From the NCBI GenBank assembly GCA_026988015.1, contig JALSMA010000091.1, positions 1-64,000 of the forward strand: a stretch of DNA of 64,000 nt, in the 5' to 3' direction. A model generated the notes under the pieces. The model saw nothing but the letters and a program-made list of their open reading frames with translations, ran no database searches and was not told the origin of the DNA. Positions 1-64,000 of this stretch are shown here, piece after piece (positions within the stretch are counted from its first letter, which is position 1; each line of letters starts with the position of its first letter). The stretch is from Desulfobulbaceae bacterium. GTDB lineage: Bacteria > Desulfobacterota > Desulfobulbia > Desulfobulbales > Desulfocapsaceae. Made by a program: the position numbers and the translations under genes.

Positions 1-213
1 GATTAATTTAGGTGGTTGTCATGTTTTTATGGCTGCTGTCGATTAAGTCCGAAACTTGAGTTATTATGTTATTGAGCAAACTGTAATCTGGGAACAAGCC
101 ATATTCAACTTGCAAACAGACTTGATATCTCTCAACCTGCTGTGAGCACGGCAGTGAAACGCGGAGAAGAAATAGTGAACCAAAAGAATTACACATTGAC
201 AGATAACTTTTAA
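1..213 (+). pseudogene. REP-associated tyrosine transposase (RAYT), 3' remnant
   Basis: In frame 1 the last 46 codons read as the C-terminal helix-turn-helix tail typical of RAYT/IS200-like Y1 transposases: LANRLDISQPAVSTAVKRGE followed by a short tail and TAA at 211-213. An in-frame TGA at 73-75 lies where these proteins have Trp in their LLCYW motif (here LLCY-stop-AN), and another stop (TAA) is at 4-6. The gene is therefore dead and also cut by the left edge of the window. What is seen is the homologous tail and the stops. Assignment to RAYT rather than another HTH transposase rests on recalled family consensus. RAYTs mobilise REP palindromes, and a palindrome-rich stretch lies just downstream. 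Confidence 0.7.
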
Positions 214-275
214 TATTATGAATACCCCTCAGTTCCCCCCCTTCACTTAATGGTTACAAACAACTAGGAGATCGG

Positions 276-510
276 CCCGAGCTGAGCGGAGCCAGCGAGA
301 GATGTGGGAAGATTTATTTATCTTTCCACATCTCTCGCTGGGTTCCGTTCCAGCGACTTGATGGCGGCCGCGAATCAGCAAGCAGGCATCTATTGGGACT
401 GAGCTCTTTTTGCCCACCATTGTTCATTAAAAGAAGTCAGCCATCATGGCGTTGGAGCGGTTTCCGCTCAGCTCGGGCAGATGGCGTCGCGCGCAGCGCG
501 ACGCCATCTG
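276..510. repeat. Nested palindrome island (REP/BIME-like)
   Basis: Three inverted repeats are nested or tandem. A 15-bp outer pair (276-290 with 463-477, CCCGAGCTGAGCGGA and its complement) encloses a 20-bp near-perfect hairpin (293-312 with 321-340, 8-nt loop). A 15-bp perfect GC-rich hairpin (478-492 with 496-510, 3-nt loop) abuts the outer arm. Smaller palindromes occur between them (for example 440-450). The stretch has no credible ORF. Its position directly 3' of a RAYT remnant suggests it is that transposase's REP-type substrate, but a structured RNA or attachment site cannot be excluded. The rest of 214-620 shows nothing else recognisable. Confidence 0.6.
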
Positions 511-620
511 CATAATATACCACGATAAGTTGCATTTTTTGAGGATTTTACATATCATTTACTGTGAAGCTGTTAGTGATAATTAATCTCTTTGGAAATC
601 CTCTGACTTGGTGAGTTGAT

Positions 621-842
621 ATGGGAAACCCACGCGATTTCATCGGGGTGCTGGCCGGATTATCTTTTTCATTTGGTGTTCTGCCGGTGATGGCTGCATC
701 GGAAGTTCCAATCTTTGAGGGCAGTGGAAGTGAAGAAATCCTGTTCCAGGATATTGCCTCTGTCTATTCCGCCTCCAAGTACGAACAAAAGGTCACAGAG
801 GCCCTGTTTTTGATCCTTTTACGAGCTTACGAGTTGTAGCTT
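621..842 (+). pseudogene. TonB-dependent receptor, 5' stub
   Basis: The product is 72 aa: a signal-peptide-like N-terminus (hydrophobic run to VMAA around residue 26) followed by a segment ending SVYSASKYEQKVTEA. That resembles the start of the plug domain of TonB-dependent outer-membrane receptors, where the next residues normally are a P-S-S-I/V-type strand and then a conserved ADEI-like motif. Here the reading frame degrades (LFLILLRAYEL) and stops at TAG, and no plug or barrel follows. The next gene is convergent and ends at 849. It is best read as a truncated remnant after deletion. A genuine short secreted peptide is possible but less likely. Confidence 0.6.
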
Positions 843-848
843 ATGGAG

Positions 849-1826
849 TCAGACGGTTGTTATAAAATAAATGCTTCCCATCAGGATCAGACTGCCAACC
901 CGGAAAATCTGATTGTAAACTATGAGTTCAGCAGCCATCTTCGGTTGAAATATTCCAGCGTAGTACGGGAATTGATGGCGGATAGCCCGAACTGGGGAGG
1001 ACAAAACATTCCCCACAAGAAGAGCCAGTACAACCTCCCTGTAGTTCATGCTCCCTTCCTGAAGTAGGGCACCTGCTACCGCAAGACCTGCTGTAAACTC
1101 GGCCGCTATGTGAAGAGTGATAATTCCGATCGCCTGTGGAGTGAGCCAGGGCAGGAAGGATAGGTGCTCAGCCATGCCTTTTTCAAGAGTTTCAAATATT
1201 CCCACCCGGTGCATGAGAAAGATCAGAAGATAGATGGGGACGGTATAGCGGATTATTTTACGGATCCGTTTTTTAAAACGTTTCCAGCTTTTTTTCAGGG
1301 CACCATGCCAGTCGATTCTTTGAGTCTGTTGTTTATCCTCTTCTGAAACGAAGGCCGGTGTGTTTTTGGGAACAGGAAGGAGAAAGCGACCGAGAATAAC
1401 AATGGAGAGGGTGCGAAAGATGGCAGCACCAAAGGTAATACCAACATAGATAACAGCTGCACCTTTAATAAGGGGCGCAGTGATGAAAAAAACCGTGGGC
1501 AGGTGTAGAAAATAGGTGGGCAGGCTGTTAAAGAGATTTGAAAGTATCAGCTCTTTCTTCAGGATACGTTTTTGCTCATAGGCTTCTGAGAGCATAGTGT
1601 TAGCAGAAATTCCGGAAAAAAGAGCCATGGAAAAAGAAGCTCCGGCAGTCTCAGAAAGGTTTCCGAATCGTATCAGTGGCCGGGCCAGGGTGGCGATTTT
1701 GCTGGTCCAGTTGAGCGATTCAATAAAATTTGCAACAAGCAATCCCACAGAGATAAAGAAAATCAATCGAATCAGTGGCCATATGAGGCTGGGCCAGAGT
1801 TGTGAAATAATGTCAGCTGATTGCAT
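849..1826 (-). CDS. Nucleoside recognition (Gate) domain membrane protein
   Basis: Multi-pass inner-membrane protein of the nucleoside-recognition/Gate family (PF07670 type), related to the SpoVM-like halves of nucleoside and spore-maturation transporters. The role and substrate of the stand-alone members are unknown. Visible features are an N-terminal membrane segment (PLIRLIFFISVGLLV), a Gate-like segment with FSGISANTMLSEAYEQ, FNSLPTYFLHLP and later TPQAIGIITLHIAAEFTAG, and a basic cytosolic loop rich in KK/KR. An upstream TTG at 1925 would add 33 residues. The internal ATG at 1826 (product about 325 aa) is chosen because the family usually begins just before the first membrane helix. Neither start has a convincing ribosome-binding site. 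The gene is monocistronic. Confidence 0.7.
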   Translation of the reverse strand: MQSADIISQLWPSLIWPLIRLIFFISVGLLVANFIESLNWTSKIATLARPLIRFGNLSETAGASFSMALFSGISANTMLSEAYEQKRILKKELILSNLFNSLPTYFLHLPTVFFITAPLIKGAAVIYVGITFGAAIFRTLSIVILGRFLLPVPKNTPAFVSEEDKQQTQRIDWHGALKKSWKRFKKRIRKIIRYTVPIYLLIFLMHRVGIFETLEKGMAEHLSFLPWLTPQAIGIITLHIAAEFTAGLAVAGALLQEGSMNYREVVLALLVGNVLSSPVRAIRHQFPYYAGIFQPKMAAELIVYNQIFRVGSLILMGSIYFITTV

Positions 1827-2005
1827 TTGGAGGGGGTGGTTATTCAACGTCAAACACTTGGGAGCCAGGGTGTCTGCGTGGCTGAGTGGATTTTGTAAAT
1901 AAAAAGAAATATGACCTGCCAGCAAACTCTTTGCTCATTGGAGTTCTGGCAGGTGGGGTAGTTGCTGGATGTTTATGGCGGAGTTTGGGAAAAACCATGC
2001 CGCTA

Positions 2006-2917
2006 TTACTCAACCATCGGAGGCAGGCCGTCCCGGCTACCCATCAATAGAGAGCCGATCCGTTCTTTTGCTCTTATATCCTGAGTTTCCAGGTAGTCCT
2101 GGTGTTCCTGGTTACGGATAGAGGAATCTTTGTAGAAAAATCTTGAACGTTTCTCGATGAGTCTTTTCCAGTTGTCAAAGTGTTTGTAAAAGAGCTCTTC
2201 AACTGTCCCGTCTTTGACCATCCGATAAAGTTTTTTGTTAATAGCAGGCATCTGAACTGCCATTGGGGAACTTTTTGCGATGGTTATGTGATATGTCTGA
2301 GTTGTTACCGGGGGCTCAAGGATGCTAATGGCATCTTCGCCGCGAAGAAGTCTTGCGTAGATAAGTGCTGTGTAGAGATCTACAATGAGATAATCAGCCT
2401 CACCACGGCTAAGGAGTTCAATCGCACGTTCAAAGGCAATGAACTGTACGTCAAGTTTTTCTTTGATAAAGGAATCAAACTCCTGTCCATAACTTTCTCC
2501 TACATTAGTGACACCTTTTTTGCCAATGAGTGATTCCCAGCGGCCAAAGGGAAATTCCTTGCCTTTTTTAACCATTATGACTGTGGGCTGTGGCAGGTAA
2601 GGCAGGGAGTATTCCATGTATGCAGCACGTTCGTCATTCTTGTATGCCGCAACTATCATGTCAACGGTGCCATTTCTACACTTTTGTTGAACTTCCTCCC
2701 AGTTACCTTCAATTCTGATGTCGTAATCAAGCTTAAGCTCTGACAGGATCGCCGTTGCAATATTCGGCCCGATGCCGGTGAGTTTGTTGTACTCCTCCCA
2801 GACAACCGGAGGTGCTTTAGGATTACCGGAGACGACAAAGGTATCTGTTGCCTGACTGTTTGATACCAGTAGACACAAAACAATAAGACAGGAGAGTAAC
2901 AGGGAAATCTTTTTCAT
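2006..2917 (-). CDS. Periplasmic amino-acid-type solute-binding protein (SBP_bac_3)
   Basis: Secreted binding protein of the polar-amino-acid/GltI type, about 303 aa. The start MKKISLLLS is chosen because GAGGTG precedes that ATG (2917) at good spacing. A longer reading to 2989 has no such signal. A Sec signal peptide covers about residues 1-23 (cleavage after SNSQA). The mature part shows the family order: IGPNIATAIL in lobe I, NGTVDMIVAA with a following ERAAYMEYSLPY (hallmark F/YS-x-PY), and GEADYLIVD in lobe II. No ABC permease or ATPase is adjacent, so it is an orphan binding protein, perhaps sensory or serving a transporter elsewhere. Ligand unknown. Confidence 0.8.
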   Translation of the reverse strand: MKKISLLLSCLIVLCLLVSNSQATDTFVVSGNPKAPPVVWEEYNKLTGIGPNIATAILSELKLDYDIRIEGNWEEVQQKCRNGTVDMIVAAYKNDERAAYMEYSLPYLPQPTVIMVKKGKEFPFGRWESLIGKKGVTNVGESYGQEFDSFIKEKLDVQFIAFERAIELLSRGEADYLIVDLYTALIYARLLRGEDAISILEPPVTTQTYHITIAKSSPMAVQMPAINKKLYRMVKDGTVEELFYKHFDNWKRLIEKRSRFFYKDSSIRNQEHQDYLETQDIRAKERIGSLLMGSRDGLPPMVE

Positions 2918-3166
2918 AACACCTCGGTTGATCATTGAAATATCAGTGATATACATAAAATATGTGATGAGCTTGTAAGAACACATCACCTGCTTCGTTG
3001 CTATAAAGAATTTTATCCTTAAAATAACAACTCTATCTATCCCAAGGGCATTTTCTGCGGGGTATCCGCAATAAAGTTATCTTTGTGCCGCAATTTAGAG
3101 ATAAACGCCACCATCACCGGACAGATACTGATAAGTGATAATCTATTTTGTCGAAAGCGCAAACCA

Positions 3167-5029
3167 TCAGAAAGAAAAATTATTAATGAGACAGTGAGCA
3201 TACAGTCCTTTGGGATCATTAAACAGCATGATCTCTTTAACCGGTTCCACCAGCTGACCAAATGCTTTAAGCAAAACCGGTGGGATATTGGCAGATATCA
3301 GCATATTAATAATTGAACTGGAAAAGATCTGAAAAAACTCCTCTTTTACTGTGAGTGGCCGACGGATGTAGCTTGCGCTGTAGTCATCAAGATGAGCCAG
3401 GGCTGCTGCTGAACTGATGGCATCTTCAAGGGTTCCCAGTTTGTCAACCAGTCCCAGTTCAACTGCCTTTTTTCCATCGAATACTCTTCCCTCTGCCACG
3501 GTCTGCATTTCTCCATCAGTAATGGATCTTCCTTTGGAAACGATGTCGAGAAACTGCTCATAACCATGGCGAAGGTTGATGTCGATGGCCTTTTTCAATA
3601 ACGGTGACAGGGGGCGGGTTAGATTCAATGCTGCTGCAAGGCTTGTGGTGCCAACTCCATCACTATATATCCCAAGCTCAGACAGAGAATTTTCAAACGT
3701 GGGGATTGCTGCAAAAATACCTATGGAGCCGGTGAGTGTAACCGGAGAAGCCCAGATTTCATCAGCATCAGCCGCAATCCAATACCCACCGGATGCGGCA
3801 ACTGCCCCCATGGATATCACGATGGGTTTACCACTCTTTTTAAATTCAAGGATCTCCTGCCTGATAATTTCAGAGGCAAAAACAGACCCGCCGCCCGACA
3901 CAATACGGATTACTAATCCGTCAATGTCCTTTGCTTCACGAGCCTTGCGGATCTGGCTGGCGAGAGAGTCTCCTCCAATGCGGCCCACAGGTTGTTTACC
4001 ATTTAATATGGCACCCTGGGCAATGATGATACCAATGGATCCTTTGTTCTCCGGTGGGTTCGAAAAGGAGCGGGTGATGCTATTCAGGTAATCGTTGAAT
4101 TTGATGTGTTTGAAATCTCCAGCATCATTTTTACCACTGATGCCTGTGAGATAATTCCGCAGTTCCTCACGGTTCTTCAGACCATCTACCAGGCCTGTTT
4201 GAAGTGCAAGTTTTGCTGTATTGCCACCCGCCCGGATCAGTTCCTGGTCAATGTTCTCTGTATATGTTGTGATGGCGTTCTTATCCAGTTTTCGCTCGCG
4301 GATAATGTCGTTGCTGATAGTTTTCCAGAGTGCACTGAGCCATGACATGTTTTGTGATCGTGCTGCAGCTGACATGGAATTTCGCATCACTGGTTCCAAG
4401 GCAGATTTGAAGGCACCAACCCGGAAAATATTATAGTTGATCTTGAGACTGTCAATGGCATCTTTAAAATAAAGTCTGTAGGTTCCTATGCCGTGCAGAT
4501 CCACAGCTCCCATGGGGTTAAGATAGATTTCATCGGCAAAACTTGCCAGATAATAGGCATTCTGCTGGTAGAAATCCTCTGCGGCAATAACTTTTTTGCC
4601 ACTACTTTTAAATTCTGTTAAGGCAGTCCCTATGACTTGGAGTTGGTTGAGCCCAACGGAACCCATGTTACTGAGATCAAGGAGAATAAAGTGTACATTG
4701 TCATCATCAGATGCTGAGGTTATTGCATCGAGAATATCCTGGAATAATGTTTCTCTGGGTAGGCTGTTAAGGCTGAGTTTATCATTGATAAGGGTTGACA
4801 GGGGATCGTTGGTTTTCTTTTCTTCAACGATATCACCACTGAGGCTTAGGAGCAGAGCGCCGCTGTCGGTAACGTTAGCATCTTTCCCAGGGGAGCGGCT
4901 GATGATGGCTGTTATGAAAAAAAGGAGGAGGGCCAGGAATGCAATGTTCAGGGTAAAGACCCGAACAGTGGTGAGAAATTTCCCGACCCAGCGAAAAATA
5001 TTATAAATGGAACGTATCAGATCTGTCAT
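3167..5029 (-). CDS. sppA: Signal peptide peptidase SppA, 67-kDa type
   Basis: Inner-membrane serine protease that degrades cleaved signal peptides. At 620 aa it matches the long, duplicated form (E. coli 618 aa) with two S49 domains. One N-terminal membrane anchor lies at about residues 23-45. The catalytic dyad is visible as Lys208 in GAFKSALEP (N-terminal domain) and Ser413 in AVAASGGYW (C-terminal domain), matching Lys209/Ser409 of the E. coli enzyme. VSGGGSV and LTGSIGIF flank the active site. The stand-alone gene is separated from dinB upstream by 109 bp that hold nothing recognisable. Confidence 0.95.
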   Translation of the reverse strand: MTDLIRSIYNIFRWVGKFLTTVRVFTLNIAFLALLLFFITAIISRSPGKDANVTDSGALLLSLSGDIVEEKKTNDPLSTLINDKLSLNSLPRETLFQDILDAITSASDDDNVHFILLDLSNMGSVGLNQLQVIGTALTEFKSSGKKVIAAEDFYQQNAYYLASFADEIYLNPMGAVDLHGIGTYRLYFKDAIDSLKINYNIFRVGAFKSALEPVMRNSMSAAARSQNMSWLSALWKTISNDIIRERKLDKNAITTYTENIDQELIRAGGNTAKLALQTGLVDGLKNREELRNYLTGISGKNDAGDFKHIKFNDYLNSITRSFSNPPENKGSIGIIIAQGAILNGKQPVGRIGGDSLASQIRKAREAKDIDGLVIRIVSGGGSVFASEIIRQEILEFKKSGKPIVISMGAVAASGGYWIAADADEIWASPVTLTGSIGIFAAIPTFENSLSELGIYSDGVGTTSLAAALNLTRPLSPLLKKAIDINLRHGYEQFLDIVSKGRSITDGEMQTVAEGRVFDGKKAVELGLVDKLGTLEDAISSAAALAHLDDYSASYIRRPLTVKEEFFQIFSSSIINMLISANIPPVLLKAFGQLVEPVKEIMLFNDPKGLYAHCLINNFSF

Positions 5030-5138
5030 TTGACTGTTTATGTGCTTGGCTAAGATTGGAAATTCTGTAATTCTATTTTGGAGTCAGGGAAATAATAGCA
5101 AGCGTATCACTGGAAGTAAACAGACTTTTCAGGCATAT

Positions 5139-6218
5139 TTAGAAAAATGGAAGTGGTATCTGCGTAGGGGGCTTTTGTGCGTTACAACTGAGGTTGGAAA
5201 CAGTTATACCCAGTAACCTGACCCTGGTAGTGCCGGCTTCAGTGGCTTCGAGAAGTTTTGGGATATGTTCCATGATCTCCTCTTTTGTTTGAAAGGGCAT
5301 CAGGAACGACTGGGAGCGAGTGACGGTGGAGAAATCGTGATACCGGACTTTCAGCGTCAGAGTAGTGCCTTTACAGCCTTTTGTGGTAAGGGCATTTGCA
5401 ACTTTTTGTGCAAGAATATTGAGGGTTTCTTTTATCTCATCGAGGTCGCTGATGTCGGTGTCAAAGGTAGTTTCGGTGCCTATAGATTTTCTTTCCCGGT
5501 TGGATTCCACCCGGCGATTATCAATACCCCGGACAATATCGTAAAAAAAAGTTCCCGCTTTCCCAAAAAATCCTGTCAGCACATTCTTTTCAAAACGGAG
5601 CAGGTCTCTGCCACAGTGAATACCAAGTGAGTGCATCTTTTTTTCGGTTACTTTTCCCACACCATAAAATCTGCCAATGTCAAGACTTGCGAGAAAATGT
5701 GGTGCATCATCTGTGGTGATAACCGTTAAGCCGTCAGGTTTGTTCATATCCGAGGCCACTTTTGCGAGAAATTTATTGAAGGAGACTCCGGCAGAACAGG
5801 TAATTCCCACCTCATGAAATATTCTGGAGCGGATTGTTTCGGCGGTAGCAATGCAGCTTGTAAAATTGGTATGACTGGTGGTGATGTCAATGAAGGCCTC
5901 ATCAAGAGAGAGGGGTTCTACCTGCTCTGAATACTCCCTGAATATCTCATTGACCTGTGTTGAAATCTCTTTGTAGCGCTCTTTTCGCGGACGCACAAAG
6001 ACTGCATGGGGGCACAGACGGATTGCTCTGGCAGCGGGTAATGCAGAGCGTATGCCAAATTTTCTGGCCTCATAGGAACAGGCTGCCACCACCCCGCGGC
6101 CATCTGGAGTCCCTCCAACAATGAGAGGCCGGCCGGCCAGTTTCGGATTGTCCATTTGTTCAACAGATGCAAAAAAGGCATCCATATCAATATGGAGTAT
6201 GTAGCGGTTGTGGTTCAT
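5139..6218 (-). CDS. dinB: DNA polymerase IV (Y-family)
   Basis: Error-prone translesion polymerase, 359 aa, the usual length. Motif I is HIDMDAFFASVE (metal ligands Asp11 with Asp106/Glu107 of SLDEAFID), and the steric-gate aromatic is Phe16 in the same motif. The fingers segment ACSYEARKFGIRS and the little-finger domain (from about residue 240, with RKSIGTETTF) are intact. The C-terminus ends in IPLPFF, which resembles the beta-clamp-binding pentapeptide (QLxLF-like). No umuD or other SOS gene is adjacent, and no clear LexA box was found in the upstream 400 bp. Confidence 0.95.
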   Translation of the reverse strand: MNHNRYILHIDMDAFFASVEQMDNPKLAGRPLIVGGTPDGRGVVAACSYEARKFGIRSALPAARAIRLCPHAVFVRPRKERYKEISTQVNEIFREYSEQVEPLSLDEAFIDITTSHTNFTSCIATAETIRSRIFHEVGITCSAGVSFNKFLAKVASDMNKPDGLTVITTDDAPHFLASLDIGRFYGVGKVTEKKMHSLGIHCGRDLLRFEKNVLTGFFGKAGTFFYDIVRGIDNRRVESNRERKSIGTETTFDTDISDLDEIKETLNILAQKVANALTTKGCKGTTLTLKVRYHDFSTVTRSQSFLMPFQTKEEIMEHIPKLLEATEAGTTRVRLLGITVSNLSCNAQKPPTQIPLPFF

Positions 6219-6492
6219 AGCTTACTGGATTGCAGACAAAACCATACCAATTTACCTGCGTTGCTTTTGACTTTTGTTGCTTGTTTCAATATTTGATGGA
6301 CCGGTAATATGGTTAAAAACAGGATGGTTTTTTTACAAGTCCTTCATATTAACGAAAATCACTTGCCCTCCTGCGGGGTGAACGTTCCCATCAGCAGGAT
6401 ATCATTTAATGGATCGTGTAGGCAGAGTGAAAAGAAGGTGATATACAGTGCTATACTATGCTACAGTGCCTCTAATGTCGAAGTTTTTAAAG

Positions 6493-6625
6493 GATCTGAA
6501 TCCGTGACGGCTTGGGGATTGTTTTCTTTGATAATAGATAGAAATGTAAGTATAAAATTTGTTATCAGATAAGTTTAAACAAAAAGCAGGCCGTATCACC
6601 TCGAATGCTCATGGGTTCAGGAAGG
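6493..6625. repeat. Family B inverted-repeat element, copy 1
   Basis: The left arm ATCTGAATCCGTGACGG (6494-6510) is an imperfect complement of the right arm around CTCATGGGTTCAGG (6608-6621). The two define an element of about 127 bp in the spacer upstream of the Crp/Fnr gene, similar in ends and size to copies near 11.8, 15.2, 15.9 and 22.0 kb. The remaining part of the 6219-6650 gap is AT-rich with no gene I can support. Confidence 0.5.
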
Positions 6626-6650
6626 AGTTTGGATATCTGGAGAAGTGTGA

Positions 6651-7310
6651 ATGCGTAAGGTCATAGCGAACAGTGAACTCTTTGGCGGTCTGGCACCAGA
6701 TCACCTTGATGAGATAGAAAGAATAGCAGTGAGTAAAGATTATGGAAGAGGAGAAACAATTTTTTTTGAAGGAGATCCGGCAGCCGGTTTTTATATGGTG
6801 GCATCCGGCAGGGTGAAAATCTTCAAAACGTCCGTTTCTGGGAAAGAACAGATTTTGCATATTTTTGGTGGAGGTGAACCTTTTGGTGAAGTGCCGGTAT
6901 TCCACAATCAGCCTTTTCCTGCTAATGCGACAACTCTTGAGAAGACCACGTTACTCTTTTTTCCACGAAAAGATTTTGTCGAACTTGTGAACACCATGCC
7001 TTCTCTGGTTATGAATATGCTGGCTGTGCTGTCCATACGTCTGCGTCGTTTTGCAATGCAGATTGAAAACCTCTCTTTAAAGGAGGTTCCTGCAAGGCTG
7101 GCTGGGTACCTTCTCTACCTGTCTGAGGAACAAGGCAACCCGGAACAGGTGGAATTGCAGATCTCAAAAGGACAGCTAGCAAGTTTACTTGGAACTATCC
7201 CTGAAACATTATCCAGAATATTTGCCAAAATGAGTGAAGAGGGCTTGATCAGTGTGGAGGGGAAAAGTATCAGTCTCCTTGACCGAGAAGGTCTTGCGCA
7301 GAAGGAGTAA
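6651..7310 (+). CDS. Crp/Fnr-family transcriptional regulator
   Basis: 219-aa regulator with an N-terminal cNMP-type beta barrel (residues ~10-120; EGDPAAGFYMVASGRVKIF, GGGEPFGEVPVF), a long dimerisation helix (~125-160) and a C-terminal winged helix (KGQLASLLGTIPETLSRIFAKM). It lacks the N-terminal Cys cluster of FNR and the exact cAMP-binding residues of CRP, so it belongs with the DNR/HcpR-like group that often senses NO or redox state by heme in anaerobes. That assignment is inference. A GGAG sequence lies about 10 nt before the ATG. Its 3' end overlaps the convergent L,D-transpeptidase gene by 41 bp. Confidence 0.85.
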   Translation: MRKVIANSELFGGLAPDHLDEIERIAVSKDYGRGETIFFEGDPAAGFYMVASGRVKIFKTSVSGKEQILHIFGGGEPFGEVPVFHNQPFPANATTLEKTTLLFFPRKDFVELVNTMPSLVMNMLAVLSIRLRRFAMQIENLSLKEVPARLAGYLLYLSEEQGNPEQVELQISKGQLASLLGTIPETLSRIFAKMSEEGLISVEGKSISLLDREGLAQKE

Positions 7311-8199
7311 GGCGCTGACGCTGTTTTCTTGCCCTTGTGACATATTGAGGTTTTGTTTCTGCCTGTAAAGAAACAACCACCCTTCCAGGTTTTATTGTCA
7401 ATTTCTTTTTCATTTTCACAGCTTTGAGTCGTGGGATGGGAGGCGGGAGGGTGCCTCCGAAGAGAAGCGATCGAAAGGTGAAAAACTGATATCGTTTATC
7501 TTGAACTGTTACGAGGGGAGGTGAGCGATGCCCTTCAAAATAATCATACCCTTCCTTAAGGTTCTGCCAGAAGTTGATCCATTTGGAGTCTTTGTGGGCA
7601 GCCATGTTTTTGGATGTCATCCTGAAGGGGAAAATATGTACAGGTACCTGGGATTGTCCGGAAATAATTGCTGATTCCACAATGGCGTATATTTCATCCA
7701 TGCGGAAGTCGGTCATGGCAAAACAGCCGACAGAAGAGCAGCGGCCATGGATCATCAAAAGACTTCCTGTCCGTTTATGACTTCTGTCATACTCGTTTGG
7801 GAATCCAAGGTTAAACGAGAGATGGTAGTCGGAATTCGGGTTAAGCTGCTGTGCTCCCACGGTGTAGAAACCTTCAGGACTCTGTTTGTCGCCTTCGCGA
7901 ATTTTAGGACCAAGTTTTCCTGAGTGGTAACAGATCGTGTACGTTTTGAAAAGATTATATGAGAGGCCCTGCTTAAGCCATACTTCCAGCTGTTTTTCCT
8001 TTTTAAATAGCCTGATAAACACCGGATCACCAAGGTTTACCCCCTTTTTCTGCATTTCCCGGATGAGTTTTGGGGCTACCCGCCTGTAGGCAGCCTGTGA
8101 CTTTTTGCTGGAGGGTATCGTGTTCCCTGTTGCCACGGCCTGGGATACAGTCAGGGTTAGAGAAAAAAACAGAAGCAGTGTGAAGAGGGCAAAACGCAT
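7270..8199 (-). CDS. YafK/DpaA-like L,D-transpeptidase family protein
   Basis: 309 aa with a signal peptide (residues 1-24) and a YkuD catalytic domain at about 60-195. The active-site motif is HGRCSSVGC, with His151 and nucleophile Cys159. The insert pattern (KREGDKQSPEGFY-like stretch, IHGxCxSxGCxAM) matches YafK, whose E. coli member (DpaA) removes Braun lipoprotein from peptidoglycan rather than cross-linking it. Periplasmic murein remodelling is therefore the likely role. The C-terminal ~90 residues are basic and Gln-rich and outside the known domain. The stop codon lies inside the 3' end of the convergent Crp/Fnr gene. Confidence 0.85.
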   Translation of the reverse strand: MRFALFTLLLFFSLTLTVSQAVATGNTIPSSKKSQAAYRRVAPKLIREMQKKGVNLGDPVFIRLFKKEKQLEVWLKQGLSYNLFKTYTICYHSGKLGPKIREGDKQSPEGFYTVGAQQLNPNSDYHLSFNLGFPNEYDRSHKRTGSLLMIHGRCSSVGCFAMTDFRMDEIYAIVESAIISGQSQVPVHIFPFRMTSKNMAAHKDSKWINFWQNLKEGYDYFEGHRSPPLVTVQDKRYQFFTFRSLLFGGTLPPPIPRLKAVKMKKKLTIKPGRVVVSLQAETKPQYVTRARKQRQRLTPSAQDLLGQGD

Positions 8200-8314
8200 T
8201 GTTTGTTCTAACGTGGGTTGAAGTTATGGAGACAATTTGTAATGGTCGTGTTAAGTTGTTTTTGTAAGCAGGAAATGTTGAAAAGTCCAGGGAAATAGCA
8301 ATGTTCAGGTAGGA

Positions 8315-8545
8315 TTAATTTCTTTTGCTGCCCTTGTAAGTGAATGCTTTGCTGATCATTTTGTAGAATTTCCCCTTATCTATCCCAATATTTTTGCCAC
8401 AGGGACACTGGATTTTTTTGTCACGCATTTGATAAGAGAAAAATTTGCTGATTCGATCTTTGTGACAGCGCAGAACTTCTCCGGGACCGATCTTGTCGTA
8501 TCTCCAGAGTTTTCGTTTGCAGGCAGCGCAGCGGAGGGTAAGCAT
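8315..8545 (-). CDS. Small zinc-ribbon-like protein
   Basis: 76-aa hypothetical protein with two Cys pairs: CAAC near the N-terminus (Cys6, Cys9) and CPCG at about residue 47. Single Cys27 lies between them, and the rest is basic (R/K-rich, RCHKDRISKFF). This pattern suggests a structural Zn site and nucleic-acid or protein binding. It lies 26 bp downstream of the FlgO-like lipoprotein on the same strand and may be the last gene of that group. No named family is recognised. Confidence 0.6.
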   Translation of the reverse strand: MLTLRCAACKRKLWRYDKIGPGEVLRCHKDRISKFFSYQMRDKKIQCPCGKNIGIDKGKFYKMISKAFTYKGSKRN

Positions 8546-8550
8546 GAAAA

Positions 8551-8571
8551 TAAAGAGGTTACGGGTTCAGA
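8551..8571. repeat. Solo family-B-like end
   Basis: GAGGTTACGGGTTCAGATTA matches the right arm of family B elements (consensus near ACGGRTTCAG). No partner arm is found 122 bp away because that DNA is coding. It sits in the 26-bp spacer between two genes. Confidence 0.35.
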
Positions 8572-9198
8572 TTAGTAAAAGATTCTATCAATGATGGATT
8601 CTGATGGTGGTTCAATGCCGTTATCCTGACTGTGAATTTGGCGTTTCAGACCAAACATGGCAAGGAGGTTGTCATCCATGCAGAATCTGTAACTGCTGGC
8701 TGAAATGATATTTCTGTTCACCGGATTTACGAGTTTTGCAGTGATGTACAGTGTCCGGTTATTGGTTGAATAGGTTCCAATAAGGACGGCTTGAACCGGT
8801 TGATCCGGGCTTATATCAGAAAGGTTGCGGGATAGAATTTTTTCGCCATCTTCGGGATTGATTTTCATGGTGTTGCGGAGGTTGATCTCTTTTACCGTGT
8901 ATCCGAGTTGGACCAGGCGTGCTCCAATATGGCTCTGAAGAAGTCTGCCCATCTGTGAAGTTTTTTCAAGATCACTGAGATCCACAAATGTGGATGTCAG
9001 CACTGCATCTTCAGGATGTCTCGGCAAAAGCGGGGGCATTGCCTGCCCGGTGAGATCATCGGCAATTTTGTCGCCTAGGCTGATCAGGTTTACATCTGCT
9101 CCGAGCAGGTTTTCAAGGGGGGTGCAGTTCAGTGATGAACAGCTGGAGTTTAAAAATGTAACTCCGAACAGAAGGAGGAGCAGGCTGATGTTTTTCAT
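8572..9198 (-). CDS. FlgO-like lipoprotein
   Basis: 208-aa predicted lipoprotein with a lipobox ending LNSSC (acylated Cys20). The body resembles the FlgO domain of Vibrio outer-membrane flagellar/H-ring accessory proteins: an ALT/VLTSTFVDLSDLEKTSQMGRLL segment, a GARLVQLGYTV segment and AVLIGTYSTNNRTLYITAKLV. In Vibrio FlgO works with FlgP/FlgT, but no flagellar gene is visible here. Only outer-membrane-associated location is well supported. It is 10 nt downstream of another lipoprotein gene, so the two are surely co-transcribed. Confidence 0.75.
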   Translation of the reverse strand: MKNISLLLLLFGVTFLNSSCSSLNCTPLENLLGADVNLISLGDKIADDLTGQAMPPLLPRHPEDAVLTSTFVDLSDLEKTSQMGRLLQSHIGARLVQLGYTVKEINLRNTMKINPEDGEKILSRNLSDISPDQPVQAVLIGTYSTNNRTLYITAKLVNPVNRNIISASSYRFCMDDNLLAMFGLKRQIHSQDNGIEPPSESIIDRIFY

Positions 9199-9208
9199 GG
9201 GCAGATTA

Positions 9209-9883
9209 TCATTGAACAGTTGAGACCATCTGAATGGTTTTGCCTGTGGGGGCGTTCTGGTAATGCCAGAAATCAGGGTCGTTTATATAATAAATATCAC
9301 TTGTTCTGAACAGATATTTCTTCTCTGTGACCATGGATGTAGTAATAATGACCTCATAATGACCATTTGTGGGAGAGGCGCTGCTCATTATGTCAATACC
9401 GGCTGCCAGGGCCATGACCTGCAGGGTCGAAGGGGCATTTCTGAATACTGAGATCATGGCTGTTAAGGCGGTCAGTGTGCCGGGAGCCATGGTGTAGCGG
9501 TTGCTTGCATGGTAAATAACCTGCACCTTGTAGTCAACTGCTATGTCTGTCATTTTTTTATCACTGCTTGTGGGGACACCATAGTTGACCAGTCGGGTGA
9601 TGAGCAGATCCCTGAAACCTTCATTGAACTGTGTTGTCTGGCCGCGTTCACACGGTACGCTATCTGTACCACAGGTAGTTTTTACATAGACTGCCCTGTC
9701 AACATAATCGCTTATTATCAGCTGGTTGTTTATCTGGTTGGCAACGTCTGCTGCCAGCACATCCCAGTGGTGCGCTGCCTGCATCTTCTGCTGTTCGGAG
9801 AAGGCATAGGAAGCCGGCTGAGGAATACGGGAGCAACTGCTGAGCAGGAGTGCAAAGATGATAACTATCGGGACTGCGCGCAT
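9209..9883 (-). CDS. Lipoprotein partner of the FlgO-like protein
   Basis: 224-aa predicted lipoprotein with lipobox LLSSC (acylated Cys17). A soluble domain follows with VDRAVYVKTTC, NEGFRDLLITRLVNYGVP and a C-terminal YLFRTSDIYYINDPDFWHY. Conserved Cys residues at about 70 and 77 (TTCGTDSVPC) may form a disulfide. AAGGTG lies before the ATG. It is the first gene of a two- or three-gene unit with the FlgO-like lipoprotein. I do not recognise a characterised family, but the pairing suggests a shared envelope complex. Confidence 0.65.
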   Translation of the reverse strand: MRAVPIVIIFALLLSSCSRIPQPASYAFSEQQKMQAAHHWDVLAADVANQINNQLIISDYVDRAVYVKTTCGTDSVPCERGQTTQFNEGFRDLLITRLVNYGVPTSSDKKMTDIAVDYKVQVIYHASNRYTMAPGTLTALTAMISVFRNAPSTLQVMALAAGIDIMSSASPTNGHYEVIITTSMVTEKKYLFRTSDIYYINDPDFWHYQNAPTGKTIQMVSTVQ

Positions 9884-9980
9884 CGTAAAACACCTTTAAT
9901 TTTATCAGATTGTTTATGAAAGTGACATAACTGTATCGGATGATAGCTGAAAAACTAAAGGATTAAAACAGCTGCATCCC

Positions 9981-10418
9981 TTAAAGACTGTCCAGCTTCT
10001 GGCGGAGCTGCTGTTCCGGTGGGGCCCCGACAACCTGATCCACCACCTGACCGTTTTTAAAGAACAGCAGGCTGGGTACACCCCGGATTTTATAGTGCAT
10101 AGCGGTTCCGGGGTTACTCGAGGTGTCAATCTTTGTGATGATGACTTTTCCGAGGTACTCTTTTGACAAGGAGGTGATTAGCGGTGTGATTGCCTTGCAG
10201 GGTCCGCAGGTTGGTGAGTAAAAATCCACCATTACAGGAAGTTGCGCTCCTGAGACGAAGGGTTGGAAATCGGAATCGGTCAGTTCTACCGGAACGGCGT
10301 TTATCTTGACGTTGAGGAGAGTCCCGCATTTACCACACTTGGGGGACAGATGCTGCTTGGCGGCAGGAATCCTGTTTTTTGCATTACATGAGGAACATGG
10401 GATAATAAGACTGTTCAT
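9981..10418 (-). CDS. trxC: Thioredoxin 2
   Basis: 145-aa thioredoxin with an extra N-terminal zinc ribbon (Cys8, Cys11, Cys28, Cys31), which is diagnostic for TrxC over TrxA. The redox site is TCGPCK (Cys71/Cys74), and the cis-Pro loop GVPSLLFF is intact. It is a cytoplasmic disulfide reductase. The first-shell sequence YSPTCGPC replaces the usual W-A-x-WCGPC, so the Trp before the active site is lost. A strong AGGAGA precedes the ATG. Monocistronic. Confidence 0.92.
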   Translation of the reverse strand: MNSLIIPCSSCNAKNRIPAAKQHLSPKCGKCGTLLNVKINAVPVELTDSDFQPFVSGAQLPVMVDFYSPTCGPCKAITPLITSLSKEYLGKVIITKIDTSSNPGTAMHYKIRGVPSLLFFKNGQVVDQVVGAPPEQQLRQKLDSL

Positions 10419-10475
10419 GGGTATCTCCTTTCGTGAAAACCTGTCTGGGATGCGGTTGGTATCTCGGTTTGATGA

Positions 10476-10545
10476 TCGTGTGAAAAATCTTGAAAACCGG
10501 ATGGCTAAGAAAAAAAATCAGCAATGAAGCAAAGGACGGGAGGCC
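10476..10545 (+). repeat. Family A element, internally deleted copy
   Basis: The stretch begins TCGTGTGAAAAATCTTG and contains GATGGCTAAGAAAAAAA, which recurs at 53,755 in a full copy. It then jumps to AGCAATGAAGCAAAGG, similar to the right end of full copies (AGCAACGAAGCAGGTG). About 60 bp of the interior are missing. It lies between trxC and the inverted copy 180 bp further on. Confidence 0.4.
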
Positions 10546-10726
10546 GAGGCCATCAAGTTTTCCTTTTCTTAAAATGCGAATGAATGGATGTTCTGTCAAG
10601 GAATGGCTGGTCAAATCAGCCATCGAAGTTGACTATTGCTCAAACAGGGTGCAGTGTTTATACTCTCCGTTGCTGTTGTTATTTTTTTATCTCGTTGTAA
10701 ACAGAGAATCTTCAAATATGATGGCG

Positions 10727-10841
10727 TTGTAAAAACTCTTCTCCTGCTTTGGATCTGAATTTTTATTGTTCAATTACGACGTCCCCTGGTACGTTGAAAT
10801 TAAATAACAAATACGCGACTCGCACCTGAGGCTTTCTACGA
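10727..10841 (-). repeat. Family A element, inverted copy
   Basis: Read on the minus strand this 115-bp stretch matches the elements at 53.7 and 62.8 kb: an end TCGTAGAAAG, a middle CGCGTATTTGTT, the internal palindrome around CGTACCAGGGGACG, and the other end GAAGAGTTTTTACAACGCC. The terminal 9-mers (TTGTAAAAA and TTTCTACGA on the plus strand) are an imperfect inverted pair. It ends 25 bp before the PHP gene start and probably shapes that gene's leader. Together with the deleted copy it accounts for most of the 448-bp gap 10,419-10,866. Confidence 0.7.
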
Positions 10842-10866
10842 GTTCATCAAATACCAGTTATCCAAT

Positions 10867-11712
10867 ATGTCCATTGACCTTCACACTCATTCCTGGTTTT
10901 CAGACGGTACTCAAAGTCCCACCGAACTGGTGGATCTTGCCAGGCGCAGCGGGGTATCTGCCCTGTCTATCACTGACCATGACACCATGGATGGCGTTGC
11001 TGAGGCCCTTGCAGCCGGAGTTGAACACGGGGTGGAGGTGGTTCCCGGGCTTGAAGTAAGTGTTATGCACAAAAAAATGGCATTGCACATACTTGGTTAT
11101 TATATGGATCCTGATAATCAAACCCTGAATGCTGCCCTTGCCGTGCTGCAGGAAGCCCGTGATGGTAGGAATGAAGAAATTATTGGCAGGCTTAAAAAAT
11201 TCGGGATTGCAGCAACTGTTCAGGAACTGAAAGAAATTTCCGGGCATGGTCAGACCGGACGTCCCCATATTGCAAAGCTTCTGATGAACCATGGTATGGT
11301 ACGTTCCATTCCTCAGGCCTTTGATGACTATCTGAGGAAAGGGGCAAAGGCCTATGTGCCAAGGTTTGCCTATTCTGCCGAAAAGGCTATTGCCCTAATA
11401 GGTGATGCAGGTGGTATTGCAGTTCTTGCTCACCCCATACAGGTGGACAGATCGTTATCGCTCCTCGGTTCTCTGCTTCCTGTTTTGAAGGGATACGGTC
11501 TTGTGGGCATTGAAACATTTTATCCAACCCAGTCAAAAAAAATGCGGAAACGGATCAGGAAATTTGCAGAAGAGAATGATCTGCTCCTTACAGGTGGCAG
11601 TGATTATCACGGGGAAATCCGTCCTGGAACCCGCCTGGCTGGTGGTAATAATGTGTTTGTGCCTCCGGAACTTCTGGAAAAGATGAAGACCTGGCTAGGG
11701 GAAAATAGCTGA
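10867..11712 (+). CDS. PHP-domain phosphoesterase (TrpH/RNase AM-like)
   Basis: 281-aa metal-dependent phosphoesterase. The PHP motifs are in order: DLHTHSWFSDG (His6, His8), SITDHDTMDG, the ExVSV-type PGLEVSV, AHPIQ and the C-terminal SDYHG. The family (E. coli YciV/TrpH, now RNase AM) acts on 3',5'-nucleoside bisphosphates and 5' ends of short RNAs in the cytoplasm. Length and motif spacing are normal. No good Shine-Dalgarno precedes the ATG, whose leader is formed by a family A repeat, so the initiation context is unusual. Confidence 0.85.
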   Translation: MSIDLHTHSWFSDGTQSPTELVDLARRSGVSALSITDHDTMDGVAEALAAGVEHGVEVVPGLEVSVMHKKMALHILGYYMDPDNQTLNAALAVLQEARDGRNEEIIGRLKKFGIAATVQELKEISGHGQTGRPHIAKLLMNHGMVRSIPQAFDDYLRKGAKAYVPRFAYSAEKAIALIGDAGGIAVLAHPIQVDRSLSLLGSLLPVLKGYGLVGIETFYPTQSKKMRKRIRKFAEENDLLLTGGSDYHGEIRPGTRLAGGNNVFVPPELLEKMKTWLGENS

Positions 11713-11799
11713 AACAGGCCTGCCAAAAACTCTATATGGAAAACCTGAAGCTATTGATGAGAGTGTAGCATATCAGCAATGGCTTCAATGAGAACAGGA

Positions 11800-11923
11800 T
11801 GCATCGGCAATGAACGCCCGAAAGGGGGGGCGGGTGAGTTTTTCGAGCATACCTGGTTGCGGAAAATGTATTAATATCTCATGATATTAACGGAAAACAA
11901 TCATGACGCCTTCACGGATTCAG
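11800..11923 (+). repeat. Family B element, copy 2
   Basis: The left part (GCATCGGCAATGAACGCCCG, from 11,801) closely resembles the left part of the 22.0-kb copy. The right arm CTTCACGGATTCAGGG (11,909-11,924) carries the family's ACGGATTCAG core. The distance between the arms is about 122 bp, as in the other copies. A run of seven G lies at 11,824-11,830. The right arm provides the AGGG that acts as ribosome-binding site of the downstream regulator. Confidence 0.5.
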
Positions 11924-11932
11924 GGAAAAACA

Positions 11933-13324
11933 ATGCATTCAATACTTGTAGTTGATGATGAGCCCAATTATCTCATAGTGCTTTCAGAACTCCTTCGTGA
12001 TGAGGGGTTTGAGGTCTTTACGGCTGCTTCTGGGACGGAGGGAATGGCCCAGGTTGCCGCTGCTGATCTTGACCTTGTTATAACAGACATGCAGATGCCC
12101 GGTATGGATGGCCTTCAGTTTCTTGAGAAGATTAAAGAGAAGAATGATAGTCTGCCGGTTATCATGATAACCGCCTTTGCTGAAGTTGATAAGGCCGTCG
12201 CTGCGATGCAGGCCGGTGCATATAATTACCTGGCTAAACCGTTTTCCAATGACGAGCTGCTGGTAAATATTAAACAAGCTGTTCATCACTACTCTTTACT
12301 TCGTGAAAACAGTCGTTTGCGAAAGGAAATGCTGGAACGTACCGGCTATTCCGGAATGGTCGGGAAGAGTAAGCATATGCAGCAGGTGTATGAACTGATT
12401 GAGAAGGTGGCACCAACCCCGTCATCGGTTCTTATCACAGGTGAGAGCGGTACGGGCAAGGAACTTGTTGCCAAGGCTATTCACTTTAACAGTCCTCGGG
12501 TGGACGAGCCTTTTATCACCGTAAATTGTGCCGCATTGGCTGAGAACCTTCTCGAAAGTGAGTTGTTCGGTCATGAAAAAGGGGCCTTTACCGGGGCCGT
12601 GGCAATGCGTAAGGGCCGATTTGAGCTTGCTGATGGTGGAACCCTGTTTCTTGATGAAATTGGAGAAATCCCGCTGCCTCTGCAGTCAAAATTACTGCGT
12701 GCTATTCAGGAGAAACGTTTTGAGCGGGTTGGTGGAAGCAAGACCTTGAGTGTGGATGTACGTATTGTCAGTGCCACAAACCGGGAGCTGAAAGAAGAGG
12801 TGAATAATGGTAATTTCCGTGAGGATCTCTACTATCGCCTGAATGTGATTCACTTGGTATTGCCAGCCCTCCGGGAACGTCAGGATGACATTCCTCTACT
12901 TGTTGATTATTTTGTACAGAGTATGGCGGATCGCCTTGGGAAACCAGGGCTTTCAATAAATAAAGAGGCCATGCGTCTTCTGGTGGGTCTACCCTGGGAG
13001 GGTAATGTCAGAGAACTTGAGAACACCATTGAGCGGGCAGCAATACTTTGTGATGACAAAAAGATAAAGGGAGAGGATGTTCAACCGGAATCACTTGGCA
13101 ACGATAAACAGAAGGCTCTGAATGCTGATCTGGATCTCAGCAGGATTATTCCTGCAAATACTGCACTCAATGATGTCCTCTATGCCATTGAAGACAGAAT
13201 GCTGAACGAGGCATTGGAAGAGACATCCTATGTCCAGGCACGTGCTGCTGAAAAACTTGGAATTACCAAGAGTCTGCTTCAGTATAAAATGAAAAAATAT
13301 GGGATAAAGAAGAAGGGAAAATAG
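11933..13324 (+). CDS. Sigma-54-dependent response regulator (NtrC family), orphan
   Basis: 463 aa from the chosen ATG, preceded by AGGGAAAAACA; an ATG 30 bp upstream lacks a ribosome-binding site and would add residues before the receiver. Receiver domain 1-120 has phosphoacceptor Asp52 (VITDMQMPG). The AAA+ domain (~140-370) has Walker A GESGTGKE, the sigma-54 contact loop GAFTGA and Walker [10 protein letters not shown]. The C-terminal Fis-type HTH (~425-460) ends [19 protein letters not shown]. No histidine kinase is adjacent, so the partner is unknown. The gene is convergent with nadK (12 bp between stops). Confidence 0.92.
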
Positions 13325-13336
13325 CGGTTGACGGCA

Positions 13337-14206
13337 TCATTCTGATGTCGTTTTTCCAATGCCCCAGTGCAGTTTGTTTCTGAGAATAGCAAAATAGTCG
13401 CGGTCCGGCGAGATGATAAGCCGCAGCGGATGCTTAGCCGCTTCAATTTTCAGAGTGTAGCTGTCGTCCATATTCCATGCCGGCTGACCATCCACAATGA
13501 TCTGAGCATTATGGTTATGACCTGTCTCAAGGGTTGTTTGTAATCTGCTGTTGGCAGGCAGCAGGACAGGGCGCGAACCAAGCATGAACGGACAGATAGG
13601 GGTCACCAGGATGGAGGCCAGGCCCGGATACACCAGTGGCCCTCCGGCCGACAGATTGTAGGCTGTGGAACCAGTTGGCGTTGAAAAAATGAGGCCATCA
13701 GCTTTGTAGGTATTAATATATTCCTCATCTGCACTGGTTGAGAGTTGTAGAACCCGGTCAAGGGTTCCTTTGGAAATAACTACTTCATTGAGCGCATAGC
13801 GGGAAGCTCCCGTATCTTCCTCGGAATTGAGGGAGGCTTTCAGCATCATCCTGTTTTCAATAGTGATGGTTCCTGAAACCAGTTCATCGACTGCAGCGAT
13901 GGCCTCCTGTTCGGTTCGTTCGGTTAAGAAACCGAGGTTCCCCATGTTGATCCCCAGTACCGGGATGGAAAAACGTGCGGCCTGATCGGCTACATGCAGC
14001 AGGGTTCCGTCACCACCGAGCACAATAAGGACATCGAGCTCTTTGCTTAACCTGTCAAATGTTGTCGTAACCTGTTGCTGCTCAAGTCTTGCCGCGAGAA
14101 GTTTTGCCAGCTCTGCGGCTGGTGTGTCGCCCTTTTTCCTAACGATTCCAGCATGTTTCAGTGATAAATTGAGATGGCTGCGGAAGACTTCGGAGATATG
14201 CGGCAT
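13337..14206 (-). CDS. nadK: NAD kinase
   Basis: 289-aa ATP-NAD kinase that makes NADP. The family GGDGT motif is at residues 64-68 (catalytic Asp66), followed by GINMGNLGFLTE and the NAD-binding TPTGSTAYNLSAGGP. The start at 14,206 is chosen because it lies one base after the TGA of proC (TGACATG), a coupling arrangement, and gives the usual family length. Longer readings would run back through proC. NadK supplies the NADPH that ProC uses, so the pairing makes functional sense. Confidence 0.95.
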   Translation of the reverse strand: MPHISEVFRSHLNLSLKHAGIVRKKGDTPAAELAKLLAARLEQQQVTTTFDRLSKELDVLIVLGGDGTLLHVADQAARFSIPVLGINMGNLGFLTERTEQEAIAAVDELVSGTITIENRMMLKASLNSEEDTGASRYALNEVVISKGTLDRVLQLSTSADEEYINTYKADGLIFSTPTGSTAYNLSAGGPLVYPGLASILVTPICPFMLGSRPVLLPANSRLQTTLETGHNHNAQIIVDGQPAWNMDDSYTLKIEAAKHPLRLIISPDRDYFAILRNKLHWGIGKTTSE

Positions 14207-14207
14207 G

Positions 14208-15020
14208 TCAGTTGTTTCCAAGTTCTTTCGAACGTAGCACTGCTGCTTCAACGGCATCCATGACGATCCCCTTAAAGCCACTTCGTTCGAGTACATGTTG
14301 GGCGGCAATGGTTGTTCCTCCTGGAGAGGTGACCATTGCTCGAAGGTCGGCTGGATGTTTTTTACTCTCAATGAGCAATTTAACCGATCCAAGTATGGTT
14401 TGCAGGGCCAGTGTTTCAGCGGTGGGTCGAGGCAGACCTGCTTTAATACCGGCGTCAATCATGGCATCAGCGAAGGTGAAGACGTAAGCCGGTCCTGATC
14501 CGGAAAGGCCGGTTACGGCATCGAGTGCGGATTCGTCAAGAATTACCGCTTTACCAACTTTGTTGAGAATTTCTTCACAGCGGAGCAGTTCTTCCCGGCT
14601 CACATTTTTATTGCCACTGAGGCCTGATGCTGCCTCAAGGATCAACGCTGGGGTGTTTGGCATGACCCGGATAATTTTATAGTCATCACGGCCAAGCCTC
14701 TCTTCATAGAAGGATATGGGCAGACCTGCAGCGATGGTGATAATGAGATGTTCACTGCTGATATGGTCTCTGGAGGCAGCAAGGATAATCTCCATGATCT
14801 GGGGTTTTACAGCAAGAAGAACTGTATCACAGGTAGCCCAGATCTGGTCACTGTTATCAAAACCCTCAATTCCATAGGTTTGGGTCATGTATTCCCTGCG
14901 CTCGGTGCTGGGTTCTGCCACAGAAATGTCGCTCTTGGAATAGAGCCCGGAACCGATAATTCCACGAATCAGAGCCTCACCCATCTGGCCCCCACCGATA
15001 AAGCCAATTTTGTTACTCAT
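14208..15020 (-). CDS. proC: Pyrroline-5-carboxylate reductase
   Basis: 270-aa cytoplasmic enzyme for the last step of proline synthesis. It has the N-terminal Rossmann motif GFIGGGQMGEAL (residues 6-17), AAGLPISFYEE, RVMPNTPALI, and the C-terminal dimerisation signature around ALDAVTGLSGSGPAYV and VTSPGGTT. The ATG at 15,020 is preceded by AGGGTG. A longer reading to 15,221 has no family homology. It is translationally coupled to nadK downstream. Confidence 0.95.
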   Translation of the reverse strand: MSNKIGFIGGGQMGEALIRGIIGSGLYSKSDISVAEPSTERREYMTQTYGIEGFDNSDQIWATCDTVLLAVKPQIMEIILAASRDHISSEHLIITIAAGLPISFYEERLGRDDYKIIRVMPNTPALILEAASGLSGNKNVSREELLRCEEILNKVGKAVILDESALDAVTGLSGSGPAYVFTFADAMIDAGIKAGLPRPTAETLALQTILGSVKLLIESKKHPADLRAMVTSPGGTTIAAQHVLERSGFKGIVMDAVEAAVLRSKELGNN

Positions 15021-15173
15021 TTTAGACACCCTTTTAGCTGAAAAGTTTTGTGGAATGTACCATGTCTCAGGGAAACCGTCTACAGAGGAAAAAGAGGTCT
15101 CTGATTCAAGGTGAAATCTCAAATTATTCATGCTAAGCTGTAAATGGTTCTCAATTAAAAAAACTATAAGCCA

Positions 15174-15295
15174 AAACCCGCAACTGTTCGATGGGGACGC
15201 AGCTAGGTTTAGTCTGAACATGTCTGTCTGTGTAAAATGATCCTGTATTTCAGTAGGTTATCAATGGAGATGCTCGCTAAGTCGTTGTGGGTTCA
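15174..15295. repeat. Family B element, copy 3
   Basis: The left arm AACCCGCAACTGTTCGATGG (15,175-15,194) is an imperfect complement of the right arm AGTCGTTGTGGGTTCAG (15,279-15,295). The element is about 122 bp and contains CAGTAGGTTATCAA (from 15,251), a core shared with the copies at 15.9 and 22.0 kb. It fills much of the 321-bp divergent spacer between proC and the MORN gene. Confidence 0.55.
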
Positions 15296-15341
15296 GCTAC
15301 AAATTATGAAAAAATATTATTTCTAAATGGGAGAGTTGAAA

Positions 15342-15779
15342 ATGAAAAAACTTATGTTGAGTGTTTGTATGATCCTGGGGTTTGCTTCTTCTGCATTTTG
15401 TGGCTGTATTGAGGGGAATTGTGTTAATGGTCATGGAACGTATGAGTGGTCCGATGGGAGCCGTTATACCGGTAGCATCAGAGAAAAAGCGCCAGATGGC
15501 GAGGGGACCATGCTCTATGCCGATGGTGGCGAGTATAAGGGAGAAATGAAAGCTGGTGAAAGAAGTGGTAAAGGTGTGATGCAATTTCCGGATGGAAAAA
15601 CGTATACCGGAGAGTGGGAATATAACCTGATGAATGGTCAGGGAATCATGGTCTGGCTTGATGGTCGAAAGTATGAAGGGGAGTGGATGGACGGTATGCA
15701 CCATGGACAGGGGCGTCTCAGCTATCCCGATGGCAGGGTGAAAGAGGGGGAATGGGAGGACGGAGACTTGCTGGACTGA
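15342..15779 (+). CDS. Secreted MORN-repeat protein
   Basis: 145 aa. A signal peptide (MKKLMLSVCMILGFASSAFCG) is followed by about five MORN repeats of roughly 22 residues (YEWSDGSRYTG, MLYADGGEYKG, MQFPDGKTYTG, MVWLDGRKYEG, LSYPDGRVKEG), which covers the whole mature chain. Two Cys just after the signal (CIEGNC) could form a disulfide. The start is set at the ATG after GGGAGAG, five codons inside an upstream ATG. MORN repeats bind lipids or act as spacers. No enzyme domain is present, so function is unknown. Confidence 0.8.
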   Translation: MKKLMLSVCMILGFASSAFCGCIEGNCVNGHGTYEWSDGSRYTGSIREKAPDGEGTMLYADGGEYKGEMKAGERSGKGVMQFPDGKTYTGEWEYNLMNGQGIMVWLDGRKYEGEWMDGMHHGQGRLSYPDGRVKEGEWEDGDLLD

Positions 15780-15831
15780 TATGCGGTATCGTTGAAATTG
15801 CTGTAGTGCTGGAATGGTTACTGTTAGAAAT

Positions 15832-15953
15832 CATCCCGAATCCGTAACCGTTCGATGGTAATAGAACCTGGTTATTTTTGAACACCTTGATTATAGTGTG
15901 CTAAATCAGTAGGTTGTTAAAAAAAATGACGAAACGGTTATGGATTCAGGATG
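15832..15953. repeat. Family B element, copy 4 (best-preserved ends)
   Basis: The left arm CCCGAATCCGTAACCGTTCG (15,835-15,854) and the right arm CGAAACGGTTATGGATTCAG (15,930-15,949) form inverted repeats of about 23 bp with few mismatches. Each is bounded by CATC/GATG at the outer side. The element is 122 bp, carries the CAGTAGGTTGTTAA core at 15,907 and ends 18 bp before the Trm112-like gene. Confidence 0.6.
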
Positions 15954-15970
15954 TTCCCAAGGAGGATAAG

Positions 15971-16156
15971 ATGATAAGTCAAGCACTGCTGGATATTCTG
16001 GCCTGCCCCAAGTGCAAAGAGGCCGTGGTCATAAATGACAGTGAGGATGGATTGATCTGTGAGACATGCAGGTTGCTCTATGAGATCCGTGATGATATAC
16101 CGGTGATGCTTATTGATGAGGCCAGACCTCTGGATGCAGACGATCGGGCCAGTTGA
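15971..16156 (+). CDS. Trm112-like / UPF0434 zinc-binding protein
   Basis: 61-aa member of the Trm112p/YcaR family, with a Zn ribbon formed by Cys12, Cys15, Cys30 and Cys33 and the typical LLDILACPKCK start and IPVMLIDEAR end. Trm112 proteins activate methyltransferases in eukaryotes and archaea. In bacteria the partner is mostly unknown, and many genes lie near lpxK/kdsB. The start at the ATG after a perfect AGGAGG-type site (AAGGAGGATAAG) is clear. It is followed 9 bp later by the MscS gene, probably in the same transcript. Confidence 0.9.
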   Translation: MISQALLDILACPKCKEAVVINDSEDGLICETCRLLYEIRDDIPVMLIDEARPLDADDRAS

Positions 16157-16165
16157 CGGATCACA

Positions 16166-17257
16166 ATGGAATTCTCTTTTTTTCAGGAACTTGAAACTCT
16201 TCTCAAGGGGGTGCCGCTGCTGCAGCAGTATGATCTCCTTGAGCGACTGGCCATTGTTCTGGTCTATGCGATATTGGCCAAAATAATTGATCTGGTACTG
16301 ATCCGCTCTCTACGCAGGGTGGCTGCTAGGACCAAGATGCACTTTGATGATTTTCTGATTAGCTTCTTCCACAGGCCGCTGCTCATAACAATTGTCCTCT
16401 TCGGTGTGCTTCACGCCTGTGGGGTAAAACCGGATCTTCCTGGAATGATGGCCTTGATCATTCCCAGTGGCAGTAAATCACTGATTTTGATCGTCTGGTG
16501 GGCTGCTATCTCCAGTAGTCTAGGTAAAACAGATATTAAAGAAGCCAGCCGGATTTTTGGTGGCCGAACCATAGACCCTGACATTTTTCTTCTCTTTAAA
16601 AATGTCTCAAGGATACTTCTCCTCTTTTTCACCATTCTCTGGATTCTTCTTATCTGGAAGGTAAATCTTGCACCTCTCTTTGCCTCAGCAGGGATTGTGG
16701 GTATTGCCGTGGCCCTGGCGGCCAAAGATACCCTTGCCAACTTTTTTGGCGGGATTTCTGTTTTTATGGATCGGGCCTATAAAGTTGGTGAGTATATTAT
16801 TCTGGAATCCGGTGAGCGTGGGGAAGTAGTTGAAGTCGGTATACGTTCCACGAAAATCCTGACTCGGGATGATGTGATGATTACAGTCCCGAACGGGATA
16901 ATGGCCAACTCTAAAATAATCAATGAATCTGCGCCGCAGCCGCGATTTCGGATACGGCTTGATATCGGTGTAGCCTATGGGACGGATCTTGATATGGTGG
17001 AGGATCTGCTGTTGCTGGTGGCGGATGGAAATAATCAAGTTGTGAAGCAACCGCCTCCCAGAGTTCGACTGCGCACTTTTGGCGATTCTGCATTGAACTT
17101 TCAGCTGCTACTCTGGGTCCGCGATCCTCGTGAAAAAGGACGCCAGACACATCTATTGCTGAAGGAGGTGTATCGTGTTTTTAACGAGAATGGGGTGTCC
17201 ATACCGTTCCCACAGCGTGATGTGTATATAAGGGAACAGGGCCTGAAAAGAGGATAA
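16166..17257 (+). CDS. MscS-family mechanosensitive channel
   Basis: 363-aa inner-membrane channel of the small-conductance (MscS) family that releases solutes on hypo-osmotic shock. Hydrophobic segments lie at about residues 25-45, 65-90, 100-118 and 140-165. The pore helix and hinge follow (FASAGIVGIAVALAAKDTLANFFGG), and then the beta domain (DRAYKVGEYI, GEVVEVGIRSTKI, VPNGIMANSKIIN). C-terminal alpha/beta cage ends at ISIPFPQRDVYI, the family's usual end. Co-transcribed with the Trm112-like gene. Confidence 0.9.
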   Translation: MEFSFFQELETLLKGVPLLQQYDLLERLAIVLVYAILAKIIDLVLIRSLRRVAARTKMHFDDFLISFFHRPLLITIVLFGVLHACGVKPDLPGMMALIIPSGSKSLILIVWWAAISSSLGKTDIKEASRIFGGRTIDPDIFLLFKNVSRILLLFFTILWILLIWKVNLAPLFASAGIVGIAVALAAKDTLANFFGGISVFMDRAYKVGEYIILESGERGEVVEVGIRSTKILTRDDVMITVPNGIMANSKIINESAPQPRFRIRLDIGVAYGTDLDMVEDLLLLVADGNNQVVKQPPPRVRLRTFGDSALNFQLLLWVRDPREKGRQTHLLLKEVYRVFNENGVSIPFPQRDVYIREQGLKRG

Positions 17258-17319
17258 ACAGAGAGGGTTGTTACCAAGGTTGATGAACGTGGAAGGAAGA
17301 AACGTATAAACAACCCAAA

Positions 17320-17351
17320 AAGGGCCGGGGAGTGAAGAAACCCCGGCCCTT
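17320..17351. terminator. Bidirectional intrinsic terminator
   Basis: A perfect 11-bp GC-rich stem (AAGGGCCGGGG, 17,320-17,330, with 17,341-17,351) and a 10-nt loop lies between the convergent MscS and PEP synthase genes. It is followed by T-rich DNA on the plus side and by TTTTGGG on the minus side, so it can serve both. Confidence 0.85.
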
Positions 17352-17381
17352 CTTATTTGTTAGTCAAAAAAAGAAAATCTG

Positions 17382-19823
17382 TCAGGGAGCAATACCCATT
17401 TCTTTTTCTTTTTCATGTACGGCAAGGCGGGTCTTGATTGCCGTATCCGGAATAAGGCTCATGGAATCGATTCCAAGCTCTACCAGGAATGTGGCAAATT
17501 CGGGGAAATCAGATGGACCTTGTCCGCAGATTCCAATTTTTTTGCCACGCCGTTTGGCGGTTTTTATGACCATACGGATCATATCTTTTACTGCCTCATC
17601 ACGTTCATCAGCAATACCGGCTATGAGTCCGGAGTCACGATCTAGTCCAAAGGTGAGCTGAGTCAGATCATTTGAGCCGATTGAGAAGCCATCAAAAATA
17701 TCTGCAAAGGCATCAGCTGAGATAACGTTACTTGGAATCTCACACATAACGTAGACTTCCAGGCCATTCTCACCCTGCACTAGGCCGCAGTCTCTCATGA
17801 CCTCAATAACTTTCCTGCCTTCTTCCGGAGTTCGGCAGAAGGGAACCATGAGCTTGATGTTGTTCAGTCCCATGTCGTTACGGGCTTTCAAGAGTCCCTG
17901 GCATTCCAGCTCAAAGGCGGGGCGATATTTGGGGTCGTAGTAGCGGGAAGCTCCACGCCAGCCAATCATTGGGTTCTCCTCTTCAGGCTCATAGAGGGTT
18001 CCACCCGCAAGGTTGGCATATTCATTACTCTTGAAGTCAGAAAGACGAACAATAACATCATTGGGGTAGAAACCTGCGGCGATACGTCCAACACCTTCTG
18101 CAACCTTGTCGATGAAGAACTGTTTTTTGTCTTCATAGGCACCAGTTTTTGCGTCAATCAGCCCCACGATCCTCTTTTTCTCCGGATCGTCAGATTTTTT
18201 GAGTTCCTCGTAGTTGTAGAGTGCCAGAGGGTGGAGGCCAATGTGAGAGTTGATGATAAACTCCTCACGGGCCAATCCAACGCCATCATTGGGGATCTGG
18301 CATTCGGTGAATGCTTTTTCCGGGATGGCAAGATTCATCATGATCTTGGTTTTGGTCTCCGGCAGATTACCAAGGTCAGTTTTCTCGATTTCAAATTTAA
18401 GGAGCCCTTCGTACACATATCCGGTCTCGCCTTCAGCAGAAGATGCGGTAACTTCCATTCCGGTTTTGATATGCTCAGTACCATCACCTGTTCCGATAAC
18501 GCAAGGAATTCCAAGCTCTCGGGAGATAATGGCTGCGTGACAGGTTCTGCCGCCGCGGTTGGTAATAATGGCACCGGCAATCTTCATGATTGGTTCCCAG
18601 TCGGGATCAGTCATATCAGTGACAAGAACTTCACCTTTCTTGAAGGTTCCAATATCTTTCACATCATCGATGCAGTGGGCAACACCCTGGCCGATTTTTG
18701 CACCAACTGCAAGACCTTCAACCAGGACCTTACCGGTCTCTTGGAGTTTATAGGTCTCCATCATTCCCTGGTTTGCCTGGGAATGAACCGTTTCAGGACG
18801 GGCCTGGACGATGAAGAGCTCACCGGTTCCGACGTTTACGCCGTCACCATCTTTAGCCCACTCAATGTCCATGCCTTTTTCATAGTGGTCTTCTATTATG
18901 CAGGCCCATTCGGCAAGTTTCAGGATCTCATCATCACTGATGACATAATTTCTACGCTCTTCTTCTGTGGTAGCAATATTTTTGACAGGCTCATCGGTGG
19001 ATGGGTCATTGTCATAGACCATCTTGATTTCTTTGGAGCCAACTTTCTTGCCCACGATGGGACGTTTACCTTCTTTAAGGGTTGGCTTGAAGACATAGTA
19101 TTCGTCAGGATTGACTGCACCCTGTACCACGTTTTCTCCAAGTCCCCAGGCACCGGTGATAAAAACGGCATCTTTGAAACCGGATTCTGTGTCGATGGAG
19201 AAAAGAACACCTGAAGATGAGGAGTCGGAGCGAACCATCTTCTGAATGGTGATGGAGAGATAAACATCAAACTGACCAAATCCCTGGTGTTTACGGTAGG
19301 AGATGGCGCGGTTGGTGAAAAGTGAGGCAAAACATTTCCGACAGTTTTCAATGATGTTTTCGTAGCCGTGAATGTTGAGATAGGTTTCCTGCTGACCGGC
19401 AAAAGAGGCATCCGGAAGATCTTCAGCTGTAGCGGAAGAACGAACAGCAACATCACAGTTATCGCCGTACTGCTTTTCCATAGTCTGATATGCTTCAATG
19501 ATAGCATCACGAAGATCATCAGGGAATTCGGCATGGCGGATGATGTTCCGGCACTTTTCACCACGTTCGGAAAGATTGGCCATGTCTTCAGTGTCAAGAT
19601 CAGCCAGAACGTCACGAATCTCTTGCTCAATTCCGGCCTCTTTGAGGAGGTAGCGGTAAGCGTAAGCGGTGATGGCAAAGCCGTGGGGAACTGAAACACC
19701 TTTTGCGGTGAGGTGCTGGTACATTTCACCCAGTGACGCGTTTTTTCCTCCAACCAGAGGGACGTCTTCTATCCCTATATCGTCAAACCATAGAATGAAT
19801 TTTTTGTCGTGGCCATCGCCCAT
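17382..19823 (-). CDS. ppsA: Phosphoenolpyruvate synthase
   Basis: 813-aa pyruvate, water dikinase that converts pyruvate and ATP to PEP, AMP and phosphate, the gluconeogenic entry needed for growth on C1/C2 units or lactate. Order: N-terminal ATP-grasp domain (residues ~5-345; VPLVGGKNASLGEM, VRSSATAEDLPDASFAGQ), the phospho-His swivel domain with GGRTCHAA (catalytic His429), and the C-terminal PEP-binding barrel ending in CGQGPSDFPEF and a conserved Cys/Gly motif. Domain signatures fit PpsA rather than PPDK (no GGMTSHAA). AGGAG lies 8 nt before the ATG at 19,823. A consensus-like promoter lies upstream. Confidence 0.95.
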   Translation of the reverse strand: MGDGHDKKFILWFDDIGIEDVPLVGGKNASLGEMYQHLTAKGVSVPHGFAITAYAYRYLLKEAGIEQEIRDVLADLDTEDMANLSERGEKCRNIIRHAEFPDDLRDAIIEAYQTMEKQYGDNCDVAVRSSATAEDLPDASFAGQQETYLNIHGYENIIENCRKCFASLFTNRAISYRKHQGFGQFDVYLSITIQKMVRSDSSSSGVLFSIDTESGFKDAVFITGAWGLGENVVQGAVNPDEYYVFKPTLKEGKRPIVGKKVGSKEIKMVYDNDPSTDEPVKNIATTEEERRNYVISDDEILKLAEWACIIEDHYEKGMDIEWAKDGDGVNVGTGELFIVQARPETVHSQANQGMMETYKLQETGKVLVEGLAVGAKIGQGVAHCIDDVKDIGTFKKGEVLVTDMTDPDWEPIMKIAGAIITNRGGRTCHAAIISRELGIPCVIGTGDGTEHIKTGMEVTASSAEGETGYVYEGLLKFEIEKTDLGNLPETKTKIMMNLAIPEKAFTECQIPNDGVGLAREEFIINSHIGLHPLALYNYEELKKSDDPEKKRIVGLIDAKTGAYEDKKQFFIDKVAEGVGRIAAGFYPNDVIVRLSDFKSNEYANLAGGTLYEPEEENPMIGWRGASRYYDPKYRPAFELECQGLLKARNDMGLNNIKLMVPFCRTPEEGRKVIEVMRDCGLVQGENGLEVYVMCEIPSNVISADAFADIFDGFSIGSNDLTQLTFGLDRDSGLIAGIADERDEAVKDMIRMVIKTAKRRGKKIGICGQGPSDFPEFATFLVELGIDSMSLIPDTAIKTRLAVHEKEKEMGIAP

Positions 19824-19904
19824 CGTTATTTCTCCTACTGGAAATGATTGGTTAAGTGACGCATCCGCTGATACGAACGTGTCCAAAAGTGAAAATTCAG
19901 CCTT

Positions 19905-19933
19905 TATATAAAGAGAAGGTGCAGTAAAGTCAA
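19905..19933 (-). promoter_or_regulatory. Sigma-70 promoter of ppsA
   Basis: On the minus strand a -35 TTGACT (19,928-19,933) is separated by exactly 17 bp from a -10 TATATA (19,905-19,910). This predicts a leader of about 75 nt before the ppsA start. Confidence 0.7.
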
Positions 19934-20111
19934 AAAAATCTGATGTGTATTATAAATAAAACTGTCATTTCGTCAAGTGGCATAAATTGCTTTCAAAGCT
20001 TTTTATACCACGAAAAAGGTGAAGTGAAAATAGAAGTATGATACTGTTTTATAATTCGTCACAGATCGATACCAAATGGAATTTCAATGGGAAAAACCGG
20101 AGGTGGAAAGT

Positions 20112-21857
20112 ATGTCACAGGTGGATAAAGTAAAAGAGTTGTATCGGAAGTGTAATATTGGCAGGGAGCACTCTGCCTGTGATTATTTTTCCCTGGTTAA
20201 AGAGTTGGTTGCCCTGCGAAATATGGAAGGATTACATTGGCAGCGGTATATAGATCAGGTGTATGGTCTTATTATGGATGAGATTATTTGCAATGACAAT
20301 ACTCCTGTGACTGCAGTCAAATTTGGAACTTCCGGTTGGCGTGGAATAATAGGCAAGGATTTCTTCGTTCGCTCTGTCTCTTGGGTGACTGCCGCTATTG
20401 TCGAGCTTTACGTTGCAGTGGATGAGGAAACAGAACTTGCCGGGTTTCTCAGGGTTTCGAGTCTTGCTGAAGCACAGAAGCGCGGTTGTGTTCTGGGGTA
20501 TGATAATCGTTTTGGTGGGGAAATATTCGCCGGTGCTGTGACTGAGGTGTTGCGAAGTGCCGGATTTATAGTTCATTATGCTGGAGAGTCGACCACAGGT
20601 GTTCTTTCAGCAGCCGTTTTAGAATTGAATGCTGCTTTTTCTGTAAACCTAACCCCATCACATAATCCCCTTGAGTATGCGGGGTATAAATACAATGCTG
20701 CTGACGCAGGGCCTGCTGCAGCAGAGTTAACCAGCCGGATTACCCGACGGGCACAGGAAATTACAGGAGCTAAGAGCTCGCCTCTGGTATCATTTGATAA
20801 GCCCGTTGTTTCGGCGTCGGAACGTGATGATGTGCTGCCTTTTGATGCCCTTGAAAGTTGGAAACAGCTGGTTCGCCGGAATAAAAAAGTCCATGACCTT
20901 GATTATGACAGGATCATGGCTGATTTTGAAAATGATAACGATGTCGTGGTGGTCATCGATTCTGTACATGGTGCCAGCAGGATACATATCCCCTCACTCT
21001 TTGAAGGTGTTACAACTACACGTCTTATCCAGTTGCGTGATACCTCTGATGTGACCTTTAATGGTATCGCACCCGAACCATCTTCTGTGAATATGGCGGG
21101 CGTGACCCGGACCCTTCGTGGCCGCAGTGAATCTTTGAAACTTGGTGCCATCATTGATCCGGATGGTGACCGGATCAGATTTACTGATGGCGAGGTGGAA
21201 ATCAGTATGAACCAGTTTGGTGCTATGGCGTATCATTTTCTCCATGAAGTGAAGGGAAAGAAGGGGATGGTCGCCAAAACTGTTGCCACCTCCAATCTCG
21301 CCAATCGGCTTGCAGATGTCTTAGGTGAAGAAATTTTTGAGCCGCGTGTAGGGTTTAAAGAGTTTAAGCCGGTGATCGGCAGGGCTCTGGTCTGTTTTGA
21401 AGAATCAGACGGTATTACCATCATTGGCCATACTCCGGAGAAAGATGCTTATATAGGTTTGCTCCTGGCCCTTGAAATGGTGATTAATCGAAGGCAGAAC
21501 CTGGGCGAATACCTTGCGGAGATAGAGAAAGAGTATGGTGCTTACTATCCGGATCGGGATGGCTTGCCGGTGAGCCTGCAGGGGGCTGCACTCTCCGAGG
21601 CGCTTTCGAGACTCGAAAAATATTGCGTGGGAGAAGATGTTACGGTTGGTGGCACTAGGCAACGAATAACTGAAGTGGTAGATATTGATGGTAGAAAAAT
21701 GATTTTTGAGGACGGGTCTTGGCTTATGATACGACCATCCGGAACTGAGCCCAAGGTCCGTTTTTATGTGGAGTCAAGGACTAAAAGTGGTACTGTCGCG
21801 CTTGTTGAGGCGGCACGCGCCATGCTCGACGAGGTTGGACTTTTACCTGAGCAGTAA
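20112..21857 (+). CDS. Phosphohexomutase (phosphoglucomutase/phosphomannomutase family)
   Basis: 581-aa alpha-D-phosphohexomutase. Motifs in order: KFGTSGWRG near residue 80, the phosphoserine loop NLTPSHNPLEY (Ser183), the Mg loop DPDGDR, the sugar loop around FEESDG and the C-terminal phosphate-binding IRPSGTEPKVRFY. It interconverts hexose 1- and 6-phosphates and would feed GDP-mannose/GDP-fucose or glycogen precursors. Specificity cannot be read from the sequence. An extra N-terminal region of about 75 residues precedes the first motif. The start follows GGAGGTGG (20,099-20,106). An ATG 36 bp upstream is less likely. Confidence 0.88.
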   Translation: MSQVDKVKELYRKCNIGREHSACDYFSLVKELVALRNMEGLHWQRYIDQVYGLIMDEIICNDNTPVTAVKFGTSGWRGIIGKDFFVRSVSWVTAAIVELYVAVDEETELAGFLRVSSLAEAQKRGCVLGYDNRFGGEIFAGAVTEVLRSAGFIVHYAGESTTGVLSAAVLELNAAFSVNLTPSHNPLEYAGYKYNAADAGPAAAELTSRITRRAQEITGAKSSPLVSFDKPVVSASERDDVLPFDALESWKQLVRRNKKVHDLDYDRIMADFENDNDVVVVIDSVHGASRIHIPSLFEGVTTTRLIQLRDTSDVTFNGIAPEPSSVNMAGVTRTLRGRSESLKLGAIIDPDGDRIRFTDGEVEISMNQFGAMAYHFLHEVKGKKGMVAKTVATSNLANRLADVLGEEIFEPRVGFKEFKPVIGRALVCFEESDGITIIGHTPEKDAYIGLLLALEMVINRRQNLGEYLAEIEKEYGAYYPDRDGLPVSLQGAALSEALSRLEKYCVGEDVTVGGTRQRITEVVDIDGRKMIFEDGSWLMIRPSGTEPKVRFYVESRTKSGTVALVEAARAMLDEVGLLPEQ

Positions 21858-21938
21858 GCGTCTGATGGTGTGCCGTTTGGCTTTTTTAAACCCATTGGTT
21901 ACCCTTAATATATCAATGGGTTAAAAGGAAGTATGGTG

Positions 21939-22060
21939 CATCTCCGGTGAATGCCCGAATGGAGGCAGGTGTTTTGTTAAAACATATCTGTCTAGGTGTT
22001 TTATGTTTGTATTTCAGTAGGTTGTCAAGATGTGGATCGTCGAACGGTCACGGGTTCAGA
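21939..22060 (+). repeat. Family B element, copy 5
   Basis: The right arm CGAACGGTCACGGGTTCAGA (22,041-22,060) matches the family consensus closely. The core CAGTAGGTTGTCAA (from 22,014) is shared with the 15-kb copies. The left part CATCTCCGGTGAATGCCCGA matches the left part of the 11.8-kb copy. Size is 122 bp. An imperfect hairpin (21,889-21,897 with 21,914-21,922) without a clear U-tract precedes it. The remainder of the 355-bp gap before nifU shows no gene. Confidence 0.55.
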
Positions 22061-22212
22061 TTTTATAAAATAATCAGCTACCATTGATTTTTGCATTGTC
22101 AGCATTAAGGTAGCTGAACGATTGCAACATTTTTTTCAACTCTGCACAGAGCGGAGGCACTGTTACTATATTAAATCCAGTTTCTTTGTTTGAAACTGAT
22201 CAGGAGTTAATT

Positions 22213-23049
22213 ATGTGGGAATATACAGATAAGGTTCAGGAGCATTTTTTGAATCCTCAGAATGTAGGTGAGATTGAAAACCCGAGCGGGGTAGGTGATG
22301 TCGGGTCCCTGGCCTGTGGTGATGCCTTGAAGCTCACCTTGAAAATTGATGATGAGGAACGTATTGTTGATGCCAAATTCAAGACATTTGGGTGTGCCTC
22401 AGCCATTGCTTCTTCTTCCGCCCTTACCATCATGGTGAAGGGGATGACTGTCTCAGAAGCTGAGAAAATCACCAATGATGACATCGCTGATTTTTTAGGA
22501 GGGCTTCCAAAGGAGAAAATGCACTGTTCTGTGATGGGACGCGAGGCCCTGGAAGCCGCAATTGCTGACTATCGGGGAGTTATTTTGCCGATGGCCGAGG
22601 GTGAAGTGGTCTGTGAGTGTTTCGGGGTTACTGACCTTGATGTGATCAGAGCCATAAAGGAGTCAGATTTGCGCTCTGTTGAGGAGATCACAAACTTCAC
22701 CAAGGCAGGTGGGGGATGTGGTAAATGTGAGGACAAGCTGCGGGATATTCTCCAGGAAACAATCAGCGATACAGCTGTCAAACCTGTGCAGATTGAAGGT
22801 CCCAAACGTATGACTACCCTGCAGAAGATTAAAAAGATAGAAGAGGTTCTTGAGCGTGAAATAAAGCCTGCCCTTAAAAAAGATGGTGGCGACATTGAAC
22901 TTGTGGATGTCGATGGAGATTTTGTCATGGTCTCTCTCCGGGGTGCATGTACCAGTTGCGCTAAATCTCAAACTACCCTTAAGGAATATGTCGAGAAGAA
23001 ATTGCGTGAGCTGGTACTAGATACTCTGATTGTGGAGGAGGCAAAGTGA
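22213..23049 (+). CDS. nifU: NifU-type Fe-S cluster scaffold
   Basis: 278-aa three-domain scaffold. The N-terminal IscU-like domain has assembly Cys35, Cys61 and Cys105. The central BFD-type [2Fe-2S] domain has Cys134/136 and Cys169/172 (ECFGVT...GGGCGKC). The C-terminal Nfu domain has CTSC at 246-249. Start at the ATG following AGGAG. In anaerobes without nif genes, this full-length NifU with NifS is the general Fe-S biogenesis system, and no nitrogenase gene is in the window, so a housekeeping role is inferred. TGATG overlap couples it to nifS. Confidence 0.93.
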   Translation: MWEYTDKVQEHFLNPQNVGEIENPSGVGDVGSLACGDALKLTLKIDDEERIVDAKFKTFGCASAIASSSALTIMVKGMTVSEAEKITNDDIADFLGGLPKEKMHCSVMGREALEAAIADYRGVILPMAEGEVVCECFGVTDLDVIRAIKESDLRSVEEITNFTKAGGGCGKCEDKLRDILQETISDTAVKPVQIEGPKRMTTLQKIKKIEEVLEREIKPALKKDGGDIELVDVDGDFVMVSLRGACTSCAKSQTTLKEYVEKKLRELVLDTLIVEEAK

Positions 23050-24233
23050 TGAAGTGTGATGCGGAGAAAGTAATTTATATGGATAATAACGCCACCACTA
23101 GGATTGCACCGGAGGTGGTTGATTCTATGATGCCTTTTTTGACCGAATGTTACGGTAATCCTTCCAGTATGCACAACTTCGGAGGGCAGGTAGCCGGGGC
23201 AGTTGAGCAGGCCAGGCAACAGGTTTCTAACCTGATAGGCTCAGAGGTGTCGGAAATCACCTTTACCAGTTGTGGAACAGAAAGTGATTCTACAGCAATT
23301 CTCTCAGCCCTTCAGGCCTTTCCCGATAAACGACATATTGTTACGACCAGGGTTGAGCATCCTGCGATTAAGAATCTCTGTGAGAATCTTGGCAGACTCA
23401 CCGGTCATAAGTACCGGGTTACCAGGCTCCCGGTGGAGTCAGACGGTACTCTTGATATGGCCAGGTACCAGGAAGCGCTCAGCGATGATACTGCCATTGT
23501 CTCTGTGATGTGGGCAAATAACGAAACCGGAGTTATTTTTCCGGTTGAAAAGATGGCTAGTATGGCCAAAGAGCATGGGATTCTCTTTCACACCGACGCT
23601 GTTCAGGCTGTTGGCAAAATTCCCATAAACCTTAAAGATCTTGACATTGATTTCCTGTCACTCTCCGGTCATAAGCTTCATGCACCTAAAGGTGTGGGGG
23701 TTCTTTATATTAAGAGGGGTACTCCCTTTGTCCCCTATCTCACTGGTGGCCACCAGGAAGAGGGCAGGCGTGGTGGAACTGAAAATGTTGCATCCATTGT
23801 CGGGCTCGGCAGGGCCTGTGATCTGGCAGCTGAGATGATGAAGGAGGAAAATGATCGGGTGAGAGCAATGCGGGATCGCCTCGAAGAAGGATTGCTGGCA
23901 GCTGTTCCCAAGTCGATGCTCAACGGCCATAAAACTGACCGGCTTCCCAATACAACCAACATCAGTTTTGAATTTGTTGAAGGTGAGGCAATTCTGCTGC
24001 ACATGAACCTCTATAATATATGTGCCTCTTCAGGGTCGGCATGTACTTCAGGATCTCTTGAACCTTCCCACGTTCTTCGGGCCATGGGGGTTCCCTTTAC
24101 TGCTGCCCACGGTTCCATTAGATTTTCGTTAAGTATCTATAATACGGATGAAGAAGTGGACTTTGTCCTTGGGAAAATGCCACCGATTATCGCTGAACTT
24201 CGTGAACTTTCACCCTTCTGGGAGGGAAACTAG
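23049..24233 (+). CDS. nifS: Cysteine desulfurase NifS/IscS type
   Basis: 394-aa class V PLP enzyme that releases sulfur from cysteine for NifU. The PLP Lys209 is in SGHKLHAPKG, and the catalytic loop Cys332 is in SSGSACTSGS (group I desulfurases). TEXT-type motifs TSCGTESD and HTDAVQAVGK are intact. The ATG overlaps the nifU stop (TGATG); a GTG one codon earlier is possible. thyX follows two bases after the stop, which implies one transcript. Confidence 0.94.
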   Translation: MKCDAEKVIYMDNNATTRIAPEVVDSMMPFLTECYGNPSSMHNFGGQVAGAVEQARQQVSNLIGSEVSEITFTSCGTESDSTAILSALQAFPDKRHIVTTRVEHPAIKNLCENLGRLTGHKYRVTRLPVESDGTLDMARYQEALSDDTAIVSVMWANNETGVIFPVEKMASMAKEHGILFHTDAVQAVGKIPINLKDLDIDFLSLSGHKLHAPKGVGVLYIKRGTPFVPYLTGGHQEEGRRGGTENVASIVGLGRACDLAAEMMKEENDRVRAMRDRLEEGLLAAVPKSMLNGHKTDRLPNTTNISFEFVEGEAILLHMNLYNICASSGSACTSGSLEPSHVLRAMGVPFTAAHGSIRFSLSIYNTDEEVDFVLGKMPPIIAELRELSPFWEGN

Positions 24234-24235
24234 TC

Positions 24236-25162
24236 ATGCGAATTGTTGCTCCGTCATACTCAATCCAGGATGATCTGGATCGTGCTTCCTTGGTTGTCCG
24301 CCTTGAGGCCTGTGGTCGTATCTGCTACAAGAGTGAGGGGTTGATCTCTGAGAGTTCTGCTCTGCCATTTGTTAAAAAAATAGCTGAGCATGGTCATAAT
24401 TCTGTGATGGAGATGGCCGTGGTTACTATGGGGGTCAAATGCAGTGGTGAACAGTTTGATTCTCTGCTGGCACTTGAACCAAAATATCTTTTTATGGATC
24501 GTTTGGAGACAGAGGTTCTGGTCACCGCGTCAATTCGCAGTCTGCGGGAATTGTACCAGCGGGCATCTGATAACCCTGTGGTGCAGGCTATGGTTGCTTT
24601 TATGGTGGCTGGTCATCCCTATCTTTTTGAGGGCGTCTGGGATGGTGGGGGGGATGATGGAACCAGTGGTGTTGAAGTGCGAAAACTTGACCTGGATGAG
24701 GTAGATGCGCTTTCTTCAGAGCTGTTGGCCAAACATCGGTTTTTGGGAGTTAAATTTATTGTAAATCGGGCTGTAACACATGAAATTGTAAGGCATCGAC
24801 CCTGTTCATTTCTCCAGGAAAGTCAGCGTTATTGCAGATACAGTCAGGATAAATTTGATAATCAGGTGACTTTTATAAACCCAATGTTCTACGAAGAGGG
24901 AACCGATGAGTTTGCTCTTTGGGAAAAAGCAATGGAGGATACCGAGGAGATCTATCTTAAACTCCTTGAGACCTCGACTCCACAGGCAGCGAGAACTGTG
25001 TTGCCAAATTCCTGTAAAACTGAAATAATTGTCTACTGTAACCTCGCAGAATGGAGACATATTTTCAGGTTGAGAACCACCCCGGCTGCCGAGCCTTCCA
25101 TGCGGGAGGTGATGATTCCACTTGCCGCTGAAATGAAGGAAAGGTATTCAGCTGTTTTCTGA
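24236..25162 (+). CDS. thyX: Flavin-dependent thymidylate synthase
   Basis: 308-aa ThyX that makes dTMP from dUMP using methylene-THF and FAD. The signature RHRx7S is present as RHRPCSFLQES (residues 186-196), followed by QRYCRYS. The histidine-rich EHGHNSVMEM and the C-terminal LPNSCKTEI and EWRHIFRLR segments are also present. It is longer than the usual 220-260 aa, with an extra acidic insert around residues 115-165 that includes a run of Gly encoded by seven G. It links to C1-folate chemistry elsewhere in the window. Confidence 0.93.
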   Translation: MRIVAPSYSIQDDLDRASLVVRLEACGRICYKSEGLISESSALPFVKKIAEHGHNSVMEMAVVTMGVKCSGEQFDSLLALEPKYLFMDRLETEVLVTASIRSLRELYQRASDNPVVQAMVAFMVAGHPYLFEGVWDGGGDDGTSGVEVRKLDLDEVDALSSELLAKHRFLGVKFIVNRAVTHEIVRHRPCSFLQESQRYCRYSQDKFDNQVTFINPMFYEEGTDEFALWEKAMEDTEEIYLKLLETSTPQAARTVLPNSCKTEIIVYCNLAEWRHIFRLRTTPAAEPSMREVMIPLAAEMKERYSAVF

Positions 25163-25194
25163 TTATTGGAACCTTCCTTTTATTGTCAATCCAT

Positions 25195-25231
25195 GCTCTC
25201 GCCCCGTTTAAGGGTCGGGAGCTTTTTTTTT
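25195..25231 (+). terminator. Intrinsic terminator of nifU-nifS-thyX
   Basis: An imperfect GC-rich stem (GCTCTCGCCCC with AGGGTCGGGAGC) around a GTTT loop is followed by nine T. It lies 33 bp after the thyX stop. Confidence 0.8.
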
Positions 25232-25247
25232 GCCACTCCGTCTCGTA

Positions 25248-25276
25248 TTGACACTTTGTTAAGAATTAGTTATATA
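25248..25276 (+). promoter_or_regulatory. Sigma-70 promoter of fhs
   Basis: A perfect -35 TTGACA (25,248-25,253), a 17-bp spacer and a -10 TATATA (25,271-25,276) lie 85 bp before the formate-THF ligase start. This is the strongest-looking promoter in the window and fits a highly expressed gene. Confidence 0.75.
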
Positions 25277-25360
25277 GTGTATCAATTCTGATGAAGCTAA
25301 AAATAGTCCTGACTACAATCAGGCCAATCACATTAACTTTTATTGTAAAAGGAGATCAAT

Positions 25361-27124
25361 ATGGTTCTTGATCCAACGAAACATGCTGACTGGGAAATTG
25401 CAGCAGAAGCAGAGTCCAGAATGAAAACTGTTTATGAGCTCGGCGAGCAGCTGGGACTTGATAAAGAGGAGGTTCTTCCTTACGGACATTATGTCGGTAA
25501 ACTGGATTTCAACAAAATCATGAGCCGTCTTGGTGACAAGCCTGATGGAAAATATGTTGATGTAACTGCCATCAGTCCAACTCCCCTTGGAGAAGGAAAA
25601 TCTACCTGTGCCATGGGCCTTGTCCAGGGACTTGGTAAACGAAATAAATCAGTTGTTGGTGCTATTCGTCAGCCTTCCGGTGGCCCCACCATGAACATTA
25701 AGGGTTCTGCAGCCGGTGGTGGTCTTGCCCAGTGTATCCCTCTTACTGAGTTCTCCCTTGGGCTTACTGGTGACATTAATGCCATTATGAATGCCCATAA
25801 CTTGGGTATGGTGGCACTCACCTCTCGTATGCAGCATGAGTCCAACTACACAGATGAGCAGCTTGCACAGCGGAATCTGAAACGTCTTGATATCCATCCT
25901 AAAAAGGTTGAGTTTAACTGGATCATGGATTTTTGTGCCCAGGCACTGAGAAATATCACCATGGGTATTGGTGGAAAGATGGATGGTTTTACCATGCAGT
26001 CCTCTTTTGCCATTGCCGTATCCTCTGAGATTATGGCCATCCTTTCCATCGCCAATGATCTTGCCGATATGCGTCGTCGTATTGGAAAAATCGTTGTTGC
26101 CTATGACAAACAGGACAGACCTGTCACCACCGCAGATCTTGAAGTGGACGGTGCGATGACTGCTTGGATGGTTCAGGCTCTAAATCCCAATCTTATGCAA
26201 ACCCTGGAAGGCCAGCCGGTTCTCGTCCATGCCGGACCTTTTGCCAATATCGCCATTGGTCAATCCTCAGTAATTGCAGATCGTGTTGGTCTTAAAATTG
26301 CCGACTACAACGTCACCGAATCTGGATTTGGGGCTGATATCGGATTTGAGAAATTTTGGAATCTTAAATGCCGTTTCTCCGGTAATAAACCTAACTGTGC
26401 CGTTGTCGTTGCAACCATTCGTGCCCTTAAATGTCACGGTGGCGCGCCGATTCCAATTCCAGGAAAACCGATGCCGGAAGAGTATGGCAAGGAGAATGTT
26501 GGTTGGGTTGAGGAAGGTTGTAAAAACCTCCTCCACCACATTAAGACCGTTAAAAAAGCTGGTATTAATCCTGTGGTTTGTATCAACGCTTTTTACACTG
26601 ATACTGATAATGAGATTAAGGCTGTCCGTCGCATCTGCGAGGATGCAGGGGCCCGTGTTGCCCTGTCCCGTCATTGGGAGCATGGTGGTGATGGTGCTCT
26701 TGAGTTTGCCGATGCTGTTGTAGATGCATGTGAAGAGCCTAATGACTTCAAGTTCCTCTATGATCTTTCTGATCCCCTTGATAAACGCATTGATCTTATT
26801 GCTAAAGAGGTTTACGGTGCAGATGGTGTTTCCTATACACCTGAGGCTCAAGCAAAACTGAAACGTTTGGCTGATGATCCTGATATGAAAGAGATGGGAA
26901 CCTGTATGGTTAAAACACACCTTTCACTGTCTCACAATCCAGCCCTTAAAGGTACTCCCACTGGCTGGACTCTCCCAATCCGTGATATTCTCACCTACAA
27001 AGGTGCCGGTTTTGTTGTACCTGTTGCCGGTGCAATCAGTCTTATGCCTGGTACTGCATCTGATCCTGCATATCGTCGGGTTGATGTTGATGTTGAAACA
27101 GGAAAGGTTAAGGGTGTATTTTAG
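25361..27124 (+). CDS. fhs: Formate--tetrahydrofolate ligase
   Basis: 587-aa ATP-dependent formyl-THF synthetase, the second step of the methyl branch of the Wood-Ljungdahl pathway and a general C1 entry point. The P-loop is [10 protein letters not shown] at residues 73-82. Family segments [37 protein letters not shown] and the C-terminal AGAISLMPG are intact. A strong AGGAGA precedes the ATG. It is monocistronic with its own promoter and terminator. Codon use looks biased to GTT/CTT/ACC forms, consistent with high expression (impression, not computed). Confidence 0.96.
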
Positions 27125-27194
27125 GATTAATTGTATGTGAATACAGTTACTAAGCTGTATTATAGCTCCGGATAGAAATACTGGAGTGTTTAAT

Positions 27195-27239
27195 AACGGG
27201 TTAAGAAAAGTGAACTTTTCTTAACCCGTTTGTTTTTTT
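27195..27239 (+). terminator. Intrinsic terminator of fhs
   Basis: A perfect 17-bp inverted repeat (AACGGGTTAAGAAAAGT, 27,195-27,211, with 27,214-27,230) is followed by TTTGTTTTTTT-type sequence. It is long and perfect, so efficient termination is expected. Confidence 0.9.
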
Positions 27240-27337
27240 AAATAAAAAGTTGTACTGTTAGAGTAACTGTCGATGTTTTGGGGCAGTACCCAAAAAAAGA
27301 ATCTAATTCACTCAATTTATAGATAGAATTTAATGAT

Positions 27338-29566
27338 ATGGCTGTAAAACAAAAAGAAGTAAAGAGAAGAAGTTCCCTTAAAGGAACGGTAAAAGACAGG
27401 TCTGGTGCTGGGAAAATTAAGATTGGCGAGCTTTTAAGTAAGGCTGGTTATATTACGCCCTCCCAGCTTGAGAGTGCTAAAAAAGAATTAAAGGTCAATG
27501 GCGGTCGTCTTGGCACCATTCTCCGGCGATTTGATTTTATCGATAAGGATACTATTTACAACTTTCTCAGTCGTCAGCATAACTTCACTCCGGTTGTCAT
27601 TAGTAAAGAACCCCCTGCCAAAGATGCCGTGGCATTATTGTCCTATGATCTTGCCAAAACGTACATGGCTTTTCCTCTTCGTATTGCCGGAAACACTCTG
27701 CAGATCACCATGGCAGAGCCCACAGATACTGAGGCGGTTGAAAAGCTGCAGGAGGAGATTGGCAAGGATCTTGCGGTTTGTGTCTCAATGGAGGATGATC
27801 TTGTTGAGGCCTATAAAAAATATTATGGAATAGACGAGGAGGAGGCCAAGAGTTTTTTTTCCTTTTCAGGTGAAGAACTTGAAGAGGAAATGGCAGTTAC
27901 TGAAGTGGATGACTTCGGTTCCATTGTGGCCGATGCTGCGGATGAATTTGAAATAGAGACCATTGCAGAAGATGATGCGGGGGACCAGTTTGCGGCCACC
28001 GATGCTCCTATTATCAAATTGGTTAATGGTATTTTGATAAAGGCTGTTCAGGATGGCGTCTCTGATATTCATGTTGAGCCCTATGAAAAGACCATGCAGG
28101 TACGTTATCGTAAGGATGGTTCGCTTTTTAAATCCATGAATCTGCCGCTCTCCATTAAAAATGCCATGGTTGCTCGCCTGAAGATTCTCTCTGATCTCGA
28201 TATTACAGAGCGCAGGGTTCCTCAGGATGGACGTATCAAGATGCGACTTGGGCGGAACCGTTCCGTCGATTTTCGAGTCTCCACCCTTCCAACCCTCTTT
28301 GGCGAATCTGTTGTTCTTCGTATCCTTGATAAGGGATCTTTAAATGTCAATCTCACAAAGCTTGGTTTCGAGCAATCCACCTTTGATGCCTTGAAGCGCT
28401 GTCTGAAACGGCCTCAGGGACTACTTCTTGTTACCGGGCCCACAGGATCTGGTAAGACAGTTACTCTTTATTCAGCGCTCAACTCATTGAATGCTGAAGA
28501 TATTAAGATCCTAACTGCTGAGGATCCAGTGGAGTTTAACTTTAAGGGTATTAACCAGGTAAATGTTCATGCAGAAGTGGGGATGACTTTTGCCGCAGCC
28601 TTGAAGGCCTTTTTGCGTCAGGATCCTGATATAATCATGGTTGGTGAGATCCGAGATATTGAAACTGCAGAGATTGCAATTAAAGCTGCTATGACCGGTC
28701 ACCTTGTCTTTTCTACCCTTCATACTAATGACAGTGCGGCAACCATCGGACGTTTGATCGATATTGGAATACCCTCATTTATGCTCGCCTCATCTGTTAC
28801 CATGGTCCTATCACAGCGACTTGGACGATGTCTCTGCCAGAGGTGTAAAAAACCGGAACAGCGTGATCCTCAGGAACTACTCAGCATGGGATTTAATGAA
28901 GAAGAGGTGGATTACGTAGTTACCTATGGCCCTGTTGGATGCCCGGAGTGCAATGGGCTAGGCTACAAGGGGCGAGTTGGTTTCTTTGAACTTATGGAGG
29001 TTACTGATGAAGTCTCTAAGGCGATCAGTGCTGAAGTGCCCGAAGATCAGCTGCGGAAGGTTGCCGTTCAGGAGGGAATGGTTCCCCTGCGTGATGCCGC
29101 CCTGGAAAAGGTGCGTCAGGGGGTTACCAGTGTTGAAGAGGCCTTGCGCCGCACTGTAGCCCATGAGGAGAGCCTTCCTGCATATCTTGTAAATCCGGAT
29201 ATTGAAAAATATGAAGATGGAGATGTTATTATTCGCGAAGGCAATAGAGATGTGGATTTTTTCAAGCTTTTAAGAGGTGGGCTCTCCATTGTTAAAAATG
29301 GCAAAAAAATAGCGGAACTCACAGAACCTGGTGAATATTTTGGTGAGATGGCAATACTTTCCGGAGAACCGCGTAATGCATCGGTTGTGTCCCTTGGCCG
29401 CTCAGCCATTAAACGTTACCCCGGTGATAAACTGGATGAAATTATCGCCAAGTATCCGGATGTGTCAGGGCATCTGTTCCGTGCCATGGCCAGTCGTCTT
29501 CATAAGTCCAATCAGATTATTGTGAAACTTGCCGGGGGTACACCACGCAAAGCCGCTAGAAAATAA
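27338..29566 (+). CDS. PilB/GspE-type ATPase fused to a cyclic-nucleotide-binding domain
   Basis: 742-aa fusion. Residues ~26-165 form an MshEN/T2SSE N-terminal domain (KIGELLSKAGYITPSQLE, GGRLGTILRRFDFIDKD), a module that in some relatives binds c-di-GMP. An acidic linker (~170-220) follows. The secretion ATPase core (~220-610) has Walker A GPTGSGKT (from about 367), Asp box EDPVEF, Walker B MVGEIRD and the tetracysteine zinc site (CLCQRC ... CPEC). Residues ~617-735 form a Crp-like cNMP domain (EDGDVIIREGNRDVDFFKLLRGG, GEYFGEMAILSGEPRNASV). Such ATPases drive type IV pilus or type II secretion assembly. No pil/gsp gene is adjacent. The C-terminal fusion is unusual. Confidence 0.88.
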   Translation: MAVKQKEVKRRSSLKGTVKDRSGAGKIKIGELLSKAGYITPSQLESAKKELKVNGGRLGTILRRFDFIDKDTIYNFLSRQHNFTPVVISKEPPAKDAVALLSYDLAKTYMAFPLRIAGNTLQITMAEPTDTEAVEKLQEEIGKDLAVCVSMEDDLVEAYKKYYGIDEEEAKSFFSFSGEELEEEMAVTEVDDFGSIVADAADEFEIETIAEDDAGDQFAATDAPIIKLVNGILIKAVQDGVSDIHVEPYEKTMQVRYRKDGSLFKSMNLPLSIKNAMVARLKILSDLDITERRVPQDGRIKMRLGRNRSVDFRVSTLPTLFGESVVLRILDKGSLNVNLTKLGFEQSTFDALKRCLKRPQGLLLVTGPTGSGKTVTLYSALNSLNAEDIKILTAEDPVEFNFKGINQVNVHAEVGMTFAAALKAFLRQDPDIIMVGEIRDIETAEIAIKAAMTGHLVFSTLHTNDSAATIGRLIDIGIPSFMLASSVTMVLSQRLGRCLCQRCKKPEQRDPQELLSMGFNEEEVDYVVTYGPVGCPECNGLGYKGRVGFFELMEVTDEVSKAISAEVPEDQLRKVAVQEGMVPLRDAALEKVRQGVTSVEEALRRTVAHEESLPAYLVNPDIEKYEDGDVIIREGNRDVDFFKLLRGGLSIVKNGKKIAELTEPGEYFGEMAILSGEPRNASVVSLGRSAIKRYPGDKLDEIIAKYPDVSGHLFRAMASRLHKSNQIIVKLAGGTPRKAARK

Positions 29567-29570
29567 TCAC

Positions 29571-30632
29571 TCAGGGCAGTATGTCCTGACCACTTTGCTG
29601 GAAGTATTGCTGTATGACCAGAAGCCCAATCAGGGTTTCTCTCTGTTTATCCTGGAACTGCTTTGTGTATTCGTTGGCTTGTTTGATGATTTCGAGGGCT
29701 GCATTCTCGTTTCTGGTATAATATTCCATCTTTGATTCAATATCTGAGTAGTCGTCTTTCAAAAGGACATAATGGATATCTGGCTGTAAGGTCCCTTCCA
29801 TGTACCATGTTTCATTACGCGGCTTTCTCATAAAACAGAGAGAGTTGGAGGACATTATCCATTTGAGGTTGGTGGCCACGTCATTTCCTTCGATGGAGAG
29901 GATAAACTTAAAACGCAACTGTTCCGCAATGGACATGAATGCCTTTTGTCTTGCCGGGTCTCCTCCGGGTTCCGGTGTATTGGACTGACCGAGATCGAAG
30001 AGGGGATTATTGAAATGTTTTTTTATAAACTCGATTCGGTGTGGTTTTCCAGCTTTGCCACGCCAGACGAGTCGATTGCTCTTTTCGGTGAAGCTCAAGT
30101 GGTCATTGATAAAGTTAAAGTGCCTTATTTTATTGAACTTTAAGAGTATGGCGTTCTCGTTGTTCCCGGAAATTGGACGATTTTTTACAAATGTAGGACG
30201 GGAAGGTACCTGCATAACATCACCAAATTCACGATGGAAAGAACGATTCGGGCTGAAGTAGCGGAGATATTCCTGCAGGTCAAAGTAATAGGAAGACTGT
30301 TGTCTGGCTGACAGATCATTGAGCCGGAGGGCATCAGTCCCAAGAGTAAAAGACGAGATCTTTTTGTTGTAATAGGCGACTCGTTTCTGGATGTAGTTTG
30401 TATCGTAACGTGAAATTGTATCTAGCAGAGATCGTCGTCTATTCCGGTAGTAGATATCTGGTATCAGCACGTTAAGCATGCCTTTGAGGTAAAAGAGCAT
30501 CTTGGATTTTTTGTATTTCCGTGCTAAGAGCCTTTTTTTGATCTTTTCTGTTAGCTGCATGATACTGGATGGTTTTATGTTATCAGTTTGGAAAACAAAT
30601 CCTGAAATCTCCTTATAAAAGTTACCATACAA
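29571..30632 (-). CDS. GT90/CAP10-type glycosyltransferase
   Basis: 353-aa protein resembling the CAP10 family (GT90) of sugar transferases found in fungal capsule and bacterial LPS loci. Recognisable parts are RLVWRGKAGKPHRIEFIKK, then EQLRFKFILSIEGNDVATNLKWIMSSNS, where the family has the acidic/GxxxS donor site, and RKPRNETWYMEGTLQPDIHYVLLKDDYSD. It has no signal peptide, is basic at the N-terminus and is probably a peripheral cytoplasmic enzyme adding a pentose or hexose to the LPS core. The start is uncertain (an ATG at 30,560 also fits). Its stop is 4 bp from that of the convergent PilB-like gene. Confidence 0.75.
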   Translation of the reverse strand: MYGNFYKEISGFVFQTDNIKPSSIMQLTEKIKKRLLARKYKKSKMLFYLKGMLNVLIPDIYYRNRRRSLLDTISRYDTNYIQKRVAYYNKKISSFTLGTDALRLNDLSARQQSSYYFDLQEYLRYFSPNRSFHREFGDVMQVPSRPTFVKNRPISGNNENAILLKFNKIRHFNFINDHLSFTEKSNRLVWRGKAGKPHRIEFIKKHFNNPLFDLGQSNTPEPGGDPARQKAFMSIAEQLRFKFILSIEGNDVATNLKWIMSSNSLCFMRKPRNETWYMEGTLQPDIHYVLLKDDYSDIESKMEYYTRNENAALEIIKQANEYTKQFQDKQRETLIGLLVIQQYFQQSGQDILP

Positions 30633-30788
30633 AGAAATTGACGATCAATATATAATCATGTATTGCTTACTGGCGTTTTTAACTCCTGATTTAGAATTAT
30701 AAATTATGGGATTGTCAATAGAAGTTTTGTGTTAACAAATAACTGCAATGGATGTTTGACGCCACTTGTGTGGGACTCTGGTATAAGA

Positions 30789-31850
30789 ATGAGTGAAATT
30801 TTATTGAACAATCAGAAAATCTTGATTATCAAACAGAGCTCACTGGGTGATATTATTCACACTTTTCCTTTGGTGCATGCCTTAAAGAGATGTTTTCCCG
30901 GGGTTACCATAGATTGGGTGGTTAGAAAGGGACTTGATTCAATTATCCGTTGTGATTCTGCAGTAAACAGGGTTTTCCCCGTTGACATACCATCCACCAG
31001 TGAACCTGGGGCCGCAAGGGGGGTGTATTACCGTGCCGCAAAAGGAATGGTACTGACCCTTATCGAGCTGAGAAGGATTTTTGCAAAACAGCCTTATGAT
31101 CTTGTGCTTGATCTCCATGCCTCATTTCGTAGTGGACTTTTTATGCTCTGTAATCCTGGTGGGATCAGAATTGGTTTCTCTGATGCCAAGGAAATGAACA
31201 CCATGTTTCAGCACAAAAAGATAACTGTTCCTGAAACTAAAATCCATGCTCAGGAAAAGAATTTTTTGTTTGCACCTTTTTTAGGGTGTACTGTCGAGAA
31301 AGAGGATTTTTTTCTGGAGACAGGTGAGGATGATAAGCGGACCAGCAGAGAGTTCCTCCAAGGCGAAGAGAAGCGCCTTATTTATTTTAATCCGGTGGGG
31401 CGTTGGGAGAGCAAGGCCTGGCCTGTGGAGCGCTGGGCCCTTTTAGCTGATACATTACAGCTTAAAAACAGGGTAAGGGTTGTTCTGGCAGGTTCCGGGG
31501 ATGATCTCCTGGTTTTACAGGAAATTGAAAAACGGATGAAGACAGTCCCCCTTGTTTCCGGCGGCAGATTAACGCTGCCTCAGTCCGCTGCACTCATCGG
31601 AGTATCTTCCATGTATATTGGAGTTGATTCAGGACCCATGCATATGGCATCACTTGCCGGTATCCCTGTTGTGGCACTGTTTGGCCCTACGGATCCAGTT
31701 CTTGTTGGTCCATACAATAAACCAGGCAGGGTTCTGCGGAACGAGTCGCTTGATTGCCTTGTCTGCCGGAAAAGATATTGCAGTGAACTAACCTGTATGG
31801 AAACAATTTCTGTGGATGATGTGTATGAGAATGCACTGAAGTTACTCTAA
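30789..31850 (+). CDS. Glycosyltransferase family 9 (heptosyltransferase-like)
   Basis: 353 aa from the chosen ATG. It has the GT9/WaaC-WaaF fold: N-terminal ILIIKQSSLGDIIHTFPLVHALK, central FNPVGRWESKAWPVERW (nucleotide-sugar loop), and the C-terminal GVDSGPMHMASLAGIPVVALFGPTDP, which is the family hallmark. It probably adds L-glycero-D-manno-heptose to Kdo in the inner core. A reading starting 60 bp upstream is longer but shows no family similarity. A Cys-rich tail (CLVCRKRYCSELTCME) is common in this subgroup. It is divergent from the GT90 gene. Confidence 0.88.
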   Translation: MSEILLNNQKILIIKQSSLGDIIHTFPLVHALKRCFPGVTIDWVVRKGLDSIIRCDSAVNRVFPVDIPSTSEPGAARGVYYRAAKGMVLTLIELRRIFAKQPYDLVLDLHASFRSGLFMLCNPGGIRIGFSDAKEMNTMFQHKKITVPETKIHAQEKNFLFAPFLGCTVEKEDFFLETGEDDKRTSREFLQGEEKRLIYFNPVGRWESKAWPVERWALLADTLQLKNRVRVVLAGSGDDLLVLQEIEKRMKTVPLVSGGRLTLPQSAALIGVSSMYIGVDSGPMHMASLAGIPVVALFGPTDPVLVGPYNKPGRVLRNESLDCLVCRKRYCSELTCMETISVDDVYENALKLL

Positions 31851-31995
31851 TTCCATGGCACTGGCGGTTTCGTGAAATTCCTGTCCTCCTTGGGATAGTT
31901 ATATAAAACCCTTTTGAAAACATCAGGAGCACCTGGCTTCTGTTGTGGGGGGCTTGGTTACATGATAATAACACTCAGCATGAAGGTTTGCTATT

Positions 31996-32802
31996 GTGAA
32001 GGTTGTTCTTATAATTACAACGTATAATAATATTGAAGTATTGCGATTGTCCCTGAAGACTGCTCTTCATCAGACTGTAGCTCCTACAGAAATCATTGTT
32101 GCTGATGACGGCTCAACTCCGGATACTGCCAGACTGGTTAATGACCTGGCAGAACGAACTGAAACACCGTTGTATCATTGCTGGCAGGAGGATATCGGTT
32201 TTCGGCCTGCAAGATGCCGGAATATGGCAATTGCCAGGAGTTCCGCAGAATACTGCATCCTGATTGATGGTGATATTATTCTTGATGTACATTTCATCGA
32301 AGATCATATTCGTCATGCACGCCATGGTTTTTTTGTTCAGGGTTCCAGGGTTATCCTTAGTAAAGAAAAAACCTATGAAATCGTTAGGTCTGCAGATACC
32401 AGGGTGGGCCTGTTTGACTATAAAATTGGAAACCGTAAAAACTGTATTCGTTCCGCAATACTATCCCGTTTATTTTCGGTGAAAAACAAGAAACTTGGTG
32501 GTATTAAAACCTGCAATTTTGCCTTCTGGAAAAAGGATGCGGTGATGGTGAATGGGTTTAACGAAGATTTTGTCGGCTGGGGACATGAAGACACAGAATT
32601 TGCAGCTCGGCTGTTAGCGATAGGAATTCAACGGCAGAACGTGAAATTTAATGCTCTGGCATTCCACCTGTATCATCCCACACATTCAAGAGCCTCTCTG
32701 GCAAAAAATGATACACTACTTCTGGAGACTCACAAAAATAATAAAAAGTGGTGCGAGAATGGACTGGATAAACATATTGGCAATTGCACCCAGTGCACTT
32801 GA
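31996..32802 (+). CDS. Family 2 glycosyltransferase
   Basis: 268-aa GT-A enzyme. It starts VVLIITTYNN and has the nucleotide-binding ADDGST, the DxD motif IDGD and the galactosyltransferase-like GWGHEDTEFAARL. The GTG start at 31,996 follows GAAGG; no ATG is in frame nearby. It probably adds a hexose during LPS core synthesis, judged by its neighbours. The stop is 10 bp from that of the convergent LPS kinase gene. Confidence 0.85.
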   Translation: MKVVLIITTYNNIEVLRLSLKTALHQTVAPTEIIVADDGSTPDTARLVNDLAERTETPLYHCWQEDIGFRPARCRNMAIARSSAEYCILIDGDIILDVHFIEDHIRHARHGFFVQGSRVILSKEKTYEIVRSADTRVGLFDYKIGNRKNCIRSAILSRLFSVKNKKLGGIKTCNFAFWKKDAVMVNGFNEDFVGWGHEDTEFAARLLAIGIQRQNVKFNALAFHLYHPTHSRASLAKNDTLLLETHKNNKKWCENGLDKHIGNCTQCT

Positions 32803-32812
32803 GTTGAGGGAG

Positions 32813-33568
32813 CTATTCGATTAATTTTCGGTAGTCCGGTCCGCTTATGGTGATCTTGTTTTGTTTGCAGTAGGTTTCGAGTTGCTCGAGTAACTGATCC
32901 CGTACTGAACCTTCGGTATTGTAGCAGAGATCTTTTCGAAATCCTCTGATGTCACGGTCCCTGGCTGAGCCTGTATGATACCACCTGCGTGGTCGCATAT
33001 CGTCAAAATCAATGAGATAGATTTTTCCATCGCTGAAAAGAAAATTGGCCAGGCGAATATCACCGTGGATGAGCCTCAGGTTTGTTATCCTGTCAATTAT
33101 GTCCAGAATTTCAGTCATTGCAGAACGTATCTGCACAGGTGATGCTGCAATTTGCCTGAAGTACTCTTCTCCCTGAATGCCTTCAACATACTCATATAGA
33201 AAGTATGACATTCCTTTAAATGGGCCGTAACATTTTTCAAGACAGGCAATGGGACTGGGGACGTATATGCCGTTTTCTTTAAGGATTATAGAATAGTTCC
33301 AACTGTTTCTAGACTTTGTTTTTCGGAATAGTCGTTTGAACTGTTGCCAGCGCGATTTGAAATTATGGCGTTTTATAACTATCTTTCCGATGGCGGTGCT
33401 GAGGATTCCGATGGTAGATTTGAAGTTATTTTGTAAAACAATGCCCCTGTCAGGGTGGAGATATGAGTCGGGGGCATCAAAGATATTCTGTAAATCTTCC
33501 CCGTAGTAAGCAGTATAAAATTCCAGTCGATGGAGAGTCGTATTTCGAATGGTTATTTGTTCAGTCAT
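32813..33568 (-). CDS. WaaP/InaA-like lipopolysaccharide kinase
   Basis: 251-aa member of the eukaryotic-like kinase clan that phosphorylates Kdo or heptose of LPS (WaaP/KdkA/InaA). Catalytic loop IHGDIRLANF (Asp in HGD) and metal loop YLIDFDD are present. An N-lobe Lys (KIVIKRHNFKSRW) is the likely ATP Lys. The ATG overlaps the waaL stop by 4 nt (ATGA), so the two are coupled. Cytoplasmic, acting on nascent core before export by MsbA. Confidence 0.85.
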   Translation of the reverse strand: MTEQITIRNTTLHRLEFYTAYYGEDLQNIFDAPDSYLHPDRGIVLQNNFKSTIGILSTAIGKIVIKRHNFKSRWQQFKRLFRKTKSRNSWNYSIILKENGIYVPSPIACLEKCYGPFKGMSYFLYEYVEGIQGEEYFRQIAASPVQIRSAMTEILDIIDRITNLRLIHGDIRLANFLFSDGKIYLIDFDDMRPRRWYHTGSARDRDIRGFRKDLCYNTEGSVRDQLLEQLETYCKQNKITISGPDYRKLIE

Positions 33569-34773
33569 ACTCTTTGTTCTTCGCCCTGTTCAGGAAATTT
33601 TTTGTACAAGAAGGCACTGAACAGGGAAAAAAGCATGCCTGTTCCATGGGACAGCAGGTAGGATTCACCGAGCATTATAACCAGGAAAAAGACAGGAAAG
33701 GCTTGTCGCATGGGAGTCAGATTGTCTTTTTTGGTAAAGGCCATTATCAGTTGGCTGATAAATATTGCGATAAGGCTGAAAAAGCCTAGCAGCCCGAATA
33801 GGGATGTGCTGAGCAGGTATTGATTGTGGGGGTTAACCGTATCAGGAAGTTTCGGTGACTCCCTTTTATTGATTTTAGAATATTCAGTTGGGTAATCGCC
33901 AGTTCCGACCCCTGTGAGCAGGTTGTCTTTTATCAAGAGTAGTGTGTTTTTGGTGAACCAGAGTCTGAGTCCTACTGAGGTGATTTCACATAATTTATGA
34001 TTTTTTATCTCTGCTATTGCGGTATCAGCACGGTTTTTGAACGTGGGAGAACTCTGATAAATCCCAAACACCAGAACGGGTAACAAAATAAGGCCGGTAA
34101 TAAGTTTGACCTTTGAGACGTTGTAGAAGTATTGGAACAGCGCAACCCCGAGAAGGATAAAGAAGGTTATCTGTCCGGTGCGGCCAGCTGTTATGAACAT
34201 ATTAAAAGAGAAAAAAAGCAGCAGCGTTGCCAGGAGCCATTTATGAATGGTCTTGCTACCATTGCCAAACAGTAGTTTTTGAAGAATGATGTAGCAGACA
34301 AGTGCCAGCATTGGATTATAGGAAACATGGCTGGTTCCCACGGTGGTGAAAATTGAAGATGGCGGCAGGGTGATAATTCCCAGCCACACCATATACGCTT
34401 TACTTGCCTTGAGGAATATTGCTGCTGTGAATGCAGCCATATAGTAATTTGAGTGTTCTTTTCTGGCAATACCCAGAAAAATCGGAAAGAGAAGAAGCTT
34501 CCACTGCTTTCTTAAAATTTCCAGGCCCCATGCCAGATCATCTGTCCAGAGCAGTCCAATTATATGCAGGAGAACATAAACAAGAACAGCGATGGTTACC
34601 GGATTGTGGAATATCTCTGCGATCTTCTCCTTCTGTCCTCCGATTATAAACCAGCAGAGGATCAGGAGAATGGCCAATATTGACCCCGCTGATGTTGAAA
34701 GGGGGAGCCCAAAGGCAAAGATGATGAGGAGAGGTGATGCTAGCTCTGATACTTTCTGACGGAATATACTCAT
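33565..34773 (-). CDS. waaL: O-antigen ligase-family membrane protein
   Basis: About 402 aa from the chosen ATG (MSIFRQKVSELASP), with some 10-12 hydrophobic segments and the Wzy_C/WaaL periplasmic loop containing GVGTGDYPTEYSK and NPHNQYL, the conserved HNxYL-type motif of ligases and polymerases. It transfers undecaprenol-linked O-antigen to lipid A-core on the periplasmic face. Position among core genes and beside msbA favours ligase over polymerase. A longer reading to 34,887 would overlap msbA and lacks homology. Start not supported by a clear ribosome-binding site. Confidence 0.8.
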   Translation of the reverse strand: MSIFRQKVSELASPLLIIFAFGLPLSTSAGSILAILLILCWFIIGGQKEKIAEIFHNPVTIAVLVYVLLHIIGLLWTDDLAWGLEILRKQWKLLLFPIFLGIARKEHSNYYMAAFTAAIFLKASKAYMVWLGIITLPPSSIFTTVGTSHVSYNPMLALVCYIILQKLLFGNGSKTIHKWLLATLLLFFSFNMFITAGRTGQITFFILLGVALFQYFYNVSKVKLITGLILLPVLVFGIYQSSPTFKNRADTAIAEIKNHKLCEITSVGLRLWFTKNTLLLIKDNLLTGVGTGDYPTEYSKINKRESPKLPDTVNPHNQYLLSTSLFGLLGFFSLIAIFISQLIMAFTKKDNLTPMRQAFPVFFLVIMLGESYLLSHGTGMLFSLFSAFLYKKFPEQGEEQRV

Positions 34774-34822
34774 GTGTTTTAATAACGTTATGCTGAAGAG
34801 AGGGTGGGGGTTATATGCCGGG

Positions 34823-36553
34823 TTAATTCTGAAACTGCATATTGTACAGAGTTTCATATTCCCCATTACGTCGCAGCAGCTCATCATGAGTGCCTTCTTC
34901 CACGATCATCCCATCCTTAATAACGATAATCCTGTCAGCATTTTTTATGGTTGAGAGGCGGTGGGCAATAACCAGAGTTGTACGATCTTTCATAAGGTTC
35001 TCCAGTGCTTTTTGAACTTCACGCTCAGATTCGGTATCAAGCGAGGAGGTTGCTTCGTCAAGCACAAGAATAGGTGCATTTTTTAAAATGGCACGGGCGA
35101 TGGAAAGTCGCTGTCTTTCACCACCTGATAATTTGACACCGGATTCACCAATGATGGTCTCGAAACCGTCAGGAAGCTCTTCAATAAAGCTGAGGGCATG
35201 TGCGGCATCTGCTGCACTCCGCAAATCTTTTTCTGAGCAGTCAGGAGAGCCATAGGCTATATTGTTGTAGATGGTGTCGTTGAAGAGGATTGTCTGTTGG
35301 GTAACAATGGCGATCTGTTTACGTAAGGATTCAATGGTTACGTCTCGAATATCCATACCATCAATGAGGAGAGCCCCCTTTTCGATGTCAAAGAAACGTG
35401 GGATGAGACTGGTCAGTGTTGATTTACCTGATCCGCTGGGGCCGACAACGGCCAGAATTTCCCCTGCGGGTACAGTTAAGTTGATATCTTTTAACACATG
35501 GACATGGTCGTCATAACCGAATTCCAGGTTTTCAAACGCGATTTCCCGTTGGAAAGGAGGGAGCTCCAAGGCATCCTTTTTGGTGAGAATGGATGGCTTC
35601 TTGTCGAGCAGGTCAAAAACCCTGACTGCCGCAGCGAGTCCCTGCTGGATTGTGGAGTTAAGCTTACTGACTCCTTTTATCGGTTCATAAATCATCAGAA
35701 CTGAGGCCAGAAAGGCAAAAAAAGTTCCAGGGGTGGAGTTGCCGGCAATAACTTCTTTGCCGCCAAACCAGATAATCAGGGCCATGCCGATACCACCAAT
35801 AACTTCCATCAGTGGGTGCTGAATGCAGCGGTATTTAGCTTTTTCCATCATGGTGTTGAAGAGCTTTTGTACCTGACCGGAGAAGCGTTTGGATTCATAC
35901 TGCTCCATGGTAAAGGCCTTAACAACCGGGGCACCTGTGATAGATTCGTGCATGATGTTTGACACTTCTGCCGTCTCTTCCTGCATCCTGGTACTGACCC
36001 GACGAAAAGCTTTGCCAAAATAGATGATGGGTACAGCTGCTGCTGGTATAAAAACAAGGGAAAGCAGGGCCAGACGCCAGTTCATGCTGAAGATGACAAT
36101 AAGAAGGAAGATACCCTGCAACAGATCACGCAGTAAGCCCACGACCACTGAAGAGATAGCTCCCTGCATGTGATTAATATCTGAAATAACCCTTGAGATA
36201 AGTTCACCGGTTGGTGTTTTGTGAAAAAAAGACAGGGATTGCTGGTGAACATGGTTGAAGACCTTGGTGCGCATATCACGAATAACCGTCTGGCCGATCC
36301 TTTCCAGCAGATAAAAATTCAGACCATAGAAAAAACCTTTGATGGCAAAGAGAGCAATGAGTGCAAATGGAAGAAGGGTTAGATAGTAGGAATTTTTCTC
36401 AAAAAAGATTTTATCCAGCAGGGGTTTGACCATCCAGGCTTGTGTTGCACTCAGACCTGCAACAATAACGGCTGCAATCATGGCCAGTAGAAACTTATAT
36501 TTGTATGGCAGAATAAGATTATAGAGACGTTTGAGAACTATTTTGTTTGACAT
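34823..36553 (-). CDS. msbA: Lipid A-core flippase MsbA
   Basis: 576-aa homodimeric ABC exporter that flips lipid A-core across the inner membrane. Six membrane helices lie in residues ~18-305. The nucleotide-binding domain follows: Walker A GPSGSGKST, Q-loop VTQQTILFND, signature LSGGERQR, Walker B ILVLDEATSSLD and the H-loop IAHRLST. Length and position between kdsB/waaA and waaL fit MsbA. It is separated from kdsB upstream by 162 bp, so may have its own promoter. Confidence 0.93.
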   Translation of the reverse strand: MSNKIVLKRLYNLILPYKYKFLLAMIAAVIVAGLSATQAWMVKPLLDKIFFEKNSYYLTLLPFALIALFAIKGFFYGLNFYLLERIGQTVIRDMRTKVFNHVHQQSLSFFHKTPTGELISRVISDINHMQGAISSVVVGLLRDLLQGIFLLIVIFSMNWRLALLSLVFIPAAAVPIIYFGKAFRRVSTRMQEETAEVSNIMHESITGAPVVKAFTMEQYESKRFSGQVQKLFNTMMEKAKYRCIQHPLMEVIGGIGMALIIWFGGKEVIAGNSTPGTFFAFLASVLMIYEPIKGVSKLNSTIQQGLAAAVRVFDLLDKKPSILTKKDALELPPFQREIAFENLEFGYDDHVHVLKDINLTVPAGEILAVVGPSGSGKSTLTSLIPRFFDIEKGALLIDGMDIRDVTIESLRKQIAIVTQQTILFNDTIYNNIAYGSPDCSEKDLRSAADAAHALSFIEELPDGFETIIGESGVKLSGGERQRLSIARAILKNAPILVLDEATSSLDTESEREVQKALENLMKDRTTLVIAHRLSTIKNADRIIVIKDGMIVEEGTHDELLRRNGEYETLYNMQFQN

Positions 36554-36701
36554 ATACTATAGAATTAAAGTGGCTGGATAATGGATCTGATAAACAGGGA
36601 TTTTGAGTCTGTTCGTTGTTTGCACATCATAGTTAATGAGTGCTGAAAAGTCATATGATTTTTACCATGACGGACCAATATGGTGAACAGTAAAATTCAA
36701 A

Positions 36702-36725
36702 AAGTCCTCCTGGATTCAGGAAGGA
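36702..36725. repeat. Solo family-B-like end
   Basis: CCTCCTGGATTCAGGAAGG matches the right arm of family B and overlaps the stop region of kdsB. No convincing partner arm was found, so it may be a remnant or chance. Confidence 0.25.
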
Positions 36726-37441
36726 GTGTTATTCCTGATATCCGCTGGGTCATCAATGCTTGGAGAATCGTAATCCGTTACCGTGACCTGGATCTTTTGC
36801 CCACACTCAATTACCCGTAACTGCTCAAGTTTTTCGATGTTTTCCAGGGATGAAAAGGGGAGTTTTGTGAATTTCTGAAGAAAGGAATTGGAGTACACAT
36901 AGATACCGATATGTTTGTGGTAGCGGGCATCTGGTGTCAGGTCTCTGTTGAAAGGTATTTGGGCCCTTGAGAAATAAATTGCAAAGTTATTACTGTCAAA
37001 TATAACTTTTACATTATTGGGGTTGGCTATATCTTCATCATTATCCATGATGTAGGCCAGGGTGCCCATTGAGAGTCCAGGAGCCTTCAGGAAATTCCGA
37101 ACCAGGTCGTTGAGGCATTCAGGGCGCAGAAATGGTTGGTCGCCCTGGATATTCACCAGAATGTCATCCTTTTCAATTGCCAGAGTCCTTGCTGCTTCGG
37201 CAACCCTGTCAGTTCCAGAACTGCACTTGCCCGACGTCATAATTACTTTACCGTCGATTCCCTCTATGGCCTCCCGGATGGCGTCACTATCTGTGGCAAC
37301 GTACACCTCATCGATAAGATTGCTCTTTTGTGCCTGTTCGTAAACCCGCTGAATCATGGTTTTCCCCTGGATATCGGCAAGGGCTTTTCCAGGAAAACGT
37401 TTGGATTCAAAACGTGATGGTATTATTGCGATGACTTTCAT
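36716..37441 (-). CDS. kdsB: CMP-Kdo synthetase
   Basis: 241-aa 3-deoxy-manno-octulosonate cytidylyltransferase. The N-terminal CTP loop is IPSRFESKRFPGKAL. QGDQPFLRP and HIGIYVYSNSFLQKF are family signatures. It activates Kdo for WaaA, whose gene lies 19 bp upstream in the same direction. Cytoplasmic, soluble. Confidence 0.94.
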   Translation of the reverse strand: MKVIAIIPSRFESKRFPGKALADIQGKTMIQRVYEQAQKSNLIDEVYVATDSDAIREAIEGIDGKVIMTSGKCSSGTDRVAEAARTLAIEKDDILVNIQGDQPFLRPECLNDLVRNFLKAPGLSMGTLAYIMDNDEDIANPNNVKVIFDSNNFAIYFSRAQIPFNRDLTPDARYHKHIGIYVYSNSFLQKFTKLPFSSLENIEKLEQLRVIECGQKIQVTVTDYDSPSIDDPADIRNNTPS

Positions 37442-37460
37442 ATTTCTTTGTGGACTATAT

Positions 37461-38723
37461 TTAAGTGATTGTGTGCTGCGGACTGTTCTTTGCCAGCAAA
37501 CCTACAATATGTTGGCAGGTTTTTCTACTGCCACCTTGCTTTAAGTGAATATATTTGTCAGCCCGTTGTCGAATAGCAGCCTTGTCTGGTGGGTTTTTAA
37601 GAATAGTAACAAGTAATTGCAATACTTCTTCCCTGTTGCGTCCTTTTTTTACCAGCCCTTGCTGGAACACCTCATCTCCTGCCCAGGAAAAATTGTAGAC
37701 CGAAGGGCCTGTGACCGGTAGTAGTCCGTTCATAAATGCCTCAACAAAATTCTGTCCTCCAAGGGGGGCCAGACTGCCACCAATAAAGGCAGCATCAGCT
37801 CTTTGGTAGCAGTTGGTCAATTCTCCGAAAACATCCCAGATAATAACTGAGGACGATTGGTCAGGGGAGCAGTTTGTCTTGACACAACAACATATTTCGG
37901 CATCGGTGAGCATGGTTTCCCAGTGCTTTACCCTATGGAGGTGGCGTGGAAAGAGATCGATCTGAAGTGCGGGGAAAACTGCAAGAAGTTCTCTTGTTAA
38001 CCAGAGGACATCTTGTTCTTCTTCTTTCCTGATGGAGGCCAAAATCAGCGATTGGGGGTCATTTTGTCTGGTTGGAGCGACGCTGCAGTTTTTTATCTGA
38101 TCAAATTTAATATTGGGGACATAAATGGTTTGCTCCTGCTCAAAAATTATCTGAAGGCGATGTCTATACTCTTCCGTACTTGCAAGTATCAGATCAGGCT
38201 GTATAGCTTTCCAGAGAAACCGAGCCTTTTTATACCCGTTAAAACTCTTTTCTGTCATCCTGCCATTAACAATAATAATTTTTTTATGCTGTTTTTTCAT
38301 TTCAAGCATTAATGCAGGCCAGATCTCAAGTTCAATAAGTACCAGGAGTTGCGGGTTGGCGATTTCCACAGCTTTCTTTACCAGAGAAGGGTCGTCAAAG
38401 ACCATATATGCCACACAGATATAGTGAGGGTACTGGTCAATGTTCTTCTCTAATATCTCTTTTCCCTGTGAGGTATTACAGGTGATGAGGATGGCAATGG
38501 TCTGGTTTTTATCCAAGTTCTGTATAAGTTGTAAGGCCACATATGCCTCCCCGATTGATGCAGCATGTATCCATAGATCAACTTTGGAAAAAGAGATTTT
38601 TTTCAGGGTCCGTTCAGCTGCCCCCTCCTGCAGGCGTGGAGATCTGAGCAGCAGTGGTGTGGCACATTTCCAGAGAAGTTTGTAAATAAAAAAAAAGGAT
38701 CGCAGGGGAGGGGATATTTTCAT
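37461..38723 (-). CDS. waaA: Kdo transferase
   Basis: 420-aa GT30 enzyme attaching Kdo to lipid IVA. A short N-terminal membrane anchor (SFFFIYKLLWK) precedes the acceptor motif WIHAASIGEAYVALQL, then a C-terminal Rossmann half with ERxxx-type IFEQEQTIYVPN and the donor-site GGSLAPLGGQNFVEAF. It begins 8 nt after the stop of a sigma-54 response regulator and precedes kdsB, implying a four-gene transcript (kinase-regulator-waaA-kdsB). No Shine-Dalgarno is visible at the ATG, so translation may depend on coupling. Confidence 0.92.
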   Translation of the reverse strand: MKISPPLRSFFFIYKLLWKCATPLLLRSPRLQEGAAERTLKKISFSKVDLWIHAASIGEAYVALQLIQNLDKNQTIAILITCNTSQGKEILEKNIDQYPHYICVAYMVFDDPSLVKKAVEIANPQLLVLIELEIWPALMLEMKKQHKKIIIVNGRMTEKSFNGYKKARFLWKAIQPDLILASTEEYRHRLQIIFEQEQTIYVPNIKFDQIKNCSVAPTRQNDPQSLILASIRKEEEQDVLWLTRELLAVFPALQIDLFPRHLHRVKHWETMLTDAEICCCVKTNCSPDQSSSVIIWDVFGELTNCYQRADAAFIGGSLAPLGGQNFVEAFMNGLLPVTGPSVYNFSWAGDEVFQQGLVKKGRNREEVLQLLVTILKNPPDKAAIRQRADKYIHLKQGGSRKTCQHIVGLLAKNSPQHTIT

Positions 38724-38731
38724 GGGAGGCG

Positions 38732-40102
38732 TTACATATACTCTTTGATTTTTGCAAGGAGAGAGGGATAACTGATTTCAAGAAGCCGGGCTGCCATACT
38801 TTTATTGCCCTTGCTCGTTTCCAGAGCTCTGCTGATTAATTTCTTTTCAACAATTTTTTTTGCCTGTTTTAGTGAAAATGTCCCCAGCATCTCATTTATT
38901 TCCTCATTGCAACTGTTCCCGGATCGAATTCCACTGAGATCCGAAGGGAGTATCTGTTTGTCTTCGGCTACAATGGCTGCCCGTTCAAGGCAATTTTGCA
39001 ACTCTCTTATATTTCCTCTCCATTCCCGGGAAAGTAGAATTCCCATTGCGTCCTGAGAAATACTCTCTATGGAGAGGCTCATTTTTCTGTTGAGCATGGT
39101 GAGAAAGTGGGTGCACAGGTGGGGGATATCCTCTTTTCGATCACGGAGAGGAGGCAGGTGCAAGGTGAGCACGTTGAGGCGATAGAAAAGATCTTCTCGA
39201 AACCTTCCCTCCTCCACCTCTCTTTCCATATCTTTTGCCGTTGCTGTGATAACTCTGACATTGGTGTTTTTGGTTTTGACACTGCCCACCGGTCGTATCT
39301 CCTGTTCCTGAAGGACCCGTAACAGTTTTACCTGCAGACCCAGGGGGAGCTCTCCGATTTCATCAAGGAACAGAGTTCCGGATTCAGCCTCTTCGAAGAG
39401 TCCTTTACGATCAGTGTCAGCTCCGGTAAACGCTCCTTTCACATATCCGAAAAATTCGCTTTCCAGGAGATTTTCAGGGATAGAACCACAGTTCACTGCA
39501 ATAAATGGGCAGTGGTTTCTTTTTGATTTCTGATGAATGCCTTTGGCAATCAACTCTTTTCCGGTACCGGATTCTCCTGTTATCAGAACCGTTGTGTCGT
39601 AGCGAGCCACTTTTTCGGTGAGATGGAGCAGAGAGCGCATCTTTTCGGAATGGGCGATAATATCTTCAAAACTCCCACTCCCCTGCAGCTCCTTAACCCT
39701 GGCCCTCAACAGCAGGTTCTCTTCCTGGAGTTCCAGGTGATTGCATGCCTTTTCAAGCACCAGAAGAATTTCCGCAGTTTTAAAGGGCTTGGTGATAAAG
39801 TCATAGGCCCCGTTTTTCATGGCTTCCACGGCATCATCAATGGTGGCGTAGGCAGACATCATGATCACAATAGGTTTTACCGCGTCTACAGGAAGCGCTT
39901 TTAAGAACTGCAGCCCATCCATCTTCGGCATTTTGAGATCACAGAGGATAAGAGGAAAAGGAGCTTTTTTCTGAATTGCCAGTGCCTGTTCGCCATTTTC
40001 AGCAATGGTTACCTGATACCCTGCCTTGGATGTGACTACGGAGAGCATGTGGCGCATATTTTCTTCGTCATCAATAATCAGAAGACGTTTTTTTTCAGTC
40101 AT
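38732..40102 (-). CDS. Sigma-54-dependent response regulator (NtrC family)
   Basis: 456 aa: receiver domain with phosphoacceptor Asp55 (ILCDLKMP), AAA+ domain (~140-370) with Walker A GESGTGKE, sigma-54 loop GAFTGAD and [10 protein letters not shown], and a C-terminal Fis-like HTH (KSMAARLLEISYPSLLAKI). It overlaps the kinase gene by 4 nt (ATGA), so it is that kinase's partner. It lies directly before the Kdo genes. Whether it controls them is unknown; no clear -24/-12 element was spotted nearby. Confidence 0.93.
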   Translation of the reverse strand: MTEKKRLLIIDDEENMRHMLSVVTSKAGYQVTIAENGEQALAIQKKAPFPLILCDLKMPKMDGLQFLKALPVDAVKPIVIMMSAYATIDDAVEAMKNGAYDFITKPFKTAEILLVLEKACNHLELQEENLLLRARVKELQGSGSFEDIIAHSEKMRSLLHLTEKVARYDTTVLITGESGTGKELIAKGIHQKSKRNHCPFIAVNCGSIPENLLESEFFGYVKGAFTGADTDRKGLFEEAESGTLFLDEIGELPLGLQVKLLRVLQEQEIRPVGSVKTKNTNVRVITATAKDMEREVEEGRFREDLFYRLNVLTLHLPPLRDRKEDIPHLCTHFLTMLNRKMSLSIESISQDAMGILLSREWRGNIRELQNCLERAAIVAEDKQILPSDLSGIRSGNSCNEEINEMLGTFSLKQAKKIVEKKLISRALETSKGNKSMAARLLEISYPSLLAKIKEYM

Positions 40103-41646
40103 ACAGTTGATTTCCTGGCAATGTTAGGTCTTTTTTCGCTGGAGAGGGGAAGGGTTATAATTACAACCGTTCCCCGGTTTTCATGAGCATTTACGGTAAT
40201 GGTTCCACCTGATTTTTTTATCATGTTGTGGGCAACTGCCAATCCAAGTCCTGTTCCCTTCCCAGCTTCTTTGGTGGTGAAAAATGGATCAAAAATTGCA
40301 CCTCTGTGTTCCGGCAGAATACCAGCCCCATTGTCTGTAATGGTAATCACGATGTAGTTGGAATTGTTTTCTGAAATTAGATTCTCTGTGGTTAGAGTGA
40401 TAAGTCCGTTTTCATTGCCTTCCGCTTCTTCAATGGCATCAATGGAATTTAATATACAGTTTAAGAAAACTTGCTGCAGGCCGTCACTGTCAATGATTAC
40501 TTCACTGAGAGCAGCATGGAAGTTTGTTACATAGTGGATTGTGAGAGCTGTTTTTCGTACCCGGACATTCTCGATGAGTTTGTTGAGGAGACTGTGTAGG
40601 TCAACCCTGTCCACAGAAGAGGCTGTGGGGGATCTGGATAAATCAAGGAGTCTTCTGATGAGTGCATTGATACGATTGAGTTCCTGAATGGCTCTTTTGC
40701 TGAATGCTTCCCTGTCTTCAGCACTGAGAGAGTCGTCTGTGAGAAGATCAATATAGCCCTGGATAATCCCAAGGGGATTGCCTATTTCATGGGCCAGTCC
40801 GGCAGAGAGTCGACCTATTGATGCGAGTTTTTCTGCGCGAATCATTTCATCTCGGTTTTTCTGCAGCTCTTCATTTGCTTTTTTTAACGACTCTACAGTG
40901 TGCCTGAGTTCCTGCTTGTCTCCATCTATTCGGGTCACCAGGCGATTCAGGCTGAGAGATAGCTGGTTGAATTCCCCGAGTCCCTCACCGGAAATGAAGG
41001 TCGCATTGCCGAGATCATTGCGTGAATCTGCGAGACGGGACAGGCGTTCGATGGGTTTTATTACCAGGTGCACCAGTCTGGTAAAACCAATGGCTGTAAA
41101 AATAAGAACATTTATTATAAGGTAGGCAAAGAATATCTTCTGGGCCTTACGGATGGAGTCCGAGACCGCAGAGAGGGAGCGAATGACTCCCATAGCTCCC
41201 TGTTTATCATCAGTAGCTTGTATCGGGATAGCCATAAGGAGAAACTGTTTAGAGAGAAAAAAACCATTCCAGGAAGCACCTGAGTAGGCAGTGCTTGTTC
41301 GGTTGTTGTCCATGGCACTTTTAAGCAGAGCTGTGAGTGGCAGGTTCTGTGGGCAAACACCATGGGATACAGGGGGACGGTCGGGGCTGTGTTGCCATTT
41401 GAGACAGAGGATGTCACTTTCTTTAAGGTAATTTTTTAGTTGTGTCCTGGCTGTGTGTGAAGAGGCATCCAGCTCTTGGGAGTTGAATGAGGCTGCAGCA
41501 ATATAAAGGAGCTTTTCACTTATCTGTTTTTCCTGTTGAATACCGTTTCGCTGCCATAAAATAAGCATGACAAATCCGAAGAGAAACATGCTGATAAAAA
41601 GGAGAATGGAGAGGGTGAGCCCCAGTTGGACTTTCAGGGTGTGCAT
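40099..41646 (-). CDS. Membrane sensor histidine kinase
   Basis: 515 aa with membrane segments at residues ~9-31 and ~170-193 flanking a periplasmic domain with several Cys (CLKWQH, GVCPQN). A HAMP-like linker and coiled coil (~195-270), the H-box LSAGLAHEIGNPLG (phospho-His286), N-box NCILNSIDAIEEAEG and G-boxes DNGAG and GKGTGLGLAV follow. The architecture matches NtrB/ZraS-type kinases that work with NtrC regulators. The signal is unknown; the ZraS-like design and LPS-linked operon suggest envelope stress. Confidence 0.92.
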   Translation of the reverse strand: MHTLKVQLGLTLSILLFISMFLFGFVMLILWQRNGIQQEKQISEKLLYIAAASFNSQELDASSHTARTQLKNYLKESDILCLKWQHSPDRPPVSHGVCPQNLPLTALLKSAMDNNRTSTAYSGASWNGFFLSKQFLLMAIPIQATDDKQGAMGVIRSLSAVSDSIRKAQKIFFAYLIINVLIFTAIGFTRLVHLVIKPIERLSRLADSRNDLGNATFISGEGLGEFNQLSLSLNRLVTRIDGDKQELRHTVESLKKANEELQKNRDEMIRAEKLASIGRLSAGLAHEIGNPLGIIQGYIDLLTDDSLSAEDREAFSKRAIQELNRINALIRRLLDLSRSPTASSVDRVDLHSLLNKLIENVRVRKTALTIHYVTNFHAALSEVIIDSDGLQQVFLNCILNSIDAIEEAEGNENGLITLTTENLISENNSNYIVITITDNGAGILPEHRGAIFDPFFTTKEAGKGTGLGLAVAHNMIKKSGGTITVNAHENRGTVVIITLPLSSEKRPNIARKSTV

Positions 41647-41710
41647 AATCAGCTATTGTAGCAGAACCACAGGGAAAGGCAAGTGAGGGGCCATCTCGCA
41701 GCAGGCGGTA

Positions 41711-43264
41711 TTATGATATTGAATCGTTGTTAGAATTTTCTGCACTGTCTGATGTCTCTGCGGGGGGAAGTTTACAGTGATCCTTGCCAGAGAAATAGTT
41801 GAGCCAGGAGGAGGTTCTGTCGAGGGACCAGTCCTTCGGGGGGATGGGATCCATGTTGCTGATGTTTCTGCTGTCTGGTTCCGGCCCTCTGTGATAACTG
41901 CGAACCCAGAAACAGCGACGTTCGCCGGGATACACTTCACAGTATCCCTTATTAGATCCTCCACAGGGGCCGTTCACCATTTTTTTTGGGCACCCGGACT
42001 GTGGGCAGAGATAGGATGAGGCAGCGAGGGTACAGTCACCACACATTCTGCAGTGAAAGAGGATCTTCTTACAGAGGTGCTCGATGAAAGTATAAATACG
42101 ATTCAGGTATTTGTTGTTCAGAGAACCTGTGCTAATTTTTCTGGCAAGCTTGAAGAGTGAACCGTGGGGGTGGAAAACCTGGGTGTGAATAAAATGGTTT
42201 ACGGTGTAGAGAATGGGCATGCTGCGTTTTTTTTCACTTCTCCCTGCTGCTTCTGACAGATACCAGGTTTCTGGTTCAGGAAAGTGAATCTGTTCCAGAC
42301 TCTCTTTGCCACACATTTTTTCCGCAGTATCCAACAGGTATGAGATGGATTCAAAATCCAAGTTGTTGCCGCCGAGGTGTATGCCAGCATAACCCATATC
42401 CCGAAGAGCTGTAATCAATGCTGCTCCACGTTGCAGGCGTGCCTCCTCGCCCTTGTCTCCAGATCTGGCCTCAGTTTCCATTTTCTGCAGTAGTTGGTCT
42501 GGGAAAATGACACCGGGAACTTTACCCTGATTCATAATGCGGGCAACACTGAGACTGGGCACGAATATGTTTGCCATTACCGGGATATTGATCCGCTGTT
42601 CGCGCAGGAATATGATAAGTTCCCGGTATTTTTTAATATCGTAACCAAGCTGGCTGATGACAAACTGGGCGCCGCACTGAATTTTAGTGAGGAGTTTCGC
42701 ATATTGCCAGACCTGTTCCGACTCCAGTATCTTAAACGGGGAGACCACACAGCCTGCAAAAAAGTCCATTCTAGGGAGATCCATAGCCTGGCCCGGGGCA
42801 CCTTTTTTAACAGTGAAATTATAACGAAGTTTCTCTATAAGACTCAAGAGCTGGGTGGAGTCGAGGTCGAAAACGGGCATGGCCTGGCCCTGGAACCCGT
42901 ATCGGGGAAAGTCACCTCCAAGGACCAGAAGGTTGAGAAGCTGATGACGGTGGCACTCAAATAACTGGCTTTCCGCCATGTTACGATTCTTGTCTTTTAG
43001 GGAGAAGTGGAGCAGGGGCGAAATACCCATTGCCTGAATGTCAAGGCCAAGTGATACAGGGGACAGGGCGGGGTGGCCACCGGGATTGTCTGTGATTGAA
43101 AAGGCTTTGATTCTACCATCACTCCGTGCATCTTCAGCAAGCTGCAGAATTTTTTCAAGCCTCTTACCGCCGGAACCACGGCCGGGAACCAGTTCATACG
43201 TTATGGTGAACTCATCAGTGCTAATGAGTGATTTGCGGAATATGTCTGAAACCTGTTGAGTCAT
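41711..43264 (-). CDS. MetF-MetV fusion, methylenetetrahydrofolate reductase
   Basis: 517 aa. Residues ~15-330 form a MetF-type barrel (FTITYELVPGRGSGG at the start, FSITDNPGG, LNLLVLGGDFP, GAQFVISQLGYD, IPVMANIFVPS). Residues ~395-455 form a MetV-like Cys-rich domain (Cys405, 408, 411, 420, 425, 434, 442, 451; CRMCGDC, NGPCGGSNKGYCEV). In acetogens MetV and MetF are separate subunits, with MetV carrying Zn and a [4Fe-4S] cluster. Here they are one chain. It reduces methylene-THF to methyl-THF, complementing Fhs. A Ser/Asn-rich tail ends the protein. Divergent from the sugar kinase gene across 56 bp. Confidence 0.88.
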   Translation of the reverse strand: MTQQVSDIFRKSLISTDEFTITYELVPGRGSGGKRLEKILQLAEDARSDGRIKAFSITDNPGGHPALSPVSLGLDIQAMGISPLLHFSLKDKNRNMAESQLFECHRHQLLNLLVLGGDFPRYGFQGQAMPVFDLDSTQLLSLIEKLRYNFTVKKGAPGQAMDLPRMDFFAGCVVSPFKILESEQVWQYAKLLTKIQCGAQFVISQLGYDIKKYRELIIFLREQRINIPVMANIFVPSLSVARIMNQGKVPGVIFPDQLLQKMETEARSGDKGEEARLQRGAALITALRDMGYAGIHLGGNNLDFESISYLLDTAEKMCGKESLEQIHFPEPETWYLSEAAGRSEKKRSMPILYTVNHFIHTQVFHPHGSLFKLARKISTGSLNNKYLNRIYTFIEHLCKKILFHCRMCGDCTLAASSYLCPQSGCPKKMVNGPCGGSNKGYCEVYPGERRCFWVRSYHRGPEPDSRNISNMDPIPPKDWSLDRTSSWLNYFSGKDHCKLPPAETSDSAENSNNDSIS

Positions 43265-43320
43265 TGCTGGTATTCCTTTTTTCCTTGCAGTTAACTGAAT
43301 TCTGAGAATACATTGTATGC

Positions 43321-44394
43321 ATGAATGATGAAAATGAAACTAAAATTCTTTCTGTCATTGACGATCTTCTGCGCGAAAGTGGAATAACGGATCCACGAAG
43401 CAATAATAACCTGACAACCATAACCCTATCCGGTGATGGCTCCAGCAGAAAGTTTTGGCGGATTATGGATGGTGACAGGAGGCTTTGTCTTGCAGTTGCT
43501 CCTTTCTCAGATACCACAAAGGATTTTGCTGAGGCCAGAGCGGCCCACTTCATAGGATTACATCTCCTGGAAAAAGGAGTACGGGTGCCTGAGCAGTATG
43601 GCTGGAATGAAGAGCATGGTGTCCTGCTTTTTGAGGACCTTGGAGATGAGAAACTCCATGATCGGGTCCAGGTCGCAAAAGGAGCAGTTAACTGGCCGGA
43701 AGGTGTCAGGGTAATTTACGGTGCGACTGTTGAAGCTCTTGCTGAGATGCAGATTTTCGGTGCCGATGGGTATGACCCGGACTGGTGTTGGGACAGCCCC
43801 TGTTATGATGCAACTGTTATGACAGAGCGGGAGTCAGATTACTTCCTCCGTGCCTTCTGGAGAGATTGTCTTGGCAGGGAAGAGCCAGGTGGTTTGCGAG
43901 AAGAATTTGAGCAGATTGCCAAACAGGCAGCATTGATTCCGGCGGGTTATTTTCTGCACCGTGATTTTCAGTCGCGTAATATAATGGTGCATGAAAACAA
44001 ACCCTGTATCATCGATTTCCAGGGTGGTCGTATGGGGCCTCTTGCCTACGATCTTGCTTCTCTGCTCATAGATCCCTATGTTGCCTTACCGTTTGATTTT
44101 CAGGAGGAGTTGCTGGATATCTATCTGGACAGGATGGAAAATCTTATTGCAGTCAATCGAAAAGCATTTGTCAGGGAGTACCTTCTCCTGGCTATGCAGA
44201 GGAATTTGCAGATAGTGGGCGCGTTTTCCTATCTCAGCAGGCAGCGCCACAAGGTGTTTTTTGAGCAGTTTATACAGCCTGCTCTCACTTCTTTAAACAG
44301 CCTTGCAGAATGTGAATTGTTTGCCGGAATGAAGGTGTTGAAAAAGACTGTTCAGACAGCGGTCAGGTTACTGCCGGAGTCTGGCAGAAAGTGA
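43321..44394 (+). CDS. Aminoglycoside-phosphotransferase-family kinase (AmgK-like)
   Basis: 357-aa APH-fold kinase. Motifs: an N-lobe with LSGDGSSRKFWRI (P-loop-like), the catalytic loop LHRDFQSRNIM (Asp215), and the metal loop CIIDFQGGRMGP (Asp232). The HRDFQSRN form and length match AmgK, the anomeric N-acetylmuramate/N-acetylglucosamine kinase of the cell-wall recycling bypass. The usual partner MurU (nucleotidyltransferase) is not adjacent, so substrate is uncertain. Confidence 0.75.
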   Translation: MNDENETKILSVIDDLLRESGITDPRSNNNLTTITLSGDGSSRKFWRIMDGDRRLCLAVAPFSDTTKDFAEARAAHFIGLHLLEKGVRVPEQYGWNEEHGVLLFEDLGDEKLHDRVQVAKGAVNWPEGVRVIYGATVEALAEMQIFGADGYDPDWCWDSPCYDATVMTERESDYFLRAFWRDCLGREEPGGLREEFEQIAKQAALIPAGYFLHRDFQSRNIMVHENKPCIIDFQGGRMGPLAYDLASLLIDPYVALPFDFQEELLDIYLDRMENLIAVNRKAFVREYLLLAMQRNLQIVGAFSYLSRQRHKVFFEQFIQPALTSLNSLAECELFAGMKVLKKTVQTAVRLLPESGRK

Positions 44395-44409
44395 ACAGGT
44401 GAGTCTATG

Positions 44410-44486
44410 TGGTACACCCAGCAGGATTCGAACCTGCGACACCCAGGTTCGAAGCCTGGTGCTCTATCCAGCTGAGCTATGGGTGC
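44410..44486 (-). tRNA. tRNA-Arg(UCG)
   Basis: A 77-nt cloverleaf on the minus strand begins GCACCCATAGCTCAGC. It has a D-arm with GCTGGAT, anticodon stem CCAGG/CCTGG with loop CTTCGAA (anticodon TCG, decoding CGA), T-arm GTTCGAATC and an encoded 3' CCA (44,410-44,412). The acceptor stem pairs fully, with a G-U at the first position. Confidence 0.97.
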
Positions 44487-44529
44487 ACTTTTATAGATGG
44501 CGGAGATGATAACAAAAATATCCTGCTCC

Positions 44530-44558
44530 AAAATAATCTACTCCCCAATTCTTGTCAA
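44530..44558 (-). promoter_or_regulatory. Sigma-70 promoter of tRNA-Arg
   Basis: On the minus strand TTGACA (44,553-44,558), a 17-bp spacer and TATTTT (44,530-44,535) lie about 44 bp before the tRNA 5' end. The region sits between the ClC stop and the tRNA. Confidence 0.6.
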
Positions 44559-44580
44559 TCCTGTCGGGGAAGATTTCTGT

Positions 44581-46362
44581 TTATCCTCCACAGGTGATCC
44601 TGATTGTTTCTGCCTTCTCGCTGATCCCTTTTTTCAAAACTTCATGGTTGTAGGCAGCGATCACATCGCGGCGTTTCAGCATTCCCACCACCCATTTGTT
44701 CTCAAGATCTTCAACCACAGGGATCTCTTCAATCCCTTTTACATCAAAGAGCTGCATGGCAGTGTACAGCGAATCGTCAGGCGTCAGCATGATTACATCC
44801 CGGGAACAGATGCCACCCACCAGGTAGCAGACCCGTTCTTCTTCCGCCCGGTGCAGAATGTTTTTTACGTCCTGCATGGAAATAATACCGGTCATTCTGC
44901 CTGAATCGTCAACCACAGGAAAGTAAAAACTGTCTTTTGCCATTCTGAATATTTCAAGAAGGTGATTGATGTTTGCCCGTTCCGAAATGAAATCGACATC
45001 TTCAGTTATGGCTTTACCCACCCGGATGGACTTCATTATTGCCGCTTCTCGTCCTTCGTGAATATCAATACCTTCCCTAGTGAAATCAACGGTGTCAATG
45101 GAATCATGATTGAATTTTTTGGCAACCATAACCCCGATGATAGAGGTGAGCATGATGGGAATAATAATAAGGTAATTCCCGGTCATCTCAAAGAGAAGGA
45201 AGATAGCAGTCATGGGTGCATGGGTTGATGCGGCAAGAAATGCTCCGATACCAACAGTTGCGTATGCACCCGGATCTGCGGTGAATGATGGGAAAACCAG
45301 ATTGGCAACATGGCCAAAACAACCGCCGATCATGGCCCCGATAAACAATGCTGGAGCAAAAACACCACCAGCCCCTCCAGAGCCCAGGGTAATGGCAGTT
45401 GCGATGATTTTTAGAAAAATGAGGACAAAGAGAATGGAGATGGCGCCATCACCATTCAGCACAGTTTCGATAAATCCATATCCATCACCCATGACTTGCG
45501 GGTAAGCTATGGCAATGCAGCCTATGAGAAAGGCACCGGTAATGGGTTTCAGTTGCGGGTGGATCGGTAATGTTTCGTATTTGTCACGAACCCAGTAAAA
45601 AACACGGATATGAAATACTGCAATCAGCCCGATTATGAGTGCCATGAGACTGTAAAGCGGGATCTCAACAAAGGGGTTGATCATAAAATAATCGGGAATG
45701 GGGAAGGCCGGGTTTTCACCGTAATAGGCGCGGGTGACAACGGTGGAGATCGCAGACGCGATAACCAGTGCTGCAAAGGATGATATTTCGAAGGTTCCGA
45801 GAAGGACTATTTCCGAGGCAAAGAAGATACCGGCAATGGGGGCATTGAACATTCCTGCAATACCGCCTGCAGCCCCTGCTGCAATATAGACTTTCATCCT
45901 GCTGCCGGAAACCCTGAAGAACTGGCCCACTTGGGATCCTGCTGCACCGCCAATGGCGGCAATGGGGCCTTCAACTCCAGCAGAATTTCCTGTACCGATG
46001 GTGAGTGCAGTGGTGATGATTTTAAGGGCAATGGTTCTTGCCTTAATGTAGCCGCCTTCTAAGTTTACCTTGCGTAGAAATTTCGTAAAGCCGTAACCGT
46101 TAACCTCTCCGGGAAAGAGCAGTGACAACGGGATGAGAAGAATCATGCCGCTGATTGGGATGAGAGGCAGCAGCAACAGATTCCAGCCGCCCTGTTCAAT
46201 GCCCAGCAGTCCTTTTCCGCCTTCCAGGAAAATGGTGTCGACCCAGTGTACAACGGTGCGAAAAATAATATTGCACACACCTGCCAGAAGGCCAATGACA
46301 GTGGCAATAATCATCATGCCGGTGTTTTCTCCTGGCATGAATTTGCGGAGGTGAATTTTCAT
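44581..46362 (-). CDS. ClC-family chloride channel/antiporter with CBS pair
   Basis: 593 aa. The membrane domain (residues ~15-430) has the selectivity motifs GTGNSAGVEGP (gating Glu131 kept) and GSGGAGGVFAPALFIGAM. Two cytosolic CBS domains fill ~445-585 (VDFISERANINHLLEIF; MLTPDDSLYTAMQLF), likely nucleotide-sensing. The channel-type GxGxP motif is replaced by GTGNS, so exact ion behaviour is unclear. It overlaps the dGTPase stop by 4 nt (ATGA). Confidence 0.9.
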   Translation of the reverse strand: MKIHLRKFMPGENTGMMIIATVIGLLAGVCNIIFRTVVHWVDTIFLEGGKGLLGIEQGGWNLLLLPLIPISGMILLIPLSLLFPGEVNGYGFTKFLRKVNLEGGYIKARTIALKIITTALTIGTGNSAGVEGPIAAIGGAAGSQVGQFFRVSGSRMKVYIAAGAAGGIAGMFNAPIAGIFFASEIVLLGTFEISSFAALVIASAISTVVTRAYYGENPAFPIPDYFMINPFVEIPLYSLMALIIGLIAVFHIRVFYWVRDKYETLPIHPQLKPITGAFLIGCIAIAYPQVMGDGYGFIETVLNGDGAISILFVLIFLKIIATAITLGSGGAGGVFAPALFIGAMIGGCFGHVANLVFPSFTADPGAYATVGIGAFLAASTHAPMTAIFLLFEMTGNYLIIIPIMLTSIIGVMVAKKFNHDSIDTVDFTREGIDIHEGREAAIMKSIRVGKAITEDVDFISERANINHLLEIFRMAKDSFYFPVVDDSGRMTGIISMQDVKNILHRAEEERVCYLVGGICSRDVIMLTPDDSLYTAMQLFDVKGIEEIPVVEDLENKWVVGMLKRRDVIAAYNHEVLKKGISEKAETIRITCGG

Positions 46363-47543
46363 TGTTTTTCTGGTACCTTACAGCCGACACTTGCAGCCTG
46401 TTTAAGAAAGAAATCATCCGTCATCCCGGCAATATAATCGCATACCATTGCCGCAGGGGCATGTGAGGCAAGATAGCTTGCATCCATGTCTGTCATCAGG
46501 TCGACAGGCTTTGTTGCTTCTCCTTTTACCAGCAGTGAGAGATAGTGCTCAAAAAGGGTCTCGTAACAGTTCCTGACAAGGGGAAGATTGCTTTTTGTTT
46601 TGGGGTGGAGATAGATGTTTTTGTAATTAAAGGTCTTTAACTCCTGAAGGTGGTCTGCCACTTTCGATGAAAAGCCAATGTGGCCTGTTCCTTCGGTACT
46701 GTTTTGTGGAATGTAACTGTTACTGATAAGGTCAGTGACCAGGGTGTAAACAATTTCTCCATTGGTGCTGCCAAGCTGTGACCTGCATGTTACGGGAATA
46801 TCGTCACGTTTTATGAGGGAAAGTAAAATGGCATCCTCAATGTCTCTCCCAATGTAAGCGACAGTGTCAGCCATGCGGACGACACAGCCTTCGAGGGTCA
46901 TGGGAGCAAGTTTGTATTCGGGGTTCTGTTTTTTCTTTTCCAGTTCAGCATCAAACCCATTGAAATCCCTGGCAGGGCAGGGGACTATTTGGTTTGCATG
47001 GATTTCCCCGTCGTGACAGAGGATACCATCCAGGGTCTGCAATGATAAATTCCAGCCACGTCCCTTCCGTTCAAGGTGGTCAAGAAAGCGTACGGACTGA
47101 ATATTGTGCTGAAAAGGAGGCAGGCCGTGCCTTACACAGAGGTCTGCCAGAAAACTTTCTCCGTCATGGCCAAATGGCGCATGGCCGATATCATGGCCAA
47201 GTGCAATGGCTTCAATGAGATCTTCGTTAAGTCCTAGAAAACGTCCTACTGTACGGGCAATTCTCGATACCAATTGTACATGAAGTACTCGGTGGGTGAT
47301 ATGGTCGTTTGAAACCAGGCAAAACACCTGGGTCTTGTCAATATATCTGGTGTAGGCCCGGGAATGTATGATTCGGTCTGCGTCAAGACTGAAGGCCTGG
47401 CGATATCCTATGCGAGACTCTACTTTTCGGCGTAAGACGTCTGTTGAACGAGTTGCAGCCCAGGATAGTCGTGTATCCTCAAGCCTGTTGAGGGTGTCGA
47501 GGGTCGGGAGAAGGCTGTTGTGTGCTGGAGCTGCCTGCGTCAT
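46359..47543 (-). CDS. dgt: Deoxyguanosine triphosphate triphosphohydrolase-like protein
   Basis: 394-aa HD-domain dNTPase. The metal site is formed by the HRVLHVQ region and GHDIGHAPFGHDGE (His117, Asp118). SRAYTRYIDKTQVF near residue 61 is the N-terminal family signature (R-x-x-x-K-T-Q-V). It hydrolyses dNTPs to nucleosides and triphosphate. Length fits the short dGTPase-like subgroup (about 400 aa) rather than E. coli Dgt (505 aa). Coupled to the ClC gene downstream. Confidence 0.88.
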   Translation of the reverse strand: MTQAAPAHNSLLPTLDTLNRLEDTRLSWAATRSTDVLRRKVESRIGYRQAFSLDADRIIHSRAYTRYIDKTQVFCLVSNDHITHRVLHVQLVSRIARTVGRFLGLNEDLIEAIALGHDIGHAPFGHDGESFLADLCVRHGLPPFQHNIQSVRFLDHLERKGRGWNLSLQTLDGILCHDGEIHANQIVPCPARDFNGFDAELEKKKQNPEYKLAPMTLEGCVVRMADTVAYIGRDIEDAILLSLIKRDDIPVTCRSQLGSTNGEIVYTLVTDLISNSYIPQNSTEGTGHIGFSSKVADHLQELKTFNYKNIYLHPKTKSNLPLVRNCYETLFEHYLSLLVKGEATKPVDLMTDMDASYLASHAPAAMVCDYIAGMTDDFFLKQAASVGCKVPEKQ

Positions 47544-47584
47544 ATCCTGTAAGGGGGGAGGCCAGTGGTATCCTCAAAAAAAAT

Positions 47585-47610
47585 CACGAAACCGTCACGG
47601 AATCAGGATG
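47585..47610. repeat. Solo family-B-like end
   Basis: CGAAACCGTCACGGAATCAG followed by GATG matches the right arm of family B copies 4 and 5. No left arm is found 122 bp away (dgt coding DNA). It lies in the dgt-selW spacer. Confidence 0.4.
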
Positions 47611-47820
47611 TCTTTTGAAGATCCATCAAATAGTGGTGGACAGAAAAAACCTTTCTGTCAGCTTAGTAAAGACCAAAGGGAGATACTATACCAGACTGAA
47701 TAGAAAAAGCACGTTTTGCTCTCGGGTACCTGCTAAAAATGGTTTTTTTCCCTTGAGAGTGTGGTAGAATCCTGCCAGTTGTTTTTTTATTGATGAAGAA
47801 CTTAACCAGAGAGATCTGCA

Positions 47821-48039
47821 GTGAAGATATCCATAGAATATTGTACAAAATGAAATTATAAACCCCGTGCTTCCAGTCTGGAAGAGGAGCTTAAAAAAGA
47901 ATTTGATGCTGAAGTTGAACTCATAGCATCTGCTGGTGGTGTATATGAGGTTGTGGTCGATGGAAAAAATATCTTTTCCAAGAAGTCCATTGGTCGTTTC
48001 CCTGAAGATGGTGAGATTGTAACACGTATTCGGGGATGA
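47821..48039 (+). CDS. SelW-like selenoprotein (Rdx family), UGA = Sec
   Basis: A 72-aa product if TGA at 47,851-47,853 is read as selenocysteine (residue 11). The N-terminus is VKISIEYCTKU followed by NYKPRASSLEEELKK, exactly the CxxU redox motif and next helix of SelW/SelT/SelH-type thioredoxin-like proteins. The rest (AEVELIASAGGVYEVVVDG, IFSKKSIGRFPEDGEIV) matches the Rdx family through to TGA at 48,037. A GTG start with AGAGAG upstream is the only good start. Read conventionally the gene would be missed. A SECIS-like hairpin follows the UGA. It acts as a small cytosolic thiol/selenol redox protein. Its stop is 6 bp from that of the convergent DtxR gene. Confidence 0.93.
47870..47884 (+). 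promoter_or_regulatory. Bacterial SECIS-like hairpin
   Basis: CTTCCA and TGGAAG form a perfect 6-bp stem with apical loop GTC. The loop starts 22 nt after the in-frame UGA, inside the coding region. Bacterial SECIS elements sit at about this distance and carry a G/GU-containing apical loop bound by SelB. Confidence 0.7.
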
Positions 48040-48045
48040 GAGGTG

Positions 48046-48567
48046 CTACGGCTCGTCTGATTGCTCTTTAGTGCCCTGGGTATTACAGGAAGAGATACAC
48101 TCGCTGCAGTTGTTTCGCGGCTTGCCGTGTTTGTAGTAATCGGCAAATCCTTGGAGTAGATCGCCCCCTCCCCGGGGACATGCTTGCAGAAAGTCAATGA
48201 AGGATATCATCCTGGCGATAATTTCCGGCGGTGCTGCATGTTCTACCCTGCAGGCACTTTCCTCTGCTGTTTTAGTGTCAATTGCCAGGACTTCAATAAA
48301 AAATCGTTTTAGGGCGTCATGGCGAAAGATCACATCTTCTGCTGTTTGTCTGCCAAGTTGTGTCAGAGTGATTGGTTCGTAAGGGGCGTAGTGGATCAGT
48401 TCCTTTTTGGATAAGGCACGCAGGGCCTCGGTTACAGATGCTCTGCTTACACTGAGACGGGTTGCAATATCTTTACTTCTCGCCACCTGATTTATAGAAA
48501 TAATGTGGTAGATAGCTTCGATGTAGTCTTCCAAGCTTGCTGTGAGGGGAACCGTTTGAGTGGGCAT
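48046..48567 (-). CDS. DtxR/MntR-family metal-dependent repressor
   Basis: 173 aa. N-terminal winged HTH (SLEDYIEAIYHIISINQVARSKDIATRL, SRASVTEALRALSKKELI) is followed by the DtxR dimerisation/metal-binding domain (FRHDALKRFFIEVL, ACRVEHAAPPEII, with the Cys-x-x-Glu-His metal ligands). There is no SH3 (FeoA) domain. A Cys-containing tail (NNCSECISSC) is an addition that could sense redox or bind metal. Metal (Fe or Mn) not predictable. No transporter is adjacent. Confidence 0.88.
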   Translation of the reverse strand: MPTQTVPLTASLEDYIEAIYHIISINQVARSKDIATRLSVSRASVTEALRALSKKELIHYAPYEPITLTQLGRQTAEDVIFRHDALKRFFIEVLAIDTKTAEESACRVEHAAPPEIIARMISFIDFLQACPRGGGDLLQGFADYYKHGKPRNNCSECISSCNTQGTKEQSDEP

Positions 48568-48665
48568 ATTATCTTTTATCTGTCTCTGAGATGAAAAGGA
48601 TGATGTGGCCAGACAGCAGGGGGGAGTTCCGGCAGTCTTTCTGGTAAGGTACCCTTGTTTGGTAA

Positions 48666-48730
48666 CATCGTCAAGTTTGACAAGTATCTGAAATGCAGCA
48701 ACGAAGCCGGGGAAGGTGTTTATGACGCCG
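48666..48730 (+). repeat. Family A element, degenerate right half
   Basis: GCAGCAACGAAGCCGGGGAAG and the following TGTTTATGACGCCG (48,695-48,730) align with the right end of the full copies (AGCAACGAAGCAGGTGAAG, TTTTTACGACGCC). The left half is unclear. It lies 44 bp before recN. Confidence 0.35.
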
Positions 48731-48773
48731 TAAGGTGTGATAGCTGGTGAAACAACAACGGGTGACTGTAGTT

Positions 48774-50465
48774 ATGCTCTGTGAATTAAAAATAGATAAT
48801 CTGGCACTGATAGAGAGCCTGCATCTTGATCTCTGTGAAAACGGGGCCAGCGGACTGGTGGTGATGACTGGTGAAACTGGTGCTGGAAAATCCATCATGC
48901 TCAGGGCGATTCATCTCCTTACAGGTGGGCGTGCCTCAACCGATTGGATTCGCAGCGGTGCTGACCAGTGTACGGTTGAGGCCCTGTTTGAGGTTTCGTT
49001 AGAGAATAGACAATTGCAGGAGCTATTTCAGAAACAGGGATTGGATGTGGACGAAACCCTCGTTATGAAACGGGTCGTGACTGGTAAGGGCAGAAGTCGT
49101 ATGTACATTAACGGCTCTCCTGCCACGGCAAAGATGGCCTCAGAACTTGCCGTCAATCTTCTCAATGTTGCCAGTCAACATGATCATCAGCAGTTATTGC
49201 AGCCCTGGTTTCATCTGGATTTTCTTGATACCATGGGGGAAACTTGGTCCGACAGAAAACGTTTTGACCAGCTTTTTGTTGCGTGGCAGGAAAAAAAAGA
49301 AATTCTTGATGCCCTCCAGAAACAAGAGCAGGAAAAGGAACAACGTAGAGATTTCCTGAAGTATCAGGTGCAGGAGATCCACGATCTTGAACCGGTTCCT
49401 GGGGAAGATGAAGCACTTGTTGAAGAGAAAAAGCGCCTCAAAAGTGCAGAGGCGCTCATTAAAATCAGCCGTAAATCCCACAAACTCATGGAATACTCTC
49501 TGCTTGATGGTCTGATCCAGATTCGCATGGATATGAATCAGGCTGCTGAAATGGACAGCAATGCTGAAGAACTTGCAGCTGAACTTTCGGAATTCAGTTA
49601 CCTGGCAGAAGATTTGGTGGTGAAGCTTCGTGGATACCGGGACACCTTGAACAACGATCCCCATCGCCTTGACGTGGTCAGTGAGCGTTTAAATGAATTG
49701 CAGGGGTTGAAAAGAAAATATGGGAACAGTCTTGGGGCTGTACTTGAATTTGCAGCTGAGGCAGAAAATGAACTGCAGCAGATAGAAAATCTTGACAAGG
49801 CAGTTGTTGAGTGTGAAGAAGATGTCGCAAATCTTGAGAAGGAACTTTGCGGGATGGCGGCTGAGCTGAGTAAGAAGAGAAAAAATACTGCTGCGACCCT
49901 TGAAAAAGCAATGGCGGGGGAACTCGCGTCTCTGGCTTTTAATCAATCCGGTCTTGAAGTGCATTTTCAGGAACATGACGCCACTGCGACTGAGCTGCGA
50001 CAGGGAGGCTGGGACAGGGTGGAATTCTTTTTTTCTGCCAATCCGGGTGAGCCACCGCGTCCTCTAGTGAAGGTGGCATCAGGGGGTGAGTTATCCCGTC
50101 TTATGCTTGCCTTTAAATGTCTGCTTGCCAGGAAAGATATGGTTGAGACCGTGATCTTTGATGAAGTTGATGCAGGGATTGGTGGTGAGGCGGCAGAGGC
50201 TGTGGCCAGGAAAATCCAGGAACTCTCTGGCCATCATCAGGTGTTTTGTATAACCCATCTGCCCCAGATTGCCGCCCGTGGCAACAGTCATTTCCTGGTT
50301 GAAAAAGGAGTTGCAGATGGAAGGACTCAGTCCGGAATTCATCTGCTTGCTGAAGACGATCAGCGCGTGTCGGAAATCAGCAGGATGCTGGCGGGTGAAT
50401 CTGTTACGGATCAAACCAGGGCGTGGGCTGAGAAACTTTTGGAAAATGGTAGGAAAGCAGCATGA
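48774..50465 (+). CDS. recN: DNA repair ATPase RecN
   Basis: 563-aa SMC-like double-strand-break repair protein. It begins LCELKIDNLALIESL with Walker A GETGAGKS. Long coiled-coil arms (residues ~150-420, Glu/Lys-rich) surround the hinge. The C-terminal head has VASGGELSRLMLA (signature) and VIFDEVDAGIGG (Walker B). The ATG at 48,774 is preferred over an upstream GTG on homology. No LexA box was recognised. The stop overlaps the next gene by 4 nt (ATGA). Confidence 0.93.
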   Translation: MLCELKIDNLALIESLHLDLCENGASGLVVMTGETGAGKSIMLRAIHLLTGGRASTDWIRSGADQCTVEALFEVSLENRQLQELFQKQGLDVDETLVMKRVVTGKGRSRMYINGSPATAKMASELAVNLLNVASQHDHQQLLQPWFHLDFLDTMGETWSDRKRFDQLFVAWQEKKEILDALQKQEQEKEQRRDFLKYQVQEIHDLEPVPGEDEALVEEKKRLKSAEALIKISRKSHKLMEYSLLDGLIQIRMDMNQAAEMDSNAEELAAELSEFSYLAEDLVVKLRGYRDTLNNDPHRLDVVSERLNELQGLKRKYGNSLGAVLEFAAEAENELQQIENLDKAVVECEEDVANLEKELCGMAAELSKKRKNTAATLEKAMAGELASLAFNQSGLEVHFQEHDATATELRQGGWDRVEFFFSANPGEPPRPLVKVASGGELSRLMLAFKCLLARKDMVETVIFDEVDAGIGGEAAEAVARKIQELSGHHQVFCITHLPQIAARGNSHFLVEKGVADGRTQSGIHLLAEDDQRVSEISRMLAGESVTDQTRAWAEKLLENGRKAA

Positions 50466-51511
50466 AGAAGATAACAGCACTTGCCCTCTATTCGGGTGGA
50501 TTGGATTCCATGCTTGCCGCCAAATTGGTCGCATCCCTGGGTGTTCGTGTTCTGGCAGTCAAATTTGTGACCCCCTTTTTTGATTATGGATTGCTTGAAG
50601 ATCCTGAGAAGTACAAACAGGATGTGAAAGAGAAGTATGGTATTGAGGTTCTTGTTGAAGATCTCAGTAATAACTATCTGGACCTTCTTCATCATCCATC
50701 CCACGGTTTTGGTAAGAATTTTAATCCCTGCATTGACTGTAAGATCCTGATGTTCAGTCGGGCCAAGGCGATGCTGGCAGAGTACGACGCCTCTTTTCTG
50801 GTCACTGGTGAGGTGATCGGGCAGCGCCCCATGTCACAACGTCGAGATACCCTGCGGGTTATTGAACGCGATTCTGACAATGATGGCCTGTTGCTGCGCC
50901 CTCTTTCCGCAAAATTGATGAACCCCACCAAGGCAGAAATTGAGGGGTGGGTTGACAGGGATAAACTTCTTGATTTCAGTGGGCGCGGGAGATCCAGACA
51001 GATAAAGATGGCCCATGAATATGGTATCACAGACTTTCCCACACCAGCTGGGGGGTGCACTCTGGCAGATCCCATTTTAAGTACCAGGATAGCAAAAATA
51101 TACGCCGATGACTTTGTGATTAAGGCCGATGAAATAACCGTCACCGATATTCGCTTTCTGCTGGTAGGCCGGCAGTTTCTTCTTCCTGGCGGTTACTGGG
51201 TTATCCTGGGACGTAACGAGAAGGAAAATATGAAAATTGAAGAGTTGGCAGAGGAAAACGATATTCTCTTTCATATGCCTGACAGGCCGGGACCCACTGC
51301 CCTGTTACGTAACGCGAAGTCGATGTTGGCTTCCGGAGACAAAACGGATGCAATTTTACAAGGGACTGCCGATCTCGTGGTTCGCTATGGGAAAAAAGTA
51401 AAGGATGATTCCGGTGAAGGGGTAAATATCACTGAAATGGACGGTGAGCATACAGTGCTGGGGAAGAGACTGTCGGAACAACTCTGCCAGGAGTGGATGA
51501 TAAAGTCTTAA
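50462..51511 (+). CDS. PP-loop ATPase, ThiI/MnmA-like RNA thiolation-type
   Basis: 349 aa. N-terminal PP-loop ATP pyrophosphatase domain with SGGLDS (residues 11-16), a Cys pair in NPCIDCKI and a third conserved Cys in PAGGCTLADP, which together resemble the Fe-S/thiolation sites of tRNA 2- or 4-thiouridylases. The C-terminal ~110 residues (MPDRPGPTALLRN, VVRYGKKVKDD) resemble an NFACT-R-like module. The family is usually annotated as a tRNA-modifying enzyme, but the exact substrate is unproven. It is translationally coupled to recN. Confidence 0.75.
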   Translation: MKKITALALYSGGLDSMLAAKLVASLGVRVLAVKFVTPFFDYGLLEDPEKYKQDVKEKYGIEVLVEDLSNNYLDLLHHPSHGFGKNFNPCIDCKILMFSRAKAMLAEYDASFLVTGEVIGQRPMSQRRDTLRVIERDSDNDGLLLRPLSAKLMNPTKAEIEGWVDRDKLLDFSGRGRSRQIKMAHEYGITDFPTPAGGCTLADPILSTRIAKIYADDFVIKADEITVTDIRFLLVGRQFLLPGGYWVILGRNEKENMKIEELAEENDILFHMPDRPGPTALLRNAKSMLASGDKTDAILQGTADLVVRYGKKVKDDSGEGVNITEMDGEHTVLGKRLSEQLCQEWMIKS

Positions 51512-51628
51512 AAAAGGCTTACTTGCACTCCTCATATATATCTGGTAAACGTCATTTGCCGGGATGCTGCAATGGTACCCGATAGAATATGAATATATAT
51601 TTTACTCTGCAGAAAAAGGAAATTAACC

Positions 51629-52714
51629 ATGAAGAGAGCTTTTATTACAGGGGTTACAGGACAGGATGGAGCCTATCTTGCAGAGTTTCTGCTCGAAAAA
51701 GGATATGAAGTACATGGCCTGAAGAGGCGTGCCTCCTCCTTTAATACAGATCGTGTGGATCACCTGTATCAAGATCCCCATGAAAAAGACATTCGCTTTA
51801 AACTGCACTATGGTGACCTCACTGATTCCACCAACTTGATTCGGATCATCCAGGAGATTCAGCCCCACGAGATTTACAATCTTGCGGCCCAGAGTCACGT
51901 GGCGGTCTCTTTCGAAACTCCCGAATATACCGCAAACTCTGATGCTCTTGGTACTCTGCGTCTGCTCGAAGCCATCCGGATACTTGGACTGGAGAAGAAG
52001 ACCAAATTTTACCAGGCCTCCACCTCAGAACTCTTTGGCCAGGTACAGGAAACACCACAGACAGAGAAAACTCCTTTTTATCCTCGTTCACCCTATGCCT
52101 GCGCCAAGCTGTATTCATATTGGATTTGTGTCAATTACCGGGAAGCATACGACATGTACACCTGTAACGGGATACTGTTCAACCATGAGTCTCCCGTGAG
52201 GGGTGAGACCTTTGTCACTCGTAAAATCACCCGCGCCCTGGCCCGGATCAAGCTAGGCCTTCAGGAAGATATGTATCTGGGCAATCTTAGTGCCAAACGG
52301 GATTGGGGACATGCCAGAGACTATGTGAAGATGCAGTGGATGATGTTGCAGCAGGAGATACCGGAAGATTTTGTTATCGCCACCGGTGTCCAGCATTCAG
52401 TCCGGGAATTTGTCAACATTGCAGCATCTGAGATGGGAATGGAGATGGAATGGCAGGGAGAAGGGCTTGATGAAATTGGTATAGAGAAAAAGACCGGGAA
52501 AACCATAGTGAGGGTGGATAAACGTTATTTCCGTCCCACTGAGGTTGAAACACTGCTTGGAGACCCCTCCAACGCAAAGGAAAAACTCGGCTGGATACCG
52601 GAGATAAGCTTCGAGGAACTGGTACGGGAAATGGTTGTGGCGGATCTCAAGTTAGCCGAACGGGATCAGATTGTGAGCCAGAAAGGATATCGAGCCTATA
52701 ACTACTTTGAATAA
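51629..52714 (+). CDS. gmd: GDP-mannose 4,6-dehydratase
   Basis: 361-aa extended SDR. The NADP loop is [16 protein letters not shown]. The active site is in STSELFG and [13 protein letters not shown] (Tyr-x3-Lys). [16 protein letters not shown] is a Gmd hallmark. It converts GDP-mannose to GDP-4-keto-6-deoxymannose, the first step to GDP-L-fucose. AAGGAA precedes the ATG. First gene of the polysaccharide locus; fcl follows 8 bp later. Confidence 0.96.
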
Positions 52715-52722
52715 GGTTTCTC

Positions 52723-53664
52723 ATGGACACAAACTCTAAGATTTATGTTGCAGGGCACCGTGGACTAGTGGGGGATGCCATTTGCCGCAGTCTCAATAAA
52801 GCTGGATTTGTCAATATCCTGAAACGAACCCACGCGGAGTTGGATCTGTGTAATCAGGCAGCCGTACATGAGTTTTTTGCAGATGAAAAGCCTGATTATG
52901 TGTTTTTGTCTGCAGCGAAGGTGGGTGGGATCTACGCAAATGATACCTGTCCTGCTGATTTTATTCGGGACAACATTCTGATCCAGACAAATATTATTGA
53001 TGCAGCTTTCAAAAATCAGGCAAAGAAGCTTCTTTTCCTTGGCTCATCATGTATTTACCCACGGCTTTGTCCCCAGCCGATGAAAGAAGAGTATCTGCTC
53101 ACCGGTCCCCTTGAGCCAACCAATGAGTGGTACGCCATTGCCAAGATTGCCGGAATTAAGATGTGCCAGGCGTATCGGAAGCAGTATGGTTTTGATGCAA
53201 TAAGCCTTATGCCCACCAATCTTTATGGTCCAGGTGATAACTTTGATCTGAAAAACTCCCATGTTCTGCCGGCGCTGATGCTCAAATGCCATAATGCAAA
53301 AATAAACAGCGATGCCAATATGACAGTCTGGGGCACCGGTAAGGTCCTGCGGGAATTCCTCCATGTGGACGATCTGGCAGATGCATCTGTTTTTCTCATG
53401 GAAGAGTACAGTGAGTCTGAGACCGTAAATGTTGGCACAGGTGTCGAGGTTTCTATTGGGAATCTTGCCCGTACAGTGGTGGATGTTGTGGGCTTTAAAG
53501 GGGATCTTGTTTTTGACACTGAGATGCCCGATGGTACGCCTCGTAAACTTCTGGATAGCAGCAAACTGCACTCTTTGGGCTGGCAGCCGCATATTCCCCT
53601 GAAACAGGGAATCCGTGAAACCTATCAATGGTTTCTGGACAACCAGGGAAAAATCAGGTCATAA
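52723..53664 (+). CDS. fcl: GDP-L-fucose synthase
   Basis: 313-aa epimerase-reductase SDR. The cofactor loop is [12 protein letters not shown], and the catalytic site contains SSCIYP and YAIAKIAG (Tyr/Lys). [12 protein letters not shown] is family-typical. With Gmd it makes GDP-L-fucose. In operon with gmd. Confidence 0.96.
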
Positions 53665-53683
53665 TTTTTAAAGTGTAGTAAAA

Positions 53684-53707
53684 CAGTGGCAGTGGCAGTG
53701 GCAGTGG
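53684..53707. repeat. Hexanucleotide repeat (CAGTGG)4
   Basis: Four perfect copies of CAGTGG lie 20 bp after the fcl stop, outside any gene. It is a short tandem repeat that could vary in copy number. Confidence 0.9.
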
Positions 53708-53733
53708 CTAGTTTTCCTCCACTCTTGACAATC

Positions 53734-53874
53734 TCGTAAAAAGGTCAATTGATAGATGGCTAAGAAAAAAATTTCAGATGCGAGGCGCATATTTTTTGTT
53801 TGATTTCGGCGTACCAGGGTACGTTGTAATTGAACAAAAAATATAGCAACGAAGCAGGTGAAGAGTTTTTACGA
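53734..53874 (+). repeat. Family A element, full copy (left flank of polysaccharide block)
   Basis: 141 bp bounded by perfect 9-bp terminal inverted repeats TCGTAAAAA and TTTTTACGA. It contains the internal palindrome CGTACCAGGGTACG and the conserved right end GCAACGAAGCAGGTGAAGAG. Non-coding. It matches the copy at 62.8 kb in the same orientation. Confidence 0.75.
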
Positions 53875-53908
53875 CGCCTTCATTCTTAATACGTAAGCAT
53901 GGTGCAAA

Positions 53909-55492
53909 ATGAGTAATACCTCGTCAAATATTGCTGTTGTCGGTTCGGGATACTGGGGGAAAAACCTGGTACGGAATTTTAACACCTTGAATGCCCTTCA
54001 CTCTATTTGTGATACCAACCAGGTGACACTTGCAAATTTTAAGGAGCAGTATCCTGAAGTAAATATAGTTTCTACCTACAGTGATGTGCTGACCAATTCC
54101 GAAATTCATGGTGTAGCAATTGCAACTCCTGCCGAGACCCATGCAACTCTGGCCCGTGAAGCGTTGCTGGCCGGTAAGGATGTTTACATCGAGAAGCCCC
54201 TCTGTCTATCAGAAAAAGAGGGGGCAGAGCTGAATGCTCTTGCAAAGAAACAGAACTGTGTGCTGATGGTTGGTCATCTACTCTGGTACCATCCGGTGGT
54301 GTTAAAACTCAAAGATCTGGTTGATTCCGGTGAGCTGGGACGAATCCAATATATCTATTCCAACCGGCTTAATCTTGGGAAGCTTCGTCGGGAGGAGAAT
54401 GTCCTCTGGTCATTTGCACCCCACGATATTTCAGTTATTTTAGGACTTACCTGTGAAATGCCGGAAACCATACGTGCCCAGGGTGGCAATTATCTGCACC
54501 AGCAGATTGCAGATACCACCATGACCCTGATGAATTTTTCCAGTGGTATTAAGGCCCACATCTTTGTCTCCTGGCTCCATCCCTTTAAAGAGCAGAAACT
54601 GGTGGTGGTTGGTGAAAAACAGATGGCGGTCTTTGATGATGTGGCCTCCTGGGAGGATAAACTGCTGCTTTACCCGCACTCCATCGAGTGGACAGATAAT
54701 ATTCCGGTTGCAAATAAGGCTGAGGCTGTGCGGATTGAGGTTGAACAGGATGAACCGCTTAAGGCCGAATGCGATCACTTTCTTGGCTGTATAAGGGATC
54801 GTTCCACGCCGCGCACAGATGGCGAGGAAGGGCTGCGGGTTCTTCAGGTTCTGAACCGCTGTCAGGAATCCCTTGAAAAAGAGCAGAAGGTGCAGGTAGC
54901 AGGGGGGGGGGATAGCTCCTTTTTTCAACATGAAAGCGCAGTTATCGACTCCGGCGTTAAAGTTGGCGCAGACTCAAAGATCTGGCACTTCAGTCATATC
55001 CTGAGAGGCTGCCGCATCGGTCAGGGATGTAATATCGGTCAGAATGTAGTTATCGGTCCCAATGTGACTGTGGGCGATAAATGCAAAATCCAGAATAACG
55101 TTTCTGTTTATGAAGGTGTCTCCCTGGAGGAGGATGTTTTTTGCGGGCCGAGCATGGTGTTTACCAATGTTATGAATCCTAGGGCTGCAATTTCCAGAAG
55201 GGATGAATTTTGTGAAACTGTGGTTCGCAAAGGGGTAACCTTTGGAGCTAATTGTACCATTGTAGGTGGTGTAGAGATTGGCACTTACGCTTTTATTGGC
55301 GCTGGAGCAGTGGTTACAGGCGATGTTCCTCCCTATGGTCTGATGGTGGGCAATCCAGCGCGCCAAATTGGCTGGATGAGTAAATATGGCAAAAAAATGG
55401 ACCTGCCGCTTACCGGTGATGGGGAATATTGTTGTCCCTTTTCCGGTGACGAGTATATTTTATCCGATGGTGTTGTAGTTGCCAGAGGATAG
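53909..55492 (+). CDS. Gfo/Idh/MocA dehydrogenase fused to hexapeptide acetyltransferase
   Basis: 527-aa two-enzyme fusion. Residues 1-330 are an NAD(P)-dependent sugar dehydrogenase ([33 protein letters not shown]), WbpB-like. Residues ~337-510 are a left-handed beta-helix N-acyltransferase ([48 protein letters not shown]), WbpD-like. In UDP-2,3-diacetamido sugar synthesis these flank an aminotransferase step (WbpE), not found in the window. The joint is a Gly-Gly-Gly encoded by nine consecutive G (54,902-54,910), so a one-base slip would separate the activities. Confidence 0.9.
54902..54910. repeat. Nine-G homopolymer at the fusion junction
   Basis: G9 encodes Gly332-334 exactly between the dehydrogenase and acetyltransferase domains. 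Tracts of this length in surface-polysaccharide genes are classic slipped-strand sites. Phase variation here is inference. Confidence 0.6.
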
Positions 55493-55576
55493 AAGAGCTA
55501 ATTTTGGACGCTGAAAACAGATTTTGTGATGTTGCCTTCAGGTAAAATAAAATAAATATACATGGTCATGGCCTGA

Positions 55577-56377
55577 ATGGGTGAGCTCAGTCATTTTTTT
55601 AAATCAATTTTAGTGCAGCGTCGTCTTGTTCTTTCAATGGCCAGGAGGGAGGTGAAGTCTCAGTATGTGGGGGCCTCTCTCGGGTTGATCTGGACATTTA
55701 TCCACCCCCTGGTACTGATTTTTATTTTCTGGGTGGTGTTCAGTGTGGGATTTAAGGCAAGGCCTGCCACTAATGTTCCTTTTGTGGTATGGCTCACGGC
55801 TGCAATGACCTGTTGGTTTGCTTTTTCTGATATGATCTCAGGAAGTACCGGTATCGTAGTCAGTCATGCCAACTTAATTAAAAAAACAGTCTTCCCTTCT
55901 CAGATACTCCCTGTGGTAAAGGTGACCTCGTCCCTTGTGGCCCACGGTATTTTTATTCTGATATTGTTTGGTCTTCTGATACTTCAGGGGATGCCATTCA
56001 GTCTTTTTTATTTCCAGGCTGGTTATTATCTTTTCTGTATGCTGATTCTAGTCCTAGGCCTTGCATGGCTTTTATCCGCTCTCAATGTTTTTGTCCGGGA
56101 TATAGGGCAGGCAGTGGGACTGGCCCTGCAGGTTGGTTTCTGGGGGACACCAATTTTCTGGGATATTACGATGATGCCGGAAAGAGTGCAGATGCTGCTT
56201 AAGTTGAATCCCATGTTCTATATTGTACAGGGTTACCGCGATTCTTTCCTGAATTTCATACCTTTTTGGCACCATCCCGCTTTGACCCTCTATTTCTGGG
56301 GTGTGGCTCTCTCATGTTTTGTAGGTGGGGCACTGGTATTTAACAAACTGCAGCCGCAGTTTTCTGATGTTTTGTAA
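55577..56377 (+). CDS. wzm: Polysaccharide ABC transporter permease (Wzm)
   Basis: 266-aa ABC-2 type permease with six hydrophobic segments and the family's cytosolic N-terminal segment ARREVKSQYVGASLGLIWTFIHPL. It exports a completed O-antigen or capsule across the inner membrane together with the ATPase encoded next. Wzm ends 4 bp before the preferred Wzt start, so they are coupled. Confidence 0.9.
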   Translation: MGELSHFFKSILVQRRLVLSMARREVKSQYVGASLGLIWTFIHPLVLIFIFWVVFSVGFKARPATNVPFVVWLTAAMTCWFAFSDMISGSTGIVVSHANLIKKTVFPSQILPVVKVTSSLVAHGIFILILFGLLILQGMPFSLFYFQAGYYLFCMLILVLGLAWLLSALNVFVRDIGQAVGLALQVGFWGTPIFWDITMMPERVQMLLKLNPMFYIVQGYRDSFLNFIPFWHHPALTLYFWGVALSCFVGGALVFNKLQPQFSDVL

Positions 56378-56381
56378 TCGT

Positions 56382-57671
56382 ATGAGCAGAGAAATATCCA
56401 TCGAAGCCAGTGAGCTCACCAAAACCTATTATCTATACGATACTCCAGCAGATCGTCTGAAGGAGACATTTCATCCTTTCCGCAAGATTTATCACAGGTC
56501 CTTTGATGCCATAAAAGGGGTAAGTTTTACCATCCACAAAGGTGAATCCTTTGGTATTATCGGTCGAAATGGAAGTGGAAAATCAACGCTTCTGCAGCTG
56601 ATTTGTGGAATCCTTCAGCCTACTCAGGGTACCGTTGCTGTTCATGGCCGGGTGGCAGCCCTGCTTGAACTCGGAGCCGGGTTTAACCCTGAGTTTTCAG
56701 GACGTGAAAATGTCTACCTGAATGGTGCTATTCTGGGATTCTCCAGAAAGGAAATTGACGAACTCTACGATGATATTGTCAGTTTCGCTGATATTGGAGA
56801 TTTCGTGGAGCAACCTGTTAAAACCTATTCCAGCGGTATGTATGTACGTCTTGCTTTTGCGGTGCAGGCTTGTGTGGAGCCTGAAATACTGGTGGTCGAT
56901 GAGGCATTGAGTGTTGGAGATGTCTTTTTCCAACAGAAGTGTCTTGGGAGAATGCGTGAGTTGAGGGAAAATGGCACTACTCTGATATTTGTGTCTCATG
57001 ATATGGGAATAGTGCGAGAGCTCTGTGAAAGCTCTGTCTATCTCCAAAAAGGTCAGCTGATGTATTGCGGTCCTAGCTACAAAGCGGTGCAGCGCTATTA
57101 CAATGAAGACCATCGGCAGGATTCCCCCGAGGATGAAGGTGGCACTGGAGGTGTACCGGAAATTGCTTTCACCGGTACCGAAATCTGGCGACAGAATCCC
57201 ACAGAAAAGCCGGTTAATGCCGATGCTGAAATTCTTTCGGTCACCATGGCGGATAAGGATGGTTTTCCATCTATGAAAGCAATAATTGGTGAGACGGTTG
57301 AATTTAAAATGTATTACCGGGTAAATAACAGCTCACCACTGCATGCTTCGGTATCACTGAGAAATAGGTTTGATAACCTGATTAGTTGTTACGGAACCTA
57401 TTTAAATGATTTGGATCCCCAGACATTGCCCGCTGGAAGCGTGGGGGGGGTTGCTTTTCAGATACGCTGTGACATTGAGGCAGGTTCCTATACTATTCAC
57501 TTCAGTCTCTCTTCTCCGAGTCATCTTCCCAACCGGGGAACAACTGTGGATGAAACCCCCTGGCTTGGGCCGCTCACTGTTGAATGGGATTATGAGAATA
57601 AAAAAGCACCGTTTCTTGGAATGTTTGCACTGCCTGTGTCCTGTTCATTTGAAGAGAACCAGGAAACGTGA
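56382..57671 (+). CDS. wzt: Polysaccharide ABC transporter ATPase with carbohydrate-binding C-terminus (Wzt)
   Basis: 429 aa. The ATPase domain (residues ~5-240) has Walker A GRNGSGKST, an ABCA/Wzt-type signature YSSGMYVRLAFA, Walker B ILVVDEALSVGD and H-loop VSHD. A C-terminal beta-sandwich (~290-425) resembles the Wzt-C domain that recognises the modified non-reducing end of the O-antigen. Upstream in-frame ATGs would overlap wzm; the one at 56,382 is chosen on homology. A G8 tract (57,443-57,450) lies in the C-terminal domain. Confidence 0.9.
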   Translation: MSREISIEASELTKTYYLYDTPADRLKETFHPFRKIYHRSFDAIKGVSFTIHKGESFGIIGRNGSGKSTLLQLICGILQPTQGTVAVHGRVAALLELGAGFNPEFSGRENVYLNGAILGFSRKEIDELYDDIVSFADIGDFVEQPVKTYSSGMYVRLAFAVQACVEPEILVVDEALSVGDVFFQQKCLGRMRELRENGTTLIFVSHDMGIVRELCESSVYLQKGQLMYCGPSYKAVQRYYNEDHRQDSPEDEGGTGGVPEIAFTGTEIWRQNPTEKPVNADAEILSVTMADKDGFPSMKAIIGETVEFKMYYRVNNSSPLHASVSLRNRFDNLISCYGTYLNDLDPQTLPAGSVGGVAFQIRCDIEAGSYTIHFSLSSPSHLPNRGTTVDETPWLGPLTVEWDYENKKAPFLGMFALPVSCSFEENQET

Positions 57672-57713
57672 CACCTGCAAAACCTGTATGGACTTGATGA
57701 GATAATAAATAAT

Positions 57714-58676
57714 ATGGACAGTGCCATTCGTGCCTTTAAGTTGAATCTGGAAAAACTGGACTGGGTGCCGGGAATTTCCTACCTGCGGTCTAAGGCATTT
57801 CTGACCCCGCGGCTTGGAAAACTCCATCTGTATCCCGCTCGTCCCCTCGTTATCCCTGATTGCTATCGGAAAACGACGGAAACACATGACGATAGTCTTT
57901 CGGTCGCTCTTGTTACACCTTCCTACAACAGTGGACCTTACCTGGAAGAAACAATACAGAGTGTCCTGCAACAGGGGTACCCTAAACTCCAATATGCTAT
58001 TCAGGATGGCGGCTCCAGCGATGAGACTGTTTCTGTCCTGGAGCAATATACCGATAGCTTGCATGACTGGGAGTCTAACCCGGATAAAGGGCAGTCCCAT
58101 GCCATTAATCTTGGCTTTTCGAAGGTTCATGGCGATATCATGGCATGGCTCAATGCAGATGATTTGCTGCTGCCTGGAACTTTGGACTATATTAATAATT
58201 TCTTTCTGGAAAACCCGGATGTTGATGTAGTCTATGGACATCGGGTGTTGATTGATCCTGACAACAATGAAATCGGTCGTTGGATACTTCCACCCCATTG
58301 TCAGCACACTATCACCTGGCATGATTTCATTCCGCAGGAGACTCTTTTCTGGCGTAGAAGTATCTGGGAAAAAGCCGGGGGACGTATTGCGGATGAAATG
58401 CAATTTGCCATGGACTGGGAATTTATCCTTCGTTTAAGAAGTGTTGGAGCGCGATTTGTACGTCTACCGCGTTTTACGGGTGCCTTCCGTGTTCATCCTG
58501 ACATGAAAAGTATCAAAGACGTGGATACTGTGGGGACCCGGGAAATGGATAGTCTTCGGAAACGCTACCGAGATCCTGCCATTGATGATGCCCAACTTGA
58601 GCATCACATTAGGTCCTATCTGCGCTGTCACCTGCTTCTTGACCGTTTGTACAGGTGTGGTTTTCTCAGGTATTAG
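57714..58676 (+). CDS. Family 2 glycosyltransferase
   Basis: 320-aa GT-A transferase. LVTPSYNSGPYLEETIQSVLQQ, QDGGSSDETV, the acidic motif WLNADD and a HGDI segment are typical of GT2 enzymes using nucleotide sugars. A ~60-residue N-terminal extension precedes the fold. Probably assembles the repeat unit of the exported polysaccharide. No strong ribosome-binding site before the ATG. Confidence 0.85.
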   Translation: MDSAIRAFKLNLEKLDWVPGISYLRSKAFLTPRLGKLHLYPARPLVIPDCYRKTTETHDDSLSVALVTPSYNSGPYLEETIQSVLQQGYPKLQYAIQDGGSSDETVSVLEQYTDSLHDWESNPDKGQSHAINLGFSKVHGDIMAWLNADDLLLPGTLDYINNFFLENPDVDVVYGHRVLIDPDNNEIGRWILPPHCQHTITWHDFIPQETLFWRRSIWEKAGGRIADEMQFAMDWEFILRLRSVGARFVRLPRFTGAFRVHPDMKSIKDVDTVGTREMDSLRKRYRDPAIDDAQLEHHIRSYLRCHLLLDRLYRCGFLRY

Positions 58677-58811
58677 TTTTTTACTCCCTAAAAACTGTAA
58701 TAAAAAAAAACAAGAACCCGTGAATTTTTTTGAAAGCAGGAATTTGGAATTATCACCAAGACACTTATTCTGCGAATCTAAAAAGTTTTCCGACTTGTCG
58801 GGTTAGGTAAT

Positions 58812-61790
58812 ATGAAATCATTGCTGCATAAGATTGATGCCACTCCAGGGAAAGTTGCTGCACTGTTGTTTCTGACAGGGCTTCTTTTTTGGTTGTTTGT
58901 GCTGCCCTTCTTTCAGAAGGCACAGTTGCAGATTGTGATTGAGATGGAACAGTATGACCATGTGCAGGTTTTCTGGACCTCTCACCCATTTACCGGCAGT
59001 TCCAGCTTTAGTGAGAAAAATTCATCTGTGCAGCGTCTGAGGGGTGGCAGATCGGAGGTGACATTTGAGATTCCCGGGTTGAAGGTTCTCAATTTTCTGC
59101 GTATTGATCCCTCCACCAGGGAGACATCTTTTGTTATTCATTCCATTCGCATCACTCAACCTGGTTTTACTCCGTTTGTTATAGATTCAAAAGAGGATGT
59201 TAGTAAATTTTTGAGTCTCAAAGGGGTTGAATTTCTTGACCGGGAAGGGGATGGAACCGCTTTTCAATCTTTGGGGAAAGACCCGCAAATAGCACTACAG
59301 GTTGATTCTGACTTCAGCTATTTACAGTATGTTCAGGATCAGAAATTCCGTTATCAGGTATCTTTGTTGAGCCGAATAGATCTACTTGGGATGGACTGGA
59401 GCGGATTTTTCTTTCTGGGATTGGATCTGCTACTTCTACTCAGTATCAGTGCCACAGTTCTTGTGTCATTGAGGTTAAATACAAAGGGAGCTGGGGAACT
59501 GTGTGTACTGCTCGGGATCACAGGGATTTCAGTGGTTATTTTCTCTGTGCTGTTGTGCGGAATGGTGTTTCTGCTCAGTTGGAGCAGTCTTCTTTTATGT
59601 CATGCTGCTATCTGGTTGTTCCTCCATGGTATAGCAGCAAAGTGGAATGTGAAGAATATTTTCCGCCTGGCTGGTGACAGTATCCGACAAAGTTTCGGGA
59701 GCATTTATTGTTCACTTTTGAGCATCCTGTTCCCTGTTGAAAGAAAGGCTGTAAGCTATCTGAACGCAATCCTGCTGGCTGGGATTGTTTTTGTGTTGCT
59801 CTATTCTCTCGTTCCTGCGGCATTGACTCTGCCACTTAATTTTGATTCCAATGACTATCGGCTGTCACGGGTTGGTTACTGGCTGCAGCAGGCCAATATA
59901 TACCAGTTCAACACCAATGATATTCGACAAAGCATAATGCCACCAAATTGTGACCTGGCAATGTTATGGATAACCTCTTTTTTTAAAAAGGGCTATCCGT
60001 TGGTTCATGTCATTTCCTTTTATGGCGGCCTGCTGGTTTGTTTTTCGATTTATGCAATTTCCAGAAGATTACAATTCCCGCGACATTTCGCATTTATTGC
60101 TGTTTTGATCTGGTTGGGTATCCCCAACAGTGCCAGTCAGATGCTTACCTCACAGACGGATCTTTTTACAACGGGTTGTCTGATGGCCGGGTTGTACTGT
60201 TTTTATCAGGCGATAAGGCATGGTAACTATAGTTACTATCTGTATGCCGGTATCGGGATTGGGCTTGCTGTTGGCGCCAAGAGTACGGTTTTTTTATGGG
60301 GACCAGGATTGGTTTTTCTCTGCCTTGCCATTGTCGCAGGGAGTCTCAAAGGGATGCAATGGAATGTTCTTGGAAAAGGGCTTGTCTTTTTAACTATGGC
60401 AGCCGTTTTGTCGGGAGGGTTTATCTATGGACAGAACTATTTCCATTATAAAAACTTTTTAGGGCCAACCAAAGTTGTGGCCTCAATCAGTGACCAACGT
60501 GATCCGGTGGTGAAAAAGGCTGGAGTTCGCTCCAAGATGAGTAAGATGGATTTCGTCACATTGCGTGCCAAGGCATATCTCTGGCAGATATTTGAACCAA
60601 ATTCCAACCTGGCGATCATCAAAACATTCACCAACGCGGGGTTTGTGTCTATTGAAAAAGATATTTACCATACCAACAAAACTCTCAAATCCTCCTTTGT
60701 GTCGATGTTCAAGGCTGCGGCTTCCTGGTTGAGGGCCAGCAATAGGATTAGCGAGGATTATGCCTCTTTTGGTGTCGTTCCCTTTGTGTTACTGCTCCTG
60801 GGTGGTTTTATTGCTGTTGGAAAAACTCTATTTTTCCGGGATTCCAGGTCCATTGCTGTGACTGTTTTATTTGTTTCGGTGGCTCTCTATGGTCTGTTTT
60901 TTTGCTGGGTGGTGGGGTGGACTGTCCACCGGTATCGGTATGCCGTTCTGGTAACGCCTTTTATTGCAGTCACAGGAATGTATTTTTTGTATCAGCTGAC
61001 AATATTTTCAAACCGTTTTATCAAAGCAGCGGCAATTGCTGTTGTTAGTTCTGTCATGATTTACCAGGTTGCCATGGCAGTAAATGTGGCAGCTAACAGC
61101 CGGGCACACGGTTGGTTTGCTTTGCGATTTCCCGAAAAGGTCTACAGTTATATTTTTTACTGGCGTGACGCTAAACATCTCACAGATTCGCTGCCTGAAA
61201 ATATTAATCGCCTGGGACTGGTGCTCGCCAAGGGATCCTGGAAGTCCATGTTTTACAGAACAGGTCGGGATATGAACTCATTTAGTATCCCCGTTGAAGG
61301 AACCATTGATGTTACATACGATTTTCTTACTGAAAATCGATATGATGCGCTGATAACTAAAAAACTTTCCTCAATAAGTGTTGAAGATCATTTTAATTTG
61401 ATACCTTCGTTAATAAATACTTACCAGGCACTGATTCCTGCAGAGAGTGTGGAAAAACGGGTATCATGGATCGTGCCGAACGGATATTGGAGTGACGGCT
61501 GGGTTAAGCTGCGAGGGGAAGTTCGGATAGGAAACTGGAAATCGGAGTTCTTGTCTCTGGACATTTGCAATCCAGCGCCCGTTGCTGAAACTATTATTCT
61601 GAAATCTTCTGTTAAAGAAAGTAAAATTGAACTTCAGGCAAATAGCGAGTGTCAAAAAATCGATATTCCTGTTAATGATAATGACTTTATCAGTTGGCGG
61701 ATAAAGCCCGGTTATCACCCATGGAAGGATGCGGATTCACGAGAAGTCCGTTCGTTGGGTGTGGTTATGAAATTCCCTAAACCTGAGTAA
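58812..61790 (+). CDS. Large membrane glycosyltransferase-like protein
   Basis: 992 aa. An N-terminal membrane helix (~16-34) is followed by a ~150-residue beta-rich extracytoplasmic part. A membrane region (~200-750, about 12 segments) comes next and contains FDSNDYRLSRVGYWLQQ, resembling the acidic first loop of GT-C (GT39/GT83) lipid-linked sugar transferases. A soluble C-terminus (~780-990) follows. GT-C enzymes use polyprenyl-phosphate sugars on the periplasmic side, and the next gene encodes a polyprenyl-P glycosyltransferase-like protein that could make the donor. Family and domain boundaries are approximate. Confidence 0.65.
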   Translation: MKSLLHKIDATPGKVAALLFLTGLLFWLFVLPFFQKAQLQIVIEMEQYDHVQVFWTSHPFTGSSSFSEKNSSVQRLRGGRSEVTFEIPGLKVLNFLRIDPSTRETSFVIHSIRITQPGFTPFVIDSKEDVSKFLSLKGVEFLDREGDGTAFQSLGKDPQIALQVDSDFSYLQYVQDQKFRYQVSLLSRIDLLGMDWSGFFFLGLDLLLLLSISATVLVSLRLNTKGAGELCVLLGITGISVVIFSVLLCGMVFLLSWSSLLLCHAAIWLFLHGIAAKWNVKNIFRLAGDSIRQSFGSIYCSLLSILFPVERKAVSYLNAILLAGIVFVLLYSLVPAALTLPLNFDSNDYRLSRVGYWLQQANIYQFNTNDIRQSIMPPNCDLAMLWITSFFKKGYPLVHVISFYGGLLVCFSIYAISRRLQFPRHFAFIAVLIWLGIPNSASQMLTSQTDLFTTGCLMAGLYCFYQAIRHGNYSYYLYAGIGIGLAVGAKSTVFLWGPGLVFLCLAIVAGSLKGMQWNVLGKGLVFLTMAAVLSGGFIYGQNYFHYKNFLGPTKVVASISDQRDPVVKKAGVRSKMSKMDFVTLRAKAYLWQIFEPNSNLAIIKTFTNAGFVSIEKDIYHTNKTLKSSFVSMFKAAASWLRASNRISEDYASFGVVPFVLLLLGGFIAVGKTLFFRDSRSIAVTVLFVSVALYGLFFCWVVGWTVHRYRYAVLVTPFIAVTGMYFLYQLTIFSNRFIKAAAIAVVSSVMIYQVAMAVNVAANSRAHGWFALRFPEKVYSYIFYWRDAKHLTDSLPENINRLGLVLAKGSWKSMFYRTGRDMNSFSIPVEGTIDVTYDFLTENRYDALITKKLSSISVEDHFNLIPSLINTYQALIPAESVEKRVSWIVPNGYWSDGWVKLRGEVRIGNWKSEFLSLDICNPAPVAETIILKSSVKESKIELQANSECQKIDIPVNDNDFISWRIKPGYHPWKDADSREVRSLGVVMKFPKPE

Positions 61791-61802
61791 GTTCCTGGAG
61801 CC

Positions 61803-62768
61803 ATGACAACAGAAATAGAAGAAACTCGTCGCATAAAACTTATTATTCAGATTCCCTGCTACAATGAAGAAAAGACTCTTCCTGTGGTGCTGGGTGAACT
61901 TCCCCGAGAACTTCCCGGGATTGACGTCATAGAATGGCTGGTCATAGACGATGGCAGTGAGGATGCCACTGCTGAAGTTGCCAGAAAGTACGGCGTTGAT
62001 CATATTGTGGTTCATCCCCGGAACAAAGGACTGGCAACTGCATTTACGACCGGGCTCAAAGCAGCTCTGGAGCATGATGCTGATATTATAGTAAATACAG
62101 ATGCTGATAATCAGTATAAAAGCAGCTGTATTCCTGATCTGATACAACCCATTCTTGACAATAAAGCAGAGTTTGTGATTGGCGCCCGCCCCATTGATAA
62201 GATCGAGAATTTTTCAAGTATCAAGAAGGTTCTTCAGAGATTGGGAAGCTGGACTGTGAGAGTGGCATCAGGCACAGATATCCCCGATGCTCCCAGCGGA
62301 TTCAGGGCAATAGCACGAAGTGCTGCCTTAAAACTGAATATTTTCTCCGGCTATACCTATACCTTGGAGACAATAATTCAGGCTGGCAAAAAAGGTATCG
62401 CTATTACCTGGGTACCCATAGAAACCAATAAAGAGCTGAGACCTTCAAGGCTGCTGAGTAGCATCCCGTCCTATATTTTCCATTCAATGGTCACCATTGT
62501 GCGTATATTTATCGTGTATAGGCCATTTCGTTTTTTTGCCAGCATCGGTGTGTCCCTGAGTCTGATTGGGATCCTGCTTATGCTGAGATTCCTCTATTAT
62601 TATTTTACCGGCAGCGGGGCCGGGCATGTTCAATCAGTGATTATTGCCGGGGTCTTGACAGGTATTGGTTTTCAGACAATACTGATTGCTTTTGTGGCTG
62701 ACCTGATCAGCGTGAATCGGCGGCTTCTGGAGCAGATCAAGGGATCGATCCAGAAAAATAAAACCTGA
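61803..62768 (+). CDS. Polyprenyl-phosphate glycosyltransferase-like GT2 protein
   Basis: 321 aa. GT2 domain 1-230 (IIQIPCYNEEKTLPVVL, VIDDGSEDAT, NTDADNQY). Two membrane helices at about 245-265 and 278-300 give the DPM1/GtrB-like layout that makes a polyprenyl-P sugar. GGAG lies before the ATG, 12 bp after the preceding large membrane protein, so the two likely act as a donor-transferase pair. Confidence 0.85.
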   Translation: MTTEIEETRRIKLIIQIPCYNEEKTLPVVLGELPRELPGIDVIEWLVIDDGSEDATAEVARKYGVDHIVVHPRNKGLATAFTTGLKAALEHDADIIVNTDADNQYKSSCIPDLIQPILDNKAEFVIGARPIDKIENFSSIKKVLQRLGSWTVRVASGTDIPDAPSGFRAIARSAALKLNIFSGYTYTLETIIQAGKKGIAITWVPIETNKELRPSRLLSSIPSYIFHSMVTIVRIFIVYRPFRFFASIGVSLSLIGILLMLRFLYYYFTGSGAGHVQSVIIAGVLTGIGFQTILIAFVADLISVNRRLLEQIKGSIQKNKT

Positions 62769-62798
62769 ATCCATGTGGAAAACCAAAGTTTGGAACAC

Positions 62799-62940
62799 TC
62801 GTAAAAAGGTCAAAAACAGGATTGGCTTGTAAGAGCTTCTTTTTTTATACTCGCGTATTTGTTGTTTTATTTCGGCGTACTAAGGTACGTCGTAATCGAA
62901 CAGAAAACGCACCAACGAAGCAGGTGAAGAGTTTTTACGA
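62799..62940 (+). repeat. Family A element, full copy (right flank of polysaccharide block)
   Basis: 142 bp with perfect terminal 9-mers TCGTAAAAA and TTTTTACGA, an internal palindrome around GCGTACTAAGGTACG and the conserved right end. It is in the same orientation as the copy at 53.7 kb. Just before it, a family-B-like inverted end (CCTGAATCCATG) overlaps the preceding stop region. Confidence 0.75.
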
Positions 62941-62983
62941 CGCCATCAACCTTTATCAATTAATACCTGTCGTATCATTAAAT

Positions 62984-64000
62984 ATGAATATTCTTGTAGA
63001 TCTTTATCACCCTGCCCATTTACACCTTTTCCGTAATGCCATGAAAAAACTGGAAGAACGGGGGCATACTGTAATATGGGTAACCCGTGACAAGGACATC
63101 ACGGTTAAACTACTGCAGGAGTATGGAATCCCTTACAAAACACTGACAAAGGCCAGGAAGGGACTCTGGAATATGTTCTGTGAGCTTCTGGTGCATGACT
63201 ATAAGGTGTGGCGCGAAGCTGTGAAAAATAAGGTTGATCTGATGGTTGGTACATCGGTGAGTATTGCCCATGCGGGTCTTTTCTGCAAGGCAAAGAGCTG
63301 GGTGTTTGAGGAAGATGATGCTAAGCAGGCAAAGCTCATGACCTATCTTTCCTATCCCTTTGCCTCAAAAATTATCACCCCTGATTTCCTTGCTCACGAA
63401 AATCATGGCAAAAAGCATGTGACGTACCCCAGTTATCATGAACTGGCCTATCTCCATCCCAATAATTTCAAGGCAGATCCCGCCATCCTTGATGAGCTTG
63501 GTTTAAAAGAAGGTGAGAAGTATTTTATTATGCGTTTTGTGTCTTTAAATGCCAGCCATGACTTTGGTGTGAAAGGTTTATCTTTCGAGGCCAAAAAGGC
63601 ATTGTTGGATAAGTTGCTGCAGTACGGCAAGGTGTTTATAACCTCCGAAGCAGAACTTTCAGAGGAGTTTGAACCGTATCGTCTGCGGATGCCACCCCAC
63701 AAGATGCATGATCTCCTCGCTTTCAGTTCTCTCTGCATAGGTGACAGCCAGACCATGGCTATTGAGGCTGCGGTTTTAGGGGTTCCTGCACTCCGCTGTA
63801 ATACCTTTGTGGGTGAGCTGAGTCTTTTAAAAGAGCTTGATGATACCTATGGACTCACCTTTGGCTTTAAACCCGAGAATGGTGATGAACTGCTTGAAAA
63901 GATAGATCAGCTTCTTGCGGAAGAGGATTTAAAATCTCTGTGGCAGGAAAAGCGTCAACGATTTTTAGAGGATAAAATTGATATGACTGAGTGGCTTGTT
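62984..64000 (+). CDS. DUF354-family protein (partial, runs off the window)
   Basis: 339 codons are visible with no stop before the right edge. The start MNILVDLYHPAHLHLFRNAM and later SFEAKKALLDKL, ITSEAEL and IGDSQTMAIEAAVLGVPALRC fit DUF354, a GT-B-like family (related to UDP-GlcNAc 2-epimerase/MurG folds) common in O-antigen loci. Activity unknown. No clear ribosome-binding site; family A repeat ends 43 bp upstream. Confidence 0.82.
   Translation, partial: MNILVDLYHPAHLHLFRNAMKKLEERGHTVIWVTRDKDITVKLLQEYGIPYKTLTKARKGLWNMFCELLVHDYKVWREAVKNKVDLMVGTSVSIAHAGLFCKAKSWVFEEDDAKQAKLMTYLSYPFASKIITPDFLAHENHGKKHVTYPSYHELAYLHPNNFKADPAILDELGLKEGEKYFIMRFVSLNASHDFGVKGLSFEAKKALLDKLLQYGKVFITSEAELSEEFEPYRLRMPPHKMHDLLAFSSLCIGDSQTMAIEAAVLGVPALRCNTFVGELSLLKELDDTYGLTFGFKPENGDELLEKIDQLLAEEDLKSLWQEKRQRFLEDKIDMTEWLV

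Follow-up and report, generated by a model that had tools for sequence, protein, structure and literature searches.

Positions 47821-48039 of the window, by which we mean the whole 64,000-nucleotide stretch of Desulfobulbaceae bacterium DNA analysed here (contig JALSMA010000091.1), hold what we consider, with a probability of about 97%, to be a functional gene for a SelW-like (Rdx) selenoprotein, its UGA read as selenocysteine (Sec) by way of SelB and a SECIS element. A selenoprotein at this place had been proposed in an earlier sequence-only reading, and the proposal is supported by Sec machinery in the same genome, by a TGA in 117 of 117 distinct copies of the gene, by purifying selection and by covariation in the SECIS. 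Translation would start at the GTG at 47821; SelB, bound to the SECIS hairpin and carrying Sec-tRNA-Sec(UCA), would insert Sec at the in-frame UGA, and the ribosome would continue as far as the stop codon TGA at 48037. The 72-residue product would have a thioredoxin-like fold, with the Cys8-x-x-Sec11 motif where its first strand ends. It is most likely a thiol/selenol redox protein, in whose cycle Sec and Cys would form a selenenylsulfide. We infer the Sec insertion, the redox activity, the partner (glutathione or thioredoxin) and the cellular role.

Reading frame of selW and its visibility to ORF listing

Direct reading of the plus strand confirmed the 72-codon GTG frame with a single internal TGA that had been described: ten codons from the GTG, the TGA, 61 codons, and a TGA stop at 48037-48039 (Table 1). 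The internal TGA stands at the second redox position of a CxxU motif, as claimed, and apart from it the frame contains no further stop. With this TGA translated as Sec, the product reads VKISIEYCTKUNYKPRASSLEEELKKEFDAEVELIASAGGVYEVVVDGKNIFSKKSIGRFPEDGEIVTRIRG. The GTG is the sole ATG, GTG or TTG in the stretch that runs from the in-frame stop ahead of it to the Sec TGA, and the next possible start past the Sec TGA, again a GTG, lies at codon 45; a table-11 ORF list (at least 40 aa) therefore omits selW. As the sequence-only reading had anticipated, the list reports an antisense ORF in its place, which gave zero Pfam matches at E≤0.1. The gene had also been called hidden, and a simple ORF listing does miss it, but the SelW family itself is well known.

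A weak Shine-Dalgarno-like sequence precedes the GTG, and at roughly that position GGAG or AGGAG stands upstream of the gene in several relatives. A promoter scan of the plus strand ahead of selW gave no candidate. Terminator-like sites numbered three, where shuffles gave 1.1 (sd 1.0), and the selW stop was not among them. A coding-motif pattern for the Sec site, built on the SelW family after that site had been seen, had a single match in the window and none in 100 shuffles. The search for other TGA-interrupted frames in the window, mostly outside ORFs of at least 130 aa, returned 9 candidates, one of which was selW; seven of the remaining eight matched no Pfam family at E≤0.1, and the eighth had a chance-level match at 0.099.

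Table 1. Features of the selW locus, in window coordinates
Feature	Position	Strand	Basis or remark
dGTP triphosphohydrolase-like HD protein, divergent from selW	46359..47543	-	homologue in 54/100 relative loci
Shine-Dalgarno-like AGAGAGA, weak	47808..47814	+	direct read
selW-like CDS, 72 residues counting Sec11	47821-48039	+	GTG start, TGA stop
Cys8 codon TGT, first position of CxxU	47842..47844	+	direct read
Sec11 codon, in-frame TGA, giving C-T-K-U (predicted)	47851..47853	+	conservation and machinery in own genome
Antisense ORF listed in place of selW	47856..48197	-	table-11 ORF listing, at least 40 aa
Putative bacterial SECIS hairpin, 6-bp stem CTTCCA/TGGAAG, loop GTC	47870..47884	+	comparative evidence
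DtxR/MntR-type metal-dependent regulator, tail-to-tail with selW	48046..48567	-	homologue in 55/100 relative loci
recN	48747..50465	+	TIGR00634, 521.7 bits; homologue in 64/100 relative loci
ThiI-like domain joined to NFACT-R_2 RNA-binding domain, directly after recN	50462-51511	+	homologue in 35/100 relatives' selW loci

Family assignment and predicted fold

The read-through protein matched the Pfam Rdx family (PF10262) with 78.1 bits (cut-off 22.6, E=6.1e-22), the domain spanning residues 2-71 and profile positions 1-73 of 74. This full-length match bears out the claim of Rdx-family sequence on both flanks of the TGA. TIGR02174 was matched with 68.2 bits (cut-off 34.2) and NCBIfam NF041051 with 104.8 bits (cut-off 88). 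The latter model, SelTWH_Campy (SelT/SelW/SelH family (seleno)protein), whose name we read as pointing to Campylobacterota, was also matched by 40 of the 40 members of our alignment A2 (E≤0.001).

By sequence, the best solved relative was 2fa8 (E=8.1e-12), ahead of other SelW-type proteins. An AlphaFold2 model built from 40 sequences, with Cys for Sec, reached a pLDDT of 94.5 and a pTM of 0.80 and superseded a poor model from the single sequence (pLDDT 48.7). In the model a strand (E2-8) is followed by a helix (14-28), with the Cys8/Sec11 motif after the first strand. The top PDB matches were 21 bacterial SelW-type chains (TM 0.82-0.92); human MIEN1 gave a TM of 0.76 and mouse SelW (2npb) 0.71. 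From this model we confidently predict that the window protein has the SelW-type thioredoxin-like fold, shared with mouse SelW and with the solved Rdx proteins 2fa8 (Atu0228), 2obk, 2oka, 2ojl, 2p0g and 3dex. These differ from the window protein in sequence (32-44% identity in structural alignments), and 2fa8 and 2p0g, the two alignments that were inspected, carry Cys at the site of Sec11.

Conservation of the TGA codon and selection downstream of it

A selW match was found in 119 of 144 genomes, our own included. The other 25 had none, and selW is therefore dispensable. Loci were taken from 117 of the 119 positive genomes (G067 and G109 were left out); from the resulting 130 loci we removed L150 of G033, in which no Sec column could be aligned, and 12 repeats, leaving 117 distinct copies that include our own and one second copy (G044). 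The Sec codon was TGA in all 117, our own included, and never TAA or TAG. Three residues ahead of it stood Cys in 116 copies and TGA in one. One of the 117, L041, gave no full CDS and was excluded from later counts (n=116). SelW in this order looks obligately Sec-containing, to judge from the 117 distinct copies, among which no Cys form occurred. Downstream of the Sec TGA, dN/dS against our own copy was 0.061-0.196 in 10 of 13 comparisons, the ten in which dS could be computed. The sequence after the TGA is under purifying selection.

These values bear on the reading in which the UGA is mainly a selenium-dependent switch, the regulated stop after ten residues being its point. Without selenium, a stop after 10 residues would follow from any Sec codon that near the start; however, nothing points to a role for a 10-residue peptide, and the 61 downstream codons are under purifying selection, so that we consider such a switch very improbable. 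Even less can be said for a decayed Rdx gene with a nonsense TGA: interrupted frames most often come from a premature stop, and the relative G033 has a broken copy, but the TGA stands at the same codon in every distinct copy, dN/dS downstream is 0.06-0.20, and the frame in the window is without another stop, which together leave decay hardly any probability. The sequence-only reading had asked whether homologues were decayed with further stops, and the same TGA count and dN/dS values show that they are not. A chance frame or pseudogene was likewise rejected, on the open frame, the conserved TGA and the purifying selection.

Individual copies had features of their own. The selW of G033 (L150), a one-contig genome, is split into two frames by an apparent frameshift. 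The SelW of G143 (L116:2492-2710) has UxxU in place of CxxU, with TGA at both motif positions; in this single genome a sequencing error is possible. Excerpts of PMC9312934 and PMC2398784 report UxxU for Prx-like families. G044 carries, beside a close copy, a second SelW paralogue (L173) with 35% identity and its own TGA and hairpin.

A putative SECIS hairpin downstream of the UGA

A bacterial SECIS is a stem-loop soon after the UGA with a G within the first two loop positions. The 6-bp stem and GTC loop noted earlier are present after the selW UGA, but the distance of 22 nt given for the hairpin is that from the UGA to the loop, and the stem begins 16 nt past the UGA. Folded alone, the hairpin of the window did not exceed dinucleotide shuffles in stability (z -0.37; of 200 shuffles, 67 folded equally well or better). 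Across relatives, the 14 codons from the UGA exceeded own-codon synonymous shuffles in stability, with a mean z of -0.78 (sem 0.08, n=116 CDS), and the overlapping segment 3 codons on gave -0.59, with +0.26, -0.02, -0.09 and -0.42 in later segments; pooled-codon shuffles gave -0.60, -0.46, +0.27, -0.01, -0.14 and -0.54 for the same segments. Because the segment 36 codons past the UGA also shows a negative z (own codons -0.42, pooled codons -0.54; the segment at the UGA has -0.78 and -0.60, respectively), stability by itself fails to single out the UGA region.

We then consider covariation, counting the T of the UGA as column 0. Columns 20 and 32, the wobble positions of codons 17 and 21, had the highest corrected mutual information among 404 column pairs, with T-A in 76 and C-G in 24 of 114 distinct 51-mers. 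The set was enlarged to 184 distinct sequences, 113 near and 71 far, L192 being dropped for masked bases; the pattern used to fetch the far set fixes the sequence only as far as column 19. Columns 20-32 paired in 171 of 184 sequences (116.1 expected under independence), columns 21-31 in 170 (97.9) and columns 22-30 in 178 (169.6), contrasts that are inflated by the pooling of the two groups; the permutations ignore relatedness. The excess at 20-32 and 21-31 holds within each group: 106 of 113 (86.6 expected) and 112 of 113 (105.2) in the near set, and 65 of 71 (43.3) and 58 of 71 (41.3) in the far set, in which 22-30 paired in 68 of 71 (61.7). Column pairs 19-33 and 23-29 showed scarcely any variation. 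All six stem pairs were formed in 142 of the 184 sequences, five in 37 and four in 5, and the first loop base was G in all 184. Judged from these alignments, the hairpin behaves like a bacterial SECIS: two to three of its stem pairs covary. A conserved apical G of the bacterial SECIS is mentioned in an excerpt of PMC1088965.

Sec machinery in the host genome

The genome of the organism (3.15 Mb in 91 contigs, 99.8% complete) was searched for the machinery that a selenoprotein implies. Matches were counted solely over the cut-off because weaker ones rang in 4-14 of the 14 control genomes (tRNA-Sec in 14, selA in 4, selB in 14, selD in 14); over the cut-off the controls numbered 5, 1, 2 and 2, respectively. 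In our genome tRNA-Sec scored 76.1 bits (cut-off 47), and ARAGORN reported a tRNA-SeC with anticodon tca; selA scored 597.3 bits (cut-off 267.9), selB 375 (242.25) and selD 374.1 (125). The SelA/B/C/D set that the sequence-only reading had implied is thus over the cut-off in every part, and the absence of all Sec machinery, which that reading had named as telling against it, was not what this genome gave. The selD gene (contig C17:37204-38145) has one in-frame TGA (...KASGUAAKLG...), and SelD is a predicted selenoprotein. The selA gene lies on contig C71 (L009, L073), and the gene after it looks by eye like a GGDEF/TPR protein.

That the UGA is read as another residue (Trp or Cys), or is generally reassigned in the organism, has almost no probability and is rejected for our own genome: any code that reads TGA would keep the frame open, and a TGA-selW occurs without detected Sec machinery in the relative G029, but selW itself ends in TGA, as do 54 of the 117 distinct copies, the genome has SelA, SelB, SelD and a tRNA-Sec with anticodon TCA, the SECIS hairpin covaries, and the UGA site aligns with a redox Cys position.

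Relatives with selW in which selA was not detected

Among the 119 selW-positive genomes, 19 show no selA. Four of these are closed (G009, G024, G031 and G061); they have a TGA-selW, a full selB and a tRNA-Sec above 70 bits, and selA was found in none of them by profile or by tblastn with our organism's own SelA. In G054 selA and a 16S rRNA gene are neighbours that point away from each other, both G054 and G033 have masked sequence near selA, and selA starts within 600 bases of the contig start in at least 25 full-length matches. It seems that selA adjoins an rRNA operon in these relatives; its position near contig starts fits, because an rRNA operon next door would cause such breaks. In G024, G031 and G061 the gene that normally follows selA is present and masked sequence on the side facing selA cuts into its start, and for this reason selA is most likely hidden by masking there, not lost. 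In G009 the gene that follows selA elsewhere gave weak matches only. We make no claim of a SelA-less Sec pathway in the relatives; masking beside the rRNA operon most likely explains three of the four closed genomes.

The other 15 are drafts, 11 of them below 90% complete. G029, G076, G080 and G109 are 93-99% complete, G109 being counted as lacking selA by inference, as the one unlisted genome. G076 and G080 have selB and tRNA-Sec. In G029 (94% complete) selA, selB, selD and tRNA-Sec were all below the cut-off; its TGA-selW (L035) and hairpin are intact, with dN/dS of 0.09-0.23 in four comparisons and no sign of decay. In the congeneric genomes G043, G053 and G060, selA and a TGA-selD are present but no selB exceeds the cut-off, with a C-terminal piece of selB in G043. 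G029 is a true exception to the pairing of selW with the machinery, in a relative rather than in our own genome; an incomplete draft and a recent loss are both possible explanations.

Neighbourhood of selW

The stops of selW and of the DtxR/MntR-type regulator are 6 nt apart. Neighbours were surveyed in 100 relative loci, over at most 2.5 kb per side and with many loci cut by contig ends; 30 of the 100 had none of the five neighbour genes sought. Order and strand were measured for the regulator only, with distances running to the tblastn match, not the stop. Its position was measured in 44 of the 55 loci that have it: it lay on the opposite strand in 44 of 44 and downstream in 43, the remaining one overlapping by 13 nt. 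The regulator in the window has a Cys-rich C-terminal tail (NNCSECISSC), and the copies of three relatives have a similar one. It is improbable, in our estimate, that selW belongs to a metal/redox-stress module that guards nucleotide pools and DNA, its convergent end letting the selW and regulator transcripts regulate each other.

Elsewhere in the window, a short frame at 621-839 (plus strand) has a signal peptide followed by EVPIFEGSGSEEILFQDIASVYSASKYEQKVTEA, which we take to resemble the start of an outer-membrane receptor, and is soon cut off. It had no Pfam match and is perhaps a gene remnant.

Distribution and relation to known SelW-like proteins

A DNA pattern of the TGA form occurred in at least 119 stretches of species genomes. 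Of 80 loci examined among the matches listed, 78 align to SelW with a score of at least 100; one of the other two stops early and one is masked. Titles among the matches listed name Desulfobulbaceae, Acidobacteria, Gemmatimonadetes, Planctomycetes, Verrucomicrobia, Poribacteria, SAR324 and Chloroflexi. The closest named loci among them were those of MED-G177 bacterium (70% over 66 residues), Ca. Desulfatifera (69%), Desulfocapsa (68%) and Desulfobulbaceae (67% and 66%). By themselves these identities would point to Desulfobulbales as the probable order of the window. The Cys form was sought with the pattern CNYxPRA[SA][SRG]L in 84,980 species genomes (8 pattern matches) and in viral contigs (130), and none was confirmed in either; these scans read Sec as Cys and are blind to Sec forms, and such exact peptide patterns miss the distant Cys homologues that exist.

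Published surveys describe the same family. An excerpt of PMC1794560 lists SelW-like proteins for Desulfotalea psychrophila, Geobacter sulfurreducens and others and finds Cys homologues very rare or absent in organisms that contain Sec, and a table row in PMC9312934 assigns the SelW-like family to pfam10262 with CxxU. With this prokaryotic family the window protein shares the Rdx domain, the CxxU motif and Sec at its second position; it differs in sequence only, and we saw no departure in anatomy. D. psychrophila, itself a sulfate-reducer from the former Deltaproteobacteria, carries the SelW-like family as the window does. In the part of PMC1088965 drawn on here, SelW-like is the most abundant selenoprotein family of the Sargasso Sea (48 genes), a bacterial SECIS is shown for one of these genes, and the CXXU motif is taken to suggest a redox role. 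In the GOS data, SelW-like proteins and SelD were the most widespread selenoproteins, with 427 SelW-like sequences and 56 Cys homologues (PMC2398784, in excerpt). The Sargasso and GOS proteins have CxxU and a bacterial SECIS with conserved apical G, as in the window; they are environmental sequences, whereas the selW described here comes with its host genome and Sec machinery.

Significance

The selW of the window is an ordinary member of a known and widespread family. That family has been known since about 2005 and is often missed in genome annotation; the family, its SECIS, the scarcity of its Cys forms and its escape from annotation are all already in print, and the find leaves knowledge of selenocysteine unchanged. 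It does illustrate that a reading of raw sequence can find a real recoded gene that a simple ORF listing loses. It adds, in Desulfobulbales, one well-supported SelW gene, complete with SECIS and machinery. Since the excerpted PMC1088965 describes what bacterial SelW does as unclear, a well-placed example has modest practical value.
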